Positions 1-64,000 of a DNA stretch of 64,000 nucleotides are shown in pieces. Source of the DNA: Citricoccus sp. K5. GTDB taxonomy: Bacteria; Actinomycetota; Actinomycetes; Actinomycetales; Micrococcaceae. The first letter of the stretch is position 1. Each line of letters begins with the position of its first letter. A program made the position numbers and the translations under genes. The stretch spans positions 2,078,985 to 2,142,984 of the forward strand of contig NZ_LR732817.1 in the NCBI RefSeq assembly GCF_902506195.1. The letters are read 5' to 3'. The notes under the pieces are model-generated. The model was given only the letters and a program-made list of their open reading frames with translations. It did not search any database and was not told where the DNA came from.

Positions 1-2
1 GC

Positions 3-257
3 GGTGGCGCCGACGGGGAGAGATTCACGAAGTATTCGGTCATCACCGTTGTCGGCTTCCTCACCCTGATCGGCATGGTGGTCCTCGTCCCGCTGATCGG
101 CTTCGAGGTGCCCTCGCTGGCGCTGTGCATCATCTGGATGAAGTTCCTCGGCGGGGAGAGCTGGCGCTCTGCCCTGCTCTACTCGGTGATCGTGGTGGCG
201 GCCTTCTACGCCATCTTCATCGCCGCCCTGGGGACCTCGATCCCCCACCTGATCTGA
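3..257 (+). CDS. tctB: Tripartite tricarboxylate transporter TctB (C-terminal part)
   Basis: This frame is open from the window edge and ends at 257, so only the last ~84 residues are present. They form two hydrophobic stretches (about residues 12-47 and 57-80 of the visible part), as in the small four-helix membrane subunit TctB. The identification rests mainly on position: the gene ends 43 bases before tctA on the same strand, the usual tctCBA order. The periplasmic-type binding protein TctC would lie upstream, outside the window. TctB partners TctA in Na+- or H+-coupled carboxylate uptake. Confidence 0.75.
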   Translation, partial: GGADGERFTKYSVITVVGFLTLIGMVVLVPLIGFEVPSLALCIIWMKFLGGESWRSALLYSVIVVAAFYAIFIAALGTSIPHLI

Positions 258-300
258 ACCTGACCCGGCTCCCCCACCCGGAAGCACCCTAAGGACCCCC

Positions 301-1863
301 ATGGACTTCTTCCAACCGGTCCTGGACGGCTTCGGCACCGTCCTGGACCCCACCAACCTGCTGTACTGCCTGCTCGGCGTCACGGTCGGCATGCTGATCG
401 GCGTACTGCCCGGCCTGGGCCCGGCCGCCACGATCGCCATCCTGCTGCCGCTGACCTATGGGGTGGAGCCCGTCACGGCCATCATCATGCTGGCCGGCAT
501 CTTCTACGGCGCCCAGTACGGCGGCACCATCACCTCCGTGCTGCTGCGCCTGCCCGGCGAGGCCTCCACCGTGGTCACGGTGTTCGATGGCTACCAGCTT
601 GCCAAGCAGGGCAAGGCCGGCACTGCCCTGGGCATCGCCGCGATCGGCTCGTTCATCGGCGGCACCGTGGCCATCATCGGCCTGACCTTCCTGGCCCCCG
701 TGGTGGCCGGCTTCGCCCTGGACTTCGGCCCGCCCGAGTACGCCGCGCTGGCGCTGCTGGGCATCCTGCTGGTGGCCACCATCAGCAACGGCGCCAAGAT
801 CAAAGCCCTCATCGCCGCGGCCTTCGGCCTTCTGCTGGCCACGGTCGGACGGGACACCTTCACCGGCGCCGAACGGTTCACCTTCGACAACCTGTCCCTG
901 GCGGACGGCATCGACTTCGTTCCCGTGGCCATGGGCCTGTTCGGCATCGGAGAGATCCTCTACAACCTCGAGGAGCGCCACCGCGCCGCCAAGGCTCCGG
1001 CCTCGGTCAAGAACGTGTGGCCGTCCCTCCAGGAGTTCAAGACCTCGGCCCCGGCAATCGGCCGCGGCTCCGTCCTCGGGTTCTTCCTCGGCATCCTGCC
1101 CGGCGGCGGCGCCACGATCTCCTCCCTGGCGGCCTACGCCGTGGAGAAGCGCTCGGCCAAGGACCCCTCCCGGTTCGGCAAGGGCGCCATCGAAGGCGTG
1201 GCCGGCCCGGAGTCCGCGAACAACGCGGCGGCCACCAGCTCCTTCATCCCCCTGCTGACCCTGGGCATCCCGGCGAACGCCACCATGGCCATCATCTTCG
1301 GGGCCCTGCTCATCCAGGGCGTCTCCCCGGGGCCGAACCTCATCAACGACGACCCCGAGCTGTTCTGGGGCGTGGTGAACTCCATGTACATCGGCAACAT
1401 CCTGCTGCTGATCATGGCCATCCCCCTGATCGGCATCTTCGTGCGCGTGCTGCGGGTCCGCGGCGCCATCCTCGCCCCGATCACCGCCCTCATCACCCTG
1501 CTGGGCGCCTACACCATCCGCAACTCGATGTTCGACGTGCTGCTCGTGGTCGTCTTCGGCGCCATCGGCTACCTGATGAAGAAATTCGGCTTCGAGCCCG
1601 GCCCGCTCGTGCTGGCGTTCGTGCTCGGTTCCCTGCTCGAGTCCAACCTGCGCCGTTCCCTGCTCGTCTTCGAGGGCGACCTGTTCGGCTTCGCCTCCCG
1701 GCCCATCTCCGGCACCCTGCTGGTGATCTTCGTGGTGGTGGCCCTGCTGCCGATCATCAAGTCCGCCATCGACCGGCGCCGCCGTCCCGGGCTGGCCGCC
1801 ACCGTGGCCGGCACCACCGAGCCTGCCCAGAAGCCGTCCCAGAAGAACAAGGAGAACGCATGA
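301..1863 (+). CDS. tctA: Tripartite tricarboxylate transporter large permease TctA
   Basis: The 520-residue protein is almost entirely hydrophobic, with about 11-12 membrane spans, the usual TctA size. Family signatures are visible: the GLGPAATIAILLPLTY loop near residue 38 and the GPESANNAAATSSFIPLL segment near residue 300. TctA forms the translocation path and takes citrate or other di/tricarboxylates from the binding protein TctC. An AAGGA box lies about 7 bases before the ATG. The stop overlaps the start of the next gene (ATGA), so that gene is translationally coupled. The substrate is unknown; neighbouring genes suggest a sugar acid or related carboxylate. Confidence 0.93.
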   Translation: MDFFQPVLDGFGTVLDPTNLLYCLLGVTVGMLIGVLPGLGPAATIAILLPLTYGVEPVTAIIMLAGIFYGAQYGGTITSVLLRLPGEASTVVTVFDGYQLAKQGKAGTALGIAAIGSFIGGTVAIIGLTFLAPVVAGFALDFGPPEYAALALLGILLVATISNGAKIKALIAAAFGLLLATVGRDTFTGAERFTFDNLSLADGIDFVPVAMGLFGIGEILYNLEERHRAAKAPASVKNVWPSLQEFKTSAPAIGRGSVLGFFLGILPGGGATISSLAAYAVEKRSAKDPSRFGKGAIEGVAGPESANNAAATSSFIPLLTLGIPANATMAIIFGALLIQGVSPGPNLINDDPELFWGVVNSMYIGNILLLIMAIPLIGIFVRVLRVRGAILAPITALITLLGAYTIRNSMFDVLLVVVFGAIGYLMKKFGFEPGPLVLAFVLGSLLESNLRRSLLVFEGDLFGFASRPISGTLLVIFVVVALLPIIKSAIDRRRRPGLAATVAGTTEPAQKPSQKNKENA

Positions 1864-2258
1864 GCATCCTGGTCGGATACGTCCCCACCCCCGTGGGAGA
1901 GGCCGCCGTCACGGCGGCGATCGAGGAGGCCACCCTGCGGGGTCAGGACCTGCTGATCGTCAATTCCCAGCGCGAGGGCGCCCTGGCCGATGCCACGGTG
2001 GCCTCCGCCGAGGACCTCGACCGCGTGATGGCCGCCGCCCGGGGCGCCGACGTCGCGGCCACCGTACTGCGGCCCACACACCGGGACGACCTCACCGAGT
2101 CCATCCTGGAGCTGGCCGAGGAGCACGACGTCTCCCTGATCGTCATCGGTCTGCGCCAGCGCACCCAGGTGGGCAAGTTCATCATGGGCTCCCACGCCCA
2201 GCGGATCCTGCTCCAGGCCGAACGCCCCGTGCTCGCGGTGAAGGCGCGATCGACATAG
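1860..2258 (+). CDS. Universal stress protein (UspA family)
   Basis: This 132-residue single-domain protein opens with a hydrophobic strand (MSILVGYVP). Near residues 95-115 it carries the ATP-binding type signature G-L-R-x4-G-K-F-I-M-G-S, then a final strand (PVLAVKA). The ATG overlaps the tctA stop as ATGA, so it is the last gene of the tct operon. Small Usp proteins following carboxylate transporters are often seen in actinobacteria. A role in nucleotide-dependent control of the transporter is only inference. A second, similar Usp sits at 31316. Confidence 0.88.
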   Translation: MSILVGYVPTPVGEAAVTAAIEEATLRGQDLLIVNSQREGALADATVASAEDLDRVMAAARGADVAATVLRPTHRDDLTESILELAEEHDVSLIVIGLRQRTQVGKFIMGSHAQRILLQAERPVLAVKARST

Positions 2259-2260
2259 GC

Positions 2261-2287
2261 AGACAGGGGCGCTCCCCCTACCTGTCT
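2261..2287. terminator. Hairpin between convergent usp and GntR genes
   Basis: The arms AGACAGG (2261-2267) and CCTGTCT (2281-2287) pair exactly, with additional GGG/CCC pairing inside the loop. It lies in the 27-base gap between two convergent genes and overlaps the GntR stop codon, which fits a bidirectional terminator. There is no clear U-tract. Confidence 0.5.
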
Positions 2288-2957
2288 ACCCGTCGCCTGC
2301 CAGGACCCGCTCGAAGAATCTGCTGATATGCCCGGTCGTCAAGCGAGCGGCGCCTTCGGCGTCGCCGGCCTCCGCGGCCTCGAGGATGTCCCGGTGTTCG
2401 TCCCACTCGAACTCCGAAGGGTGCAGGACGCGCCCCTCGGCGTCATGCCAGGCGACCACACTGATGAGGGCGGTCCGATCACGCAGGTTGTCCAACACCT
2501 CCCGCATCAGGGGGTTGCCGCAACCGGCGTAGAGCAGTGAGTGGAAATCCCGATTGACGAGACTGAGTCCTGCCCGATCACCGCCCTGATCGATCAGCCG
2601 GCGGGCCGTCTCGAGCGATCGCCTGGCCTCGCCCAGGAACCCCTCCGAGCCTTCGGCGACGGCCCGGCGCACGGCCTCGGGTTCGATCAGCAGCCGAAGG
2701 TCCCGCACTGACGTGATGAGTTCACTGTCGACGGTCTGCACCCTCATACCCTTGTAGGCCACGGACTGCACCAGCCCCGAATGGGAGAGGATCTTCAGCG
2801 CCTCCCGCACCGGAGTCTTCGACACTCCGAATTCGGCCGCCAGTTCGGCCTCCACCAGCGGTTGCCCCGGCCGGAGCTCATGGGTCAGGATGCCCCGTCG
2901 GATGGCCTCCAGGACCACCTCGATCCGCGACTGCGGCAGGTCCAGTTTGGTGCTCAC
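2286..2957 (-). CDS. GntR/FadR-type transcriptional regulator (FCD domain)
   Basis: An N-terminal winged helix (about residues 10-65) contains the GntR signature GQPLVEAELAAEFGVSKTPV. An all-helical FCD ligand domain follows, with metal-ligand-like residues (NRDFH near 135 and late histidines). The GTG at 2957 is chosen over upstream ATGs because an AAGGTGGAGG ribosome site directly precedes it, giving 223 residues. FCD regulators usually respond to organic or sugar acids. The gene is divergent from the binding-protein/DHDPS pair, whose promoter region carries a palindrome at 3060-3073, so it probably represses that operon. Confidence 0.9.
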   Translation of the reverse strand: MSTKLDLPQSRIEVVLEAIRRGILTHELRPGQPLVEAELAAEFGVSKTPVREALKILSHSGLVQSVAYKGMRVQTVDSELITSVRDLRLLIEPEAVRRAVAEGSEGFLGEARRSLETARRLIDQGGDRAGLSLVNRDFHSLLYAGCGNPLMREVLDNLRDRTALISVVAWHDAEGRVLHPSEFEWDEHRDILEAAEAGDAEGAARLTTGHISRFFERVLAGDG

Positions 2958-3017
2958 GCCTCCACCTTTCATCAGTTGCCAGGCCTTCCGGTCAGGCACA
3001 CCCCCTCATTGTGACTG

Positions 3018-3047
3018 TTGACACATCGAAACGAGGATGATTAACCT
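3018..3047 (+). promoter_or_regulatory. Promoter of the binding-protein/DHDPS operon
   Basis: A consensus TTGACA (3018-3023) is followed after 18 bases by TAACCT (3042-3047). The predicted start point near 3054 lies just before the palindrome at 3060-3073. Confidence 0.5.
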
Positions 3048-3059
3048 TCGTACATCGTA

Positions 3060-3073
3060 TCTGAGATATCAGA
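3060..3073. promoter_or_regulatory. Candidate GntR operator palindrome
   Basis: TCTGAGATATCAGA is a 14-base inverted repeat with one mismatched pair. It lies about 6-20 bases downstream of the predicted transcription start of the divergent operon, a position suited to repression. The size and symmetry fit FadR/FCD-type operators. Assigning it to the adjacent GntR is inference. Confidence 0.45.
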
Positions 3074-3156
3074 CACTACGCCCTGCCGAGGCGCGATGTC
3101 CGAGACTGCAACGGACCCTGCGGTCCGCCCCATCGGTCCGACCCTGGAGGAAAGTC

Positions 3157-4731
3157 ATGGCACGAACACCGTCCCGCTCAATCCGCACCGTCCGCACCCG
3201 TCGCGTAGCGGGCGTCACCGTGGTGCTCACCGCACTGCTCACCACACAGGCCTGCGCCATGGACACGCAGTCCACGAGCTCGACCGAGTCTGCAGACACC
3301 ATCCGCATCGTCCTCAAGGACGAGCCACCCACACTGGAGACGTGCCAGGGGTCCCAGAACTCCACTGGCCTCGTGACCCGCTCCAACATCGCTGAGGGAT
3401 TGACCTCACGCGACGCGGACACGGGAGATCTCAACCCCGCCCTCGCGACCGAGTGGGAGCAGACATCGGACAACACATGGACCTTCACACTCCGTGACGG
3501 GGTGAGTTTCCATGACGGAAGCGCCTTCGACGCGGAGGCTGCCGCCTACTCGATCGAGCGCGCCCTCCTGCCGGAGATGGCATGTGACGTTGCCGGGCAG
3601 TTCTTCGGCGACCAGACGGTCACCACGAAGGCCGTCGATGCCGACACCCTCGAGGTCACCACCGCAACGCCGGACCCCATCCTTCCTCTCCGACTCTCCT
3701 TCGTGGGCATCGTCCCGACCACGACGGACAACACGGCGAAGGTTCGTGAACCCATCGGCACCGGCCCCTACCAGTTCAAGGACTGGCAGGCCGGCACGAG
3801 CCTCTCGCTCGAGCGCTTCGACGACTATTGGGGCGAGGCCCCCGACTTCGGTACCGTCGAGTACCTCTGGCGCTCAGAGGGTACGATCCGCGCTGCCATG
3901 GTGACCAACAACGAGGCCGACCTGGCGATCACCCTGGCGCCCGAGGACGGCGCCGGGGACGCGGCGGTCCAGTACAAGACCAATGAGGTCACCTACATGC
4001 GGATGGATGCCGGTATCGCCCCGCTGGACGACCGCAGGGTCCGTGAGGCCGTGAACTACGCACTGGACAACGAGGGCATGCTGGGCTCGATCTTCGCCGG
4101 TCAGGGCCAGCTCGCGACGCAGCTGGTCCCCGAAGGCGTGATCGGGCACAACCCGGAGATCACGCCGTGGCCCTATGACATGGACCGGGCGAAGAAGCTC
4201 ATCGCGGAGGCCAAGGCCGACGGGGTCCCGGTGGATGAGAAGATCACCATCATCGGCCGCACCGGCTTCTACCCCAAGGCCGATGAGGCCATGGAGATCG
4301 TGCAGAACTCTCTGACGGAGGCCGGCCTGAACGTCGAGGTCCAGATGGGCGATGTCAACACCTGGCTGCAGCACCTGCTCCGTCCCGTGCCCACGGACTT
4401 CGGTCCACGGCTGCTCATGGGAATGCACGGGAACCAGGCAGGCGACGCCTCCTTCACCATGGCCAACAACCTGGGTAGCGCGGGCTCGCAGAGCAGTTAT
4501 GGGACAGAGGAGCTGGATGCACTCATCGCGGCGGCCGAGGTGGCGTCCGGGCAGGAGCGCCAGGACGCGTTCGCCGAGGCGCTCGCCTACCAGGACGAGG
4601 AGATCGTCCGCGACGCCATGATGGTGCAGGTCGGTGCCACGCTGGCGCTGTCGCCGAAGGTCGACTATGAACCGACGACCGCCACCGGCGACGAGATGCG
4701 GGTCGCCGACATGCACAAGGCCACGCCATAA
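3157..4731 (+). CDS. ABC transporter substrate-binding protein, peptide/nickel family 5 (orphan)
   Basis: This 524-residue protein has an Arg-rich start, a hydrophobic stretch and a Cys at the end of the signal region (LTTQAC, a weak lipobox), then a full SBP_bac_5 domain with motifs such as TWTFTLRDGVSFHDG. The ATG at 3157 is chosen because GGAGGAAAG precedes it; the frame is open further upstream without a ribosome site. No permease or ATPase lies beside it. It is clearly paralogous to the binding protein of the complete transporter at 28307 and may share that permease. The downstream DHDPS-family gene suggests a sugar-acid-derived ligand, but the ligand is not readable from sequence. Confidence 0.88.
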   Translation: MARTPSRSIRTVRTRRVAGVTVVLTALLTTQACAMDTQSTSSTESADTIRIVLKDEPPTLETCQGSQNSTGLVTRSNIAEGLTSRDADTGDLNPALATEWEQTSDNTWTFTLRDGVSFHDGSAFDAEAAAYSIERALLPEMACDVAGQFFGDQTVTTKAVDADTLEVTTATPDPILPLRLSFVGIVPTTTDNTAKVREPIGTGPYQFKDWQAGTSLSLERFDDYWGEAPDFGTVEYLWRSEGTIRAAMVTNNEADLAITLAPEDGAGDAAVQYKTNEVTYMRMDAGIAPLDDRRVREAVNYALDNEGMLGSIFAGQGQLATQLVPEGVIGHNPEITPWPYDMDRAKKLIAEAKADGVPVDEKITIIGRTGFYPKADEAMEIVQNSLTEAGLNVEVQMGDVNTWLQHLLRPVPTDFGPRLLMGMHGNQAGDASFTMANNLGSAGSQSSYGTEELDALIAAAEVASGQERQDAFAEALAYQDEEIVRDAMMVQVGATLALSPKVDYEPTTATGDEMRVADMHKATP

Positions 4732-4791
4732 CGCGCCGTTACGGCACGACCACCCCAGCGGATCCCACCGCATCAACCAAGGAGAGTAATC

Positions 4792-5709
4792 ATGACCCTC
4801 GAACTCATGCGGGAGCGGTTGGCCGGAGTGGTGGCCATTCCCGTGACGCCCTTCGACCGCCACGGCGGAATCGATGATGAGGCCTTCACCCGCGTGCTGG
4901 CGCGCATGGTCGACGCCGGCATCCAGGTGGTCACCCCCAACGGCAACACCAGCGAGTACTACTCACTCACCGACGCCGAACGGAGGCACTGCGTGGAGCT
5001 CACCGTCCAGTCGGCCGGTCCGGGGTGCTCGACCCTGGCGGGTGTGGGCGGAGCGGTCCCCGAGGCGGTCGAGGCCGCGCGCCATGCCAGGTCGGCCGGC
5101 GCACAGGCGATCATGGTCCACCAGCCCACCCATCCGTTCATGTCCTCGGAGGGGTGGGTCGAGTACCACCGCCAGATCGCCGAGGCCGTTCCGGAACTCG
5201 GGGTCGTGCTCTATCTGCGCAATCCCCGTATCGACGGTGCGTCCGTGGCCCGGCTGGCGGATGCGGCCCCCAACCTGGTGGCCATCAAGTACGCCGTCCC
5301 GGACCCCGTGCGGATGGCCACCGTCTCCCGGGACTGCGACAGACCCCACCTGGTCTGGATCGCCGGCCTGGCCGAGCTGTCAGCCCCGGGCTACTGGGCC
5401 GTCGGGGCCACCGGATTCACCTCGGGGTTCGCCAATGTCGAGCCCACGCTCTCCCTGCGACTGCTCGAGGCACTGCGGACCGCTGACACCGAGGGGGCCA
5501 TGCGGATCTGGGAACTCATCCGCCCCTTCGAGGAGCTGCGGGCCCGCAACGAGTCCGAGCACAACGTGTCCGTGGTGAAGGAGTCCCTGGCACAGATGGG
5601 ACTGTGCGAACGCGATGTCCGCCCACCCATCAGCACCCTCACGGCAGCAGACCGGCAACGGGTCGAGAAGATGATGCTGCAGTGGCAAGGAGCGCTGCAG
5701 GCGGGATGA
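4792..5709 (+). CDS. Dihydrodipicolinate synthase/N-acetylneuraminate lyase family protein
   Basis: This is a 305-residue class I aldolase-fold protein of standard family length. Visible elements are PVTPFD near the N-terminus, the pyruvate carboxylate-binding type loop GNTSEYYSLT (about 51-60), the Tyr in VLYLRNP (about 141) and the Schiff-base Lys in VAIKYA (about 165). The GNTSEYYSLT loop resembles 5-dehydro-4-deoxyglucarate dehydratase more than DapA. With aldarate dehydratases at 6519 and 20042, a role converting 5-keto-4-deoxy-aldarate to 2-ketoglutarate semialdehyde is likely but not proven. AAGGAG precedes the ATG. It follows the binding-protein gene by 60 bases. Confidence 0.88.
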   Translation: MTLELMRERLAGVVAIPVTPFDRHGGIDDEAFTRVLARMVDAGIQVVTPNGNTSEYYSLTDAERRHCVELTVQSAGPGCSTLAGVGGAVPEAVEAARHARSAGAQAIMVHQPTHPFMSSEGWVEYHRQIAEAVPELGVVLYLRNPRIDGASVARLADAAPNLVAIKYAVPDPVRMATVSRDCDRPHLVWIAGLAELSAPGYWAVGATGFTSGFANVEPTLSLRLLEALRTADTEGAMRIWELIRPFEELRARNESEHNVSVVKESLAQMGLCERDVRPPISTLTAADRQRVEKMMLQWQGALQAG

Positions 5710-5727
5710 TCCGGCTCGAGCGGACCT

Positions 5728-5751
5728 GAACTCCGCACCCCGCGGGAGTTC
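5728..5751. terminator. Hairpin between convergent DHDPS-family and GntR genes
   Basis: GAACTCCGC and GCGGGAGTTC form a stem with one bulged G around a short loop, located in the 42-base gap between two convergent genes. It has no obvious T-run. Confidence 0.45.
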
Positions 5752-6486
5752 CTAGCGGCCCGTCGATTCCTCCAGGAACCGGCGGGCCGAGTTGCGCAGG
5801 TGGGTGCGCATGGCGGCGGCGGCACCCTGGGCATCACCATCCACGACGGCGGCCGCGACCGCCGCGTGTTCGGCCGCCACCACGGTGGCCCGCCGGCCAG
5901 CTCCGGCCTCGTCCAGCCGCGCCCGCGGCATGGCGATCATGGCGGGGCCAAGGGCGTCCAGCGCCTGCAGCATCAGCGCACTGCCGGACGCCTCCGCCAC
6001 GGACCGGTGGAAGGCGAAGTCCAGGCGGAGCAAGTCGGCGGGCCCGGCTGGATTCGAGGCACCCGCGCTCGCCGCGAAGGCCCGTTCGGCCCGCTGCACA
6101 CCCTCGGCCATGTCCTCCGACCGGCGAATGGCCGCCAGGGCTGCCGCCTCGGACTCGATCGCCACCCGGTAGTCGATGAGGTCCATCCTCCCGGCCACCG
6201 AGTTCGTCGGGGTCGTCCGGGGAACCGGACGGCCGGCGTCGTGCACGGCGGGCGGGGTGAGCACGAAGCTGCCGCTGCCGCGCCGGGTGTGGACCAGCCC
6301 TTCGGCCTGCAGCCTCAGGATGGCCTCCCGGACCACCGTGCGGCTGACTCCGTGCGCCGTCACCAGTTGGTTCTCACTGGGCAGCTTCTGACCCGGCACC
6401 AACTCGCCGCCGACGATCCGGCGGCGCAGGTGGTCCACGAGGGCCTCCGTGCGGGAAGGACCGGAGCGTGCGGGCGTGGATGTCAT
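5752..6486 (-). CDS. GntR/FadR-type transcriptional regulator
   Basis: This 244-residue protein has an N-terminal winged helix carrying LPSENQLVTAHGVSRTVVREA (about 40-60), followed by a linker and a helical FCD-type effector domain (about 100-230). It is transcribed in the same direction as, and 32 bases after, the galactarate-type dehydratase gene at 6519, so the two may be co-transcribed. The perfect 25-base palindrome upstream of that dehydratase (7730-7754) is its most likely operator. The ligand is probably an aldarate or its dehydration product; this is inference. Confidence 0.9.
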   Translation of the reverse strand: MTSTPARSGPSRTEALVDHLRRRIVGGELVPGQKLPSENQLVTAHGVSRTVVREAILRLQAEGLVHTRRGSGSFVLTPPAVHDAGRPVPRTTPTNSVAGRMDLIDYRVAIESEAAALAAIRRSEDMAEGVQRAERAFAASAGASNPAGPADLLRLDFAFHRSVAEASGSALMLQALDALGPAMIAMPRARLDEAGAGRRATVVAAEHAAVAAAVVDGDAQGAAAAMRTHLRNSARRFLEESTGR

Positions 6487-6518
6487 GGGCTCATTCTGGC
6501 AGGTGACGGCCCTGCCGC

Positions 6519-7670
6519 TCAGGCGCGGCCGAACTCCACGGTCTCGGTGGTCCAGGCACGGGCCTGATCGCTGAGGCTCACGCCGAGCCCCGGGCGCTGC
6601 GGCAGCAGCATGCGGCCACCGGAGGTCTCCAGGCGCTCGTTGAACAGCGGATCGAGCCAGTCGAAGTGCTCCACCCAGGGCTCGCGGGGATAGGTGGCGG
6701 CCAGGTGGAGGTGGATCTCCATGGCAAAGTGCGGGGCGAGGTCCAGCCCGGCCTGATCGGCCAGGGTGGCCAGCCGCTGGAACTGGGTGATGCCGCCGAC
6801 GCGCGGGGCATCCGGCTGGATGATGTCGCAGGCCCGGGCAGCGATGAGCCGTTCATGCTCAGCCACGGAGGCGAGCATCTCCCCGGTGGCGATGGGGGTG
6901 TCCAGGGCCGCGGTGAGGTCGGCGTGACCCTGCACGTCGTAGGCGTCGAGGGGTTCCTCGATCCAGACGAGGTCGAACTCCTCGAGCCGGCGGCCCATGC
7001 GCAGGGCGGTGGCGCGATCCCACTGCTGGTTGGCGTCCACCATCAGCGGCACGTCCGGGCCGATGTGCTCGCGGACGGCGGCCACGCGGCGCAGGTCCTC
7101 CGCCGAGTCCGGCAGCCCGACCTTGATCTTGATGCCGCCGATGCCCTCCTCGATGGACTGGGAAGCACGCTCCTTGACCTCCTCGATGGAGGCGTTGAGG
7201 AAGCCGCCCGAGGTGTTGTAGGTGCGCACGGAATCGCGGTGGGCGCCGAGGAACTTGGCCAGCGGCAGCCCGGCCCGCTTGGACTTCAGGTCATACAGGG
7301 CCACGTCCAGCGCCGCGAGGGCCTGCGTGGCCACCCCGGAGCGGCCCACGGAGGCACCGGCCCACAGCAGCTTGGTGTACAGCTTGGCGATGTCGTTGGG
7401 GTCCTCGCCGATCATGCTCTCGGCCACCTCGCGGGCATGGGCGAACTGGGCAGGCCCCCCGGCGCGCTTGGAGTAGGAGAAGCCCAGGCCCTCGTGGCCC
7501 TGCTCCGTGGTGATCTCGGCGAAGAGGAAGACCACCTCCGTCATGGGCTTCTGCCGGCCGGTGAAGACCTTGGCATCCGAGATCGGCGTGGCCAGGGGCA
7601 GCCGTGCCGTGGAGAGCGTGACGTGGCGGATGGCATCGGGGGTGTACGGCGCTTCGAGACTGGCGGGCAT
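6519..7670 (-). CDS. Enolase-superfamily dehydratase, L-talarate/galactarate dehydratase-like
   Basis: This 383-residue protein has an MR/MLE N-terminal capping domain (about 10-130) and a TIM barrel. Active-site elements are the catalytic KIKVG lysines (about 193), metal ligands in VDANQQW, IEEPLD and ATGEM, and the general base in PHFAMEIHLHL. That last string is characteristic of the talarate/galactarate dehydratase group. It should dehydrate galactarate or L-talarate to 5-keto-4-deoxyglucarate, feeding a DHDPS-family dehydratase. The ATG at 7670 is chosen because GAGGGAAG precedes it and upstream residues lie outside the domain. A GntR gene follows immediately. Confidence 0.85.
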   Translation of the reverse strand: MPASLEAPYTPDAIRHVTLSTARLPLATPISDAKVFTGRQKPMTEVVFLFAEITTEQGHEGLGFSYSKRAGGPAQFAHAREVAESMIGEDPNDIAKLYTKLLWAGASVGRSGVATQALAALDVALYDLKSKRAGLPLAKFLGAHRDSVRTYNTSGGFLNASIEEVKERASQSIEEGIGGIKIKVGLPDSAEDLRRVAAVREHIGPDVPLMVDANQQWDRATALRMGRRLEEFDLVWIEEPLDAYDVQGHADLTAALDTPIATGEMLASVAEHERLIAARACDIIQPDAPRVGGITQFQRLATLADQAGLDLAPHFAMEIHLHLAATYPREPWVEHFDWLDPLFNERLETSGGRMLLPQRPGLGVSLSDQARAWTTETVEFGRA

Positions 7671-7729
7671 CAGGTGACTTCCCTCGGGACGGGGCACCGT
7701 GGGGCGCCCGGGTTGCTGGACACAACTGA

Positions 7730-7754
7730 TCATACAAGTTGCCAACTTGTATGA
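7730..7754. promoter_or_regulatory. Perfect 25-bp palindromic operator upstream of galactarate-type dehydratase
   Basis: Two 12-base arms (TCATACAAGTTG and its exact complement) flank one central C. It lies 60 bases before the dehydratase ATG, between that gene and the stop of the upstream anion transporter. It is AT-rich and lacks a loop, so it is an operator rather than a terminator. The GntR at 5752 is the obvious candidate binder. Confidence 0.65.
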
Positions 7755-7779
7755 CCAGAGGGGAGGGCAACCGAAGCGG

Positions 7780-9408
7780 CTACCCGCCGATGCCGGTGAC
7801 CGCGACCATCACGGGAATGATGGTGATGATCAGGATCGCACCCAGGATGTCGAACCCGATACCGGTACGGATCATCCTGGTGATGGGAACGGTGCCCGAG
7901 CCATAGACGATGGCGTTCTGCGGAGTCGACACCGGAAGCATGAAGCCGAAGGAGGCCGCGAACGTGGCCGCCAGAGCAGGAACGAAGGGGTCAACGTCCA
8001 TCGCGACGCAAAGTGGGATGACGATGGGGACGACCACGGCCGCCGAGGCGGTGTTGCTGGTGGTCTCAGAGATGAGAATGGCGAGGATGACGGCAAACAC
8101 GGTGATCGTGGCGACGCTGGTGACGCCCAGATTCTGTGACGCCGCGTTGCCGATGGTCTCGGCCAGACCGGTGTCGGCGAGGAGCGCGCCGAAGATGATC
8201 CCGGTGCCGAAGAGCAGGATGGTGCCCCAGTCGATTCTGGCCGCATCAGACCAGGTGAGAGTTGCCTGACGCTTCTTCCAGTTCGTGGGAAGGATGAACA
8301 GCAGAGCGGCCCCCAACACGGCGACGATGCCCTCATCCAGACGGTCGTCGAGGACGGCGTAGGCCTCGGAGTCCGCCCCCAGGACGAGACTTGCCACGGC
8401 CGGGAGAAGCCAGAGGGTGACCGTGAAGCCGAAAGCGATCAGGGTATTGACCTCAGCCCGCTTCATCTTTCCGTGCGCTGCCTTCTGCTCCCGAATGAAT
8501 TCCTCGACACCGGAGATCCGGCGAATCTCCGGCTTGTTGAGCAGGAACATGACGGCAGCAAGGACGGCGAACATGGCCAGGCACAGCGGCGCGGCGGTGG
8601 CCGTCCACTGGGCGAAGGAGATGCGCTCCCCGGTGGCCTCCTCGATGAGACCACGGCCGATCAGGTTCGGCGGCGCCCCCACCGGCGTGAGGAGTCCGCC
8701 GACGCTGGCACCGTAGGCCAACATGAGCATGAGCGCAGCCCCGACGCGCAGACGCAGGGGATCGAAGGTGGCCTTCACGACTCCGCGGTCCTGCATGAGC
8801 TGGGCAATGACGGCCAGGATGCCCAGGGCAGTCGGCATCAGCATGGCCACCGTGGCCGTATTCGAAACGAAGGCCGACAACAGGCATGTGATGGCACCGA
8901 ACGCGATGATGATGCGATAGGTGGATTTCGCAACGCCGGGGATCGACAGGACGGCGAAGGCCAGTCGCTGGGCGATGCCGTGCTTGAGCATGGCCTGAGC
9001 CAGGATGAACGCACCGATGAAGGTGAAGATCGTCGTCGACCCGAAAGGCGCCAGGACGTCTCCGGCAGGGGCCACCCCCAGGACCACGACGGCGGCCACG
9101 CCGATGAGTCCTCCGATCGGAATCGGCACCGGTTCGCAGATCCACAGGATGATCACCCCCAGCAGGACCGCCGCCAGGAGTTGCTGCGTCGAGTCCATGG
9201 GGGTGGGCAGTAGGGCGAAGGCAATCGCCACGGCCGGGGCCAGGAAGAACCCCAGCGTCTGGCGTGCGCGCTCGAACTTCTCCTCGCGGGGCGACAGGGT
9301 CTGTTCACTGAGGCTCCGGAAGGTCTTGCCGCCCAACAGGGCAGCGGTGACGTCGGTCCGCCGGGGCGCCGCAGGCGTTCGGCTGGTTGCAGAGAGGGTG
9401 CTGGACAT
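7780..9408 (-). CDS. DASS (SLC13-type) Na+/dicarboxylate symporter
   Basis: The start is placed at the ATG 9408, preceded by AAAGGA, giving 542 residues; the frame stays open upstream but without family similarity. There are about 11-13 hydrophobic spans. The two DASS substrate/sodium signatures are visible as FVSNTATVAMLMP in the first half and SETTSNTASAAVVVP in the second. The family imports C4-dicarboxylates and related acids. It is divergent from a LysR gene that precedes tartrate dehydrogenase, and its upstream region carries the same LysR-type box. It is therefore the likely tartrate or D-malate uptake system of this cluster, in place of the MFS carrier of known ttu clusters. Confidence 0.9.
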   Translation of the reverse strand: MSSTLSATSRTPAAPRRTDVTAALLGGKTFRSLSEQTLSPREEKFERARQTLGFFLAPAVAIAFALLPTPMDSTQQLLAAVLLGVIILWICEPVPIPIGGLIGVAAVVVLGVAPAGDVLAPFGSTTIFTFIGAFILAQAMLKHGIAQRLAFAVLSIPGVAKSTYRIIIAFGAITCLLSAFVSNTATVAMLMPTALGILAVIAQLMQDRGVVKATFDPLRLRVGAALMLMLAYGASVGGLLTPVGAPPNLIGRGLIEEATGERISFAQWTATAAPLCLAMFAVLAAVMFLLNKPEIRRISGVEEFIREQKAAHGKMKRAEVNTLIAFGFTVTLWLLPAVASLVLGADSEAYAVLDDRLDEGIVAVLGAALLFILPTNWKKRQATLTWSDAARIDWGTILLFGTGIIFGALLADTGLAETIGNAASQNLGVTSVATITVFAVILAILISETTSNTASAAVVVPIVIPLCVAMDVDPFVPALAATFAASFGFMLPVSTPQNAIVYGSGTVPITRMIRTGIGFDILGAILIITIIPVMVAVTGIGG

Positions 9409-9462
9409 CCTGGTCCTTTGCTCGTTGGGTGCATCCCACCCTGCCCGTGTGATTCGGATCAC

Positions 9463-9503
9463 GTCCAAGACTAGTAACCTACTGTCGGTATAGGTAAAAC
9501 CAA
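9463..9503 (-). promoter_or_regulatory. LysR-type box and -35 element upstream of the DASS transporter
   Basis: TAGGTAAAACCAA (9491-9503) fits T-N11-A with a GGT-AAA-ACC dyad. On the minus strand a TTGGAC -35 element (9468-9463) lies 22 bases downstream. The same box-to-TTGGAC distance occurs before tartrate dehydrogenase (10485-10525). The -10 element is not clear. Confidence 0.55.
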
Positions 9504-9581
9504 TGCGAACTCGCCTCCCGATCGCCGTCCCACATGGCCCCGCCACGGATCCGGGCTCGCAGGACACGTGAAAGGTGAAGC

Positions 9582-10487
9582 ATGGACGTGAGGCATTTGC
9601 GGTACTTTTTGGCCGTAGCCGACCATCAGGGCTTCAGCCGCGCCGCGGAACAGCTGTTGATCGCCCAGCCATCCCTCTCGCAGACGATCAAGGCCCTGGA
9701 GCAGGAGATCGGACTACCACTGTTCCACCGAGTGGGGCGGCGGGTGGTCCTGAGCGAGGCAGGCAAGGAACTCGTAGGACCGGCCCGGCTGGTGGTCCGC
9801 GACCTCGAGGCGGCTCGAGCGGCACTCGATTCCCTCAAGGGTGTGCGCAGCGGCAGGTTGGAGTTGACAGCCATGCCCTCGCCGGGGATCGAACCGTTGA
9901 CCTCCATGCTCGCCACCTACACTCAGCTCCACCCGTCCGTGACCGTCAGTGTGGAGGCGGCCTTCACGTCCGAGAGCGTCGTCACCTCGCTCCGGAACGG
10001 TCATGCGGAGATCGGCCTTCTCGGCTCGGACCGGCCCATTCTGGTCCCGGACCTGAAGGTGATGCAGCTCGAGCGACAGCCGCTGATGCTCATCGTCAAC
10101 CCCCACGCGGATTCTTTTGGATCCCAGGACACCCTCCAGCCAGCAGACCTCGGTGGGCACCGGGTGGTCGTATCCCAGCGGGGATCCCTGATGCGGTCGC
10201 TCGTGGACGACATCCTGGCCAGTGGCATTGGCGTGGAGATCGCTGTGGAGGTGGCCCACCGCACCTCCGTCCTGCCCCTCGTGCTGGCCGGCGTCGGGCA
10301 TGCCGTGATGCCCTCGTCCTGGGCTCCACTGGCGCGGCAGTCCGGCCTTCGGGTCATGGACATCGAGCCGATCTCTATACTCCACGTCGCCGTGCTGAGC
10401 CGAGAGAACAACCTGACCCCCGCCGCTCAGGCCTTCCTGTCCGTGGCACAGGACCACGCCAGCCAGCACACTGACAGCATCGAATAG
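9582..10487 (+). CDS. LysR-type transcriptional regulator of the tartrate-type cluster
   Basis: The 301-residue protein has a typical LysR N-terminal helix-turn-helix (MDVRHLRYFLAVADH, then FSRAAEQLLIAQPSLSQTIK) and a periplasmic-binding-protein-like effector domain (about 90-295). AAGGTGA precedes the ATG. It sits between the divergent DASS transporter and the tartrate dehydrogenase operon. This matches the place of the LysR regulator in known tartrate-utilization (ttu) operons. The inverted repeat at 10482-10500 overlaps its stop codon. Its inducer is probably tartrate or D-malate, by context. Confidence 0.92.
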   Translation: MDVRHLRYFLAVADHQGFSRAAEQLLIAQPSLSQTIKALEQEIGLPLFHRVGRRVVLSEAGKELVGPARLVVRDLEAARAALDSLKGVRSGRLELTAMPSPGIEPLTSMLATYTQLHPSVTVSVEAAFTSESVVTSLRNGHAEIGLLGSDRPILVPDLKVMQLERQPLMLIVNPHADSFGSQDTLQPADLGGHRVVVSQRGSLMRSLVDDILASGIGVEIAVEVAHRTSVLPLVLAGVGHAVMPSSWAPLARQSGLRVMDIEPISILHVAVLSRENNLTPAAQAFLSVAQDHASQHTDSIE

Positions 10488-10500
10488 GTTTTTCCTATTC
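10482..10500. promoter_or_regulatory. LysR-type operator upstream of tartrate dehydrogenase
   Basis: GAATAGG, five T, CCTATTC is a perfect 7-bp inverted repeat and contains T-N11-A (10485-10497). Its centre lies about 65 bases before the predicted transcription start, the classic LysR recognition-site position. A related box is at 9491-9503. A separate perfect 10-base palindrome (GGCATATGCC) follows at 10501-10510. Confidence 0.65.
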
Positions 10501-10519
10501 GGCATATGCCAATCCAGTC

Positions 10520-10549
10520 TTGGACGCAATGGAACCTGGTGGCTCTAAT
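10520..10549 (+). promoter_or_regulatory. Promoter of the tartrate dehydrogenase operon
   Basis: TTGGAC (10520-10525) and TCTAAT (10544-10549) are 18 bases apart, placing the start near 10556. TTGGAC lies exactly 22 bases from the LysR box, as it does upstream of the transporter. Confidence 0.5.
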
Positions 10550-10603
10550 GGAATTCGAAACCGCACACGAGATGCGGAGAACGGTCGCAAAGGAGAACAA
10601 CGC

Positions 10604-11701
10604 ATGAGCGAGACCCGAGTTTTCAAGATCGCCTCGATCCCCGCGGACGGCGTAGGCAAAGAGGTGGTTGCTGCAGGCCGCCGTGTGCTGGATGCCCTGG
10701 CCCAGCAGTCCAACGGCTCGTTCGCCTTCGAGTGGACCGAATTCCCCTGGGGCTGCGAGTACTTCGCCGAGCACGGAGTGATGATGGACCCCGATGGCTT
10801 GGAGACGCTGAGGGGCTTCGACGCGATCTACTTCGGTGCCGTCGGGTGGGAGAACGTCCCCGACCACACCAGCCTGTGGGGCCTGCGCCTGAACATCACC
10901 CAGAACTTCGACCAGTGGGCCAATATCCGTCCCGTGAAGTTCCTGCCGGGCGTCCAGTCTCCACTGCGCAAGGCTGACCACACCGAACTGGACTGGATCG
11001 TGGTCCGCGAGAACAGCGAGGGTGAGTACGCCGGCCTCGGCGGGCGCAACCTCAGCGGCCGCGGCCCGGGTAATGAGGTCGCCCTGCAGACGGCGCTGTT
11101 CACGGACAAGGGCTGCGAACGCATCATGCGCTTCGCGTTCGATCTGGCGCGCACCCGGACGGTGAAGAAGGTTTCCTCCGTCACCAAGTCCAACGCCCAG
11201 CAGTACGGCATGGTTCTGTGGGACGAGGTCTTTCAGCGGGTGGCCCTGGACTACCCCGACGTCGCCACCGAGAGCGTACTGGTCGATGCCATGAGCGCGA
11301 AGTTCATCTTGAACCCCGAGGACCTCTCCGTCGTCGTGGCCTCCAACCTCAATGCAGACATCCTCTCCGACCTCGGGTCTGCCCTCGCCGGCAGCCTGGG
11401 CCTGGCGGCCAGCGCCAACCTCAACCCCGAGCGCCGCTTCCCGTCAATGTTCGAACCGGTCCACGGCACCGCCCCGGACATCGCTGGACAGGGAATCTGC
11501 AATCCCATGGGCGCGATTGCCAGCGCCGCGCTGATGCTCGACCATTTCGGTCTGCAGGCCGAGGCCCGTCAGGTCGAGGCGGCGATCGAGGCGGCAACCG
11601 CCGCTGGCCGCCTCCCCCGCGATCTCGGCGGACAGTCCAGCACCGACGAGGTGACCGAGGCAATCATCGAGTCCCTGAGCATGACGCTCGCCACTGCCTG
11701 A
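10604..11701 (+). CDS. ttuC: Tartrate dehydrogenase/D-malate dehydrogenase (decarboxylating)
   Basis: This 365-residue protein belongs to the isocitrate/isopropylmalate dehydrogenase family. Motifs are the substrate-site string NIRPVKFLPG (about 107), VRENSEGEYAG (about 133), the catalytic Lys in SVTKSNA, the metal-binding aspartates near VASNLNADILSD, and EPVHGTAPDIAGQ binding NAD. YFGAVGW followed by VPDHTSLWGL is characteristic of the TtuC/DmlA subgroup rather than Icd or LeuB. It oxidizes L-tartrate to oxaloglycolate, decarboxylates meso-tartrate to D-glycerate or converts D-malate to pyruvate. The ATG at 10604 has AAAGGAG upstream. Glycerate kinase follows. Confidence 0.9.
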   Translation: MSETRVFKIASIPADGVGKEVVAAGRRVLDALAQQSNGSFAFEWTEFPWGCEYFAEHGVMMDPDGLETLRGFDAIYFGAVGWENVPDHTSLWGLRLNITQNFDQWANIRPVKFLPGVQSPLRKADHTELDWIVVRENSEGEYAGLGGRNLSGRGPGNEVALQTALFTDKGCERIMRFAFDLARTRTVKKVSSVTKSNAQQYGMVLWDEVFQRVALDYPDVATESVLVDAMSAKFILNPEDLSVVVASNLNADILSDLGSALAGSLGLAASANLNPERRFPSMFEPVHGTAPDIAGQGICNPMGAIASAALMLDHFGLQAEARQVEAAIEAATAAGRLPRDLGGQSSTDEVTEAIIESLSMTLATA

Positions 11702-11805
11702 CAAGTCACCTGTCCTGTCGCTCTGACACGGTGCTCCGGGGTAAGCGGTGCCCATCGCCTAGCCCGGAGCCCCCCAACCCTGATGCAGGAATCGTGGAAC
11801 ACACC

Positions 11806-12954
11806 ATGGAGACCAAGGTCCTTCTCGCCCTGGACAAGTTCAAGGGCTCGCTCACCGCCTCAGAGGCGGCCCTCGCGTTGAGCGCCGGACTGAGATCCGG
11901 CGCGGGCCAGAACCGGGTCAGTTGCCAGGTCCTGCCGCTCGCGGATGGAGGGGACGGTAGCGTGGACGCAGCGCTGGAGGCCGGATTCACACCGCTGACC
12001 GTCACGGTGACCGGCCCGACGGGGATACCCGCCGTGACCACTCTCGCCCTAGATGGCAGCTCCGCCGTCGTGGAGGTGGCTACCACGTCGGGGCTGCAGA
12101 TGCTGCCGCATGGACGGCCTGCGCCGTTGAACAGCAGCAGCCTCGGATTCGGGCAGGCCGTCCAGGCGGCGTTGGACCGGGGAACCCGGCAAGTGGTCCT
12201 GGCACTCGGCGGAAGCGCCACCACCGACGGAGGCGCCGGCCTGCTCAGCGCGCTGGGCGCCCGGTTCCGCGACGACGGCGGTCGAGTCTTCGAACCCACC
12301 GGCGCCACCCTGAAGGACATCGGACGCATCGACTTGGACGGGCTCGTCTCACTGGACGGACGGGATCTCGTCGCCGCTAACGATGTCCAGAATCCGCTCC
12401 TCGGCCCGGAGGGGACCGCAGCCGTTTACGGGCCCCAGAAGGGCGCCACTCCCAGCGACGTGGTCCTCCTCGAGAACGGCTTGGCCCATCTTGTTCGTCG
12501 TCTGGACGAAGCGGGTGCGCCCGGCACCGACTGCGCGTCAACCCCGGGCGCCGGCAGCGCCGGAGGACTCGGATTCGCCGCGATGCTCCTCGGCGCCCGC
12601 ATGGTCTCCGGCGCGGAGTTCTTTCTCGACCTCCTCGGCTTCGACCAGGCCCTAGCTGGATGCGATCTGGTGGTGACGGGAGAGGGCAAGATCGATCAGC
12701 AGACCCTCTCCGGCAAACTGCCCCTCGTCGTGGCCCGCCGAGCCGCATCGGTGCCGGTCGTCGCCGTTGTCGGCTACAACGCCCTGGAGGTCGACGAGCT
12801 CCCGGGGCACCACATTGAACGGATCTATGCACTGAGCAGCATGACCACCCGAGACTGCGCCGCCGACCCGGCCCTCTCAGCCGAGCTGCTCACTCAACTC
12901 GGGCGCCAGATCATCCGCGTCTTCACCACGGCCACGGACAGGAACACCCCATGA
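11806..12954 (+). CDS. Glycerate kinase (GarK/GlxK family)
   Basis: About 382 residues, the standard length. The N-terminal KVLLALDKFKGSLTASEA matches the family signature with Lys and Ser for glycerate binding. LPLADGGDGSVDA and LGGSATTDGGAG are the other conserved loops. Family members make 2-phosphoglycerate from D-glycerate with ATP. Here it would take glycerate produced from tartrate. The start is uncertain: ATG 11806 has no strong ribosome site, while GTG 11794 follows GCAGGA closely and would add four residues. It overlaps pyruvate kinase by ATGA. Confidence 0.9.
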   Translation: METKVLLALDKFKGSLTASEAALALSAGLRSGAGQNRVSCQVLPLADGGDGSVDAALEAGFTPLTVTVTGPTGIPAVTTLALDGSSAVVEVATTSGLQMLPHGRPAPLNSSSLGFGQAVQAALDRGTRQVVLALGGSATTDGGAGLLSALGARFRDDGGRVFEPTGATLKDIGRIDLDGLVSLDGRDLVAANDVQNPLLGPEGTAAVYGPQKGATPSDVVLLENGLAHLVRRLDEAGAPGTDCASTPGAGSAGGLGFAAMLLGARMVSGAEFFLDLLGFDQALAGCDLVVTGEGKIDQQTLSGKLPLVVARRAASVPVVAVVGYNALEVDELPGHHIERIYALSSMTTRDCAADPALSAELLTQLGRQIIRVFTTATDRNTP

Positions 12955-14381
12955 GACGCGCCAAGATCGTTGCCACGTTCGGTCCCGCGACCGCCGGATA
13001 CGCCACCACCCACGCCCTCCTTCAGGCGGGAGTGGATATCGCCCGGCTGAACATGAGTCACGGCGAGCACGCCGTCCATGAGCAGACCTACCACCAGGTC
13101 CGTGAGGCCGCACGTGAGCTCGACCGGCCGGTGGGCATTCTGGCAGACCTCCAGGGCCCCAAGATCCGTCTCGGACGGTTCGCCGATGGTCCGCACCATC
13201 TCGCGGCGGGTCAGCGCTTCACCATCACCGTGAGAGACGTGGAGGGAACCGCAGAGATCTGCTCCACCACGTTCTCCGGCCTAGCCGCCGACGTCACGCC
13301 GGGCGACATCCTGCTGATCGACGACGGCAAGGTCGCCGTACGGGCCCTGAGGGTCGACGCTACCGAGATCCTGACCGAGGTGACCGTGCCGGGCCTCGTA
13401 TCCAACAACAAGGGGATCAATCTCCCCGGCGTGGCCATGAGCATCCCCGCGTTGACAGAAAAAGATGAGACCGACCTTCGGTGGGCTCTGAGGTGCGGCG
13501 TCGACCTGGTGGCCCTGTCCTTCGTGCGCGATGCGACCGACATCCGCCGCGTCCACGAGGTCATGGACGAGGTGGGCAGGCGTGTTCCGGTCATCGCGAA
13601 GATCGAGAAGCCTCAGGCCGTGGAGAAGATAGAGGAGATCATCGATGCCTTCGACGCGATCATGGTGGCCCGCGGAGACCTGGGCGTGGAGCTTCCCCTC
13701 GAGGAGGTCCCCCTCGTGCAGAAACGAGCCGTGGAACTGGCGCGCCGCTGGGCCAAGCCGGTGATCGTGGCCACGCAGATGCTGGAGTCCATGATCGAGA
13801 ACCCCCGACCCACGCGAGCTGAGGCCTCAGATTGTGCGAACGCCGTCCTCGACGGCGCCGACGCGGTCATGCTCTCCGGCGAGACAAGCGTGGGCGCATT
13901 TCCGGTTGACACCGTCCGGACGATGGCCAGCATCATCGAATCCACGGAGGAACACGGTCTGGAACGAATCCCCGCGCTCGGCACCACGCCCCGGACCCGG
14001 GGCGGCTCGATCACCAGAGCCGCGGTGGAGATCGCCGACCAGCTGGACGCAAAGGTCATCTGCACCTTCACCGAGACGGGCGACTCCGCCCGTCGTCTCG
14101 CACGGCTCCGTCCCGCCACCCCGGTCTACGCGTTCTCGCCCTCTGACACCACCGTCCAGACCATGGCTCTCACGTGGGGACTCCAACCGCGGCGGGTTCC
14201 CTCGGTGGACAGCACCGACGCCATGACCGAATTGGTTGACCGGATGCTCCACGAGAACGGCCTGGCCACGCCCGGCGATCTGGTCGTGATCGCGGCCGGG
14301 TCACCTCCGGGGAGGGCGGGGACCACCAACATCATCAAGGTTCACCGCATCGGAGACCGCGCACTAGATCACGCGCACTGA
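12951..14381 (+). CDS. pyk: Pyruvate kinase
   Basis: The 476-residue protein is full length. Elements in order: RRAKIVATFGPAT at the N-terminus, NMSHGEH (substrate Arg/Asn region), LADLQGPKIRLGRF, the B domain (about 70-165), IAKIEKPQAVEKIEEI with the catalytic Lys, MVARGDLGVELP (metal-binding Glu/Asp) and MLESMIENPRPTRAE. The start overlaps the glycerate kinase stop as ATGA, so the two are translationally coupled. A pyruvate kinase in a tartrate operon has precedent in ttu clusters. It finishes the route glycerate, 2-phosphoglycerate, PEP, pyruvate, with enolase encoded elsewhere. It is probably a second, pathway-specific isozyme. Confidence 0.95.
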   Translation: MRRAKIVATFGPATAGYATTHALLQAGVDIARLNMSHGEHAVHEQTYHQVREAARELDRPVGILADLQGPKIRLGRFADGPHHLAAGQRFTITVRDVEGTAEICSTTFSGLAADVTPGDILLIDDGKVAVRALRVDATEILTEVTVPGLVSNNKGINLPGVAMSIPALTEKDETDLRWALRCGVDLVALSFVRDATDIRRVHEVMDEVGRRVPVIAKIEKPQAVEKIEEIIDAFDAIMVARGDLGVELPLEEVPLVQKRAVELARRWAKPVIVATQMLESMIENPRPTRAEASDCANAVLDGADAVMLSGETSVGAFPVDTVRTMASIIESTEEHGLERIPALGTTPRTRGGSITRAAVEIADQLDAKVICTFTETGDSARRLARLRPATPVYAFSPSDTTVQTMALTWGLQPRRVPSVDSTDAMTELVDRMLHENGLATPGDLVVIAAGSPPGRAGTTNIIKVHRIGDRALDHAH

Positions 14382-14418
14382 GTCCGGACGTGCCGTAGCA
14401 CCCACGGGCCCGGACAGG

Positions 14419-14967
14419 TCAGTACCGGCGCAGGGCCTCCGGGTGATCGGCGAGCTCCTGCATGGTCTCGCGGTGGACCCGCTTCTCCACGATGAAGGAC
14501 AGGAAGGGCACCACGCCGCCGCCAGCGATGGCCAGCAGGCGCATCCCGTTCCAGCGCATCAGTGACCACAGGCGGAAAGCGGCGACGAGGTAGACCACGT
14601 AGAGCCAGCCATGGGCGATGAGCACGGCGATGGAGAGGTTGAGACCACCTGTCACCGAGTCCTCCGGCTGGAGGGACAAGCTGTTCGCGGCACCGTCGGC
14701 CAGGGTGCCGCCGGCGTAGAGCTCGGTGCCGTAGCCGTACTTGAAGATCATCTCGAACACGAGCAGCAGCAGCATGATGCCGGTGATCCACGCACAGATC
14801 TTGTACATCATCAGCGCCGACTTGATCTGCTGATCCGTCCCCGCGAACCGACGCGGAGCACTCTTCTCCGGCCGCGGCGGCGGCGCCGGCAGGTCCGCCT
14901 CGGTGATGTCCTCGGGGTCGGGCAGAGTGTTCGGGTCGACCGGGGGCTGCTGGTCCGGGGTGGTCAC
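14419..14967 (-). CDS. DUF3817-type integral membrane protein
   Basis: A Pro-rich cytoplasmic N-terminus (about 1-50) is followed by three to four membrane segments (about 52-72, 110-130 and 140-160) and a short charged tail. The shape and the YKICAWITGIMLLLLVFEMI segment match the actinobacterial DUF3817 family of unknown function. The GTG start overlaps the SURF1 stop by four bases (GTGA), with GGAG upstream. Co-translation with SURF1 hints at a link to cytochrome oxidase or membrane assembly, but nothing direct is known. Confidence 0.8.
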   Translation of the reverse strand: MTTPDQQPPVDPNTLPDPEDITEADLPAPPPRPEKSAPRRFAGTDQQIKSALMMYKICAWITGIMLLLLVFEMIFKYGYGTELYAGGTLADGAANSLSLQPEDSVTGGLNLSIAVLIAHGWLYVVYLVAAFRLWSLMRWNGMRLLAIAGGGVVPFLSFIVEKRVHRETMQELADHPEALRRY

Positions 14968-15932
14968 TGGTTCTCCTGCGTTTGCTGGGTTTGCTGGGTT
15001 TGCTGGGCTGACGTGGGGGCGGTGGAAGCCCCGTAATACTGTTCGTACTCTTCGATGGCCTTCCGCTTGGCCTCAAGGGCCTCGGTACGGCGGCGCTCGA
15101 GTTCTGCGGCTCTCCACTCCTCGGCCCACTGGCGGTCGAGTTCGTCCTCGTCCTGACTGCGCAGGTAGTCATCCCGCAGGAACCGCCACCAGAGGAAGAT
15201 GGCGAAGCCGGCGAACACGACCCACTCGATGGCGTAGAAGATGTTCATCCAGTTGTAGGTGGTCTCCTGCGGCTGGGGGCCCACGAGCACTGGCTCCAAC
15301 GCGCCGCCCTCGGCCTTCGCGCCGACCTCCTGCCCGCTGTCCGGGGCGCCTGGGCCACCGGTGGCCACCACATCAAAGGCAGCCACATAGCCGGCATAGG
15401 AGCGCACGTCCCACAGGTTGATCAGCTCGGACGAGGCCAGGTTGGTCAGCACCGTACCGTCCGCGGTGTGCTGGATGCCCTCCGGGCTGGGCCCCTCGGC
15501 GGGCAGCAGTCGCCCGGTGATGTGCAGGTCTCCCTGCGGCGCCGGGTCGGTCTCGGCGGTGGACGCGGTCCAGCCGCGGACCACGGGCATCACCTCACCG
15601 TTCGGGGCACCGTCCACTTGGAAGGCGCTGACCACCCAGTAGCCCTCGGTGCCGTCCTGGCCGCCGTGCAGACGCGGGTGGATGAACACGTCCGTGTCCG
15701 GGACGAAGGAGCCGGTCATCGTGACCACCTGGTCCGCCTCGGTGCCGTACATCGCCTTCTCCGGGACGAAGTGCTCCGTCAGCTCGACGGGGGTCTCTGT
15801 CTGGGTCAGCGGAGGCGGAGCGGAGGCGGAGTTGTCCATCTGCCACTTCCCGAGGAGCACGAACACCGCGGAGACCACGAGCGCCAGGACGAGTCCGGCG
15901 ATCCACTGGGGTTTCAGGGCGGTCTTCAGCAC
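14964..15932 (-). CDS. SURF1 family cytochrome oxidase assembly protein
   Basis: This 322-residue protein has one N-terminal helix (about 10-30), an extracytoplasmic domain (about 40-245) with the family strings GSFVPDTDVFIHPR and GYWVVSAFQV plus VRGWT, and a second helix near 225-250. It assists assembly of haem-copper oxidases. The C-terminal tail contains three QQT repeats encoded by tandem 9-base units (14981-15007). The GTG start is preceded at six bases by TAGTCT, so the mRNA is probably leaderless. Confidence 0.88.
   Translation of the reverse strand: MLKTALKPQWIAGLVLALVVSAVFVLLGKWQMDNSASAPPPLTQTETPVELTEHFVPEKAMYGTEADQVVTMTGSFVPDTDVFIHPRLHGGQDGTEGYWVVSAFQVDGAPNGEVMPVVRGWTASTAETDPAPQGDLHITGRLLPAEGPSPEGIQHTADGTVLTNLASSELINLWDVRSYAGYVAAFDVVATGGPGAPDSGQEVGAKAEGGALEPVLVGPQPQETTYNWMNIFYAIEWVVFAGFAIFLWWRFLRDDYLRSQDEDELDRQWAEEWRAAELERRRTEALEAKRKAIEEYEQYYGASTAPTSAQQTQQTQQTQENQ
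14981..15007. repeat. Three tandem 9-bp units in the SURF1 tail
   Basis: TTTGCTGGG is repeated three times without change and encodes Gln-Gln-Thr units on the minus strand. In-frame slippage there would only vary the tail length. Confidence 0.8.
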
Positions 15933-15938
15933 CCCACC

Positions 15939-15944
15939 AGACTA
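15939..15944 (-). promoter_or_regulatory. Leaderless -10 box of SURF1
   Basis: TAGTCT on the minus strand is followed by six bases and then the GTG start at 15932, placing the start point at or next to the first codon. Confidence 0.5.
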
Positions 15945-17819
15945 CGCGGTTTCTCTACCGGACGTAGAACTCGCAATCTCGGGCAGGCCACCACGGGCCA
16001 CATCGCGGACTGAACCCCGGGCCGCCTCGACCAGCAGGGCATGGGCTTCGGCGTCCGTGCCGGCCTCCAGCGTGGCCCGCTGGGCCAGCGTCCACTGCCG
16101 GTAGCGCTCAGCCTCGGCAGAGGCACGCTCGGCGTCCCAGCTGAGCAGGGGTGCCATCAGGTGGGCGACCGTTCCGGCGGCGGCAGCGCCGGCGTCGTCC
16201 GCCTCGAACACCGCGCGGATCCGACGGGCCAAGACATCCTGGACCGAGCGCGCACCCTCATGTGTGACGGCGTGCACGGCCTCAGCGGCCAGGTGTCCGG
16301 GCAACCCGGGCAGCTCCTCGGCCAGCTCCGGGGTGGCCACGGCCAGCGCGATGACCTCCGGGGCGCCGGAACCGTAGCGGTGCAGCAGGGATTCGACCAC
16401 GGCGGCCGGCAGGCCCGAGTCCACGCCGAGCAGCAGGCGACGGTTCCAGGCGGGAGTCCAGCCCAGGGCGCCGAGCAACGGCAGATCCGCGGTGCAGGAG
16501 GCGGGTACACCCTCCCCCGAGCCGGTCACGTCCTGGCCGGTCAGCAGCCCGGTTTCATTGGCACCGGCTGATCCGACGGCGGCGTCCACGGCGTCAGCGG
16601 CCATGGTCCGGTAGGTGGTGAGCTTGCCTCCGGTGACCACGGTCAGCCCCGGCAGCGGGGTCGCCACCACGTGCTCGCGGGAGACTTTGGCCGTGCCCGC
16701 GGCCGCAGCGGTGTCCCCCAGCGGCTCGTCCTCACCCGGCGGAGTGACCAGCGGCCGCAACCCGGCGAACACCCCGATCACATCCGACCGGCCCAGCGGT
16801 TGTGACAACACGGCATTGGCGCGCTCTAGCACGTAGTCGATGTCCTCGCTCGTGGCGGCGGGTTGATCGACATCTTCGCGCCAGGGCGTGTCCGTGGTGC
16901 CGATGATCCAGTGCCGGTCCCAGGGGATGACGAACAGCACCGACTTCTCGGTGCGCAGGATCAGCCCCGGGGTCGAGGTGAACCGGTCACGCGGGACCAC
17001 GAGGTGGATGCCCTTGGCGGCGGTGACCCGCGGCATGCCCTGCACCACCGGCTCCTCCCGGCCGTCCGGATGGCGGACCGGGATGGAGCCGGTCCAGACT
17101 CCGGTGGCGTTGATGACGCGGCGGGCATGGACGGTGATCCGCTCGCCGGTCTCCCGGTCGAGCACCTCCGCGCCGAGGATGCCGCCGGCCTCAGACCCGA
17201 GGTACGCGGTGACCTCGAGGCGGGACGCACAGTGGGCGCCGTGGACGGCGGCCGTGCGGACGAGCTCGATCACCAGGCGGGCGTCGTCCACCTGGGCGTC
17301 GTAGTAGCGGATCGCCCCGATGTACGCCTCGGGCTTCAGTCCTGGTGCCAGGCGGGCGACGGCGGCCCGGCCGAGGTGCTTGTGCACGGGCAGGTGCCCC
17401 GTGCGCCCGGCGGCCATGCCGTCATAGAGCGCGACGCCGGCCCCCACGTAGGGCCGTTCCCACGGCTTGGACAGGGGGTACAGGAACGGCACGGGCCGCA
17501 CCAGGTGCGGCGCGATGTCCTCCACGAGCCGGCCCCGTTCCCGGAGCGCCTCGTGGACGAGCGGGAAGTCCAGCATCTCCAGGTAGCGCAGTCCGCCATG
17601 GACGAGCTTGGAGGAGCGGGAGGAGGTGCCCCAGGCGAAGTCGGTGGCCTCGACCAGTGCCGTGGACAGTCCCCGCGTGGCCGCGTCCAGGGCGCTCCCG
17701 GCGCCGACGACTCCCCCACCGACGACCAGCACATCCAATGGACGCTCGGGCGTGGTGGCCCGCAGCGCCACGAGCGTGCCGGCTCGGTGTGCGGGTCCCA
17801 GTGCGCCGGTGGTGGTCAT
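15942..17819 (-). CDS. glpD: Aerobic glycerol-3-phosphate dehydrogenase
   Basis: The 625-residue flavoprotein has the FAD-binding dinucleotide fold VLVVGGGVVGAGSALDAA near residue 30, followed by GTSSRSSKLVHGGLRYL, a GlpD hallmark. Substrate-site strings IGTTDTPW and GGKLTTYR come later, then the C-terminal DAO_C cap (about 480-600). It oxidizes glycerol-3-phosphate to DHAP at the membrane and passes electrons to quinone. Length is slightly above the usual 560 because of a longer tail. Its end lies 9 bases from the SURF1 start. Confidence 0.95.
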   Translation of the reverse strand: MTTTGALGPAHRAGTLVALRATTPERPLDVLVVGGGVVGAGSALDAATRGLSTALVEATDFAWGTSSRSSKLVHGGLRYLEMLDFPLVHEALRERGRLVEDIAPHLVRPVPFLYPLSKPWERPYVGAGVALYDGMAAGRTGHLPVHKHLGRAAVARLAPGLKPEAYIGAIRYYDAQVDDARLVIELVRTAAVHGAHCASRLEVTAYLGSEAGGILGAEVLDRETGERITVHARRVINATGVWTGSIPVRHPDGREEPVVQGMPRVTAAKGIHLVVPRDRFTSTPGLILRTEKSVLFVIPWDRHWIIGTTDTPWREDVDQPAATSEDIDYVLERANAVLSQPLGRSDVIGVFAGLRPLVTPPGEDEPLGDTAAAAGTAKVSREHVVATPLPGLTVVTGGKLTTYRTMAADAVDAAVGSAGANETGLLTGQDVTGSGEGVPASCTADLPLLGALGWTPAWNRRLLLGVDSGLPAAVVESLLHRYGSGAPEVIALAVATPELAEELPGLPGHLAAEAVHAVTHEGARSVQDVLARRIRAVFEADDAGAAAAGTVAHLMAPLLSWDAERASAEAERYRQWTLAQRATLEAGTDAEAHALLVEAARGSVRDVARGGLPEIASSTSGRETA

Positions 17820-17854
17820 CTCGCTCAGGCGTCTCCGGTTCCGTCAGGTCCCGC

Positions 17855-18991
17855 TCAGCGGTCCCCGGTCGGGGCCACGAGGACCTCGACCTTCTGGAAC
17901 TCCTTGATGTCCGAGTAACCAGAGGTGGCCATGGCCCGCTTGAGGGCGCCCATCAGGTTGGAGGTGCCATTGGTGTGGTGGCTGGGTCCCCACAGCACGT
18001 CGTTCAGGCTGCCGACGGTGCCGACGTGGGTGCGGTCCCCGCGTGGCATGTCCTCGTGGGCGGCTTCCCCGCCCCAGTGCCAGCCACGGCCCGGGGCCTC
18101 CTGCGCGCGGGCCAGCGCGGCGCCGAGCATCACGGCGTCGGCGCCCATGGCCAGGGCCTTGACGATGTCCCCCGAGTTGCCCACGCCGCCGTCGGCGATC
18201 ACGTGGACGTAGCGTCCGCCGGACTCGTCCATGTAGTCCCGGCGTGCCTCGGCGATGTCCGAGATGGCCGTGGCCATCGGCACCCGGATGCCCAGGGCAC
18301 GGCGGGTGGTGGAGGACGCCCCGCCGCCGAAGCCGACGAGCACGCCGGCCGCACCGGTGCGCATCAGGTGCAGCGCCGGGGTGTAGCCGGCCGCACCGCC
18401 GACGATCACGGGAACGTCCAGTTCGTAGATGAACTTCTTCAGATCCAACGGCTCACGGTTCTGGGACACGTGCTCAGCGGACACCGTGGTGCCGCGGATG
18501 ACGAACATGTCCACCCCGGCGGCCAGCACGGTCTCGTAGTACTCCTGCGTGTGCTGCGGGGTCAGGGACCCGGCCACCACCACGCCGGCCTCACGGATCT
18601 GGGCCAGGCGCTCGGTGATCAGCTCGGCCTGGATCGGCTGCGAGTAGATCTCCTGCAGGCGCCGCGTGTTCACCGGCGAATAGTTGCTGGGCTCGAAGGA
18701 GGCGATCTCCTCGAGCACGGAGGACGGATCCTCGTAGCGGGTCCACAGGCCCTCGAGGTTGAGCACACCCATGCCGCCGAGCTGGCCCAGGGCAATGGCG
18801 GTGTCGGGGCTCATGACCGAGTCCATCGGGGCGCCGATCACCGGCATGTCGAACTTGAAGGCATCGATCTGCCAGTTGATGGACACGTCCTCGGGGTCCC
18901 GGGTCCGGCGCACGGGCACCACCGCGATGTCATCCAGGGCGTAGGCCCGACGTCCCCGCTTGCCGCGGCCAATTTCGATCTCGTTGCTCAC
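17855..18991 (-). CDS. guaB3: GuaB3-type IMP dehydrogenase-related protein (catalytic Cys replaced)
   Basis: This 378-residue TIM-barrel protein lacks CBS domains, as GuaB3 does. It starts SNEIEIGRGKRGRRAY and carries the family strings APMDSVMSP, RYVHVIADGGVGNSGDI and HWGGEAAHEDMPRG. The loop equivalent to GPGSICTTR of true IMPDH (intact in the gene at 32659) reads GGGASSTTR here, so the catalytic Cys is Ser. GTG 18991 is preceded by GGAAAG; the open frame upstream has no similarity. Actinobacterial GuaB3 proteins have been regarded as lacking IMPDH activity, and a GMP reductase role has been reported for cyanobacterial GuaB3. The function here is open. Confidence 0.88.
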   Translation of the reverse strand: MSNEIEIGRGKRGRRAYALDDIAVVPVRRTRDPEDVSINWQIDAFKFDMPVIGAPMDSVMSPDTAIALGQLGGMGVLNLEGLWTRYEDPSSVLEEIASFEPSNYSPVNTRRLQEIYSQPIQAELITERLAQIREAGVVVAGSLTPQHTQEYYETVLAAGVDMFVIRGTTVSAEHVSQNREPLDLKKFIYELDVPVIVGGAAGYTPALHLMRTGAAGVLVGFGGGASSTTRRALGIRVPMATAISDIAEARRDYMDESGGRYVHVIADGGVGNSGDIVKALAMGADAVMLGAALARAQEAPGRGWHWGGEAAHEDMPRGDRTHVGTVGSLNDVLWGPSHHTNGTSNLMGALKRAMATSGYSDIKEFQKVEVLVAPTGDR

Positions 18992-19022
18992 GCTTTCCAG
19001 CCTAGTGCAGGCACTGGACGGG

Positions 19023-19967
19023 TTAGTCCCCGGAGACGGGGGGCGCACCTTCCCCGAGGACGCCCTGCGGCGAGAGACTCCCCAGGATGAGTTCACGCAG
19101 CCGCTCGGCGGCGGGATTGTCCCCGTTCTCATTCCACGCCAGGTGCAGGTCGGCACGGTTGAGGTCCTCGAGCCCGGCGTGCCCCTTCAACTCCTCGGCC
19201 ACCACTCCTGGAGGGGCGAAGTCCATGGCGGAGGCCGGCACCATCGTGATGCCCAGCCCGGCCGCCGCGAACGCCAGCAGAGCGGGCACCTGGCTGGCCA
19301 GCTGCGTGATGGTCGGCGTCATGCCGGCGCTCTCGTAGAGCCGCATCACGAGGTCATAGAAGTACCGCGCCTCAGCGGTCGAGTACATCATGAGCGGATG
19401 ACCGTCGAGGTCCTTGAGCCGCACCCCCTGGCCGGTGGCGAGCGCATGCCCCTCCGGCAGAGCCACCACGAGCCGGTCCTTGAAGATCAGCTCGGTGCGC
19501 ACGCCGGGGCGGGACACGATCGGACGGAGCAGTCCGAGGTCCACGGCACCGCGGGACAACGCCTCCAGCTGGTCGGCGGACACGGCCTCCCGCAACACGA
19601 GGGACACGCCGGGCATGTGCTCCCGGGCCAGCCGCAGCAGCCACGGCAGTGCGGCCTGGCCGGCGATCGCCGTGTAGCCCAGCACGATCGAGCCGGCGTC
19701 ACCCGTGGAGACCCGGCGGACGTCCAGCTCGGTCTTGGTGCACAGGTCCAGGATCCGCCGGGCGCTGGGCAGCAGGGTCTGGCCGGCCGCGGTGAGCTCG
19801 ACCTTCCGGCTGCTGCGCACGAACAGCTGGGCGCCCAGTTCCCTCTCCAGAAGCTGGATCTGCCGGCTCAGCGGCGGCTGGGTCATGTTGAGCCGGGTGG
19901 CGGCCGCGCCGAAGTGCAGTTCTTCTGCCACCGCCACGAAGGACTCCAGTTGGATGAGCGAGAACAT
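19023..19967 (-). CDS. LysR-type transcriptional regulator
   Basis: This 314-residue protein has the N-terminal helix-turn-helix (FSLIQLESFVAVAEE, then GAAATRLNMTQPPLSRQIQ) and a LysR substrate-binding domain (about 90-300). The ATG at 19967 follows AAGGAG at eight bases; earlier in-frame starts lack this. It is divergent from glucarate dehydratase across a 74-base gap that contains a T-N11-A box, so it probably controls that operon in response to a glucarate-like acid. Confidence 0.9.
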   Translation of the reverse strand: MFSLIQLESFVAVAEELHFGAAATRLNMTQPPLSRQIQLLERELGAQLFVRSSRKVELTAAGQTLLPSARRILDLCTKTELDVRRVSTGDAGSIVLGYTAIAGQAALPWLLRLAREHMPGVSLVLREAVSADQLEALSRGAVDLGLLRPIVSRPGVRTELIFKDRLVVALPEGHALATGQGVRLKDLDGHPLMMYSTAEARYFYDLVMRLYESAGMTPTITQLASQVPALLAFAAAGLGITMVPASAMDFAPPGVVAEELKGHAGLEDLNRADLHLAWNENGDNPAAERLRELILGSLSPQGVLGEGAPPVSGD

Positions 19968-19986
19968 CAATCCACTCCTTGAATGA

Positions 19987-19999
19987 TTGTGTGCACATA
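19987..19999. promoter_or_regulatory. LysR-type box between lysR and gudD
   Basis: TTGTGTGCACATA fits T-N11-A and centres on a perfect TGTGCACA palindrome (19990-19997). It lies five bases before the TTGGAC -35 element of gudD. Confidence 0.5.
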
Positions 20000-20004
20000 T
20001 TAGC

Positions 20005-20035
20005 TTGGACGAGCATCGATCCACCGACCTAGGTT
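20005..20035 (+). promoter_or_regulatory. Leaderless promoter of gudD
   Basis: TTGGAC (20005-20010), 19 bases, TAGGTT (20030-20035), then six bases to the GTG start at 20042. The layout is the same as upstream of the gene at 30255. Confidence 0.55.
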
Positions 20036-20041
20036 GAAGGG

Positions 20042-21379
20042 GTGAACGCACCGAACCCCGCCCAGGACACCGCCCCTCGCCGCCTCGCCAATACCGGCAG
20101 CATCACGGGCACCGGCCCCGCCATCACCGGCACCACCATCACCCCGGTGGCCTTCGCGGACCCACCCCTGCTGAACACGGTCGGCGTACACGAGCCCTTC
20201 GCCCTGCGCGCCATCGTCCAGGTACACACCGACGCCGGGGTGACCGGCCTCGGCGAGACCTACGGGGACGCCGCCCACCTGGCCCGGCTGGAGCTCGCCG
20301 CCCGCGCGGTGATCGGCGCGGACTCCTTCAACACCAACGAGCTACGCGCCCGGATCGCCCGGGCCCTGGCCGCGGACACCACGCAGGGCGGCCACGGCAT
20401 GTCCGGCATGGTCACCGGCTCCGCCACCGCGGACCGGGTCCTCTCCCCCTTCGACGTGGCCTCCCTCGACATCCAGGGCAAGGTCCTCGGGGTGCCCGTC
20501 AGCGCCCTGATCGGCGGGGCCGTGCGGGACTCCGTGGACTTCAGCGGCTACCTGTTCTACAAGTGGGCCGGGCACCCCGGTGCGGAGGCAGACCGGTACG
20601 GCGAGGCCCTGGACCCGGCCGGCGTCGTGTCCCAGGCCCGCTGGCTCGTGGACACCTACGGCTTCTCCGCGCTCAAGCTCAAGGGCGGGGTCTTCGCCCC
20701 CGAGGCGGAGTGCGAGGCGATCGAGGCGCTGCGCGCCGAGTTCCCGGACCTGCCCCTCCGGATCGACCCGAACGGCGCCTGGACCGTGGAGACCTCCGTG
20801 CGGGTGGCCGAGCGCCTCGGCGGGGTGCTGGAGTACCTCGAGGACCCCACTCCCGGCATCGAGGGCATGGCCGAGGTCCGCCGCCGCACCGGCATGCCCC
20901 TGGCCACCAACATGTGCGTGGTGGGCTTCGCGGACATCCCACCGGCCGTCGCCGCCGGGGCGGTCGACGTGGTGCTTTCCGACCACCACTTCTGGGGCGG
21001 ATTGCGCCGGTCCCAGATGCTCGGCGGGATCGCCGAGACGTTCGGCTGGGGACTGTCCATGCACTCCAACTCGCATCTGGGCATCAGCCTCGCCGCCATG
21101 GTCCACCTGGCCGCCGCCACGCCCAATGTGGACTACGCCTGTGACACGCACACCCCGTGGAAGGAGCCGGAGGACGACATGGTGGTCCCCGGCGTGCTGG
21201 ACCTGAAGGACGGTGCCGTGGCGGTGCCGACCGGGCCCGGGCTCGGCGTCGAGCTCGACGAGGACGCCCTGGCCCGCCTGCACGAGCAGTACCTGCGCGC
21301 CGGGCTGACGGAGCGGGACGATACCGGCTACATGCGCCAGTTCCAGCCCGATTTCGACCCCTCCCCGGCCCGGTGGTGA
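20042..21379 (+). CDS. gudD: Glucarate dehydratase
   Basis: The 445-residue enolase-superfamily protein shows SPFDVASLDIQGK and SGYLFYKWAGH, typical of GlucD. Catalytic and metal elements are LKLKGGVF (Lys pair), RIDPNGAW (Asp, Asn), EYLEDPTPG (Glu), ATNMCVV and the general-base region SMHSNSHLGIS. It dehydrates D-glucarate (and often L-idarate) to 5-keto-4-deoxyglucarate, the substrate type of DHDPS-family dehydratases such as that at 4792. The N-terminal ~35 residues are low complexity and the GTG 20042 start looks leaderless. The end overlaps the next gene as GTGA. Confidence 0.93.
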   Translation: MNAPNPAQDTAPRRLANTGSITGTGPAITGTTITPVAFADPPLLNTVGVHEPFALRAIVQVHTDAGVTGLGETYGDAAHLARLELAARAVIGADSFNTNELRARIARALAADTTQGGHGMSGMVTGSATADRVLSPFDVASLDIQGKVLGVPVSALIGGAVRDSVDFSGYLFYKWAGHPGAEADRYGEALDPAGVVSQARWLVDTYGFSALKLKGGVFAPEAECEAIEALRAEFPDLPLRIDPNGAWTVETSVRVAERLGGVLEYLEDPTPGIEGMAEVRRRTGMPLATNMCVVGFADIPPAVAAGAVDVVLSDHHFWGGLRRSQMLGGIAETFGWGLSMHSNSHLGISLAAMVHLAAATPNVDYACDTHTPWKEPEDDMVVPGVLDLKDGAVAVPTGPGLGVELDEDALARLHEQYLRAGLTERDDTGYMRQFQPDFDPSPARW

Positions 21380-22464
21380 CGGTGGCACCGGCGTCCGGAG
21401 CCGCGGCGACCCCTCCGGAACACCAGGGCACGACGCCGGCCCGCCGGCTTCGCGTGCTCGTCACCGACCCGATCATCGCCCGGTGGTCCACGGTGCTCAC
21501 CTCGGGTGCCCCGGGCCACGACTGGGCGTTCCTCACCGACACCCCGACCACCGCCGACGGCGAGGACGGCGAGGCGACCCAGCGGGCCGCCGTCGCCGAC
21601 TGTGATGTCCTGATCTGCTCGCGACTGACCGACGCGGTGGCCCCGCACGTGCGGGCCGCGCTGGTGCAGGTCACCGGCGCCGGGCTGGACCGGGTGGCGG
21701 TGGACGCCTTGCCCGCCGGCACCGAGGTCACGACCACCGCCCACCATGAGCGCTCGATCGCCGAGCACGTGCTGCTCTCCGTCATGGCCCTCGAGCGGCA
21801 GCTGCTCGTCCGGGACCACGCGCTGCGCTCCGGGACCTGGCGCACGCTGGCCACGGATCCCGCGGTGCCGGCCTTCCGCACCCTGGACACCATGGTGCTG
21901 GGCGCCGTGGGGCTCGGCGGGATCGGCGCGGAGACACTCCGGCTGGCGAGCGCCTGGGGCATGGACACGATCGCCGTGCGGGGCAACCCGGCGGCCGCGC
22001 TGCCGGCGGGGGTGGCGCCGACATGGGTCGGCGGCTCGGGTGAGCTGCCGCGCCTGCTGGCCGAGGCCGACGTCGTGCTGGTGTCCGTTCCGCTCGGTCC
22101 GGACACCGAGGGGCTCATCGGAGCCGATGAGCTGGCCACGATGAAGCCGGACGCCTACCTGGTCAACGTGGCCCGCGGGCCCGTGGTGGACCAGGCCGCG
22201 CTCTACGCTGCGCTCACCGCAGAGGCCGGGAGCCCGACGGCGATCGGCGGCGCCGCGATCGACGTCTGGTGGGGTGCCCCGAGCCCCGGGCGCACTCCCC
22301 CGGCCGACCACGACTTCGCCGCCTTGGACCATGTGGTGCTCACCCCGCACTGCTCCGGCCATGCCGACTCGACCTTCGCCGGGCGAGCCGCAGACCTCGC
22401 TGCGAACGTGGAGCGGTTGGCCGCGGGTGCGCCGCGGACGGGCGTGGTGCGGTCGGATACCTGA
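21376..22464 (+). CDS. D-isomer-specific 2-hydroxyacid dehydrogenase
   Basis: This is about 362 residues from the GTG that overlaps the gudD stop (GTGA); longer in-frame extension would run through gudD and is rejected. It has the bilobal D-2HADH architecture: VTGAGLDRV in the substrate lobe, the NAD-binding fold GAVGLGGIGAETLRLA with its Gly triad, the catalytic Arg in LVNVARGPVVDQ, a Glu/Asp in AAIDVWWG and the catalytic His in LTPHCSG. It is probably an NAD(P)H-dependent 2-keto acid reductase acting with glucarate catabolism. The substrate is not readable. Confidence 0.88.
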   Translation: MTVAPASGAAATPPEHQGTTPARRLRVLVTDPIIARWSTVLTSGAPGHDWAFLTDTPTTADGEDGEATQRAAVADCDVLICSRLTDAVAPHVRAALVQVTGAGLDRVAVDALPAGTEVTTTAHHERSIAEHVLLSVMALERQLLVRDHALRSGTWRTLATDPAVPAFRTLDTMVLGAVGLGGIGAETLRLASAWGMDTIAVRGNPAAALPAGVAPTWVGGSGELPRLLAEADVVLVSVPLGPDTEGLIGADELATMKPDAYLVNVARGPVVDQAALYAALTAEAGSPTAIGGAAIDVWWGAPSPGRTPPADHDFAALDHVVLTPHCSGHADSTFAGRAADLAANVERLAAGAPRTGVVRSDT

Positions 22465-22561
22465 GCGCGGGTCAGGAGACTGACAGTGACCACGCCGAGA
22501 TTGGCGCCGCCTGGGATGAGGTCATCGACCGCAGTCGCACTCACCTCGGGGTCAGGCTGCG

Positions 22562-22942
22562 TCAATACGGCAGTTCGCTGGGGAAGCAGGATCGATAGTC
22601 AGGCGCGGGCGTGACGACGAAGCGCACAGCATCGATCTGGGCCCGACCTTCCAGCAGGGCGCGCGCGATCCGGTGCATGCCGTCCATGAGCCGACCATCC
22701 TGGCCCAAGATGATCGGGAAGGAGATGTCGACCTCGCTGATCAGCCGAGCATGCTCGACGACCTTGCGAACCGTGGCCACTTCGTCACTGCCCTCGAACC
22801 AGTACGCGGTGTCGATCTCGCTGATCGCGTCCACAGCCACGCGTTCGATCGGCAGGCCTCGACTCAGCACGATCAGACGATCGACGTCCCAGGCATCGAA
22901 TCCCCGCTCGGCTGCCGGCCAGAAGTGGTATTGCTTGCGCAT
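22562..22942 (-). CDS. Small ParB/sulfiredoxin-fold hypothetical protein
   Basis: This 126-residue protein carries ILGQDGRLMDGMHRIARALLEG (residues ~78-99). It resembles the D-G-x-H-R-x-x-A core of ParB/Srx-like nuclease-fold domains, preceded by a WDVDRLIVLSRGLP segment. There is no helix-turn-helix, so it is not a partition ParB. It stands alone: nothing nearby suggests a partner, and the flanking gaps of 97 and 152 bases show no clear structure. Similar short orphan proteins are annotated as hypothetical in other bacteria. Confidence 0.65.
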   Translation of the reverse strand: MRKQYHFWPAAERGFDAWDVDRLIVLSRGLPIERVAVDAISEIDTAYWFEGSDEVATVRKVVEHARLISEVDISFPIILGQDGRLMDGMHRIARALLEGRAQIDAVRFVVTPAPDYRSCFPSELPY

Positions 22943-23094
22943 CTACCCAGTCTCGCTGACGGAACTGGACAGCGCCTCCCAGTGGACGATCTCCACAGAC
23001 AGAACCAGCAATTCCAGATGTCGCTTGCACGAACCGCAGCCGAAGTCCGAGGGCGTGGGCGTGGGACACCTTGATGACGCTGGCGAGACTGGGG

Positions 23095-23811
23095 TTACAG
23101 CAACAGCCGCATCACCAGCAGCGCCGCCCCGCCGAGGGCCAGGATCAGGCCGGCCAGGCGTAGCCGCTCGGCGTTCATCCACCGGTTGAGACGGCGGGAC
23201 AGGAGGAAGCCGGCGGCCACGGCGGGGATGAGCCAGAGGACCACCTCCACCGCGTGCCACGTCACGGAGCCCACGAGCGCCAGCAGCAGCACGGAGGTGA
23301 CGGAACCCACGAGGAAGAACGCGCTCATGGTCCCGCGCAGCCGAGCCGGCTCCTGGCCCTGCCAGACGATGGCCATGGGTGCGCCGCCGATCGAGGTGGA
23401 GGTGCCCATGATCCCGGACAGGGCTCCAGCGGTGACCAGCGCCGTGCGGGTGGGGGCGGGGCGCCACCCCAGGAAGGCCGAGCCCACGCCCACGATCACG
23501 GAGGCGACCACCACCCAGGACAGCGCGGCCACGGGCAGCACCAGCACCAGCAGGGCTCCGAGGACACTGCCCGGCAGCCGTCCGGCCAGCGCCCACGCGG
23601 CGCCGCCGAGGTCCAGGTGGGCGCGCTCGCGCAGCGTGACCATCAGCGCCAGCAGGCAGGCGAACATCACCACCAGGGCTGGCAGCAGTTCAGGTTCCAC
23701 GAGGGCGATGACGGGGGCAGCGACCATGCCGGCGCCGAAACCGATAGAGCCCTGCAGCGCCGATCCGACGAAGACGACCGCGGCGATGAGTGCGAAGGAG
23801 CCCGGGTCCAC
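23095..23811 (-). CDS. TSUP family (TauE/SafE-type) membrane transporter
   Basis: The 238 residues form about seven to eight hydrophobic helices. The family motif G-S-A-L-Q-G-S-I-G-F-G-A-G near residue 20 recurs in weaker form as SGIMGTSTSIGGAP near 135. TSUP proteins export sulfur compounds or small organic acids; the substrate here is unknown. The GTG start abuts the TAG stop of the ABC ATPase gene without a gap, so it is the last gene of the peptide-transporter operon and translationally coupled to it. Confidence 0.85.
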   Translation of the reverse strand: MDPGSFALIAAVVFVGSALQGSIGFGAGMVAAPVIALVEPELLPALVVMFACLLALMVTLRERAHLDLGGAAWALAGRLPGSVLGALLVLVLPVAALSWVVVASVIVGVGSAFLGWRPAPTRTALVTAGALSGIMGTSTSIGGAPMAIVWQGQEPARLRGTMSAFFLVGSVTSVLLLALVGSVTWHAVEVVLWLIPAVAAGFLLSRRLNRWMNAERLRLAGLILALGGAALLVMRLLL

Positions 23812-25011
23812 CTAGCCCACCGTAGCGGGCTGCTCCGGTGCCGCCGGTTCCTCCATCGGGAAGTGGCATTCGGCCAGGTGCGTGAAGTCCGCCATCCCCA
23901 CCTGCTCCGGCACGGGAGTGCCGTCCGGCCACGCAGTGCCGGTGCCGGGTCCGGCACCGTGACCGGATCCCAGGCTCCACACCGCCCCGGGCTGGCGGAG
24001 CCCGGGAGCCGGCAGGGCCGCCGTCGTGCGCCCGGCCTCTTCCGCGGTCCGCGCGGCGGGCCGCTCGGTGGCGCAGATGTCCTGGGCCTTCCAGCAGCGG
24101 GTGCGGAACCGGCAGCCCGAGGGCGGGTCCAGTGGGGAGGGCAGCTCGCCGCGCAGCACGATCCGCTCCGCAGGCCGTTCAGCGGGGTCCAGCTTCGGCG
24201 AGGCGGACATCAGCGCCGCCGTGTAGGGGTGCAGCGGGCGCTCGAAGACGTCCTCCGTGGTGCCGGTCTCGATGATCCGGCCCAGGTACATCACGGCCAC
24301 CCTGTCGGCGACGTGGCGGACCACGGAGAGGTCGTGGGAGATGAACAGGTAGCTGACCCCGAGCTTCTGCTGCAGCTCGTTGAGCAGGTTCAGCACCTGG
24401 GCCTGCACGGAGAGGTCCAGGGCGGAGACAGGCTCGTCCAGGATGATCAGGTCCGGGTTCAGGGCCAGCGCCCGGGCGATGCCGATGCGCTGACGCTGCC
24501 CGCCGGAGAACTCCTGCGGGGACTTCTTCAGGTCCGAGGGGCGCAGGCCCACGAGCTGGAGCAACTCGCGCAGCCGGGCGTCCCGCTCCCGGGCAGTCTT
24601 GTACAGGCTCCGGTGGGTGGCCCACGGCTCGGAGATGATCTCCCCGGCCGTCATGCGCGCGTTGAGGGAGGCGAAGGGGTCCTGGAACACCATCTGCACG
24701 CGGCGGCGCCAGGCCATCAGCTCCTTACCGCGCAGCGAGAACGGGTCCCGCCCCTCGAAGGTGATGGACCCGGAGTCCGGGGTCTCCAGCAGCATCAGGG
24801 TGCGGGCCAGGGTGGACTTGCCACAGCCGGACTCCCCCACCAGGCCTACGGTCTCGCCGCGGCCGATCGAGAGGCTGACCCCGTCCAGGGCCTTGAGCCG
24901 ATCATTGCCGGACGCGCTGCGCTGGACCTGGAAGGTCTTGGTGACGTTCTCGACCTCGAGGGCGGTGCCGGAGGTCGGGGCCGGGGCGCTGTGGGTCAGG
25001 GTGGCGGTCAT
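23812..25011 (-). CDS. Peptide ABC transporter ATP-binding protein (DppF/OppF type)
   Basis: This 399-residue ATPase has the Walker A site [14 protein letters not shown]-loop MVFQDPFASLN, signature SGGQRQRIGIARAL, Walker B LIILDEPVSALD and switch His in FISHDLSVV. The C-terminal oligo/dipeptide extension CRFRTRCWKAQDIC carries the Cys cluster that binds iron-sulfur in this family. A tail of about 60 Gly/Pro-rich residues follows. It pairs with the ATPase encoded upstream (4-base overlap). Confidence 0.93.
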   Translation of the reverse strand: MTATLTHSAPAPTSGTALEVENVTKTFQVQRSASGNDRLKALDGVSLSIGRGETVGLVGESGCGKSTLARTLMLLETPDSGSITFEGRDPFSLRGKELMAWRRRVQMVFQDPFASLNARMTAGEIISEPWATHRSLYKTARERDARLRELLQLVGLRPSDLKKSPQEFSGGQRQRIGIARALALNPDLIILDEPVSALDLSVQAQVLNLLNELQQKLGVSYLFISHDLSVVRHVADRVAVMYLGRIIETGTTEDVFERPLHPYTAALMSASPKLDPAERPAERIVLRGELPSPLDPPSGCRFRTRCWKAQDICATERPAARTAEEAGRTTAALPAPGLRQPGAVWSLGSGHGAGPGTGTAWPDGTPVPEQVGMADFTHLAECHFPMEEPAAPEQPATVG

Positions 25012-26120
25012 GCTCGGACCTCCGGTTCGGTGGGTGCGGCAGGGTCGGTGGGTGAGCCGGGCGTGGCATCCGTGGTGGTGACGGCCGGCGGGTGGTCCGC
25101 GAGCAACTCCTCGGAGAAGTGGCAGGCCGCGAACTGGCCGGGCGTGGTCTCGCGCAGGGCGGGCCGCTCGGCGCGGCAGACTTCCCGGGCCAGCGGGCAG
25201 CGGTCCTGGTAGACGCAGCCCGGCGGGATGTCCTTGAGCTCGGGTGGGTTACCCGGGATCGAGTTCAGGTCCCCGCCGCGCTCGGCCCCGGTGGGCACGG
25301 AGTCCAGCAGGCCTTTGGTGTAGGGGTGGGTGGGGGTGGCGAAGACCCGCTCCACCGGCCCCTGCTCCACCACGTTGCCCGCGTACATGACGCACACGGT
25401 GTCCGCCTCCTCGGCCACCACGGCGAGGTCATGGGTGATGAGCACCACGGCCATGTTCTCCTCCGCGCGCAGCCGGCGCAGCAGCTCCATGATCTGGGCC
25501 TGCACCGTGACGTCCAGGGCGGTGGTGGGCTCGTCCGCGATCAGCAGCCGCGGCCCCAGGGCCACCGCCATGGCGATGAGGATGCGCTGGCGCATGCCGC
25601 CGGAGAACTGGTGCGGGTAGGCGTCCACGCGGGACTCCGGCTCCGGGATGCCCACGCGGCGCATCAGCTCGATCGCCTCGACCTTGGCCTTCTTGGCGTT
25701 CAGGCCCCGGTGGATCCGGAAGGCCTCGCCGAGCTGGGTGCCCACGGTGTAGACCGGGTTCAGCGCGGTCAGGGCGTCCTGGAAGACGATCCCGAGCTCC
25801 ACCCCGGCGATCGCGCGCCGCCGCTTGGCACTGACGGTGTTGAGGTCCTCCCCGCCCAGCATCACGGTACCGCCGGCCACGTGGGCCACGGCCTCCAGCT
25901 GGCCGGCGATCGCCTTGGCGGTCATCGACTTTCCGCAGCCGGACTCGCCCAGCAGGGCCAGGGTGCGCCCGGCGAAGGCGGTGAAGCCGACGTCGCTGAC
26001 GGCCCGGACGGTGCCGGCCGGGGTGCGGATGTCCACGTCCAGGCCGGTCACCTCGAGGACGGTCTCCGGGCCGTGCGTGCCGTCTCGGGTGGGGGCGGGT
26101 GCGGAGGTCATGGTGATCAC
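25008..26120 (-). CDS. Peptide ABC transporter ATP-binding protein (DppD/OppD type)
   Basis: This 370-residue ATPase has Walker [15 protein letters not shown]-loop [13 protein letters not shown], signature [13 protein letters not shown], Walker [13 protein letters not shown] and the OppD C-terminal Cys cluster [14 protein letters not shown]. The DEPTTALD form and IAMAVAL are typical of the D subunit. It overlaps both neighbours by four bases (ATGA), so the operon is tightly coupled. Confidence 0.93.
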
Positions 26121-27175
26121 TGCTTCTCCTGGGTGGTCTGGGTGGACGCTGTGGACGCGGTGGCCACTGCGGCCGGATCAACGGCGGCGGTGGCGGGCAC
26201 GCGGCGGATCAGCCTCTTCCGGCCGGGCAGGGACAGCCGCCAGCGCTGGGCCGGATCGGTGGCGATGCGCAGCCAGGCGGCCAGCATGTTCGCGGCGATC
26301 GCCGTGATGACGATGGCCAGTCCCGGCAGGATGGACAGCCACCAGGCGGTCTGCAGGTACTGCCGCCCCTGGGCGACCATCAGGCCCCAGGAGACGTCCG
26401 GCGGCTGGATGCCGATGCCCAGGAAGCTCAGGGAGGACTCCGCCAGCATCACGTAGCAGAATTCGAGGGTGGCCAGCGTGAGGATGGTCGGCGTGACGAT
26501 CGGGATCACGTGCCGGCGGATGATCGAGTTCGGCCGGGTGCCGAAGGTGCGGGCCGCGTCCACGAACGTCCGGCTCTGCAGCTCGGCGGACTCGGCGCGG
26601 GCGGTACGCAGATAGATGGGGATGCGCGTGATCGCCAGGATCAGCACGATGTTGGCGATCGAGGGGCTGAAGACGTACAGCACCACCACGGCCAGCAGCA
26701 GGGACGGGAAGGACATGATGATGTCCGCGATGCGCATGGACACGGTCTCGCGGACCCCGCGGTGGTAGCCCGCCCAGACCCCCCACAGGGAGCCGATGAC
26801 CATGGCGATCAGCACGGCGGGCAGAGCCACCAGCAGGGTGGTGCGGGTGGCGACCACGAGGCGGGCGAGCATCGAGCGGCCCAGGGAGTCCGAGCCCAGG
26901 ATGAACTCCCAGCCGTTGGACAGGTCGAACGGCGCCTGGTTGGCGAACATCAGGTCCTGCCGGGTGGCGAGGTCGCCCATCAGCATGGGGCCGAACACGG
27001 CGGTTGCGCCCACAACCAGCAGGATGAGCGCGCCCGCGGTGGCGAACGGGTCCCGAAGCAGCATGCGGAACATGCTGGGACGGCCCGAGGGCTTGGACGA
27101 GGCGGCCTTCTCGAGCTTCCCGGTCTGGTTGGACTTCTCGGCCGGGGTGGCCGGCGAATCTGGGGTGGTGGACAT
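26117..27175 (-). CDS. Peptide ABC transporter permease (DppC/OppC type)
   Basis: This 352-residue protein has a charged N-terminus, one leading helix (about 50-75) and five further spans. The ATPase-contact EAA loop is visible near 210 as AESAELQSRTFVDAARTFG, with the following SFLGIGIQPPDVSWG typical of DppC. The C-terminal tail is Ala/Thr/Gln-rich. It forms the channel with the permease at 27185. Confidence 0.92.
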   Translation of the reverse strand: MSTTPDSPATPAEKSNQTGKLEKAASSKPSGRPSMFRMLLRDPFATAGALILLVVGATAVFGPMLMGDLATRQDLMFANQAPFDLSNGWEFILGSDSLGRSMLARLVVATRTTLLVALPAVLIAMVIGSLWGVWAGYHRGVRETVSMRIADIIMSFPSLLLAVVVLYVFSPSIANIVLILAITRIPIYLRTARAESAELQSRTFVDAARTFGTRPNSIIRRHVIPIVTPTILTLATLEFCYVMLAESSLSFLGIGIQPPDVSWGLMVAQGRQYLQTAWWLSILPGLAIVITAIAANMLAAWLRIATDPAQRWRLSLPGRKRLIRRVPATAAVDPAAVATASTASTQTTQEKQ

Positions 27176-27184
27176 GGTTGCCTC

Positions 27185-28246
27185 CTAGGCCCGTGCGGTG
27201 GTGAGGTCGGTCGGGGAACCCGGGCGGGCCGGCGTCGGGGACTGATCTGTGCCATCCGTGCCGGAGGGCACGACGCCGGCCCCGTCACCTCCGGCGTCCG
27301 AGTTCGCCTTCCGACGCCGGCGGCCGGCCGCGGCGGGCCGTACGCGGGGATCCAGCAGGGCGTAGAGCAGATCGATGACGATGTTGAGGATGAAGATGGC
27401 GATGGCCGTCAGCAGCACGCAGGCCTGCAGGACGGCGAAGTCGCGCTGCAGGATCGAGTCGATCATCAGCTTGCCGATGCCGGGCCAGCCGAAGATCGTC
27501 TCCACCACCACGGCCCCGTTGACCAGACCCACTGTGAGGTCGCCAGCGACCGTCAGCCCCGGGGCCGCTGCGTTGCGCAGGGCGTGCCGGGTGACGACCC
27601 GGGTCTGCGAGGCGCCCTTGGAACGGGCGAGCTTGATGTACGGCTCGGACAGGGCGGAGACCATGGCCCCGCGGATCACCTGGACCAGGGCCCCGAAGGG
27701 CCGCAGGGCCAGGGTGGCGATCGGCAGCACCCACGCCTCGGCGCCGATGACGCCGGAGGTCGGCAGCCAGCCGAGGGTGATGGCGAAGATCCAGATGCCC
27801 ACGATGGCCAGCCAGAAGTCGGGGATGGAGGCAGCCGCCATGGAGAAGAAGCTCGCGATCCGGTCCACCACGCCGTTGGGCCGCAGGGCCGCCCAGCTGC
27901 CGACGATCACGGCCAGCACGATGGCGATGACCATGGTCGTGGCCGCCAGCTGGAGGGTGGCGGGGAAGGCGCGCAGGGCCATCTCGCCCGCCGCCTCCCC
28001 CGTCCTCAGGGAGGTGCCGAAGTCCAGCCGGAGGACCCCGCCGAAGTACTCTCCCATCTGCACCCAGAGGGGCTGGTCCAGGCCGTTGCGGCTGATGAAG
28101 TCCTCCCGCATCTGCTCGGTCGCGTTCAGGGGCAGGTAAAGCGCCGCGGGGTTGCCCGTCATGCGGGCCAGGGCGAAGACGCCCACCACCACGACCACGA
28201 GGGGCAGCGCGCTGGAGATGATGCGCTTGCGCAGATACGTCAGCAT
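27185..28246 (-). CDS. Peptide ABC transporter permease (DppB/OppB type)
   Basis: About 353 residues, starting MLTYLRKRIISSALPLVVVVVGVFAL as DppB proteins do. Six spans are present and an EAA-type loop (KLARSKGASQTRVVTRHALRN) lies near 205. ETIFGWPGIGKLMIDSILQRD is a family signature. The C-terminal ~45 residues are charged and low complexity. It lies 60 bases after its binding-protein gene and 9 bases before the DppC gene. Confidence 0.93.
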   Translation of the reverse strand: MLTYLRKRIISSALPLVVVVVGVFALARMTGNPAALYLPLNATEQMREDFISRNGLDQPLWVQMGEYFGGVLRLDFGTSLRTGEAAGEMALRAFPATLQLAATTMVIAIVLAVIVGSWAALRPNGVVDRIASFFSMAAASIPDFWLAIVGIWIFAITLGWLPTSGVIGAEAWVLPIATLALRPFGALVQVIRGAMVSALSEPYIKLARSKGASQTRVVTRHALRNAAAPGLTVAGDLTVGLVNGAVVVETIFGWPGIGKLMIDSILQRDFAVLQACVLLTAIAIFILNIVIDLLYALLDPRVRPAAAGRRRRKANSDAGGDGAGVVPSGTDGTDQSPTPARPGSPTDLTTARA

Positions 28247-28306
28247 GGGTCCTCCCAGGGATCCTCGTTCAATGCGGGTGTCGGCCGGTCCGTCTCAGTC
28301 AGCCGG

Positions 28307-29923
28307 TCAGCCGGCCGGGGTGACCTCGGCCAGGCGCAGCTCGTCGCCCGAGGAGGAGTTCGGCTCGTAGCTCACCGACTCCGCGATGCCGAGCATGCCC
28401 GTCTGGTGGGCGAGATGGGCGAACTGCACGACTTCCTCGTTCTGGTACTTGAAGACCTCCTCGTAGGCCGCGGCCCGGTCCTCACCGCTCTGCTGGCCGG
28501 CCTCCGTGATCATCTGGTCGAACTCGTCGGTGCCGAAGGCGCTCTGGGCGCCGTCGGAGAGCATGTACTGGTCCACGGTGAAGGCGGCGTCACCGGCCTG
28601 GTTTCCGTGCTGGGTCAGGTGCAGGATGGCTCCCTCGTCCTCCACGAACGGACGGACCTGGTACGTCAGGTGCTGGCTGGTCTCCATCATCTTGAGATTG
28701 ACGTTCAGGCCGGCCTGGCTGAGCTGCTCCTGCAGGACCTGGCCCAGTTCCTCGACCCGCGGGAACTGCGCCGAGCGCACGATCAGGCTGATCGGGGCGG
28801 AGGTGTCCACCCCGTCCGCCTTGGCCTCCTCGACCAGCTTCTTGGCCTCGTCCGGGTCATACGGCCAGCCCTCCAGGGACTCGTTGTGACCGACCACGCC
28901 TTCCGGCACCAGCTGGGCGGCCACCGTGTCCCGGTCCCCGTAGAGGCTGGAGACGATGCCCTCCTTGTCGATCGCGAAGTTGACGGCCTGGCGGATCCGG
29001 ATGTCGTTGAACGGCTCCGATTCGGCATGCATGCGCAGCGCGATCGTCTCATTGTTCGGGTACGGCACGCCCAGGTCGCCGATCTGGTCCTCCGGGCTCA
29101 GGCCCGTGGCGATCTCGGCCTCACCGGAGGTGATCATGGCGGCCCGGACGGAGGACTCCTCGCGCCACTGGTACTGCGCCGTCGGGAAGGCCGGAGCCTC
29201 GCCCCAGTACTCCGCATAGGCCGAGACATCGATGCTCTGGCCGGCGTTCCATGCGTCCAGCTGATAGGGGCCGGTGCCGATCGGCTCGCGCACCTTCTCC
29301 GTGTCCGAGGTCTCCGCCGGGACGATCTCGAGGAAGGACAGGCGCAACGGGAGGATGGGGTCTGCCTGCGCGGTGGTGACCTCCAGGGTGGTGTCGTCCA
29401 CGACCTCGACCTCGAGGTCGTCGTCACCGAAGACGTAGCCCTCCACGTTGCAGCCGAGGTCCGAGTTCACGGCCCGCTCGATGGTGTGGGCGGCGTCCTC
29501 GGCGGTGAACTCGGAGCCGTCGTGGAACGTCACGCCCTCGCGGAGGGTGAACGTCCACGTGGTCTCGTCCTCCGAGGACCATTCGGTGGCCAGCTTGGGC
29601 TCGAGCTCTCCGGAGGTGGGGTTCCGCTCCAGGAGCGGCTCGGTGATGGTGGAACGGTCCACCACGCCGGTGCTGGTCAGGTTCGCCTCGCACGGTTCAA
29701 GCGTGGGGGGCTCCTGCTGGAGGACCACGCGGAGGGTCTCCGGCGTGCCCCCTTCGCCCGAGCCGCCGGCGGCATCCTCCGAGTTGGCCACGCCGCAGCC
29801 GCTCAGGACCAGACCGGAGCCCATGGCCACGGCCAGGGCGGCCAGCGGCAGGCGACGGTTTCGCCGGACGCCGGCGGTACGGGTGCTCACGGTGCGGGGT
29901 GTCACGGTGGTGTGTTCACGCAT
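28307..29923 (-). CDS. Peptide ABC transporter substrate-binding lipoprotein (family 5)
   Basis: This is 538 residues from ATG 29923, which has GAAGGA upstream. A Tat/Sec-like start with RRNRRLP leads to a clear lipobox LSGC near residue 44, so it is anchored to the membrane by lipidation. The SBP_bac_5 domain follows (TWTFTLREGVTFHDG). It heads the operon for the two permeases and two ATPases. It is a clear paralogue of the orphan binding protein at 3157 (shared EPPTLE, LATEW, EPIGTGPYQ and VPEGVVGHN-type strings). Confidence 0.93.
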   Translation of the reverse strand: MREHTTVTPRTVSTRTAGVRRNRRLPLAALAVAMGSGLVLSGCGVANSEDAAGGSGEGGTPETLRVVLQQEPPTLEPCEANLTSTGVVDRSTITEPLLERNPTSGELEPKLATEWSSEDETTWTFTLREGVTFHDGSEFTAEDAAHTIERAVNSDLGCNVEGYVFGDDDLEVEVVDDTTLEVTTAQADPILPLRLSFLEIVPAETSDTEKVREPIGTGPYQLDAWNAGQSIDVSAYAEYWGEAPAFPTAQYQWREESSVRAAMITSGEAEIATGLSPEDQIGDLGVPYPNNETIALRMHAESEPFNDIRIRQAVNFAIDKEGIVSSLYGDRDTVAAQLVPEGVVGHNESLEGWPYDPDEAKKLVEEAKADGVDTSAPISLIVRSAQFPRVEELGQVLQEQLSQAGLNVNLKMMETSQHLTYQVRPFVEDEGAILHLTQHGNQAGDAAFTVDQYMLSDGAQSAFGTDEFDQMITEAGQQSGEDRAAAYEEVFKYQNEEVVQFAHLAHQTGMLGIAESVSYEPNSSSGDELRLAEVTPAG

Positions 29924-30254
29924 GATGGTCTTCCTTCGAAACGGTGGAACGGGTGCGAATGGCGGGAGTGAGGTGTACGGCGAGCGAATGCGGGGCATCT
30001 GCGGTCTACAGATGTAGACGTCCGATGCGGACTAGGCACAAGCCTGTGATGCCCATCACGGCGAGTCAAGGCCTCTGACCGGTCGATCTGACGCCCCACG
30101 GCGCCGAGTTCCCGGAGAAGCCGCCCGCTCTGCCCCCGCACCGCCCGGAGAGCCGCGAGATTCCGCGGTTGACGGGTCAATCATGCCCTCGGGGTATTGA
30201 TCAATGCGTTCTACGTGTTGGACGCGGGCTGGACCACGTTCCTAGGGTCAGGGC
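29924..30254. other. 331-bp divergent control region with two palindromes
   Basis: The gap separates the peptide-transporter operon (minus) from the 2-hydroxyacid dehydrogenase gene (plus). It holds GTCTACA-GA-TGTAGAC (30004-30019, perfect 7-bp arms) and ATTGATCAAT (30196-30205). No gene or RNA is recognizable here. The palindromes are candidate operators, perhaps for the IclR regulator at 31787. Confidence 0.5.
30218..30248 (+). promoter_or_regulatory. Leaderless promoter of the 2-hydroxyacid dehydrogenase
   Basis: TTGGAC (30218-30223), 19 bases, TAGGGT (30243-30248), then six bases to the ATG at 30255. No ribosome site is present. Confidence 0.55.
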
Positions 30255-31253
30255 ATGACCACTCACACCTCCGCCGCCGGCGTTGCCGCCACGGCTCCCA
30301 CCGCCGCCACCGCCCAGCACATCCTGCGCGTCGGTCCCGTGAACCCGCAGGTGGCCCGGGCCCTCGACGAGGAGTTCGACGCCCTGGTGCTGCCGACCGA
30401 CCCGGCGGAGCGGGCCGCGTTCCTCGCCGAGCAGGCCGACGGCATCCGGATCGCCGTGTGCTCCGGCCGCATCGGCGTGGACGCAGAGCTCATGCGCTCC
30501 CTCCCCGCCCTGGAGGCCATCATCAACTTCGGCGTCGGCTACGACGCCACCGATGTGGCCCAGGCCGCCGAGCGAGGCATCCCCGTGAGCAACACCCCGG
30601 ATGTGCTCAACGACTGCGTGGCGGACACCGCCCTCGCCCTCTACCTGGACACGCTGCGACAGGTCTCCGCCTCGGACCGCTTCGTCCGCGACGGCCGGTG
30701 GGCCGCCGGCGAGGGATTCCCCCTGACCGCACGCGCCAGCGGACGCACCGTGGGCATCCTCGGACTGGGCCGCATCGGCACCGCCATCGCGCAGCGGCTG
30801 GAAGCCTTCGGTTGCCGGATCCACTACCACAACCGCAACGAACGCCCGGAGTCCGGCTACACCTACCATGCCTCCGCGCGCGAGCTGGCGGAGGCCGTAG
30901 ACGTTCTCGTCATTGCGGCCTCCGGCGGGCCGGACAGCGTGGGGATCGTCGGCGCAGCCGAGCTCGCCGCGCTCGGCCCGCAGGGGTACCTCATCAACAT
31001 CGCCCGCGGCACCGTGGTGGATGAGAGTGCCCTCGTGACGGCCCTGACCGAGGGCAGCATCGCCGGTGCCGGACTGGACGTCTACGCCCAGGAGCCGCAG
31101 GTCCCCGAGTCCCTGTTCGGGCTGGACACCGTGGTGCTCCTGCCCCACGTGGGCAGCGGCACCCGTGAGACCCGGTCGGACATGGCGGAGCTGGTCCTGT
31201 CCAACCTGCGCCAGTACCTGGCGGACGGCACGCTGGTCACCCCGATCAGCTGA
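30255..31253 (+). CDS. D-isomer-specific 2-hydroxyacid dehydrogenase (hydroxypyruvate/glyoxylate reductase-like)
   Basis: The 332-residue protein shows NFGVGYDATDV in the substrate lobe, the Rossmann motif GILGLGRIGTAIAQRL, the catalytic Arg in LINIARGTVVDES, the Glu in GLDVYAQEPQVPE and the catalytic His in LLPHVGSG. These strings match the hydroxypyruvate/glyoxylate reductase branch. The first ~20 residues are Ala/Thr-rich. Its mRNA is probably leaderless. UspA and IclR genes follow on the same strand. Confidence 0.9.
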   Translation: MTTHTSAAGVAATAPTAATAQHILRVGPVNPQVARALDEEFDALVLPTDPAERAAFLAEQADGIRIAVCSGRIGVDAELMRSLPALEAIINFGVGYDATDVAQAAERGIPVSNTPDVLNDCVADTALALYLDTLRQVSASDRFVRDGRWAAGEGFPLTARASGRTVGILGLGRIGTAIAQRLEAFGCRIHYHNRNERPESGYTYHASARELAEAVDVLVIAASGGPDSVGIVGAAELAALGPQGYLINIARGTVVDESALVTALTEGSIAGAGLDVYAQEPQVPESLFGLDTVVLLPHVGSGTRETRSDMAELVLSNLRQYLADGTLVTPIS

Positions 31254-31315
31254 CGCTCCTCGCCCGCCACCACCTGTCCGAACCGCAGCCGTTCTCGTCA
31301 CCCCGGAGGTTCTTC

Positions 31316-31738
31316 GTGAACATCGTCGTCGGCTTCACCGCCACCCCCGAGTCCCAGGCCGCCACCTACGCGGCGATCGATGAAGCGGCGCTGCGCGGGG
31401 CCGGCGTCGTGCTCCTTCCGGAGCAGGCAGCACCGGCGCAACAGACGGGGAACGACGCCGGCCCGCCGGCTTCCGCTGCCACCCCGGATCCCGAGGTGGT
31501 GCGGTATGCGCAGGAGCACGGGGTCGGCCTGTCCGTCAGCGAGCTGCCCACCGACGCAGATTTCGGGGACGCACTCATCGATGCGTCCTACCAGGAGGAC
31601 ACGGCCATGATCGTCATCGGGCTGCGCCGCCGCTCCCCCGTGGGCAAGCTCTTCCTCGGCTCCACCTCTCAGCGGGTGCTGCTCGAGGCCGGCTGCCCGG
31701 TTCACGCCGTCAAGGTGAGGGTGGGTCCGCGCCGTTGA
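31316..31738 (+). CDS. Universal stress protein (UspA family)
   Basis: This 140-residue single Usp domain begins MNIVVGFTATPE and has the nucleotide-binding loop IGLRRRSPVGKLFLGSTSQRV near 105-125. An Ala/Pro-rich insert sits at about 40-60. GTG 31316 follows GGAGG at seven bases. It resembles the Usp at 1860 in size and in the RxPVGK-type loop; both follow metabolic or transport genes. Confidence 0.87.
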   Translation: MNIVVGFTATPESQAATYAAIDEAALRGAGVVLLPEQAAPAQQTGNDAGPPASAATPDPEVVRYAQEHGVGLSVSELPTDADFGDALIDASYQEDTAMIVIGLRRRSPVGKLFLGSTSQRVLLEAGCPVHAVKVRVGPRR

Positions 31739-31786
31739 GCACGGTGCTGAGCCTAGGATGAGCCCACCAGCGGAAGGAGGGCGACG

Positions 31787-32620
31787 TTGACCACACAGCA
31801 CACGTCATCCCAGCACGCGCATCTGCCGCCCTCCGGTCCGCCCGGCCCACCCCACGGCGCCCTCCACGGGGTGCGGGAGGTCAAGTCCGCCGCCCGGACC
31901 ATCGAGGTCCTGGAACTGCTGGCCGAGCGGGGCAACGCTCCCGTGACCATCCGAGACCTCTGCGAACGCATGGGCGCCCCGCGCAGCAGCGTCTACGCCC
32001 TGCTCCGCACGCTCGTGGACGCAGGGTGGGTCCGGACCGACGCGCTGAACACCGAGTACAGCATCGGCATCCGTGCCCTGTTGGCGGGCACCACCTATCT
32101 GGACGCGGATGCCACTCTCACCGCAGTCCGGCCCATACTGGCCGAGGTCGGCAAGGAATTGAGTGCCACGGTGAACTTCGGCCGCCTCGACGGCGGAGAC
32201 ATCGTCTACCTCGCCACGTGGGAGGCGCCCGGGCGTGAACGGTCCGCGCCGCGCGTGGGCCGCCGGCTGCCCGCCCACGCCACCGCGATCGGCCAGGCCG
32301 TCCTCAGCGCAGTAGAGGACCCGGGGTCCCGGCTGGTCCCCCCACTGGCCCGGCTCACCGACGCCACCGTGACCGACCCGGTGGAACTGCGGCGCATCCT
32401 GCAGGTGACCCGGGAACGCGGTTACGCCCGTGAAGACGGCCAGAATAGTCCCGAGATCGCCTGCGTGGCCGTCCCCATGCCGGACACGACGCCGGCCGAG
32501 CGCCCCCTGGACGGGCTCTCCGTGTCCTTCCGCGCGGCCTCCCTGACCGCCGCCCGCGAACGGGAGGCAGCCCTGGTGCTCCGCGAGGCGGCCCGGAGGA
32601 TCCTCGACGGGCTGAGCTGA
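31787..32620 (+). CDS. IclR-type transcriptional regulator
   Basis: This 277-residue protein has an N-terminal winged helix (about 25-85) with RTIEVLELLAERG and RMGAPRSSVYALLRTLV. A GAF-like IclR effector domain (about 100-275) carries GRRLPAHATAIGQA and ENSPEIACVAVP-type strings. The start is TTG 31787, chosen because GGAAGGAGG lies eight bases before it. IclR proteins sense small carboxylates such as glyoxylate. Control of the adjacent dehydrogenase/Usp operon or the peptide transporter is likely from position. Confidence 0.88.
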   Translation: MTTQHTSSQHAHLPPSGPPGPPHGALHGVREVKSAARTIEVLELLAERGNAPVTIRDLCERMGAPRSSVYALLRTLVDAGWVRTDALNTEYSIGIRALLAGTTYLDADATLTAVRPILAEVGKELSATVNFGRLDGGDIVYLATWEAPGRERSAPRVGRRLPAHATAIGQAVLSAVEDPGSRLVPPLARLTDATVTDPVELRRILQVTRERGYAREDGQNSPEIACVAVPMPDTTPAERPLDGLSVSFRAASLTAAREREAALVLREAARRILDGLS

Positions 32621-32658
32621 CGGGGTCCCCGCAGGGGTCTACGGTGTGTCTGGAGGGG

Positions 32659-34221
<1,563 letters not shown>

Positions 34222-34363
34222 TCAGCGGGGTTGGGCCCAGTCTAGGCCCGCCAGCAGTGAACGGACTGTTCGAAGTAGTGGCTCGTGCAACGCCCCGGAC
34301 CGTCCCTCGTATTCCGGCGGTGAGCCGTGCCACAGAAACCCCACAGGCCCGGCCCGTTTCCGC

Positions 34364-35089
34364 TCAGGAGGCCAGGGCCGGCGGCAGGCCTTCGCTCTTC
34401 GGGGTCCAGTAGTCGGCCTCGGCCCAGACGATGTAGCGGTCGGTGATGCCGAAGATGGGATCGCACGTGGTCAGGGTGAGGTAACGGCCCTGGGTGGCGC
34501 CCTCGAACGGCGGGATGGGATCCAGCACCTCGGACTGGTGCGGCTTGACGATGTCCTTGGCCACCACCTTGTAGACGAACCAGTGGTCCGCGGACTCGAC
34601 CACGATCTCGTGGCCCTGCTCCAGGTGGTGGACCTCGCGCAGGGGCTTGCCGTGAGTGGTCCGGTGGCCGGCGAGTCCGGCGTTGCCCATGGCACCGATC
34701 GGCTGGGTGGCGTCATAGTGGCCCACCTGGCCGGCGTCCAGCACGTCCGCGCCGTCGCCGGAGCCGATCGGGACCTCGAAGTCGTCCCCCCAGCTGGGCA
34801 CGTGCAGCATGCCCAGGGTGCCATCGCCCTCGACCACCGGGAAGTCGTCCCGGTACTCCGCGCCGATGCCGTCATCCACCGGGGCCTGCTCGGCGCGCCA
34901 CTGCGTGGCGACCTCGGTCCGGTCCGACTCGGCGATGACATCCGTGATGAACAGCTCGTAGACGCCGTACAGACCCACCAGGATGCCGAGGATGATGAAC
35001 AGCCTTCCCAGCACGGATAGCACCCCGCGCCGCGGCTTCTTCCGCCGAGAGGCCCGGCGCGAGGGCGGCCGGTCAAGGGTGCTGGTCAT
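34364..35089 (-). CDS. Class E sortase
   Basis: This 241-residue protein has a basic N-terminus, one membrane helix (about 22-45) and an extracellular sortase domain. Catalytic residues are visible: His in LAGHRTTHG, Cys in LTLTTCDPIFG and a following Arg in ITDRYIVW. Class E sortases attach LAxTG-type proteins to the cell wall in high-GC actinobacteria. No substrate with such a motif is nearby. The ATG 35089 is six bases after TACCCT, so it is probably leaderless. Confidence 0.88.
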   Translation of the reverse strand: MTSTLDRPPSRRASRRKKPRRGVLSVLGRLFIILGILVGLYGVYELFITDVIAESDRTEVATQWRAEQAPVDDGIGAEYRDDFPVVEGDGTLGMLHVPSWGDDFEVPIGSGDGADVLDAGQVGHYDATQPIGAMGNAGLAGHRTTHGKPLREVHHLEQGHEIVVESADHWFVYKVVAKDIVKPHQSEVLDPIPPFEGATQGRYLTLTTCDPIFGITDRYIVWAEADYWTPKSEGLPPALAS

Positions 35090-35095
35090 GCCTCG

Positions 35096-35101
35096 AGGGT
35101 A
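35096..35101 (-). promoter_or_regulatory. Leaderless -10 box of the sortase
   Basis: TACCCT on the minus strand lies six bases before the ATG at 35089. Confidence 0.45.
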
Positions 35102-35239
35102 CCCTCGCCGCGTCCGCTCACCTTCGTCGAATGAGACGGTGACGAGGTGGCTCCATCCGCACCAGCTCGGCACCTGTCGCCGTCGTCACAGCCGCGTCAC
35201 ATGAAGACACGTACCTCCACAGACGTGGTATAGGAGGTC

Positions 35240-35245
35240 TACGCT
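35240..35245 (+). promoter_or_regulatory. Leaderless -10 box of the dicarboxylate symporter
   Basis: TACGCT lies six bases before the GTG at 35252; no ribosome site is placed correctly. Confidence 0.45.
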
Positions 35246-35251
35246 AGGCCG

Positions 35252-36700
35252 GTGAGTACTCCAGCAACCTCCAGCGCAAGCCAACCTGTCCAGCCGTCGC
35301 CCACCCGGCGCCTGCCCGGCTGGATGACCAATTTCGGCGTGCAGATCCTCGCCGCCCTGGTCCTCGGCCTGGTCCTGGGCCTCACGGCCCGTTCCACCGG
35401 GCACACGGCGGACACCCCGAACGGCCTCGGCACCACCCTGGAGGTGCTCGGCTCCAGCTACATCTCTCTGTTGCGCGCCGCCGTCGTGCCGCTGGTGTTC
35501 TTCGCCGTGGTCGCCTCGATAGCCAACCTGGCCAAGGTGACCAACGCTGCCCGGCTGGCCGCCAAGACGCTGCTCTGGTTCGCCATCACCTCGCTGATCG
35601 CCGTGGTCATCGGCATCGTCCTCGGCGCCGTCATGCAGCCAGGTGTCGGCACCGGACAGTCCGCGCCGCCGGAGTACGAGGGCAATACCGGCAGTTGGTG
35701 GGCCTTCCTGCAGGGGCTGATCCCGTCCAACTTCCTGGGGCTCTCGGCCAGCACCACCGCCGGCGAGGACGGCTCGCTGTCCACCTCCGTCAGCTTCAAC
35801 GTGCTGCAGGTGCTGGTCATCTCGATCGCCGTGGGCGTGGCCGCCCTGAAGCTCGGCGAGAAGGCCAAGCCGTTCCTGGACTTCTCCGCCTCGATGCTGG
35901 AGGTCATCCAGAAGGTGCTGTGGTGGATCATCCGCATCGCCCCGATCGGCACCGTCGGCCTGATCGGCAATGCCGTGGCGTCCTACGGCTGGGACACCAT
36001 GGGCACGCTGGCCAAGTTCGTGGCCGCCATCTACGTGGGCCTGGCGATCGTGCTGCTCGTCGTCTACCCGCTGCTCGCGAAGTTCCACGGGCTGTCCATC
36101 CGCCAGTACTTCACGGGTATGTGGCCGGCCTTCCAGATGGGCTTCGTCTCCCGCTCCTCCATCGGCACCCTGCCGGTGACCCAGCGCGTGGCCGAGCGGA
36201 ACTTCGGCGTCCCCCGCGGCTACGCCTCCTTCGCCGTCCCCCTCGGCGCCACCACCAAGATGGACGGCTGCGCCGCGATCTACCCGGCCATCGCCGCGAT
36301 GTTCGTGGCCCAGTTCTTCGGCATCGACCTGGCCTGGAGCGACTACCTGCTGATCATCCTCGTCTCCGTGCTGGGCTCCGCGGCCACCGCGGGCACCACC
36401 GGCGGCGTCGTGATGCTCACGCTCACCCTCTCCACGCTGGGACTGCCGCTGGCCGGCGTCGGGCTCCTGCTCGCCGTGGACCCGATCGTGGACATGGGGC
36501 GCACCGGCGTGAACGTGGTGGGTCAGGCGCTCGTGCCCGCGCTGGTGTCCAAGCAGGAGGGCATCCTGGATGAGGAGAAGTACAACGCGTCCCGCACCGG
36601 CGGCAACCTGCTCGCCGATGATGAGGCCCCGCTGGAGACCAATGACGACGGCGGCGCCGGCACCGGTGCGGAGCGCGAGAGCGAGTCGTCCCGCGCCTGA
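35252..36700 (+). CDS. Dicarboxylate/amino acid:cation symporter (DAACS family)
   Basis: The 482-residue protein has about eight helices and the two re-entrant hairpins of the DctA/GltP family. The Ser-rich hairpin reads SRSSIGTLPVTQRV; the cation-site string is VPLGATTKMDGCAAIYPA; the last is VDPIVDMGRTGVNVVGQA. It imports C4-dicarboxylates or acidic amino acids with Na+ or H+. The family usually has NMDGT where this protein has KMDGC. The charged tail of about 50 residues is low complexity. Confidence 0.92.
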   Translation: MSTPATSSASQPVQPSPTRRLPGWMTNFGVQILAALVLGLVLGLTARSTGHTADTPNGLGTTLEVLGSSYISLLRAAVVPLVFFAVVASIANLAKVTNAARLAAKTLLWFAITSLIAVVIGIVLGAVMQPGVGTGQSAPPEYEGNTGSWWAFLQGLIPSNFLGLSASTTAGEDGSLSTSVSFNVLQVLVISIAVGVAALKLGEKAKPFLDFSASMLEVIQKVLWWIIRIAPIGTVGLIGNAVASYGWDTMGTLAKFVAAIYVGLAIVLLVVYPLLAKFHGLSIRQYFTGMWPAFQMGFVSRSSIGTLPVTQRVAERNFGVPRGYASFAVPLGATTKMDGCAAIYPAIAAMFVAQFFGIDLAWSDYLLIILVSVLGSAATAGTTGGVVMLTLTLSTLGLPLAGVGLLLAVDPIVDMGRTGVNVVGQALVPALVSKQEGILDEEKYNASRTGGNLLADDEAPLETNDDGGAGTGAERESESSRA

Positions 36701-36753
36701 GTGACCCGGTGGTCGCTGTGGGCCGGACGTCTACGGCCGTTACTGTGGAACTC

Positions 36754-36789
36754 ATGAGTCCGCAGAGAACCGCGTCTGACCAGACCTGA
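36754..36789 (+). CDS. 11-codon leader ORF overlapping the M23 gene start
   Basis: ATG at 36754 opens an 11-residue ORF (MSPQRTASDQT) ending TGA at 36787-36789. The stop and the M23 start share bases as TGATG. TACTGT lies seven bases before the ATG, so this ORF rather than the M23 gene would receive ribosomes on a leaderless mRNA. The M23 ATG has no ribosome site, which fits termination-reinitiation. Translation of the ORF is inferred. Confidence 0.45.
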   Translation: MSPQRTASDQT

Positions 36790-37703
36790 TGCCGACCAGC
36801 ACTCCGGGGGGCGGCGGCACGTTCCGACGGGCTATCGCCCGATGGCAGACCTGGTGGGTCCGGCTCTTCATCCTCATGGTGGTGGTGATGTCCGTGGCGC
36901 CGGTCCCCCGCCTGTGGGCCCTGGTGTGCATGGTGGTTCCCCTGCTGCTGTTCTGCGTGCGTCCACCGGCGCAACGGCCGAAGCCGGTCACCGTGCATGT
37001 TCCCGTGCGCGGCCGGTGGATCGCCTGCAACAGCCCAGGTTCGAAAGTCCCCAGCCACGGGGTGCGTGCCCACGGGCAGATGTATGCCGTGGACCTCGTC
37101 CAAGAAGCCGCGGACGAGGCCACGGACACAGTCCCATCCCTGGGCTGGTCCCTCCGCGGGCGCAAACCCGAGGACTTCCCGAGCTACGGGGCGCCGGTCT
37201 TCGCCATGGCCCCCGGAACGGTGGTCCACGTGACCGGCCAGGTGCGGGACCACCGGGCCCGCGACTCCTGGCCCACCCTGATCTGGATGCTGACCCTGGA
37301 GGGTTTCCTCCGCGTCCTCGGTGGGGCCCGGAACATCCTGGGCAACCGGGTGATCGTCCAACACGGCGATGGCACCTATGCGGCGTACGCGCATCTGCGG
37401 CAGGGCTCTGCAGTGATCCGCGCCGGCGACCGCGTGGACACCGGGCAACAGCTCGGGCAGGTCGGCAACACCGGGAACACCTCCGAGCCGCACCTCCACG
37501 TCCAGCTCATGGATCGGCCCCACCCGGAGACCGCTGCCGGCCTGCCGATGCACTGGACCGGAGTGGAGATCGACGACCAGCGGCTCAGCCATCGCTGGGC
37601 CACCGGATACGCGAAGCCCAGCGCAGTGCCGGGCTTCCCGGCCAATGGTCAGATCTTCGAGGCCACAACCCCGCAGGGAGCCGCGTCCATTGACGCCACC
37701 TGA
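36789..37703 (+). CDS. M23 family membrane-anchored metallopeptidase
   Basis: This 304-residue protein has a hydrophobic N-terminal region (about 22-60) and a LytM-type domain. Zn ligands of the family are seen as PSHGVRAHGQMYAVDLV (His and Asp) and EPHLHVQL (HxH), with the intermediate GNRVIVQHGDGTYAAYAHL and GQQLGQVGNTGN strings. Such enzymes cut peptidoglycan cross-bridges or act as regulators of other hydrolases. The start overlaps the 11-codon leader ORF and lacks its own ribosome site. A strong hairpin follows the gene. Confidence 0.88.
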   Translation: MPTSTPGGGGTFRRAIARWQTWWVRLFILMVVVMSVAPVPRLWALVCMVVPLLLFCVRPPAQRPKPVTVHVPVRGRWIACNSPGSKVPSHGVRAHGQMYAVDLVQEAADEATDTVPSLGWSLRGRKPEDFPSYGAPVFAMAPGTVVHVTGQVRDHRARDSWPTLIWMLTLEGFLRVLGGARNILGNRVIVQHGDGTYAAYAHLRQGSAVIRAGDRVDTGQQLGQVGNTGNTSEPHLHVQLMDRPHPETAAGLPMHWTGVEIDDQRLSHRWATGYAKPSAVPGFPANGQIFEATTPQGAASIDAT

Positions 37704-37745
37704 CGCCCGAGCCGGCTCCGGCTGCCGCGAGGCGGCCGGACAACA

Positions 37746-37788
37746 CAGAGGGGCCCCGGCATGCGCGATGCATGCCGGGGCCCCTCTG
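37746..37788. terminator. Strong bidirectional terminator between M23 and groEL
   Basis: Perfect 19-bp arms (37746-37764 and 37770-37788) surround a five-base loop (GCGAT). It lies between convergent genes, 26 bases before the groEL stop codon. The stem is almost all G/C. Confidence 0.85.
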
Positions 37789-37814
37789 CGTTGGACCTCA
37801 GGCGGGACTCGAGG

Positions 37815-39470
<1,656 letters not shown>

Positions 39471-39614
39471 TCAAGGTGCGCGGCCGGCGTCGTGCGCTGG
39501 TTCGGTTCAGAACCACCACGGACGACGGCGGCGCGGGACGCCCGCAGGCCCGGCCGGCTCAGGTGCCTGGCCGGGCCTGGGCGCGTCAGCCGGACGCTCG
39601 GGTCCGGCGAAGAG

Positions 39615-39911
39615 TCACTTGGTGACGATGGCCAGCACGTCGCGGGCGGAGAGCACGAGGTACTCCTCGCCGCCGACCTTGACCTCGGTGCCGCCGTACT
39701 TGGAGTACAGGACCACGTCGCCCTCGGCCACGTCGACCGGGATGCGGTTGCCCTTGTCATCGATGCGGCCGGCGCCGACGGCCACGACCTGGCCCTCCTG
39801 CGGCTTCTCCTTGGCGGTGTCCGGGATCACCAGGCCGGAAGCGGTGGTCTGCTCGGCTTCCAGCGGACGGACAACAATACGATCCTCAAGGGGCTTGATA
39901 GAGACAGACAC
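39615..39911 (-). CDS. groS: 10-kDa co-chaperonin GroES
   Basis: 98 residues, starting [16 protein letters not shown]; the mobile-loop region ([14 protein letters not shown]) and the roof strand [16 protein letters not shown] are typical. It caps GroEL. GTG 39911 follows GAAGGAGA. The promoter and two CIRCE sites lie about 120-200 bases upstream. Confidence 0.96.
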
Positions 39912-40036
39912 GTCTGTACTCTCCTTCTTTTGGGTGGGCCACCCGAGCGTGCGGGCAGCCAGCGTCTATGGATGGTGTTGTGCGCCGGAGGCTGGCCAAC
40001 CGTCGTCGCGGGAGCCGGATGGCAGGTCCTTCAGGC

Positions 40037-40063
40037 TTAGCACCCGGTGCCCCGGAGTGCCAG
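40037..40063. promoter_or_regulatory. CIRCE operator 1 (HrcA)
   Basis: TTAGCACCC-N9-GAGTGCCAG matches the CIRCE consensus TTAGCACTC-N9-GAGTGCTAA at 15 of 18 arm positions. It spans the predicted groES transcription start. Confidence 0.8.
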
Positions 40064-40068
40064 AAATG

Positions 40069-40097
40069 ACTCTAGGCCGGGTTTAGCACTCGGTCAA
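40069..40097 (-). promoter_or_regulatory. groES-groEL promoter
   Basis: On the minus strand TTGACC (40097-40092) is followed after 17 bases by TAGAGT (40074-40069). The -35 falls inside CIRCE 2 and the start point inside or next to CIRCE 1. Confidence 0.75.
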
Positions 40098-40109
40098 GGT
40101 GAGTGCCAG
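40083..40109. promoter_or_regulatory. CIRCE operator 2 (HrcA)
   Basis: TTAGCACTC-N9-GAGTGCCAG has a perfect left arm and 7 of 9 in the right arm. It overlaps the -35 element and lies 46 bases from CIRCE 1. Confidence 0.88.
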
Positions 40110-40169
40110 AGAGCGACGTCGTGGACAGGAGCGTGGTCGGCTGACCATGGAGTCCGCCACACGAGACGG

Positions 40170-40700
40170 TCAGGCGTTCCGGCGGGCCCGGAAGATCCCG
40201 ACGGCGGCCACGCACAGTCCCGCGAACGCGGCACCGAGCACGATGAGCGGTCCGGCGAGGGGAACCCAGACCACGTCCCGGCGGATGGCATCCGCCGCCT
40301 CGGAGTCGGAGAGCATGTCCCCGCCGCCGAGCGTGAAGGTCCCGGCCACGAAGACCTGGGCGATCACGGTGACGATCAGCAGCAGTGCCGCCACCACGCC
40401 GACGGCCATGGACGCGTACAGCAGGATCTTGCACCACAGGGGTGCGGTCGCCGCCTGCAGGGAGGCGCGGGAATCACGCCCGACGTCGGCCCGGCCCGCA
40501 CCCGAGGCGAGGTCACCGAAATGGTGGGGGCCGTCGTCGTACCCGTCCTGCCGGTGCTTCGTGTCCCGGTGCTCGTCCTCGAAGCGACCGAAGAAGTCGA
40601 AGCGCGGCTCACCGTCCCCGTCATGGTCCAGATCCGGCCGGTCCTGGTCCGGGCGCGCAGAGTGAGGCAACGGAGGGCGCGAGGCGGGACGGTCAGGCAT
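40170..40700 (-). CDS. Hypothetical membrane protein
   Basis: This 176-residue protein has a polar, Asp/His/Arg-rich N-terminal half (about 1-80) and two hydrophobic helices (about 93-118 and 147-170) separated by a short extracytoplasmic loop. It is not a family I recognize. It is transcribed toward groES, with its stop about 60 bases from CIRCE 2, and could be a small envelope protein. Confidence 0.65.
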
Positions 40701-40767
40701 GGTTCCAGCCTACCGGTGGGCCCGCGGCGGCGGGTGGACATGTGGACTGCCGGGCGGGGCCTGCCGG

Positions 40768-40773
40768 TACCGT
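40768..40773 (+). promoter_or_regulatory. Leaderless -10 box of the methyltransferase
   Basis: TACCGT lies six bases before the GTG at 40780. Confidence 0.45.
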
Positions 40774-40779
40774 GGATCC

Positions 40780-42249
40780 GTGGCTTCCTCCTCGCATGAC
40801 CCTCACTCCACCCACCCCGCTCCAGGCGGTCCGGCACGCGCCTCCGCAACGGACTCCACGCAGGAGGAGACGGTGCTCATGCCCGTGCTGACACCGGAGG
40901 GGTGGTCGTTGCTGAACTCGCTGGAGGGCTACCGGGAGTCTGAGGCACTGACACTGTCGACTCGCCTGCGGGGCGAGGGGCATGCACCGGAGCTGGTCTC
41001 GGCCGTGCTGACCCAGTTGAAGTTCCGTTCGAAGGCCGCGGCCAAGTTCGGGCCGTTCGCCGGGCACATGGTCTTCACGCGGGCCGGTCTGGAGCAGGCC
41101 ACGCGGATGAATGTGGCCGCGTTGCACGCCGGGCGTTTTGCTGCCGCCGGCGTGGGTTCCGTGGCCGACCTGGGCTGCGGGATCGGCGCCGATTCCATGG
41201 CCCTGGCCGCACTCGACCTGGAGGTCACCGCCGTGGAGCGGGACGAGACGGTGGCGGCCGCCGCGACGATCAACCTCATGCCGTTCCCGAATGCGTCCGT
41301 GGTCTGCGCCGACGCCGAGGAGTGGCTGGCGGCGCTGGCCGGGTCCGGTGGGGACGGTGCGGCCGTCACCAGCGCACGACCCGAGGGGTTCTGGCTCGAC
41401 CCGGCCCGACGCGTGGTGTCCTCGTCCGGCTCCTCCCGGGTCTTCGACCCCGAGGCCTTCTCCCCTCCCCTGTCCTTCGTGGAACGGCTGGCGGACACCG
41501 GGGCGCCCATGGGCGTGAAGCTCGGGCCGGCGTTGCCGCACGACTCCGTGCCGGCCGGTTGCGAGGCACAGTGGGTGTCCGTGGACGGGTCCCTGACCGA
41601 GGCGGTGCTGTGGTTCAACGCGCTGGCCCGCCCGGGAGTCCGCCGGTCGGCGCTGGTCTTGGGTGGCGGCTCTGTGGCGACCGGCGGTGACGGCGGGCCG
41701 GCAGCGGGAGGCGCGGGGCCGGCGTCGGGCGCTGAGGGTGGCAGGTCTCCGGCTGAGCTGTCCTCCGCCGCCGACTTCGGAGACTCCCCCACCGTTCCCG
41801 TGGCCGGGGCGGAGGGACTCACCGGCTTCCTGTATGAACCCGATCCGGCTGTGATCCGCGCCGGGCTCGTCGCGGACCTGATCGACCGGGAGTTCACCGC
41901 CGTGGGCGGGCGGCTGCTGGACGAGCACATCGCGTACTTCTGCGCGGATGATGCCGTGGAGACTCCCTTCGCGACGGGTTACCGAGTCCTGGAGGTCATG
42001 CCGTACAAGGTCAAGGGCCTGCGGCGCTGGGTCAAGGAGACCGGCGTGGGGCGGCTGGACATCAAGAAGCGCGGCGTGGATGTCACGCCCGAGGAGCTGC
42101 GGCGGCTGCTGATGTCCGGCCAGGGCAAAGGCGGCAAGGGCGGCAAGGGCGGCAAGGGCGCGAGCCGCCACGCGACCCTGGTGCTGACTCGCATCGGCGA
42201 GGACCGCGTGGCCGTGGTCGTCGATCCTCTGCGTGACACCCCACGCTGA
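40780..42249 (+). CDS. Class I SAM-dependent methyltransferase with THUMP-like C-terminal domain
   Basis: This is 489 residues from GTG 40780 (leaderless layout); an in-frame extension to 40699 is possible but unsupported. SAM motif I reads SVADLGCGIGADSMALA (about 128) with acidic VTAVERDE next. The C-terminal part (about 395-485) matches the THUMP-like domain of actinobacterial RNA/DNA methyltransferases (YFCADDAVETPFATGYRV, KKRGVDVTPEELRR). A Gly/Lys repeat (GKGGKGGKGGKG) interrupts it. The substrate is unknown. The stop codon TGA is the first three bases of a 58-bp palindrome. Confidence 0.85.
   Translation: MASSSHDPHSTHPAPGGPARASATDSTQEETVLMPVLTPEGWSLLNSLEGYRESEALTLSTRLRGEGHAPELVSAVLTQLKFRSKAAAKFGPFAGHMVFTRAGLEQATRMNVAALHAGRFAAAGVGSVADLGCGIGADSMALAALDLEVTAVERDETVAAAATINLMPFPNASVVCADAEEWLAALAGSGGDGAAVTSARPEGFWLDPARRVVSSSGSSRVFDPEAFSPPLSFVERLADTGAPMGVKLGPALPHDSVPAGCEAQWVSVDGSLTEAVLWFNALARPGVRRSALVLGGGSVATGGDGGPAAGGAGPASGAEGGRSPAELSSAADFGDSPTVPVAGAEGLTGFLYEPDPAVIRAGLVADLIDREFTAVGGRLLDEHIAYFCADDAVETPFATGYRVLEVMPYKVKGLRRWVKETGVGRLDIKKRGVDVTPEELRRLLMSGQGKGGKGGKGGKGASRHATLVLTRIGEDRVAVVVDPLRDTPR
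42123..42160. repeat. Tandem 9-bp units encoding Gly-Gly-Lys
   Basis: About four copies of a GGCAAAGGC/GGCAAGGGC unit sit within the methyltransferase gene and give a basic linker. They are in frame, so copy-number change would not break the gene. Confidence 0.7.
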
Positions 42250-42304
42250 GTGGTCACTTACCGTGGCCTATCACCGGCCATCCGCCACAGGATCTGACCA
42301 CCCA
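42247..42304. repeat. 58-bp palindromic element A1
   Basis: The ends are TGAGTGGTCA and TGACCACCCA, with a second paired block (CCGTGGC with GCCACAG). It is the same length as A2 and A3 and shares CCGCCAC-N4-x-CTGACCACCCA in its right half. Its first TGA is the stop codon of the methyltransferase gene; its right end lies 23 bases from the nuclease-gene stop. It may also act as a terminator between these convergent genes. Confidence 0.85.
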
Positions 42305-42327
42305 CGGGGACTGTGGTGCGCAGAGGC

Positions 42328-43275
42328 TCACTGCCCGAGCTCGCGCGAGGCGAATGACCGCCGCAGATCCCTGACGAAGGCGTCCCAGCCTCCAGGGGTG
42401 AAGACCTGCTTCGTCACCCTCAGGACGATCCACCCGTCGAACTGCATCCTCCGATCACGTTGGATGTCCCGGTCCCACTGCTTTGCGTCACTGCGATGGT
42501 GGTCTCCCTCGTACTGGACACAGATCTTGACGTCTTCCCACACCAGATCCGGAGGGACCCGCTCTCCGGTGGACAGGACAACCTCCGGGTTGACCACGGG
42601 CTCGGGGAATCCGGCGTCGACGATCCGGATCCGCAGCCGGCTCTCCTGTGGTGAGTCCGCGCCCTCCCGCAGCAATTCCACTGCCTGCCGCGCACGTCTG
42701 ATCCCCTTCACCTTCGTCCGTTTGGTGATGACATCCTTGATGTTCTGGATCGACGACAGCGGATGCATACCCGGCTCGCGCTCGGCCGTCGGTCCGTCGC
42801 TGCTTTGCAGGAGGCTGTCTCCCGCAGCCACGAGATGCTCCAGGCTCAGGTCCGTTCCAGCGAGTTGCACCCACGTCCAGGCTGGCTCGGTCACACGAAC
42901 ACCCGTGACGCGCTGGATGACGGCGTCCGTGGGGAGCAGATGACCTTGGACCCGTTTGCGGCGAGGTCGCGGTCCGGCTTCACGAGCCTTGGCCACGTGG
43001 ACCGGGTCGAAGGGCTTGCACCACGGGGGCAGCCACATCCCCCAGACAGCCGCGGCAGTCTCGTGGGTGAACACGCCCATGCCGTGGATATCCTGCAACG
43101 CCGCGAGGTGCGCCAGGTCATCGCGCGGGATGGATGACCGCCGACGGATGCCTCGGCTGACCACCTCAAGATCGGGATGCCGCAGGTGCTGTGCTTTCAA
43201 GCCCTCGGCGAGCACCTGCTGCGTCGAGAAGATTGACGGGATCTGGTCCGGCAGAGGTCGCTTCTGAGGGGGCAT
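42328..43275 (-). CDS. PDDEXK-like (Vsr/DUF559-type) protein bracketed by palindromes
   Basis: This 315-residue protein has an N-terminal part (about 1-160) with FTHETAAAVWGMWLP and WTWVQLAGTDLSLEHLVAAGD, reminiscent of AbiEi-antitoxin/DUF559 proteins. A C-terminal nuclease-fold part (about 190-310) has candidate catalytic Glu211 (ESRLR), Asp243 (PPDLVWED), Glu256 (VQYEG) and His259/260. It is clearly homologous to the protein at 60603 over its whole length. One 58-bp palindrome lies after the gene and two before it. Substrate and activity are unknown; recognition of the flanking palindromes is a hypothesis. Confidence 0.75.
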   Translation of the reverse strand: MPPQKRPLPDQIPSIFSTQQVLAEGLKAQHLRHPDLEVVSRGIRRRSSIPRDDLAHLAALQDIHGMGVFTHETAAAVWGMWLPPWCKPFDPVHVAKAREAGPRPRRKRVQGHLLPTDAVIQRVTGVRVTEPAWTWVQLAGTDLSLEHLVAAGDSLLQSSDGPTAEREPGMHPLSSIQNIKDVITKRTKVKGIRRARQAVELLREGADSPQESRLRIRIVDAGFPEPVVNPEVVLSTGERVPPDLVWEDVKICVQYEGDHHRSDAKQWDRDIQRDRRMQFDGWIVLRVTKQVFTPGGWDAFVRDLRRSFASRELGQ

Positions 43276-43412
43276 GAAGCCAGCCTGATGAGCCGCCGCG
43301 TTTCACGCTGATCACGCGGAACGAAATGTGGACGCACGGACGTAACCGGACAGCAGTGGAGTACTGAGCTATGGAGTCGTGAGTGCGGCGAAGACGGGGC
43401 TCCACCGCATCA

Positions 43413-43470
43413 TGAGTGGTCAGGTTGCGTGCCGAAACGCCCCGTGACCGCCACGGCAACTGACCACTCA
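43413..43470. repeat. 58-bp palindromic element A2
   Basis: The ends TGAGTGGTCAG and CTGACCACTCA pair perfectly, followed inward by GTTGC/GGCAA and CGTG/CACG pairing. It lies upstream of the nuclease gene (138 bases before its start) and shares the right-half block CCGCCACGGCAACTGACCAC with A1 and A3. Confidence 0.88.
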
Positions 43471-43496
43471 CCGCCCGAGGTCTCCTCCAGGCCCAC

Positions 43497-43554
43497 TGGG
43501 TGGTCAGTTGGTGCGCCGGTCTGCCCTGCGACCGCCACGATAACTGACCACCCA
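43497..43554. repeat. 58-bp palindromic element A3
   Basis: The ends are TGGGTGGTCAGTT and AACTGACCACCCA, paired perfectly over 13 bases. It is 26 bases from A2 in the same orientation and 16 bases from the stop of the siderophore ATPase gene. Confidence 0.88.
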
Positions 43555-43569
43555 CGGAATCGGAGGGGA

Positions 43570-44325
43570 TCAGTAGTAGACAGCCAGGCGGCTCTCGGGC
43601 CCCTCGATCACGCGCACCGGCGTGGAGAACACCCGCGTGAGCACCTCGTCCGTGATGATCTGTTCCGGGGTGCCGAACTCGGTGACCTTGCCGTCGTTCA
43701 TGGCGAGGATCCAGTCGGCATAGCGGGAGGCGAAGTTGATGTCATGCAGCACGATCACCACGGTGCGGCCCAGCTCGTCAGCAGCGCGGCGCAGCTGCTT
43801 CATCATCTGGACGGAGTGCTGCATGTCCAGGTTGTTCAGCGGCTCGTCCAGCAGCACGTAGTCGGTGTTCTGCGCCAACACCATGGCAACGTAGGCGCGC
43901 TGGCGCTGGCCGCCGGAGAGCTGATCCAGGTAGCGGTTCTCCAGCTTGTCCAGGTTGAGGAAGTCGATGGCCTCGGAGATGTACTTCTCGTCCTCCGCCG
44001 TCAGCCGGCCCTTGGAATAGGGGAACCGCCCGAAGCCCACCAGCTGCCGCACGGTCAGCCGGGTCACGAAGTGGTTCTCCTGGCGCAGGATGGACAGGAT
44101 CTTGGCCACGGCCTTGGACGGGGCGTTGACGATGTCCTGCCCGGCCACCTGGATCTGCCCGGCATCCACCTTGAGCAGCCGCCCGATCATGGTGAGGATG
44201 GTGGACTTGCCGGCACCGTTGGGGCCCACCAATGCAGTGATCCCGCCCTGGGGCAGTTCCACGCTGACGGGCCCGATCTGGGTCTCGTCGCCGTAGCTCT
44301 TCTGAACGCCGTCGAGTGTGATCAC
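43570..44325 (-). CDS. Iron-siderophore ABC transporter ATP-binding protein
   Basis: This 251-residue ATPase has Walker A GPNGAGKSTILTM, Q-loop ILRQENHF, signature LSGGQRQRAYVAMVLAQ, Walker B YVLLDEPLNNLD and the switch His in VVIVLHDINFA. The GTG at 44325 overlaps the permease stop (GTGA); the long upstream extension of this frame is the shadow of the permease. The family energizes ferric-siderophore uptake through the two permeases upstream. Confidence 0.93.
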   Translation of the reverse strand: MITLDGVQKSYGDETQIGPVSVELPQGGITALVGPNGAGKSTILTMIGRLLKVDAGQIQVAGQDIVNAPSKAVAKILSILRQENHFVTRLTVRQLVGFGRFPYSKGRLTAEDEKYISEAIDFLNLDKLENRYLDQLSGGQRQRAYVAMVLAQNTDYVLLDEPLNNLDMQHSVQMMKQLRRAADELGRTVVIVLHDINFASRYADWILAMNDGKVTEFGTPEQIITDEVLTRVFSTPVRVIEGPESRLAVYY

Positions 44326-45470
44326 AGTCGGCCCTTTCGCATGATGACAATGAGGAACACGAGGCCGCCGACCAGCTCGATGATGATGGTCACGGCGCCT
44401 TCCGCGTAGAAGATGTTCCGGAGGACGAAGTAGGCCACGGACAGGATCGTGTAGCCGATCAGCACGGCCACGGGCAGGATGAGCCGGTGGTCGTAGGTGT
44501 CCGTGAACTGGTAGGCCAGCGTCGCCACGAGGAAGCCGAGGAACGTCATCGGCCCCACGAGGGAGGTGGTCATGGCCATGAGGATGGCCACCAGGGTCAG
44601 CACGATCATGGTCTCGCGCTTGTGGTTCAGCCCCAGGTTGTTGGTGGCGTCCTGGCCCAGCGACATCACGTTCAGCCGCCGCGCCCGGATGAATAGCACG
44701 GCCGCGCACACCACCACGATCGGGATGGCGTACGGCAGGTACTCGGTCTGGGCGTTGGAGATGTTGCCGAACAGCCGTGCGGTCAGCACGTCGAACTCGT
44801 TGGGATCCAGCACGCGCTGCATGAACGTGGACAGCGCGCCCAGCCCACCGCCGAGCACCACGCCCACCAGCAGCATGATGTGCATGTTGCCGAAGCGCCC
44901 GGACAGCAGCCACGAGTACAGCAGCACGGCGAAGACCACCATGAGCCCGGCCTGCAGGAAGAACTGCGGCAGCCCGACCACCATGGTCACACCGGCCACA
45001 CCGAAGAAGAACACGGCGGCGGTCTGCACCACCGTGTACAGGGACTCGAAGCCCATGATCGAGGGGGTGATGATGCGGTTGTTCGTGGCGGTCTGGAAGC
45101 TCACCGTCGCCACGGCCTGGCACACGGCGACCACCAGCATCACCACGATCGACTCCACGCGCAGCTTCGCGATGATCCAGAATCCCTCGGATCCGGGTGG
45201 CATGGGGTTGTCCCACGCGAGGTTGCCGTAGGTCGCCAGCGCCGCGAGCACCAGTAGCCCGCCCACCAGCCAGAGGTAGCGACGGCGGTGCTTGGGCTCC
45301 CCGAAGGGCCCGGACTGGCGCTGGGGACGGCTTCGCTGCGCCGAATCCCCGGGCCCGACGCCGGCCGGTGCCTCGGCCGGCGCGGGACCGTGCGCTTCGG
45401 CCGGGTCAGTCACCGAACCGGTGGCCGGTGCGGTCAGGATCCGACCGTCGGAGGAGGTGTTCTCAGACAT
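44322..45470 (-). CDS. Iron-siderophore ABC transporter permease (FecCD family)
   Basis: This 382-residue protein has a Pro/Ala-rich cytoplasmic N-terminus (about 1-65) and nine to ten helices. Family strings include LFGNISNAQTEYLPYAIP and SLGQDATNNLGLNHKRETM, and GPMTFLGFLVATLAYQF is the ATPase-coupling region. It overlaps the upstream permease gene by eight bases. Together they make the heterodimeric channel. Confidence 0.92.
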   Translation of the reverse strand: MSENTSSDGRILTAPATGSVTDPAEAHGPAPAEAPAGVGPGDSAQRSRPQRQSGPFGEPKHRRRYLWLVGGLLVLAALATYGNLAWDNPMPPGSEGFWIIAKLRVESIVVMLVVAVCQAVATVSFQTATNNRIITPSIMGFESLYTVVQTAAVFFFGVAGVTMVVGLPQFFLQAGLMVVFAVLLYSWLLSGRFGNMHIMLLVGVVLGGGLGALSTFMQRVLDPNEFDVLTARLFGNISNAQTEYLPYAIPIVVVCAAVLFIRARRLNVMSLGQDATNNLGLNHKRETMIVLTLVAILMAMTTSLVGPMTFLGFLVATLAYQFTDTYDHRLILPVAVLIGYTILSVAYFVLRNIFYAEGAVTIIIELVGGLVFLIVIMRKGRL

Positions 45471-46536
45471 GCGTGCGCCTCCTGACGAGCAGACCGATGA
45501 AGACGACGGCGCCCACCACCCCGAGGATCAGGGAGACCGGGACCTCGAACGGCATGATGACCACGCGGCCGACGATGTCGCACACCATGACCACCCAGAT
45601 GCCCACGAGGCAGACCCAGGGAAGGTTGGTACGCAGATTGTCCCCGCGGAACATGGAGACCACGTTGGGCACGATCAGCCCGAGGAAGGGCAGGGCACCG
45701 ATCACCACGGTGACCACGCCGGTGACGATCGCGATCATGGAGACGCCGGTCAGCAGCACCATGTTGTAGTTCAAACCGACGTTGGTGGCGATGTCCTTGC
45801 CGAGGCCGGCCACGGTGAACCGGTCGGCCAGGAGGAAGATGAGAATGCCGACGGCCAGCACGATGAAGAGCAGCTCATACCGGCCGCGCACCACCCCGGT
45901 GAAGGAGCCGGCGAACCAGATGCCCAGCTGCTGGAGCATGTCCGTCTGCAGGGCGAGGTAGGTGGAGACGGCCCCGACCACGGCGCCGAGCATGATGCCG
46001 ATGATGGGCACGATCAGCGAGGACTTCAGCGTCACCCGCTGCAGGAAGAGGAAGAAGACCATGGTGCCGATGAAGGCGAAGAGGATCGAGCCGAGCATGC
46101 GGTCGAAGATCGTGGCACTGGGGACCACCAGCATGGTCACGAGCAGCCCGAGGCCGGCCCACTCGGTGGTGCCCGTGGTGGTCGGCTCCACGAAGCGGTT
46201 CTGAGTCATCAGCTGCATGACGAGCCCGGACATGGCCATGGCCGCGCCGGCGAGCACCAGGGCGATGGTCCGTGGGACGCGGGTGATGAAGAACATCTCC
46301 CAGCCACCCTCGGCAGTGGCGATGTCGTAGACGCCGACGAACAGCGAGGCGACGATCAGGCCCAGGGTCAGGACCACCCCGATGAGCAGCGGCCCCGCGG
46401 TGCGCCACGGCCGGCGGCCGGTTCCGCTTGCCTCCGGGGGCAGGCCGTCATGGCCCCCGGGATGGACGGTCTGATAGTCGGCGCCCAGCGGGGCCGTCTG
46501 GGCCTCCGGGTTCCGGTGTTCGTATGGTGCTGTCAC
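45463..46536 (-). CDS. Iron-siderophore ABC transporter permease (FecCD family)
   Basis: This is a 357-residue protein with nine to ten helices. VPRTIALVLAGAAMAMSGLVMQLMTQNRFVEP is the FecCD N-terminal signature, and GLGKDIATNVGLNY and GALPFLGLIVPNVV follow later. It is the first permease of the operon, 189 bases after the binding-protein gene across a strong hairpin. Confidence 0.92.
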   Translation of the reverse strand: MTAPYEHRNPEAQTAPLGADYQTVHPGGHDGLPPEASGTGRRPWRTAGPLLIGVVLTLGLIVASLFVGVYDIATAEGGWEMFFITRVPRTIALVLAGAAMAMSGLVMQLMTQNRFVEPTTTGTTEWAGLGLLVTMLVVPSATIFDRMLGSILFAFIGTMVFFLFLQRVTLKSSLIVPIIGIMLGAVVGAVSTYLALQTDMLQQLGIWFAGSFTGVVRGRYELLFIVLAVGILIFLLADRFTVAGLGKDIATNVGLNYNMVLLTGVSMIAIVTGVVTVVIGALPFLGLIVPNVVSMFRGDNLRTNLPWVCLVGIWVVMVCDIVGRVVIMPFEVPVSLILGVVGAVVFIGLLVRRRTHV

Positions 46537-46622
46537 TGGTGTCCCTGTCGGGGTCAGCCGGAGGTGGCGTTCCCTCGTCGTGCCTCGGTGGTCGGATGAC
46601 CCCTCGGCGCTTCACGGCTCAG

Positions 46623-46668
46623 CCCGGATGCGCCGGGCGGGCGGTTGAGCCCGCCCGTCACATCCGGG
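46623..46668 (-). terminator. Nested hairpin between binding-protein and permease genes
   Basis: The outer arms CCCGGATG/CATCCGGG and inner arms CGGGCGGGC/GCCCGCCCG pair perfectly around a six-base loop, with 3-base side bulges. Its intra-operon place fits partial termination or RNA stabilization that favours the binding protein over the permeases. Confidence 0.7.
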
Positions 46669-46725
46669 CCGAATGGTGTTGATCTCCTGGTTGACGTGGC
46701 CGTTTTCGTGCCACGCCCGGAAGGA

Positions 46726-47763
46726 TCAGGCGCCGAAGGCCTCGGCGAGCTCGGTGAGGAAGGTGGTGTAGTTCTGGATGTCCTCGTGCACGTAGAAGTC
46801 CTCCGGCAGGTAGACGATGTTGCCTTCCTTCACCGCGGTGACGTTCTGCAGCGCCTCGGAGCCCTCGATCAGCTCGGCGGCCGGCTGGTAGCCCTCCTCC
46901 TCGGAGGAGGAGGTGGCGGCGTCGCGGTCCATGACCAGGAGCCAGTCCGGGTTGGCCTCGGCGATGGCCTCCACGGAGATGTCATCACCCTGGTGGTTGG
47001 TGGAGCCCTCACGCTCCAGCGCGGGGGTCAGCCCGAGCATGTCGAACACCGGGCCGATGGCGCGGCCGGTGGACGGGGCGGCGTAGGAGAGGTCGCCGCC
47101 GGTGGCGATGAGCCCGACGACGGTCTGCTCGGCATCGTAGGCACCCTTGGCCTCTTCGATGGCCGCGTCGAAGTCGGCGACCAGGGCCTCGGCCTCAGCC
47201 TGCTTGGCGAAGATGTCACCCAGCAGGGTGGTCTGGCGGCGCAGCTCGCTCTCCAACGGCTCACCCTCCACCACGTTGGTGTCGAGGAAGGCGGCGTCAC
47301 CGATCAGCGGCTTGATCGCCTCGGTCTGGCCGGAGAAGCGCTGCCCGTTCAGGACCAGGTCCGGCTCGGCCTCAACGAAGCCCTCCATGTTGGGCTCGCG
47401 ATGGCTGCCCAGGTCGATGATCGAGTCGTCGGACGGGTAGTCCACGGTACCCTCGTTCATCAGGCCCAGCGGGGCGGCGGACAGTTCCACGCCCCAGTCC
47501 TCGAGGGTGCGGAAGATGCGGTTGTCCGTGGCGATGATCGAATCGGCGGACTCGATGGTCACCTGGTTGCCGGCCATGTCCTCGATCTCCAGCGGGAAGG
47601 ACTGCGCTTCAGCGCTGGCGCCGGCCGAGCCCGAGGCGCTCGAGGAGGCGGAGGCCGAGCTGTCAGTGGTCTCGGCTTCAGAACCGCCACCGCAGGCGGT
47701 GAGGGCGAGGGCGGCAGTGGTCACCAGGGCGGCCAGGCCGAGGCGTCGATTCGTGATCTGCAT
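46726..47763 (-). CDS. Iron-siderophore substrate-binding lipoprotein
   Basis: This is 345 residues from ATG 47763 (AAGGAG upstream). The signal peptide ends in lipobox LTAC near residue 25, then a Ser-rich linker. The Fe/B12 periplasmic-binding fold follows, with DNRIFRTLEDWG, a helical backbone and the DFYVHEDIQNY end. It captures the ferric siderophore at the cell surface. A DtxR-type iron box lies about 80 bases upstream, so the operon is probably iron-repressed. Confidence 0.92.
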   Translation of the reverse strand: MQITNRRLGLAALVTTAALALTACGGGSEAETTDSSASASSSASGSAGASAEAQSFPLEIEDMAGNQVTIESADSIIATDNRIFRTLEDWGVELSAAPLGLMNEGTVDYPSDDSIIDLGSHREPNMEGFVEAEPDLVLNGQRFSGQTEAIKPLIGDAAFLDTNVVEGEPLESELRRQTTLLGDIFAKQAEAEALVADFDAAIEEAKGAYDAEQTVVGLIATGGDLSYAAPSTGRAIGPVFDMLGLTPALEREGSTNHQGDDISVEAIAEANPDWLLVMDRDAATSSSEEEGYQPAAELIEGSEALQNVTAVKEGNIVYLPEDFYVHEDIQNYTTFLTELAEAFGA

Positions 47764-47840
47764 GCGAGTGGAACTCCTTGGGAAGTGCAGTGCTGCGAGC
47801 GCAGGCGTGGCGGAGACATCCTCGTCCCCGGTCCCCTGCA

Positions 47841-47859
47841 TTTGGTAAGCCTAACCTTA
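47841..47859. promoter_or_regulatory. DtxR/IdeR-type iron box
   Basis: TTTGGTAAGCCTAACCTTA, read on the minus strand, matches the 19-bp box TTAGGTTAGGCTAACCTAA at about 15-16 positions. It sits 77 bases before the binding-protein ATG, at the expected promoter. Confidence 0.8.
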
Positions 47860-47924
47860 GGTGATTAGGTCACGCACTTCGTCGCTTATTGCGGCTACAT
47901 GTCGGGAAGTGATGCAGATCTCAC

Positions 47925-49817
47925 TCAGCAACCGGTGCCGGCGGGCCAGTCCCCCACCTCGACGGGCAATGCCCCGGGCGCCTCGGCCTCGCCGGTCAGG
48001 ACGGCCACCAAGGCTTCGAAAGCGCCGGGGGTGCGGCCGTACAGCGCGACCTTCGCGCCGCCGTCGGGCACCGAGGACCGGTCCAGGCCGAACGGCGCGT
48101 CCAGGGCGACCACCACGTCCCCCTGGCCGGACCCGCGAGCGCTGCCGACGAGGGTCACCACGGGGCCGGCGCCCACCGTGAGCCCGGCGGCCTCAGCGGC
48201 CTCGGCCAGCCGGGCACGGTCGATCTCGTTGCCGCCGGTGACCTGCAGGGAGTCCTCCACCAGCGGTGCGCCGCAGGCGCCGTCCACCACGGTGATGGCC
48301 GCCGCGGACAGGTCCCGGGAGACCTGCTCCGGGCCGGCCCCTGTCCCGCTCTTCGTCCCGTTCTCCGTCCCGTTCTCTGTCCCGTTCATGGTCCCGACGC
48401 CGGCCTGCTGCTTCTCCTCGTCCGTCGCCTCCTCGAGTTCCTGCGCCAGATGATCCCGCCACATCAGCATGGTCACCACCCGCTCGGCGGCCTTCTCCAG
48501 GCGCTCGGCCGGGACCTCGCCGGCGTCCACCGCCTCGACCAGGGCGTCCCGGGCCCCCGGCAGATCGGAGGGCATCAGCAGCAGGTCGGCGCCGGCCGCC
48601 AGCGCCCGGACCGGGGCCTCGTTCGCGCCGTACCGCTCCACGAGGGCGCCCATGTTCAGTGCGTCGGTCACCACGACGCCGGCATACGGCTCCGCGTCCG
48701 AGCCCGCCACGCCACGCAGGGCCTCATAGGCGGGTGCGGACACCGAGGACGGAACGTCCGGCTCCAACTCGGGCACGATGACGTGCCCCATCATCACCAT
48801 CGGAGTGTACTGGTCCCCACCCAGCAGCTCCCGGAACGGCAGCCAGTCACGGGCCTCCAGGTCCGCCACGGAGGCGTCCTGCACGGGGGCGGTCACGTGG
48901 GAGTCATCCGTGACGGAGCCGTGGCCCGGGAAGTGCTTCGGCGCGGGCAGCACCCCGGCGTGCAGCAACCCGGCGGTGGCCGCGGTGCCGAGCGTGGACA
49001 CGGTCTCCGGGTCGGAGGAGAACGACCGTGCGCCGATGGCCGGATCGCCCGCGCCGATCGTCACGTCCACGCTCGGTGCGAAGTCCAGCGTGAAACCCAG
49101 CTCCGCCAGCTGGGCGCCCATCAGGGCGTGGCCGTCGGTGGCGAGCTGGGCTGCGGTGTCCTCGCCCTCGCTCTCGCCCTCGCCACCGTCCTCACCGTCG
49201 GCGCCCTCCGCACCCGCCATCCCGGCGGCTGCGGCTCCGTAGCTCATCGGCGTGGGCCACTCCACCAGCGGCTCCTTGATCCGGGCCACGAGCCCGCCCT
49301 CCTGGTCCACGCTGATGATCCCGGTCCAGTCCCGGTTCGCGCTCAGCGCCTCCTGGGTCTCGGCCAGTCGCGTCTTGAGGGCTTCCACACCATGGGTGCC
49401 GTCCGCGGCCACCGGGACGGCGTCTCCCATGACGATGATCCCGCCCAGGTTCAGCTCCTCGATCGAGGCCGGATCGGTCCCCGCCGCCCCAAGCTGGCCG
49501 ACCAGGACCTGCCCGGCCATCTCGGCGGTCTCCATTCCGGCCACGGCTTCAGCCGCGGCCGCCTCCAGGTCCGCCGAGGGACCATCCAGGGCCAGCTCCA
49601 GGGCGCTGGGTTCTGGTTGACCCGCTCCCCCGGCACCCCCGGTGCCGTCCGTGCCGGAGCCGGGGGCCGGCGTCGTGCCCCCGCTGCTGCCGTCCGGGCC
49701 GGCGGGCGTGGTGCAGGAGGTGAGCGTCAGTGCCGCAGCCAGGACAGCGGTCAGGACAGCGGTCAGGACAGCCGTGGGAGCAGCGGCGGACGGGCGCGGG
49801 CGGGATGAGGTCTTCAC
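47925..49817 (-). CDS. Glycoside hydrolase family 3 lipoprotein (NagZ-like)
   Basis: This is 630 residues from GTG 49817, which is six bases after a TACGAT box (leaderless). The signal peptide carries three TAVL repeats and lipobox LTSC. The GH3 domain shows SVDQEGGLVARI, DFAPSVDV, and KHFPGHGSVTDDSHV with the catalytic His/Asp dyad. VVTDALNMGAL carries the nucleophile Asp. Such enzymes release N-acetylglucosamine from cell-wall fragments. A repeat (NGTENGTENGT) precedes a C-terminal second domain of about 150 residues. It is longer than minimal NagZ. Confidence 0.88.
   Translation of the reverse strand: MKTSSRPRPSAAAPTAVLTAVLTAVLAAALTLTSCTTPAGPDGSSGGTTPAPGSGTDGTGGAGGAGQPEPSALELALDGPSADLEAAAAEAVAGMETAEMAGQVLVGQLGAAGTDPASIEELNLGGIIVMGDAVPVAADGTHGVEALKTRLAETQEALSANRDWTGIISVDQEGGLVARIKEPLVEWPTPMSYGAAAAGMAGAEGADGEDGGEGESEGEDTAAQLATDGHALMGAQLAELGFTLDFAPSVDVTIGAGDPAIGARSFSSDPETVSTLGTAATAGLLHAGVLPAPKHFPGHGSVTDDSHVTAPVQDASVADLEARDWLPFRELLGGDQYTPMVMMGHVIVPELEPDVPSSVSAPAYEALRGVAGSDAEPYAGVVVTDALNMGALVERYGANEAPVRALAAGADLLLMPSDLPGARDALVEAVDAGEVPAERLEKAAERVVTMLMWRDHLAQELEEATDEEKQQAGVGTMNGTENGTENGTKSGTGAGPEQVSRDLSAAAITVVDGACGAPLVEDSLQVTGGNEIDRARLAEAAEAAGLTVGAGPVVTLVGSARGSGQGDVVVALDAPFGLDRSSVPDGGAKVALYGRTPGAFEALVAVLTGEAEAPGALPVEVGDWPAGTGC
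48343..48396. repeat. 12-bp tandem repeats inside the GH3 gene
   Basis: About four and a half units of GTCCCGTTCTCC-type sequence encode Asn-Gly-Thr-Glu repeats on the minus strand, forming a polar linker between the GH3 domain and the C-terminal domain. Confidence 0.7.
49741..49776. repeat. 12-bp tandem repeats in the GH3 signal peptide
   Basis: AGGACAGCGGTC is present twice exactly and a third time in degenerate form, encoding Thr-Ala-Val-Leu units within the hydrophobic core of the signal peptide. In-frame slippage would lengthen or shorten that core. Confidence 0.7.
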
Positions 49818-49823
49818 CTGACC

Positions 49824-49829
49824 ATCGTA
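49824..49829 (-). promoter_or_regulatory. Leaderless -10 box of the GH3 gene
   Basis: TACGAT on the minus strand lies six bases before GTG 49817. Confidence 0.45.
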
Positions 49830-49918
49830 GGGATCCCTGCCCGGCCCTTCGCCCCCCCGCTCATCCCTCACTTGTTCCTCACCTGCCTGTCTGGCCGAGA
49901 GAGCCCGGTCTGGAGTTC

Positions 49919-49924
49919 TAGGAT
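49919..49924 (+). promoter_or_regulatory. Leaderless -10 box of the YbdK-type ligase gene
   Basis: TAGGAT lies six bases before ATG 49931. The divergent GH3 gene has the same arrangement, so the 113-base gap holds two back-to-back leaderless promoters. Confidence 0.5.
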
Positions 49925-49930
49925 GAGTCC

Positions 49931-51151
49931 ATGAACCTTCCCTTCGCACGGTCCGAACAGTCCACCCTGGGCCTCGAATGGGAGCTGGCGCTGGTGGGCG
50001 CCACCGACGGCACGCTGAAGCCGGTAGCAGACGAGGTGCTGGCCGGAGTCGCGGACCAGGCGGAGCTGCACCTCGGGCAGGAGCACCCGCACGTCAAGCC
50101 CGAGCTGCTGCTGAACACGGTGGAGCTCGTCACGGACGTGTGCCACTCGGTGTCCGAGGGGGTCGGCCAGCTGCGCGATTCGGCCCGCACGGTCCGGCAG
50201 GTCACCGATCCCATGGGTGTGGACCTGTACTGCCAGGGCTCGCACCCGTTCGCGGAGCCGACCCTGGAGCGGGTCACCCCGGCGGACCGCTACGGCAAGA
50301 TGATCGACCGGACGCAGTGGTGGGGCCGGCAGATGCTGATCTACGGGGTGCACGTGCATGTGGGGTTGGATGATGTGCGCAAGGCCATGCCCGTGGTGGA
50401 CGGGCTCGTGAACTACGTGCCGCACTTCCTGGCGCTGTCCGCATCCAGCCCCTTCTGGGCGGGCGTGGACACCGGTTACCAGTCCCAGCGGACCCTGATG
50501 TTCCAGCAGCTGCCCACGGCCGGGCTGCCGTTCCAGTTCCGTGAGTGGTCCGGGTTCGAGCAGTGCGTGGCGGACCTGACCAAGACCGGTGTGATCGACG
50601 ACGTCACGGAGTGCCGCTGGGACGTGCGCGCCGTGCCGCGACTGGGCACCGTGGAGATGCGCGTGTGCGACGGCGTGGCGACCCTCGAGGAGATGGGTTC
50701 GATCGCGGCCCTGACCCAGTGCCTGGTGCAGGACTTCTCCGACACCCTGGAGGCGGGCGGCACCATCCCCACCATGCCGCCGTGGCACGTGCAGGAGAAC
50801 AAGTGGAGGGCCGCCCGCTACGGCCAGGACGCCATCATCATCCTGGACGCGGCCGGCGAGGAGACACTCGTCTCCGAGCACCTGCGCGCCGAGCTGACCC
50901 GGCTCGCGCCCGTGGCCGAACGGCTCGGCTGCTCGGCCGAGCTGGCCGGCGTGGAGGACATCCTCGCCGGCGGCGGCGCGGCGGCGCACCAGCGGCGGGT
51001 GGCCGCGGCGGTGGAGACTGCCAGCGGTGTCGGTAGTGCGGAAGGTGCCGGGCCCGCGTCGGGCACGGACGTGGTGCACGACGCCGGCGCTCCCCTGCGC
51101 GCGGTCGTCGCCGATGCAGTGGCCCGGACGCGGGTGTCGATCGGGGGCTAG
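49931..51151 (+). CDS. Carboxylate-amine ligase, YbdK family (glutamate-cysteine ligase type 2)
   Basis: This 406-residue protein begins with the ATP-grasp-like GCS2 signature TLGLEWELALVG. It continues with PELLLNTVELVTDVC, YGVHVHVGLDD and RLGTVEMRVCDG, the conserved substrate and metal residues of the YbdK family. The enzyme joins glutamate and an amine with ATP; the exact substrate is uncertain, because actinobacteria make mycothiol or ergothioneine rather than glutathione. The stop TAG shares the CTAG with the convergent gene's stop. Confidence 0.9.
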   Translation: MNLPFARSEQSTLGLEWELALVGATDGTLKPVADEVLAGVADQAELHLGQEHPHVKPELLLNTVELVTDVCHSVSEGVGQLRDSARTVRQVTDPMGVDLYCQGSHPFAEPTLERVTPADRYGKMIDRTQWWGRQMLIYGVHVHVGLDDVRKAMPVVDGLVNYVPHFLALSASSPFWAGVDTGYQSQRTLMFQQLPTAGLPFQFREWSGFEQCVADLTKTGVIDDVTECRWDVRAVPRLGTVEMRVCDGVATLEEMGSIAALTQCLVQDFSDTLEAGGTIPTMPPWHVQENKWRAARYGQDAIIILDAAGEETLVSEHLRAELTRLAPVAERLGCSAELAGVEDILAGGGAAAHQRRVAAAVETASGVGSAEGAGPASGTDVVHDAGAPLRAVVADAVARTRVSIGG

Positions 51152-52449
51152 GATGCCGTCTCGGGTCCTGTGCCCTGCAACAACTGACGCTGATAGGGGC
51201 CCGGGACGAAGCCCGCCAGATCGGGCATCAGCAAGGTGAAGAGCTGGGCTCCTTGGATCGGGCGCACCGTCACATCGTCAGCACCGGCGGGCGTCACCAG
51301 GTAGGTACCCAGGGAACCGGCGTTCAGGATCATCAGTGGCAGGATGGACGCAGGAGTACGAGAACGGTCTGACTCCACGAGCCATAGGCCGAACCCCTCG
51401 TGGGCCCACAGGTCTTGCCAGCGCTGATGACCGGCCAGGCGTGTTGGCAGCGGATACCCCGAGTCCATGGAGCGCCGGACCAGGTCACTGAGGGAGACCA
51501 GTTCCTGCTCGAGTCGGCCGGAGAAGGCTGGTACGACACCCATGGCGCGGAACATCATCTCACCACCTCGAGTGGCCGAGACCGTTCCGATCCGAGCCGA
51601 TGAGCACCCCTTCGGAACCACCACGACCGTGGCATCCGACTGGCGTGAGAGTTCGAGCCGAACCTGCCGGCCCTCGCCGCTGAACGCTGTGAGACTAGCG
51701 GTGTCTTCGGGCCCCTGAAGGATACTGGCCACCCGTGATGCCCATCGTCCCCAACGCAACCCGTCCCCGTCGCTCAAGCCGAGCTCCGTGGCTTGGTAGG
51801 TGGCCTCGGAGTGCAGACGTCCCCAGGACTTACCTTCGGGGTGATGGCGAAGCAACTCCAGCAGAGGACCCTGGATCACGGCCAACGGCACCGCATCCCA
51901 TCCGTCCGACTCGGCGAAGCCATCCGAGGGATCGCCGGTGGTGGCGGCTACTGGCCTGTCATCCATGCGCAGGAACTCGTCCTCGGGGCCGCCACGTCCC
52001 AAGGCAGGCTCCCAGTCTCCAGGAAGGCGCCCGACGAGAGTGTCCAGGATCGAGTCCATCAGGGGAAGGTCCTCCAGGCCCAGGGTGGCGATGACGCACA
52101 GGACCGGGTCGTCATTCCAGACATCCACGGTGGCCGAGCCGGTACCGTCCGGGTCCGGCCAGAGCATCCAGCGGATCTCGGCCGCAGCCGATGACCCGTT
52201 GACGGTGGCGGCGCGCAGGAAGCGGAACCCGAACCAGGCGCCCTCGCGCCAGTGGTCCATGCCCACTGGCCACGCACCGTGGTCTTGAGTACGGCGGAGA
52301 TCGAGGCCGGATCGTGTTCCCTGTCCTTCGCCCCATCGGAACACCATGAGGGTCGGCCGCAAGGGCCGCCCCTCAACACGCGGGAGCATCCCCAGGTCCA
52401 TTCCCGGGAGGGCGATCGTAGTCCAACGCGGTGGGAGGGACAGGGCCAT
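51148..52449 (-). CDS. Hypothetical soluble protein of a WXG-like module
   Basis: This 433-residue protein has no membrane segment or signal peptide. It is rich in Trp and Gly with mixed alpha/beta composition, and I do not recognize a family. The ATG at 52449 overlaps the previous gene's stop as TGATG, so it is translationally coupled to the 483-residue protein. By position it could be an immunity protein or secretion chaperone for that protein; this is inference. Base composition is visibly more AT-rich than the neighbours. Confidence 0.65.
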   Translation of the reverse strand: MALSLPPRWTTIALPGMDLGMLPRVEGRPLRPTLMVFRWGEGQGTRSGLDLRRTQDHGAWPVGMDHWREGAWFGFRFLRAATVNGSSAAAEIRWMLWPDPDGTGSATVDVWNDDPVLCVIATLGLEDLPLMDSILDTLVGRLPGDWEPALGRGGPEDEFLRMDDRPVAATTGDPSDGFAESDGWDAVPLAVIQGPLLELLRHHPEGKSWGRLHSEATYQATELGLSDGDGLRWGRWASRVASILQGPEDTASLTAFSGEGRQVRLELSRQSDATVVVVPKGCSSARIGTVSATRGGEMMFRAMGVVPAFSGRLEQELVSLSDLVRRSMDSGYPLPTRLAGHQRWQDLWAHEGFGLWLVESDRSRTPASILPLMILNAGSLGTYLVTPAGADDVTVRPIQGAQLFTLLMPDLAGFVPGPYQRQLLQGTGPETAS

Positions 52450-53900
52450 CAGACGATGTCCCCTTCGGCGTACGCCTTCTGGCGTTCTTCCTCGGTCCAG
52501 GTCTCGTCGAAGGACTCGTCGATGACCACCGTGGCCAACTGGCCACCACCCCAGGAGATCAAGGCGACGAGGAGCCAACCGGGCACACCGCCGACTCCCA
52601 AGGCAGTCACCCCGGCCCCCGCACCGGCGTCGACGGCGCCCGAGGCCATGAACGTCAAGATCTCCTGGGCGAGAACCCGGCGAGTCTGGGTGGTGACCTG
52701 TTCATCACTGAGGAGCGGATTCTGTTCCGAGAACTCCTTCTCGAACTCCTTGGTGTTCCATCCACTGGACACCAGTCCCGTAATGACGGTGACGTTGACG
52801 TCGAAGAACTTCTTGCCAGCAGTATCCAGGCCGATGCTCTTGTACGCGGCGTCGAAGATCGCACTCTTAGGCACTCCCTCGATCTTCCCGCTGGCAACGT
52901 TGATGCCCTGTGCAGCCAGGTACTCCACCATGTTCGGGGGATCCGCGAACGACGAACCGTCCGGGGCGGTGACATTGGTGAGTTCGATGTCGTTGTAGTC
53001 CTCGTCCTGGGCGATCGCCAGCTGGACCGCATAGGTCAGGTAGGGATCCTCCGCGGAGCCGGATCGGACCAGCTCGCCTGCCTCGTTGTAGGACCACTTC
53101 ACGCCGTCGGCGTCCATGTAGTCGTAGGGCAGGTCTTCGAGCGGAACGGATTCGGCGATCTTGAGGTAATCGGCTTCCGAGAGGCCGTCGATCCCACCGA
53201 AGAAGTGGCTCCCTTGGAGCAGTGTTGCCAGTTCCTCGGGCGACTCCATGATCTCCAGTGCCGAGGTCCGGCTGACGTAGGCGAGTTGGGACAGCTCATC
53301 CATATCGATGGCGGACACCGCATCTGCCATGGTGATGCGGGCCTCTTCAATCGTCAGGTAGATGTCAATGGCCGTCTGCTGGTGTTCATGCCGTTCTTGC
53401 TCCAGGGCAGAGAGGTGGTCCGTCGGCGTCCTGCCGTGCTTCTGGACGTAGTCCTCCTCTTCCCATTCCCCGGTATAGACCTTGTTCTTGTCCCGGTCAT
53501 ACTCGTAGAAGCGGGTCAGCCAACCCCGAGCCCAGTAGTCATACGGTTCCTTCTTGCCCTGTTGCGTCTGGATGGTCGCATCGAAGGTGGTCGCCGCAGA
53601 GGCGAAGATCTCGGCACCGTGCAGTAGTCCACCGAGTTTCTCGGCCACCGGGGTCATCGCAGCGAAGACCGTCTCCTTGTCAGCGCCCCCATAGACGTCT
53701 TTGAACCGGGACCACTGACGTACAACGTCCATGAGGACATCATGGGTCTTGCGGACAGCTTCCATGGTGTTTTCCGCCCCCACGGCAACTCGCGATGAGG
53801 GAGGTAGGGGCACGGCCCATGACACGAAGTTGTCATGCTCTTCAGGAAGGATGTTGTCAGGGACCGACGCCTCTTGCCAACGTATGGTCTCGAATCTCAT
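52449..53900 (-). CDS. Hypothetical large type VII secretion-like protein
   Basis: The 483-residue acidic protein has long predicted helices in its first ~270 residues. A C-terminal glycine-rich hydrophobic hairpin (about 415-465) contains GAVDAGAGAGVTALGVGG and then a hydrophobic helix. It has no N-terminal signal peptide. The helical start plus the small helical partner encoded just upstream fits WXG/LXG-type secreted proteins, and the hairpin could insert in membranes. No known toxin domain is recognized. The gene is more AT-rich than its surroundings, which suggests transfer. Confidence 0.6.
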   Translation of the reverse strand: MRFETIRWQEASVPDNILPEEHDNFVSWAVPLPPSSRVAVGAENTMEAVRKTHDVLMDVVRQWSRFKDVYGGADKETVFAAMTPVAEKLGGLLHGAEIFASAATTFDATIQTQQGKKEPYDYWARGWLTRFYEYDRDKNKVYTGEWEEEDYVQKHGRTPTDHLSALEQERHEHQQTAIDIYLTIEEARITMADAVSAIDMDELSQLAYVSRTSALEIMESPEELATLLQGSHFFGGIDGLSEADYLKIAESVPLEDLPYDYMDADGVKWSYNEAGELVRSGSAEDPYLTYAVQLAIAQDEDYNDIELTNVTAPDGSSFADPPNMVEYLAAQGINVASGKIEGVPKSAIFDAAYKSIGLDTAGKKFFDVNVTVITGLVSSGWNTKEFEKEFSEQNPLLSDEQVTTQTRRVLAQEILTFMASGAVDAGAGAGVTALGVGGVPGWLLVALISWGGGQLATVVIDESFDETWTEEERQKAYAEGDIV

Positions 53901-53921
53901 GGTGCTCTATCCGTCGCTGCC

Positions 53922-54425
53922 CTACGGGGCGTCGTGGGCGGTGGTGAAGGGTTGAGGATTGTAGGAACCGGGCGTCTCAGCATCGGACGGCGGCGTGTAC
54001 TCCCATGCTCCGTTCTCTGGATCGTCGGGCGTTGGCCGTGAGTTGTCCGGCTCACCGTGTTCTCCCCCGGTGCGGAACTCCGGATATACGTTCTCCGCGC
54101 CGGCGGCATCAGCAGCCATCGCAGCATCCCCTGATGCGTAGTAGACGACCACGTCCCGCATTGCATCGATGAGGCTGCGAATGTCACTCTCGATCGATTT
54201 GTAGTGGGGAATCAACTGCTCATCGTAGAACTGCTTGTAAGCTGCATTAGTCCGTTCGGCGCTGTCTTGAATCTGGTCAGTCTCGTCCGTCCCGTAGGTC
54301 CCGGTGTCCACCGAGTCCTTGTCCACGTCCAGGCCAGTGAAATGCTTGTTGTCGTTGGAGAGGATCCCCTCAAGGTCATTGATGACCTGCTGGCATCCGT
54401 CCAGATCAATCCAGTAGGAACTCAT
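53922..54425 (-). CDS. Small helical WXG100-like protein
   Basis: The 167-residue protein starts SSYWIDLDGCQQVINDLEG, resembling the WXG100/DUF6507-like opening of actinobacterial ESX partners. About 90 residues of helix follow, then a disordered acidic Pro-rich tail (about 115-167). It has no signal peptide. It lies 21 bases before the 483-residue gene and is its likely secretion partner. No ESX ATPase or membrane gene is in the window. The assignment is by shape only. Confidence 0.55.
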   Translation of the reverse strand: MSSYWIDLDGCQQVINDLEGILSNDNKHFTGLDVDKDSVDTGTYGTDETDQIQDSAERTNAAYKQFYDEQLIPHYKSIESDIRSLIDAMRDVVVYYASGDAAMAADAAGAENVYPEFRTGGEHGEPDNSRPTPDDPENGAWEYTPPSDAETPGSYNPQPFTTAHDAP

Positions 54426-54511
54426 GTGCGAGCGCCACCCTTCCTCGTCTCCTCCAGACTAGGAGGACCCGGTAAGAGGCAACAATGGGGAGAACTCCCC
54501 ATCCGCGCCGC

Positions 54512-55720
54512 TCAGGCCACCAGCGAGATGCTCTCCACCGGCTGGCCGGGATCTGCGGCGAAGTCCAGGCCGGACGGTGCCACCCCGTCGGCCACAAGTT
54601 GCGCGCCCAGGGCGGCGACCATGGCCCCGTTGTCCGTGCACAGCCTCACGGGCGGCACCGTCAGCCCGATCCCGGCGGTTTCGCACCGCTCGGCCAGCAG
54701 CGAGCGCAGCCGGGAGTTGGCGGCCACTCCCCCACCGAGCAGCAGGTGGGTGATGCCGTGCTCCGTGCAGGCGCGGACCGCTTTGGCGGTGATCACGTCC
54801 GCGACCGCCTCCTGGAAGGACGCGGCGATGTCCGCCGTCGGGATCTGGTCCTCCGGCACACCGGCGGCCTCGAACTGCTCGACGCACCGGGCCACGGCGG
54901 TCTTCAGCCCGGAGAATGACCAGTTGTGGCGGTGCTTGCCGGGCTCTTCCGCACTGCCCACGAACTTCGGCGCGCTGAGGCCCCGCGGGAAGCGGAAGGC
55001 CTTCGGATCGCCCTGCTGGGCCAGCCGGTCGATCACGGGTCCACCCGGGTAGCCGGCGCCCAGGAGCCGGGCGACCTTGTCATAGGCCTCGCCCGCGGCG
55101 TCGTCGATGGTGGAGCCGAGCAGAGCGACATCCGTGGTGAGGCGGTTGACCTGCAGGATCTCGGTGTGCCCGCCGGAGACCAGCAGGGCACCGAGGTTCT
55201 CAGGCAGCGGTGCCGACGTGCGCTCCACGGACTGCTCGCCGTCCGTGTTCCCTTCCCCGAGCACGACGGCGGCCGGCCCGGTTCCGCTCTCGGCCACCCC
55301 GTCCAGCATGCCGACCCCGACGTGGGCCACCAGGTGGTTGAGCCCAAAGAGCGGCTTGTCCGCGGCGAGCGCGAGGGCCTTCGCTCCGGCCACTCCGACC
55401 ATGAGAGCGCCGGCGAGTCCCGGACCGGAGGTCACGGCGATGGCGTCGATCTCCTCCAGCGTGACGCCTGCGGTGTCCAGGGCCTGCTGCAGGGTGGGGA
55501 TGAACTCCTCGAGGTGGGCCCGAGCCGCGATCTCGGGGATGACCCCGCCGAAGCGGACATGCTCCTCCATGGAGGAGGCCACCGCGTTGGCCAGCAGCTC
55601 GGTCCCGCGTACGATGCCGAATCCGGTCTCGTCACAGGAGGTCTCGATACCGAGGACCAGCGGGGCGGCAGGAACATCAGCGAGGACATCGGAGGTCGGG
55701 TCATCAACCGTGGAGAGCAT
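54512..55720 (-). CDS. tsaD: tRNA N6-adenosine threonylcarbamoyltransferase TsaD
   Basis: This is about 402 residues from ATG 55720. [15 protein letters not shown] is the N-terminal ASKHA signature. [11 protein letters not shown] and the metal-binding [10 protein letters not shown] follow, then [11 protein letters not shown] and [14 protein letters not shown]. It transfers the threonylcarbamoyl group to A37 of tRNAs with TsaB/TsaE. An insert before [11 protein letters not shown] (about residues 150-180) makes it longer than the usual 340-350. A second ATG at 55729 is possible; TAGAAT lies seven bases before 55720. Confidence 0.93.
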
Positions 55721-55769
55721 GCCCACCATTCTAAGTTCCCCCTGGGGGAAGCTGATCGGCCCTGGCGCA

Positions 55770-56222
55770 TCAGTCCCGTGGAATCGGGTACCAATCGAGG
55801 TCGGTGGGCGCCCTTCCGGCACCGAGAGCAGCGCTCGGACCGGCATGGACTTCCGCGGAGTGCACGGCCGTCGGGAACACCATCTCGGGAGACATGGACC
55901 ACTTGCCGAAGGGTGAGAGCACGCGCCAGTCGCCGTCCGCCTCGGCCGGGGCCAGCACGGAGCCGACGGTGGCGAGGATCTGGCCTTCACCGGCATGGAT
56001 CACCTCGGCGATCAGGCCGTTGACGCGCACGGTGCCGGCACCGGAGACCACCGCGTCCTCGAGCACACCGGTCACCTCCACGGTCACACCGGCGGGGACC
56101 TCTACCAGGCCGGAGACCGAGCCGGTGAGGGTAGTCGACTCGGCCGGGGTCCCGTTCAGGACGGTCACGCCCCCCAAGGGGGTCTCGGCAGAGTTCCACA
56201 TGCTGTCCACGCTAGGCAGCAT
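55770..56222 (-). CDS. Hypothetical beta-rich protein
   Basis: This 150-residue protein has a middle part (about 20-85) made of short Val/Gly-rich strands with [15 protein letters not shown] and [10 protein letters not shown]. These resemble turns of a beta-helix such as those of bactofilin-like proteins, but I cannot assign a family. No signal peptide is visible. It precedes tsaD on the same strand. Confidence 0.55.
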
Positions 56223-56309
56223 GGCCTCAAGCGGCGATGGGCAGGCCTACCCCTTGACGGTTTCCCTCATTGCTGATACGAGCTGCTGATAGGAGGCGCG
56301 GTAGTTGGG

Positions 56310-56858
56310 TCAAGCGGGGCCGGCCGCGTCCCCATCGTCGACGGTCGAACCATCCTCTGGACCATCCCAACCGTCCGCAAGACCGTCCCGGCCAACGCGG
56401 CCATACCGGTCCACGGCCCAGGAGGCATAGTCGTTCAGCGCCACGATCTCTCGGTGCCACGCTCGCCCGTCCTCCCGTTCATACAGCCACGCCGGTGCTC
56501 CGAGTTCGAGAACGGAAGCCGCCATCTGCGCCTGGGCCACCGTCTCGGCCAGCGAATACAGCTCGTGGACCCGGCGCCGGTAGCGCTGGGTCCGGCGGGA
56601 CAGGGCGAGTTCGCCGGTGCTGGACTCCCGGGCGGACCGATCGGAGAGGGCCTCGGCCAACTCCAACAGGATCTCGTCCACGGCGTCCACCACGGAGTGT
56701 GGGCCGCGGTGGTCCGCACGGTATTGGCCTGCGATGTCCTGCCACGTCTCCGTGGTTCCTTCCGGGAGAACGTCCGGGAGGTCATCACGGGAGGGAAGGT
56801 CGTGCACCGTGGGCTCCTGGGGATACTCGGTCCGAGTGCGGTTCATACCCTCTGACAT
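56310..56858 (-). CDS. Hypothetical helical protein
   Basis: This is 182 residues from ATG 56858, with no clear ribosome site. A helical, Glu/Ala/Arg-rich middle (about 55-130) is followed by an acidic disordered tail. It has no signal or membrane segment and no recognizable domain. It follows the flagellar-operon gene at 56896 on the same strand by 37 bases and could be its last member. Confidence 0.5.
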   Translation of the reverse strand: MSEGMNRTRTEYPQEPTVHDLPSRDDLPDVLPEGTTETWQDIAGQYRADHRGPHSVVDAVDEILLELAEALSDRSARESSTGELALSRRTQRYRRRVHELYSLAETVAQAQMAASVLELGAPAWLYEREDGRAWHREIVALNDYASWAVDRYGRVGRDGLADGWDGPEDGSTVDDGDAAGPA

Positions 56859-56895
56859 GCGCAGAACGCCGGGCCCGGGCGTCTGTTCTGCCCCC

Positions 56896-58194
56896 TCACC
56901 GGTGCGTGTGCTGGGCAAACTCGGAGAACTCAGACGGGGTGTGCAGGCGGTGACCCAGGTCCCTCACGGTTCCTGGGGTGCCCGTCACGGTGCGCGGCAC
57001 CGCCACCACTGACGCCGGCTCGACCACCTTCGCCACCTGCCGGACCCAGGCCTGTGTATCGGCATGCTTGCGCGAGGAGTCGATCGCCAGCACCAGGTGC
57101 ATGGGCGCGTACCGGAGCAACCCCTCGGCCAGATGCGCTGTGTCGGATCCGTCGCCGAGCCCGTAGCAGACCACGGTTGCCCCGGCCCGTCCCCCGTTGA
57201 GGACGCCCGCAGCCGACCACGTGTGGTGGCCGGTCCGCTCGGCGGCCTCCACGGCGTCGTCGAGCAGGCCCGCGAACACGAGCCGGATGCTGCGCGGCAT
57301 GGAGGAGTTGCGGGGCTCCTCGGCGTGCGGCGTGCCGTGCAGGGTGTCTGGGAGATCTGCCGGTGCGGCAGCATGGTCCAGCATCTCGTGCAGGTGGGGA
57401 TCCTCGGTGGAGAACACCGGGACGACGGCGGCCGTGCGGTGTCCGGCAGCATTCGGTCCCGGGGAGCCGCTCGCACCGGAACCGGCCACGGTGCCAGCCA
57501 CTGCTCCGGTCCCCCGTCCAGCTCCCGCCCCGGTGCCGGGTGCGGTGTCCGGTGGGCTACTCGGATCGGCTCCGGCATCGAGGCCGTCCATGAGCAGGCC
57601 GTAGGCCGTGTTCAATCCGGGTCCGCCCTGCAGGGCCGTCGTCGGGATCGGTCCGGGGCCCCAGCCGGGGATCTCCTGGACGGTGTCCGGGTTGACTGCG
57701 CCCACGGAGCCGTTGCGCGTGTGCGCGCGACCGGACTGACCGGCGTCGGAACCACTCGGAGGGGTGCTCAGAGGACCACTCGGAAAGCCGTTCGCATCGC
57801 CGCCCCGTGGACCGGCTCCCGGCGCGGCGATGCGCCCGGACATCGATCCGGTGGCCACACGGTTGCCTGCGGTGCTCGACCGCGCGGCACTGCCGCCCGG
57901 CAGCTGGTCGGCATCCTGCGGGGCCTCCGGGCCGTCGTCGTGCCCGACGTTGCGGCCGACGCGCGTGCGCCCGTCCTTCGGGGAGGACGATCCGCGGGAC
58001 CGTGTCCTGTGTTGGCCGGGTTCCTGTGGCGGGTGGGCGTCCGCGCGGTAGGTGACGCGGTCCTCGCCGCCACCCTCTTCACGGATGCTGAAGATGGAGT
58101 AGGTGGTGCCGGGTCTGAAGTGCAGTTCGGCCTCGTGCTCGAGCTCCTCGAGGGAGTCGGCGAAGACGGACTTACGCCAGCGCACGTTCGCCAC
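56896..58194 (-). CDS. Unknown protein at the flhF position of the flagellar operon
   Basis: This 432-residue protein has a conserved-looking N-terminal ~45 residues (VRWRKSVFADSLEELEHEAE). A low-complexity Gly/Pro/Ser linker of about 190 residues follows, then a C-terminal alpha/beta region (about 290-430) with VVCYGLGDGSDTAHLAEG and LVLAIDSSRKHADTQAWVRQ. The C-terminal part is shaped like the second half of an SRP-type GTPase domain. There is no P-loop, so it is not a standard FlhF. The start lies 23 bases inside the end of flhA, so it is co-transcribed with it. Confidence 0.55.
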   Translation of the reverse strand: MANVRWRKSVFADSLEELEHEAELHFRPGTTYSIFSIREEGGGEDRVTYRADAHPPQEPGQHRTRSRGSSSPKDGRTRVGRNVGHDDGPEAPQDADQLPGGSAARSSTAGNRVATGSMSGRIAAPGAGPRGGDANGFPSGPLSTPPSGSDAGQSGRAHTRNGSVGAVNPDTVQEIPGWGPGPIPTTALQGGPGLNTAYGLLMDGLDAGADPSSPPDTAPGTGAGAGRGTGAVAGTVAGSGASGSPGPNAAGHRTAAVVPVFSTEDPHLHEMLDHAAAPADLPDTLHGTPHAEEPRNSSMPRSIRLVFAGLLDDAVEAAERTGHHTWSAAGVLNGGRAGATVVCYGLGDGSDTAHLAEGLLRYAPMHLVLAIDSSRKHADTQAWVRQVAKVVEPASVVAVPRTVTGTPGTVRDLGHRLHTPSEFSEFAQHTHR

Positions 58195-60232
58195 CCACTG
58201 TCGCGGCCGTCCTCACCTGGAGGCTGGGCTGGGATGAGGCCTCGGTGTAGGACAGCACGGCCACCTCCACGGACCAGGAATCGAGCTTGCGGGCCAGGTC
58301 GGCGCGGAGGGACTCTCCGCACACGAGCACGGGCTGCTCGCCTTCGGCCACACGGGCGGCCACGGCGGTTCGCACGCCGTCCGCGAGTCGGTTGAAGACC
58401 TCGAGGGAACCGGTGATGGAGGAGCCTTCCGGGCCGGTGCGCAGGCCCTCGAGCAGACCCTGCTCGAAGACCGGGTCGAGGGTGATGGCCGTCAGCACAC
58501 CGTCCACACTGGCCCGTTCGGCGATGACCGGGGCCAGGGCCAGCCGACACGCCTCAACCAGGTGCTCGATCAGCTTGGAGGTGCCGGCACGCTGGGCGAT
58601 AGTCTCGAGGATGCGGGGCAGGTCGTTGATGGGCACGCCCTCGGCGAGCAGGCCCTGCAGCACCTGGTGGACGGTGGAGGCGGGCACCAACCCGGGCACC
58701 ACGTCCTCCACGGTCTCCGGAGAATCGGCGGCGACGGCGTCCAGCATGGTCTGGACGTCCGCGCGTGACAACAGCCGGGCGGCGTGGCGCTCCAGCACCG
58801 AGGCCAGTTGAGTGGTGACCACGGTGGTGCGGTCGAACACGGCGGAGCCGGCCATCTCGGCGATGGTGCGCATCTCCTCCGGGATCCACTTGCCGTCCAG
58901 GCCGAAGACCGCCTCGCGCGTGGGGGCGCCGGACAGGGCAGCGAGGTCGCCGCCCAGGGCGAGCAGCCGCCGGGCGGGGGCCTGCCCCTCGGCAGCAGTG
59001 GTGCCGGCGATGAGAATGCGGTAGGCGCCTGCGGGCAGCTCCACGTTGTCCCGGGTGCGGACCTGCGGGATGACGACACCCAGGGACAGGGCCATCTGTT
59101 CACGCACGCCTCGAATGCGGGCCACCAGGTCATCCGGTGAGCCATTGGCCAGGTCCACGATGTCCGTGGCGAGATGCACCTCCACCGGGGAGGTCCGCAT
59201 GCGCTGGATCAGGTCCTGGCCCGGGTCCTTGACCGGTTGCTGGGCTGCATCTCCGGCGGCCTTGGCACTCTCGGCCTCCTCCGCCTCCTTGGCCCGTGCC
59301 TTGCCCGCGGCGCGGCCGGCCAGGATGAGGGCGGCCCCGAGCAGCAGGAACGTCAACAGCGGCATCCCCGGGATCAGTCCCATGGCGATCGCGGCGACGC
59401 CGGCCACCACGAGCGGCGTGGAGAACTGGGAGAGCTGCTTGGTGGTGGCGGTGCCCAGGTCCTCGTCCGCCGTGGAACGGGTGACGATCATGCCGGTGGC
59501 GGTGGCCATCAGCACGGACGGGATGATGGTGACCAGGCCGTCGCCGATGGACAGCAGCGCGTAGGTCTCCAGTGCCTCCATGGCATCCATGCCGTGCATC
59601 ATCATGCCGACCACCACGCCGCCGACGAGATTGATGACCAGGATGATGATGCCCGCGATGGCATCGCCCTTGACGAACTTGGAGGCTCCGTCCATGGCGC
59701 CGTAGAAGTCAGCTTCGGCGGTGACCTCTCCGCGGCGGGTGCGAGCCTGGTCCTCGGTGATGAGGCCGGCGGCGAGGTCCGCGTCGATGGCCATCTGCTT
59801 GCCGGGCATGGCGTCCAGGGTGAAGCGGGCGCCGACCTCGGAGACGCGTTCGGCGCCCTTGGTGATCACCACGAACTGGATGATCACCAAGATCAGGAAC
59901 ACCACGAAGCCGATGACCATGTTGCCGCCCACGGCCACCTGACCGAAGGCGTCAATCACCTGACCGGCGTGGGCCTCCCCCAGCACCAGTCGGGTTGAGG
60001 CCACATTGATGCCCAGCCGCAGCATGGTGGCGGCCAGCAGCAGCGAGGGGAAGATCGAGAAGTCCAGGGGTTTCCTGACGAACATGGTGTTCAGCAGGAT
60101 CACCAGCGACAGTGAGATGGACACCACGATCAGCACGTCCAGCAGGGGTGCCGGGACCGGGACGATCAGCAACAACACGATCAACACGAAGCCGATAGGC
60201 ATGGCCAGCGGCTTGAGTTTTGCCAGTGTCAC
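58172..60232 (-). CDS. flhA: Flagellar export apparatus protein FlhA
   Basis: This is 686 residues from GTG 60232, which has AAGGAAGG upstream. The N-terminal half has about eight membrane spans, with FVRKPLDFSIFPSLLLAATMLRLGINVASTRLVL and the FHIPEP-type core GARFTLDAMPGKQMAIDADL. The cytoplasmic domain (about 350-686) includes TVVTTQLASVLERHAARLLSRADVQ. It forms the ion-conducting, substrate-docking ring of the export gate. It is normally directly after flhB, but here 1.4 kb of inserted DNA separates them. Confidence 0.96.
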   Translation of the reverse strand: MTLAKLKPLAMPIGFVLIVLLLIVPVPAPLLDVLIVVSISLSLVILLNTMFVRKPLDFSIFPSLLLAATMLRLGINVASTRLVLGEAHAGQVIDAFGQVAVGGNMVIGFVVFLILVIIQFVVITKGAERVSEVGARFTLDAMPGKQMAIDADLAAGLITEDQARTRRGEVTAEADFYGAMDGASKFVKGDAIAGIIILVINLVGGVVVGMMMHGMDAMEALETYALLSIGDGLVTIIPSVLMATATGMIVTRSTADEDLGTATTKQLSQFSTPLVVAGVAAIAMGLIPGMPLLTFLLLGAALILAGRAAGKARAKEAEEAESAKAAGDAAQQPVKDPGQDLIQRMRTSPVEVHLATDIVDLANGSPDDLVARIRGVREQMALSLGVVIPQVRTRDNVELPAGAYRILIAGTTAAEGQAPARRLLALGGDLAALSGAPTREAVFGLDGKWIPEEMRTIAEMAGSAVFDRTTVVTTQLASVLERHAARLLSRADVQTMLDAVAADSPETVEDVVPGLVPASTVHQVLQGLLAEGVPINDLPRILETIAQRAGTSKLIEHLVEACRLALAPVIAERASVDGVLTAITLDPVFEQGLLEGLRTGPEGSSITGSLEVFNRLADGVRTAVAARVAEGEQPVLVCGESLRADLARKLDSWSVEVAVLSYTEASSQPSLQVRTAATVGGERALA

Positions 60233-60602
60233 GGAGGCGGCCTTCCTTCGGTGCGGTGGTGTGCGCGCATGCGGTCGTGTGCGCGCTGCGTCGGTGCCGT
60301 GCGTGCATGCGGTGGTGCGGGTCCAAGGATTCCCTCGCGACCCCCTATGCCCGGCGCCGGACCGCGGGCGTCCGGTTTCACGCAGGCGGTGACGGGCTGG
60401 CGGCTGATGGCCCCTGCAACTGAGTCGCAGAAATTGCCCCAATTCAACGGGTGTGAAGGGGTAGCTTCTGCGACTTAGCTGCAGGCGGGGGTGCGGGTGC
60501 GGATGCAGGCAGGCTACTGCACAGGTAACCGATGCGGTGGAACCCTCCACCGCAGCCCTTGCCTGCCTCCCGCTGCCGGCACGGGTGTCCGTCAATGGGG
60601 TG
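60233..60602. other. 370-bp gap upstream of flhA with palindrome B1 and direct repeats
   Basis: No gene is recognizable. The stretch contains palindrome B1 (60413-60485). Near flhA (about 60250-60320) there are two imperfect copies of a GTGCG-x-GCATGCGGT-x-GTG unit. It must contain new promoters for flhA and for the nuclease-like gene; no convincing -35/-10 pair is seen. Confidence 0.5.
60413..60485. repeat. Palindromic element B1
   Basis: CCTGCA and TGCAGG bound the element. Inside, CTGAGTCGCAGAA pairs with TTCTGCGACTTAG and GCCCC with GGGGT around a 17-base loop. It shares CAACTGAGTCGCAGAAATT with B2 at the other side of the nuclease gene. Confidence 0.85.
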
Positions 60603-61592
60603 ATGAGACCCCACAACCCACAGCCCGTTCCGGACCTCTTCACTCTGGACGAGGGTCGCCGTCTCCAGTTCTCGCGCAAGCGCCTCTACTACTCAGGGCT
60701 GGTCATCCCCCACCGCGGGCTGCGGACCGCTCCTCTGCATCCGTCTGCAGCAGACCGGCACAGCAATTCCGAGATCGCGCGGATGCTGAGTCGACAGGAT
60801 CCGTCACTGATCATCAGTCACCAGACCGCTGCCGAGACCTGGGGACTGTGGTTACCGGCACGGATGCGTACCACCCGAATTCATCTGTCCCGGGTCCGTC
60901 GTACTGCCGGCATCCCCCGGTACCTGAACACCGTGGGGCATTTCATCCGCCCCCTGGAGCGTGATGTGAGGAAGATCGGCGGCTTCCACATCACGTCGCC
61001 GGAGTGGACCTGGGCGGACCTGGCGTCGCAGGGACTCACCGTGGAGGAACTCGTGGCGGCCGGCGACGCCCTGTTGCAGCGACCCGACGGATTTCCCCGA
61101 TCCGAGAGGTTCATCGGCAACAACCCGCTAGCCACCAAGGAGTCCATCGTCGAGGTTGTCAGCCGGCGCAAGGGTTCTCCCGGCATCAGGAAACTGCGGG
61201 TGGCTGTGGAACTGCTGCGCGAACGAGTCGATTCGGAGAGGGAGTCCAGGCTCAGATTGAAGATGGTCAACGCCGGCTGGGATGAGCCCATCGTGAATCC
61301 TCGACTGCTGTTCGCCGACGGCTGGGAATGCACTGTTGATCTGGCCCTGCTGTTGTGGCGCGTCGCCCTGCAGTACGAGGGCAGGCACCACTTCACGCTG
61401 GAGAAGCAGTACCGCTCTGACATGAACCGGGACGAGCAGATCCGGGCGCGCGGCTGGGAACCTATCCGGGTGGACTCCGAGGTCTTCACCAGACAGGGGT
61501 GGCGGAACTTCGAGCTCCGCCTTCACCGCGCCATTGAACGCCAGCAACGTCAACCGAAGGACTCGTGGGTTCCCTTCGAGATCGGCTCCTGA
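60603..61592 (+). CDS. PDDEXK-like (Vsr/DUF559-type) protein inserted in the flagellar operon
   Basis: This is 329 residues from ATG 60603, chosen to align with the start of the homologue at 42328; an in-frame GTG at 60537 would add 22 residues. It shares ISHQTAAETWGLWLP, WTWADLASQGLTVEELVAAGD and the nuclease-fold half. Candidate catalytic residues are Glu214 (ESRLR), Asp246 (TVDL), Glu259 (LQYEG) and His262/263. It is oriented against the flagellar genes and bracketed by palindromes B1 and B2. Its function is unknown. Confidence 0.75.
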   Translation: MRPHNPQPVPDLFTLDEGRRLQFSRKRLYYSGLVIPHRGLRTAPLHPSAADRHSNSEIARMLSRQDPSLIISHQTAAETWGLWLPARMRTTRIHLSRVRRTAGIPRYLNTVGHFIRPLERDVRKIGGFHITSPEWTWADLASQGLTVEELVAAGDALLQRPDGFPRSERFIGNNPLATKESIVEVVSRRKGSPGIRKLRVAVELLRERVDSERESRLRLKMVNAGWDEPIVNPRLLFADGWECTVDLALLLWRVALQYEGRHHFTLEKQYRSDMNRDEQIRARGWEPIRVDSEVFTRQGWRNFELRLHRAIERQQRQPKDSWVPFEIGS

Positions 61593-61610
61593 ATGCCTCC
61601 TCGCCCCGAC

Positions 61611-61674
61611 CAACTGAGTCGCAGAAATTAACCCCTCTCCACGCCGATCCGGGGTAATTTCTGCGACTCAGTTG
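61611..61674. repeat. Palindromic element B2
   Basis: The arms CAACTGAGTCGCAGAAATTA (61611-61630) and its exact complement (61655-61674) are 20 bp long, with further CCCC/GGGG pairing. Read from flhB, the right arm supplies the last Asn codon and the TGA stop. It lies between convergent genes and may also terminate transcription. Confidence 0.92.
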
Positions 61675-62798
61675 TCAGGGGAGGCAGGGCGCTGAAACCC
61701 CTCCGGGAGGCGGAGATCCCCCAGATCATGGATGCGGCCCCGCCGCCGGCGCATCAGCTTGGCGTCCAGCTTCAGGGTGAAGGCGATGACCACGGCCACC
61801 GCCCCGTACAGCTCCTCGGGCACCGGCGCGCCGATCCGGCAGTGGTCGTGCATCATCCAGGCCAATCCGATGTTCTTGACCAACGGAACCTCGGCGTCCA
61901 CGGCCCGTTCACGGATGCGCGCGGCCATCTCGCCCTTCCCGGCGGCCACCACCACAGGGGCCGCGTCTCCCTCCTTGTACCGCAGGGCCACGGCCACGTG
62001 CACGGGGTTGACCACCACAGCATCGGCACTGGAGACCTCGGAGATCATGCGGTTGCGGGACATGGACAGCTGCCGCGAGCGCCGCTGCGATTTCACCAGC
62101 GGATCGCCGTCGGAACTCTTGTGCTCCCGCTTGGCCTCGTCCTTGGTGACCTTCGTCTGCTTGCGGTTCCGCTTCGCCACCACGAACACGTCTGCGGCTG
62201 CCATGACCAGGCCGGCCAGCACGGAGAACCACAGCAATTGCAGCGCGGCGGTGGACACCACCGACGTCACGGCCTCCAGCGGCAGCAGACCCGCCCCCAT
62301 CAGCCCGGTGGCCACGGCTTGGATCACCCAGTACATGAGCAGTCCCACGGCCGCCGACTTCGCCAGGGCCTTGGCCGCGTTCCACCACGCCTGCGGACCG
62401 AGGATCTTCTGGGCGGCGGACACCGGGTTGAAGTGGTCGAACTTCGGGGCCAGGGACCGGAACGTCACCGGCCCCTGAAGGAACGGTGTGGCCACCGCGG
62501 CCAGCATCGCCACGGCCATGAGCGGCAGGATCGAGGCCCCCAGCGCCCCGCCGGCCTGAGCCAGAACCTGCAGCGCCACCTGCGGGTCGCCCGATTGGGC
62601 GGCCCGGGTGATCTGGAACAGCGAATCCGTGGCGGCACCCTGGGCGGCGAGGATCGTCATGGGAACCATCACCGCCACGGCGGCCACCACCACCCACGCG
62701 GAGACATCCGTGGAACGCCCGAGCTTTCCCTTCTTGCGGACCTCTCGCATCTGCCGGTCGGACGCCTGTTCAGTGCGCTCACCGGTCTCGGAACTCAC
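61668..62798 (-). CDS. flhB: Flagellar export apparatus protein FlhB (NPVH variant)
   Basis: This 376-residue protein starts SSETGERTEQASDRQMREVRKKG, typical of FlhB. Four helices follow, then a cytoplasmic domain with SRNRMISEV. The autocleavage motif normally NPTH reads NPVH (264-267). FlhB switches export from rod/hook to filament proteins after cleavage between Asn and Pro. Its stop codon lies inside palindrome B2. It starts seven bases after fliR ends. Confidence 0.94.
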   Translation of the reverse strand: MSSETGERTEQASDRQMREVRKKGKLGRSTDVSAWVVVAAVAVMVPMTILAAQGAATDSLFQITRAAQSGDPQVALQVLAQAGGALGASILPLMAVAMLAAVATPFLQGPVTFRSLAPKFDHFNPVSAAQKILGPQAWWNAAKALAKSAAVGLLMYWVIQAVATGLMGAGLLPLEAVTSVVSTAALQLLWFSVLAGLVMAAADVFVVAKRNRKQTKVTKDEAKREHKSSDGDPLVKSQRRSRQLSMSRNRMISEVSSADAVVVNPVHVAVALRYKEGDAAPVVVAAGKGEMAARIRERAVDAEVPLVKNIGLAWMMHDHCRIGAPVPEELYGAVAVVIAFTLKLDAKLMRRRRGRIHDLGDLRLPEGFQRPASPDN

Positions 62799-62805
62799 GA
62801 GCCCA

Positions 62806-63567
62806 TCACCGCAGCACCTCCTGGATCAGTTCCACGGCGGAGTCGGTCAACTGGTCCAGCGCCATCGGCAGCGCCGCGAACACCATGCCGCCGAAGGCCA
62901 GCGTCACCAGGATCTTCAGCGGGAACCCCAGGGAGAAGGCGTTCAGCGTGGGCGCCACCCGGGTCAGCAACCCGAGCCCGACGTCGGCCAGGAACAGCAC
63001 CGCGATCAGCGGCGCCGCGATCTGGGCGGCGGCGGCGAACATCCCGGTGAAGGCGGCCGCGACCGCGGCCGCCGATGAGGACATGTCCGGCAGCTCTCCC
63101 AGGGCGATCGCGTCGAAGGAGGTGCCGAAACCGAGGAACAGCGGGATGTGGGCACCCGAGGCCAGCATCATCGCGATCATCCCATTCTGGAAGAGGCGGG
63201 TGAACTGGGCCCCGTTGACCATCGATCCCGGATCGTAGACGGTGGCCATCTGGAAGCCGGAGGCCAGGTCGATGAGGGAGCCGGCGGACGCCACCGCGGC
63301 GAACGCCACCATCACGAGCACACCGAGCACCGCGCCGGTGGCCGCCTCCGCGGTACCGGCCGCCAGCAGAGCACCGGTGTCCAGGCCGCCGTCCGGAACG
63401 TCCACCCGGCCGGCGAAGGGCAGGGCGAGTCCCAAGGCCACGAGGCCCTTGATGCGCCACGGGAAGGAGGAGTTGGAGAAGGGTGGGGCGATGGCGATGA
63501 ACAGCGTGGTCCGCAGCAGCACCAGGAGGTACGCCTGCAGCCACGCCGGGTCAAGGGTGACGTCCAT
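62806..63567 (-). CDS. fliR: Flagellar export apparatus protein FliR
   Basis: This 253-residue protein has about six helices, with TTLFIAIAPPFSNSSFPWRIKGLVALGLA at the start and FSLGFPLKILVTLAFGG near the end, both FliR-like. It forms part of the FliPQR export pore. It lies in the order fliP, fliQ, fliR, flhB. Confidence 0.93.
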   Translation of the reverse strand: MDVTLDPAWLQAYLLVLLRTTLFIAIAPPFSNSSFPWRIKGLVALGLALPFAGRVDVPDGGLDTGALLAAGTAEAATGAVLGVLVMVAFAAVASAGSLIDLASGFQMATVYDPGSMVNGAQFTRLFQNGMIAMMLASGAHIPLFLGFGTSFDAIALGELPDMSSSAAAVAAAFTGMFAAAAQIAAPLIAVLFLADVGLGLLTRVAPTLNAFSLGFPLKILVTLAFGGMVFAALPMALDQLTDSAVELIQEVLR

Positions 63568-63578
63568 GAGGGTGCCCG

Positions 63579-63851
63579 CTAGCCGTTGATCAGATTCGGG
63601 ATCTGGTCAAAACACCACTGCGTGAACGTGACCATCTCCTGGATCATCCAGTATCCGGACAGCGCCAGAACCACAGCGACGGCGATCGCCTTGGGCACGA
63701 AGGACAGGGTGATCTCCTGTACCTGGGTGGCGGACTGCAGCAGGCCGATGAGCAGGCCCACTGCGAGGGCGGTGATCAGCACCGGCGCGGAGAGCTTGGC
63801 GGCCATCAGCAGGGCCTGCACCCCGAGGTCCACCACGGCGTTCTGGTCCAT
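63579..63851 (-). CDS. fliQ: Flagellar export apparatus protein FliQ
   Basis: This 90-residue protein has two helices with APVLITALAVGLLIGLLQSATQVQEITLSFVPK, the FliQ signature. Four copies join FliP and FliR in the pore. The ATG lies two bases from the fliP stop. Confidence 0.95.
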   Translation of the reverse strand: MDQNAVVDLGVQALLMAAKLSAPVLITALAVGLLIGLLQSATQVQEITLSFVPKAIAVAVVLALSGYWMIQEMVTFTQWCFDQIPNLING

Positions 63852-63852
63852 C

Positions 63853-64000
63853 TCAGCTCCCCGCCCCGTTGTATGTGCCCACGAGGGAACTGATGATCAG
63901 TCCCCACCCGTCCACGAGGACGAACAGGAGGATCTTGAACGGCAGGGACACCATGACGGGCGGCAGCATCATCATGCCCATGGACATCAGCGCCGAGGAC
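63853..64000 (-). CDS. fliP: Flagellar export apparatus protein FliP (C-terminal part)
   Basis: Only the last 49 codons lie in the window, one base short of a codon at the edge. They read [29 protein letters not shown] and a [13 protein letters not shown] end, matching the conserved FliP C-terminus. The gene starts beyond position 64000. Confidence 0.93.

Follow-up and report, generated by a model that had tools for sequence, protein, structure and literature searches.

The Bracketed Gene and Its Palindromes

The window, that is, the whole stretch of 64,000 nucleotides that was analysed, corresponds to C1:2078985-2142984 of the 3.88-Mb genome of Citricoccus sp. K5 (G000). Within it, a single 315-amino-acid ORF on the minus strand (42328..43275), encoding an AbiEi-like/Vsr-like protein, lies between a Thump_like/methyltransferase gene and the gene of an ABC transporter ATPase, and is bracketed by the palindromes A1 (42247..42304), A2 (43413..43470), and A3 (43497..43554). 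The generic AAA_21 model, whose description mentions AbiEii, is matched by the ABC ATPase as well. As was noted in the preliminary description and has been checked on the sequence, A1, A2, and A3 are 58 bp each, have the termini TGRGTGGTCA/TGACCACYCA, belong to one family (f1), and enclose one gene, whose product has a Vsr-like nuclease half; the block CCGCCAC-N4-A-CTGACCAC, ascribed there to all three, is present in A2 and A3 and altered in A1, where the A is a T. A1 sits between two convergent genes, its first three bases being the TGA stop codon of the methyltransferase-like gene. A2 and A3 are located upstream of the nuclease gene. The argument that copies on the promoter side speak against terminators fails, because A2 and A3 are also found 99 and 15 bp, respectively, past the end of the co-directional ABC transporter gene (stop codon at 43570-43572), so that plain 3'-end placement could account for both.

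A whole-genome search yielded five whole copies of f1, namely, A1-A3, E4 (C1:56787-56843, 57 bp), and E5 (C1:3329831-3329888, 58 bp), the latter two between convergent unrelated genes. The pattern GTGGTCA-N25-55-TGACCAC occurs at eight places of the genome, of which five are f1 by eye and three appear chance-like; a chance origin of the f1 copies was rejected, since a scan of the whole genome with the reversed pattern gave 0 places. RNA folds of the five copies on each strand (ten folds) had z-scores of -2.0 to -5.7 against shuffled sequences. The only Rfam match was below threshold and outside the palindromes, and no T-tract terminator was found across 42000-43800. A different structure at 37746-37788, a hairpin of 43 bp whose 16-bp outer arm is paired throughout, is located directly 3' of a minus-strand gene (37815-39410) that we take to be groEL-like; it is probably a terminator.

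The protein is predicted to consist of an AbiEi-like half (residues 8-203; 42667..43254, minus strand) joined to a nuclease half resembling Vsr and I-Bth0305I (residues 208-313; 42337..42654, minus strand) with the conserved residues E211, D243, H260, and D270. Its structure model has a pLDDT of 95.5; the AbiEi structural match of this model has an rmsd of 5.5 Å, and a Foldseek search with the whole model gave no E-value below 0.001. One sequence alignment with I-Bth0305I places a Trp in the H260 column, so that a residue-for-residue match to the EDxHD motif is not established. The proteins of five loci matched the Pfam models MTES_1575, DUF559, and AbiEi_1 besides one weak unrelated model, and no transposase model was among the matches. 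PADLOC AbiEi matches fall in the N-terminal part of the proteins; the NCBIfam search returned no match. The nearest named relative is from Citricoccus (80% identity), and relatives, if named at all, are called "hypothetical", "endonuclease domain-containing", "DUF559", or "AbiEi family".

The window also contains a second cassette (60413-61674), flanked by two minus-strand genes presumably belonging to flagellar export. It comprises an upstream palindrome of family f2 (60413..60485; CAACTGAGTCGCAGAAATT...), a paralogous AbiEi-like/Vsr-like gene on the plus strand (60537..61592; 36% identity; start codon uncertain, with an alternative near 60603), and a downstream f2 palindrome (61611..61674). 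Three paralogues in G000, at 60.5-61.6 kb of the window and in L025 and L026, have palindromes on both sides, with a sequence of its own for each set.

Flanking Palindromes in Related Genomes

The gene is present in 56 of 70 genomes of the family, covering 26 of 32 genera. For the analysis of flanks, 86 loci were used, composed of 80 rows of the homologue listing, taken mainly by score and thus non-random, and six loci already seen. A flank repeat was defined as the best ungapped match between the upstream (-400 to +40) and downstream (-60 to +400) regions, with a threshold of at least 16. Such a shared repeat was found at 64 of the 86 loci, versus 1 of 513 cross-locus pairs and 4 of 194 other long ORFs, uncurated, from the same stretches. 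When the six loci seen beforehand were left out together with L249 and L253, which had been chosen for a palindrome already known, 57 of 78 remained. The window locus with A1-A3 scores 15 and is, therefore, outside the 64. Among the 22 loci under the threshold, some, such as L200 and L206, have clear palindromes on each side that are unlike each other. Loss of catalytic residues was rejected as the cause of the missing shared repeat, the residues being intact in 22 of 22 such loci; E211, D243, H260, and D270 are invariant in 86/86.

Inverted repeats with an arm score of at least 12 occur on both sides at 49 of 86 loci (controls, 4/194), with a median span of 61 bp and quartiles of about 57-64. 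At this arm score, a downstream palindrome is found at 57 and an upstream palindrome at 59 of the 86 loci, the latter mostly about 50-240 bp before the gene start. A single palindrome sequence common to all DUF559-type genes was ruled out, as each locus has its own. Over the 64 loci with clear palindromes, protein identity is correlated with arm similarity, with a Mantel r of 0.288 where 2000 permutations reached 0.11 at best. Out of 14 arm positions, 11.4 agree in the 14 pairs whose proteins are more than 60% identical, and 6.4-7.8 in the other pairs. Common descent of gene and flanks alone could produce this correlation.

In a phylum-wide sample, the gene was found in 32 of 119 genomes. Among 59 more distant loci, 36 have a shared repeat, versus 0 of 344 controls. 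Genus g77 (about 6 Mb) contributes 23 of its 31 loci and the other taxa contribute 13 of 28, the last being an upper figure, since some of these repeats, for example, at L270 and L280, resemble common direct repeats. A more distant AbiEi-like gene of G005 (L119, 3854-5167; 362 amino acids), which had no tblastn match and was left out of the 86, is bracketed by palindromes of the type CNCCCCTTCTCGGGACAG...; the association may, therefore, extend beyond the family as sampled.

As each nuclease gene has its own palindrome, the 58-bp f1 sequence itself is nearly private to G000. The expectation that f1 would recur in related genomes is thus borne out at the level of the protein family and not for the sequence. 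A scan of genome contigs for exact f1 ends, which may leave out records of the window's own genome, gave four places in metagenome-assembled genomes of other taxa. The looser GTGGTCA...TGACCAC pattern was matched in 82 of 198 relative genomes; these matches were set aside, as most of them look chance-like, with little internal pairing, except for genus g14, which has a real, separate family. There, G020, G049, G072, and G093 contain 5-8 matches each and G110 contains 0; most are 51-52-bp palindromes of the form GTGGTCACGACACGCCG...CGGCGTGTCGTGACCAC, one of which adjoins a family gene in G020 and one in G072. In G185 (family f20), several contigs, for example, L080, carry 15 copies of a double palindrome made up of GTGGTCAAATTGACCAC; several copies are spaced by about 158 bp, and this looks like another type of repeat.

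Dispersed Copies, Arms, and Centres

Sixteen palindromes were searched in six genomes. Of the 97 distinct places among the matches listed, 94 are in the genome of the respective family (G001 and G002 being pooled for f5) and three in sister species of the same genus; by the author's count, 68 of these listed places are away from listed nuclease genes. The largest number of dispersed copies for one family is at least 17, in G052. Thirty copies were examined for gene context, counted by the author on heuristic gene calls: 16 are between convergent, 10 between tandem, and two between divergent genes, two are inside an ORF call, and 25 have a predicted gene 3' end no more than 80 bp away. The earlier idea that copies cluster at DUF559-type genes stands for the family flanks and does not extend to the further copies, which are mostly at the 3' ends of unrelated genes. 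No nuclease ORF was detected near solo copies at an E-value of 0.01 in 20 stretches (L349-L368; G052 and G049). In six of these (L349-L354), two or three solo palindromes are 0.3-1.6 kb apart around ordinary-looking genes; these genes may be cargo, or the arrangement may be a coincidence.

The copies differ mainly in their centres. In the G052 family (that of L201), of which 15 of at least 19 copies were read in an ungapped 61-bp window (gapped BLAST gave the same net length), the two 24-bp arms are 93% identical among copies and the 13-bp centre is 43% identical, 27% being expected from composition. In one G049 family (12 of at least 14 copies read), the values are 92% for the arms and 57% for the centre. 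Arm pairs that vary on both sides stay complementary to a degree reached by 1 of 2000 shuffles in the G052 family and by 72 of 2000 in the G049 family. For f5, a family shared by the sister species G001 and G002, centres are 89% and arms 98% identical when the same site is compared between the two genomes (five sites), versus 39% and 94% at different sites. Centres are thus alike at the same site only and arms everywhere, implying that the centre is inherited at each site. Uniform arms with site-specific centres would be expected under selection or if a protein acts on the arms; had whole elements been copied recently, the pattern would be hard to explain.

Two Palindrome Families at One Locus

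At the same methyltransferase-ABC locus, G001 and G002 carry a gene that is about 50-52% identical in protein to that of G000, and both sides of it are occupied by a different palindrome, f5 (TTGAGTCTGGAGGGATTCAC...). The flanking ABC gene has 93-96% DNA identity in G001/G002, and the intergenic DNA around the locus is not alignable between the sister species. At the E5 locus, f5 is found in the sister species and f1 in G000; the E4 site has no such palindrome in G001, and at the L348 site the palindrome is absent from G004. Exact insertion boundaries, sought at the L348 and E5 sites, were not recovered, the intergenic divergence being too great. Copies of f5 persist in G000 at sites common with G001 and G002 (L371, L381), in addition to weaker matches at C1:682425 and C1:215118. 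These orphan copies, and the occurrence of f5 in three sister species, indicate that the families are not strictly genome-private. They also contradict, at the level of the locus, the expectation that repeats are absent where the gene is absent, since G000 has f5 copies without an f5-type gene there. We read this arrangement, from sequence comparison, as replacement of an f5 pair by an f1 pair in the G000 lineage, with f5 copies left behind as orphans.

Interpretation and Alternatives

The proposal of a palindrome-nuclease element that is laid out like REP sequences and their RAYT genes and encodes a protein of another fold is supported by the flank-repeat counts and by the AbiEi/Vsr-like model. 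In the reading that we prefer, with a probability of roughly 0.55, the predicted nuclease would bind its own palindrome of about 60 bp and cut there, and gene and palindrome would evolve as a pair in the manner of REP/RAYT. By analogy with the presumed action of RAYT enzymes on REP repeats, each enzyme likely recognises its own palindrome and helps to spread or maintain it. A dimer would bind the palindrome, each AbiEi-like half reading one arm, and the nuclease half would cut at or near it, close to the centre. Subsequent repair or copying would spread the arms or homogenise them, gene 3' ends would serve as tolerated landing places, and the hairpin there may also serve as a two-way 3'-end structure. 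The sizes fit: in the available part of PMC3985639, AbiEi binds 23-bp inverted repeats, about 49 bp with the spacer, and in that of PMC3943268, I-Bth0305I forms a dimer on a target just under 60 bp long, which is compatible with a dimer on a 61-bp palindrome with one arm per subunit.

Alternatively, the protein would be an AbiEi-like regulator and the palindromes its operators, the upstream copy repressing its own gene and dispersed copies controlling neighbours, with the nuclease domain otherwise employed. The AbiEi half of the protein model, the position of most upstream palindromes shortly before the gene start, and the autoregulation of AbiEi via inverted repeats, as described in the accessible portion of PMC3985639, would agree with this. 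Operators would, however, hardly explain why the downstream palindrome is as regular as the upstream one, why dispersed copies favour 3' ends over promoters (two of 30 between divergent genes), and why the nuclease residues are invariant, so that this explanation is considered unlikely.

Less likely again is a role in genome maintenance or defence without spreading, in which the protein would resolve or trim cruciforms at the palindromes or use them as self-marks. Vsr acts on mismatched DNA, the retained complementarity of variable arm pairs in the G052 family would suit an enzyme of this kind, and the N-terminal PADLOC AbiEi matches are in line with defence. However, the arms are conserved in sequence as well as in pairing, the palindromes are private to each paralogue, and retained pairing is less evident in the second family tested.

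A separate transposase might also mobilise the palindromes as miniature elements, with the nuclease gene as passenger or controller, but this appears improbable. Solo copies with near-identical arms do resemble MITEs or REPINs, and the six stretches with closely spaced copies and no nuclease ORF would be expected of such elements; yet the palindrome families follow the nuclease. Ordinary bidirectional terminators or 3'-end stabilising hairpins, whose closeness to nuclease genes would be meaningless, are very improbable despite their stable folding, the convergent setting of A1, E4, and E5, and the proximity of most copies to gene 3' ends, because they leave unexplained the gene-specific sequence common to both flanks, the arm conservation across sites, and the distribution of families over genomes, and because the T-tract is missing from 42000-43800.

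Comparison with Known Systems

No literature on a palindrome-nuclease association was found among open-access full texts, the scope of the search; the accessible part of PMC3710099 names the MTES_1575 Vsr-type domain only. Three known systems provide points of comparison. With the AbiEi antitoxin of the type IV toxin-antitoxin system AbiE (PDB 6y8q; PMC3985639, as far as available), the protein would share the AbiEi fold, as judged from the model. It differs in being fused to a nuclease domain, in having palindromes also downstream and dispersed, and, at this locus, in the absence of a neighbouring AbiEii nucleotidyltransferase gene. With the EDxHD homing endonuclease I-Bth0305I (PDB 3r3p) and the Vsr endonuclease (PDB 1cw0), it would share the Vsr-like catalytic fold, again according to the model, while the DNA-binding half is another one. 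Unlike the target of I-Bth0305I, the presumed site is not split by the gene but lies on either side of it, and it is part of a bacterial chromosome, not of a phage intron.

The closest resemblance in layout is to REP/REPIN-RAYT systems (TnpA-REP, "REPtrons"), in which, according to the available parts of PMC8266576, PMC3116915, and PMC3733652, palindromes adjoin a single enzyme gene and are also scattered over extragenic sites of the same genome, arms are conserved around a variable spacer, and repeat and protein diverge together. In contrast to RAYTs, the enzyme is AbiEi-like plus Vsr-like and not an HUH Y1 transposase, no Y1/HUH domain being matched in the Pfam scans of the proteins of five loci; neither end of the five f1 copies has a GTAG/CGTC tetranucleotide by eye; and the palindromes are about 61 bp long, with at least 19 copies in the largest family and several pairs per genome. 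The comparison thus rests on layout and behaviour, and the enzyme and, in the case of f1, the missing GTAG tag set the system apart from the RAYTs.

The genes are accompanied by the likely DNA substrate of their products. If the preferred reading is true, they would offer many natural enzyme-target pairs with long and diverse recognition sites, and a share of the actinobacterial intergenic palindromes that pass for terminators might be accounted for. REP-like repeat families could then be run by a nuclease unrelated to RAYTs. A wider proposal, advanced tentatively, is that of an undescribed class of bacterial repeat systems, selfish or domesticated, run by AbiEi-Vsr nucleases that would be widespread in actinobacteria and present several times per genome, each nuclease with a private palindrome of about 60 bp that it would cut, spread, and homogenise, the palindrome type switching with the nuclease; this would amount to a second REP/RAYT-like invention, made by homing-type nucleases.
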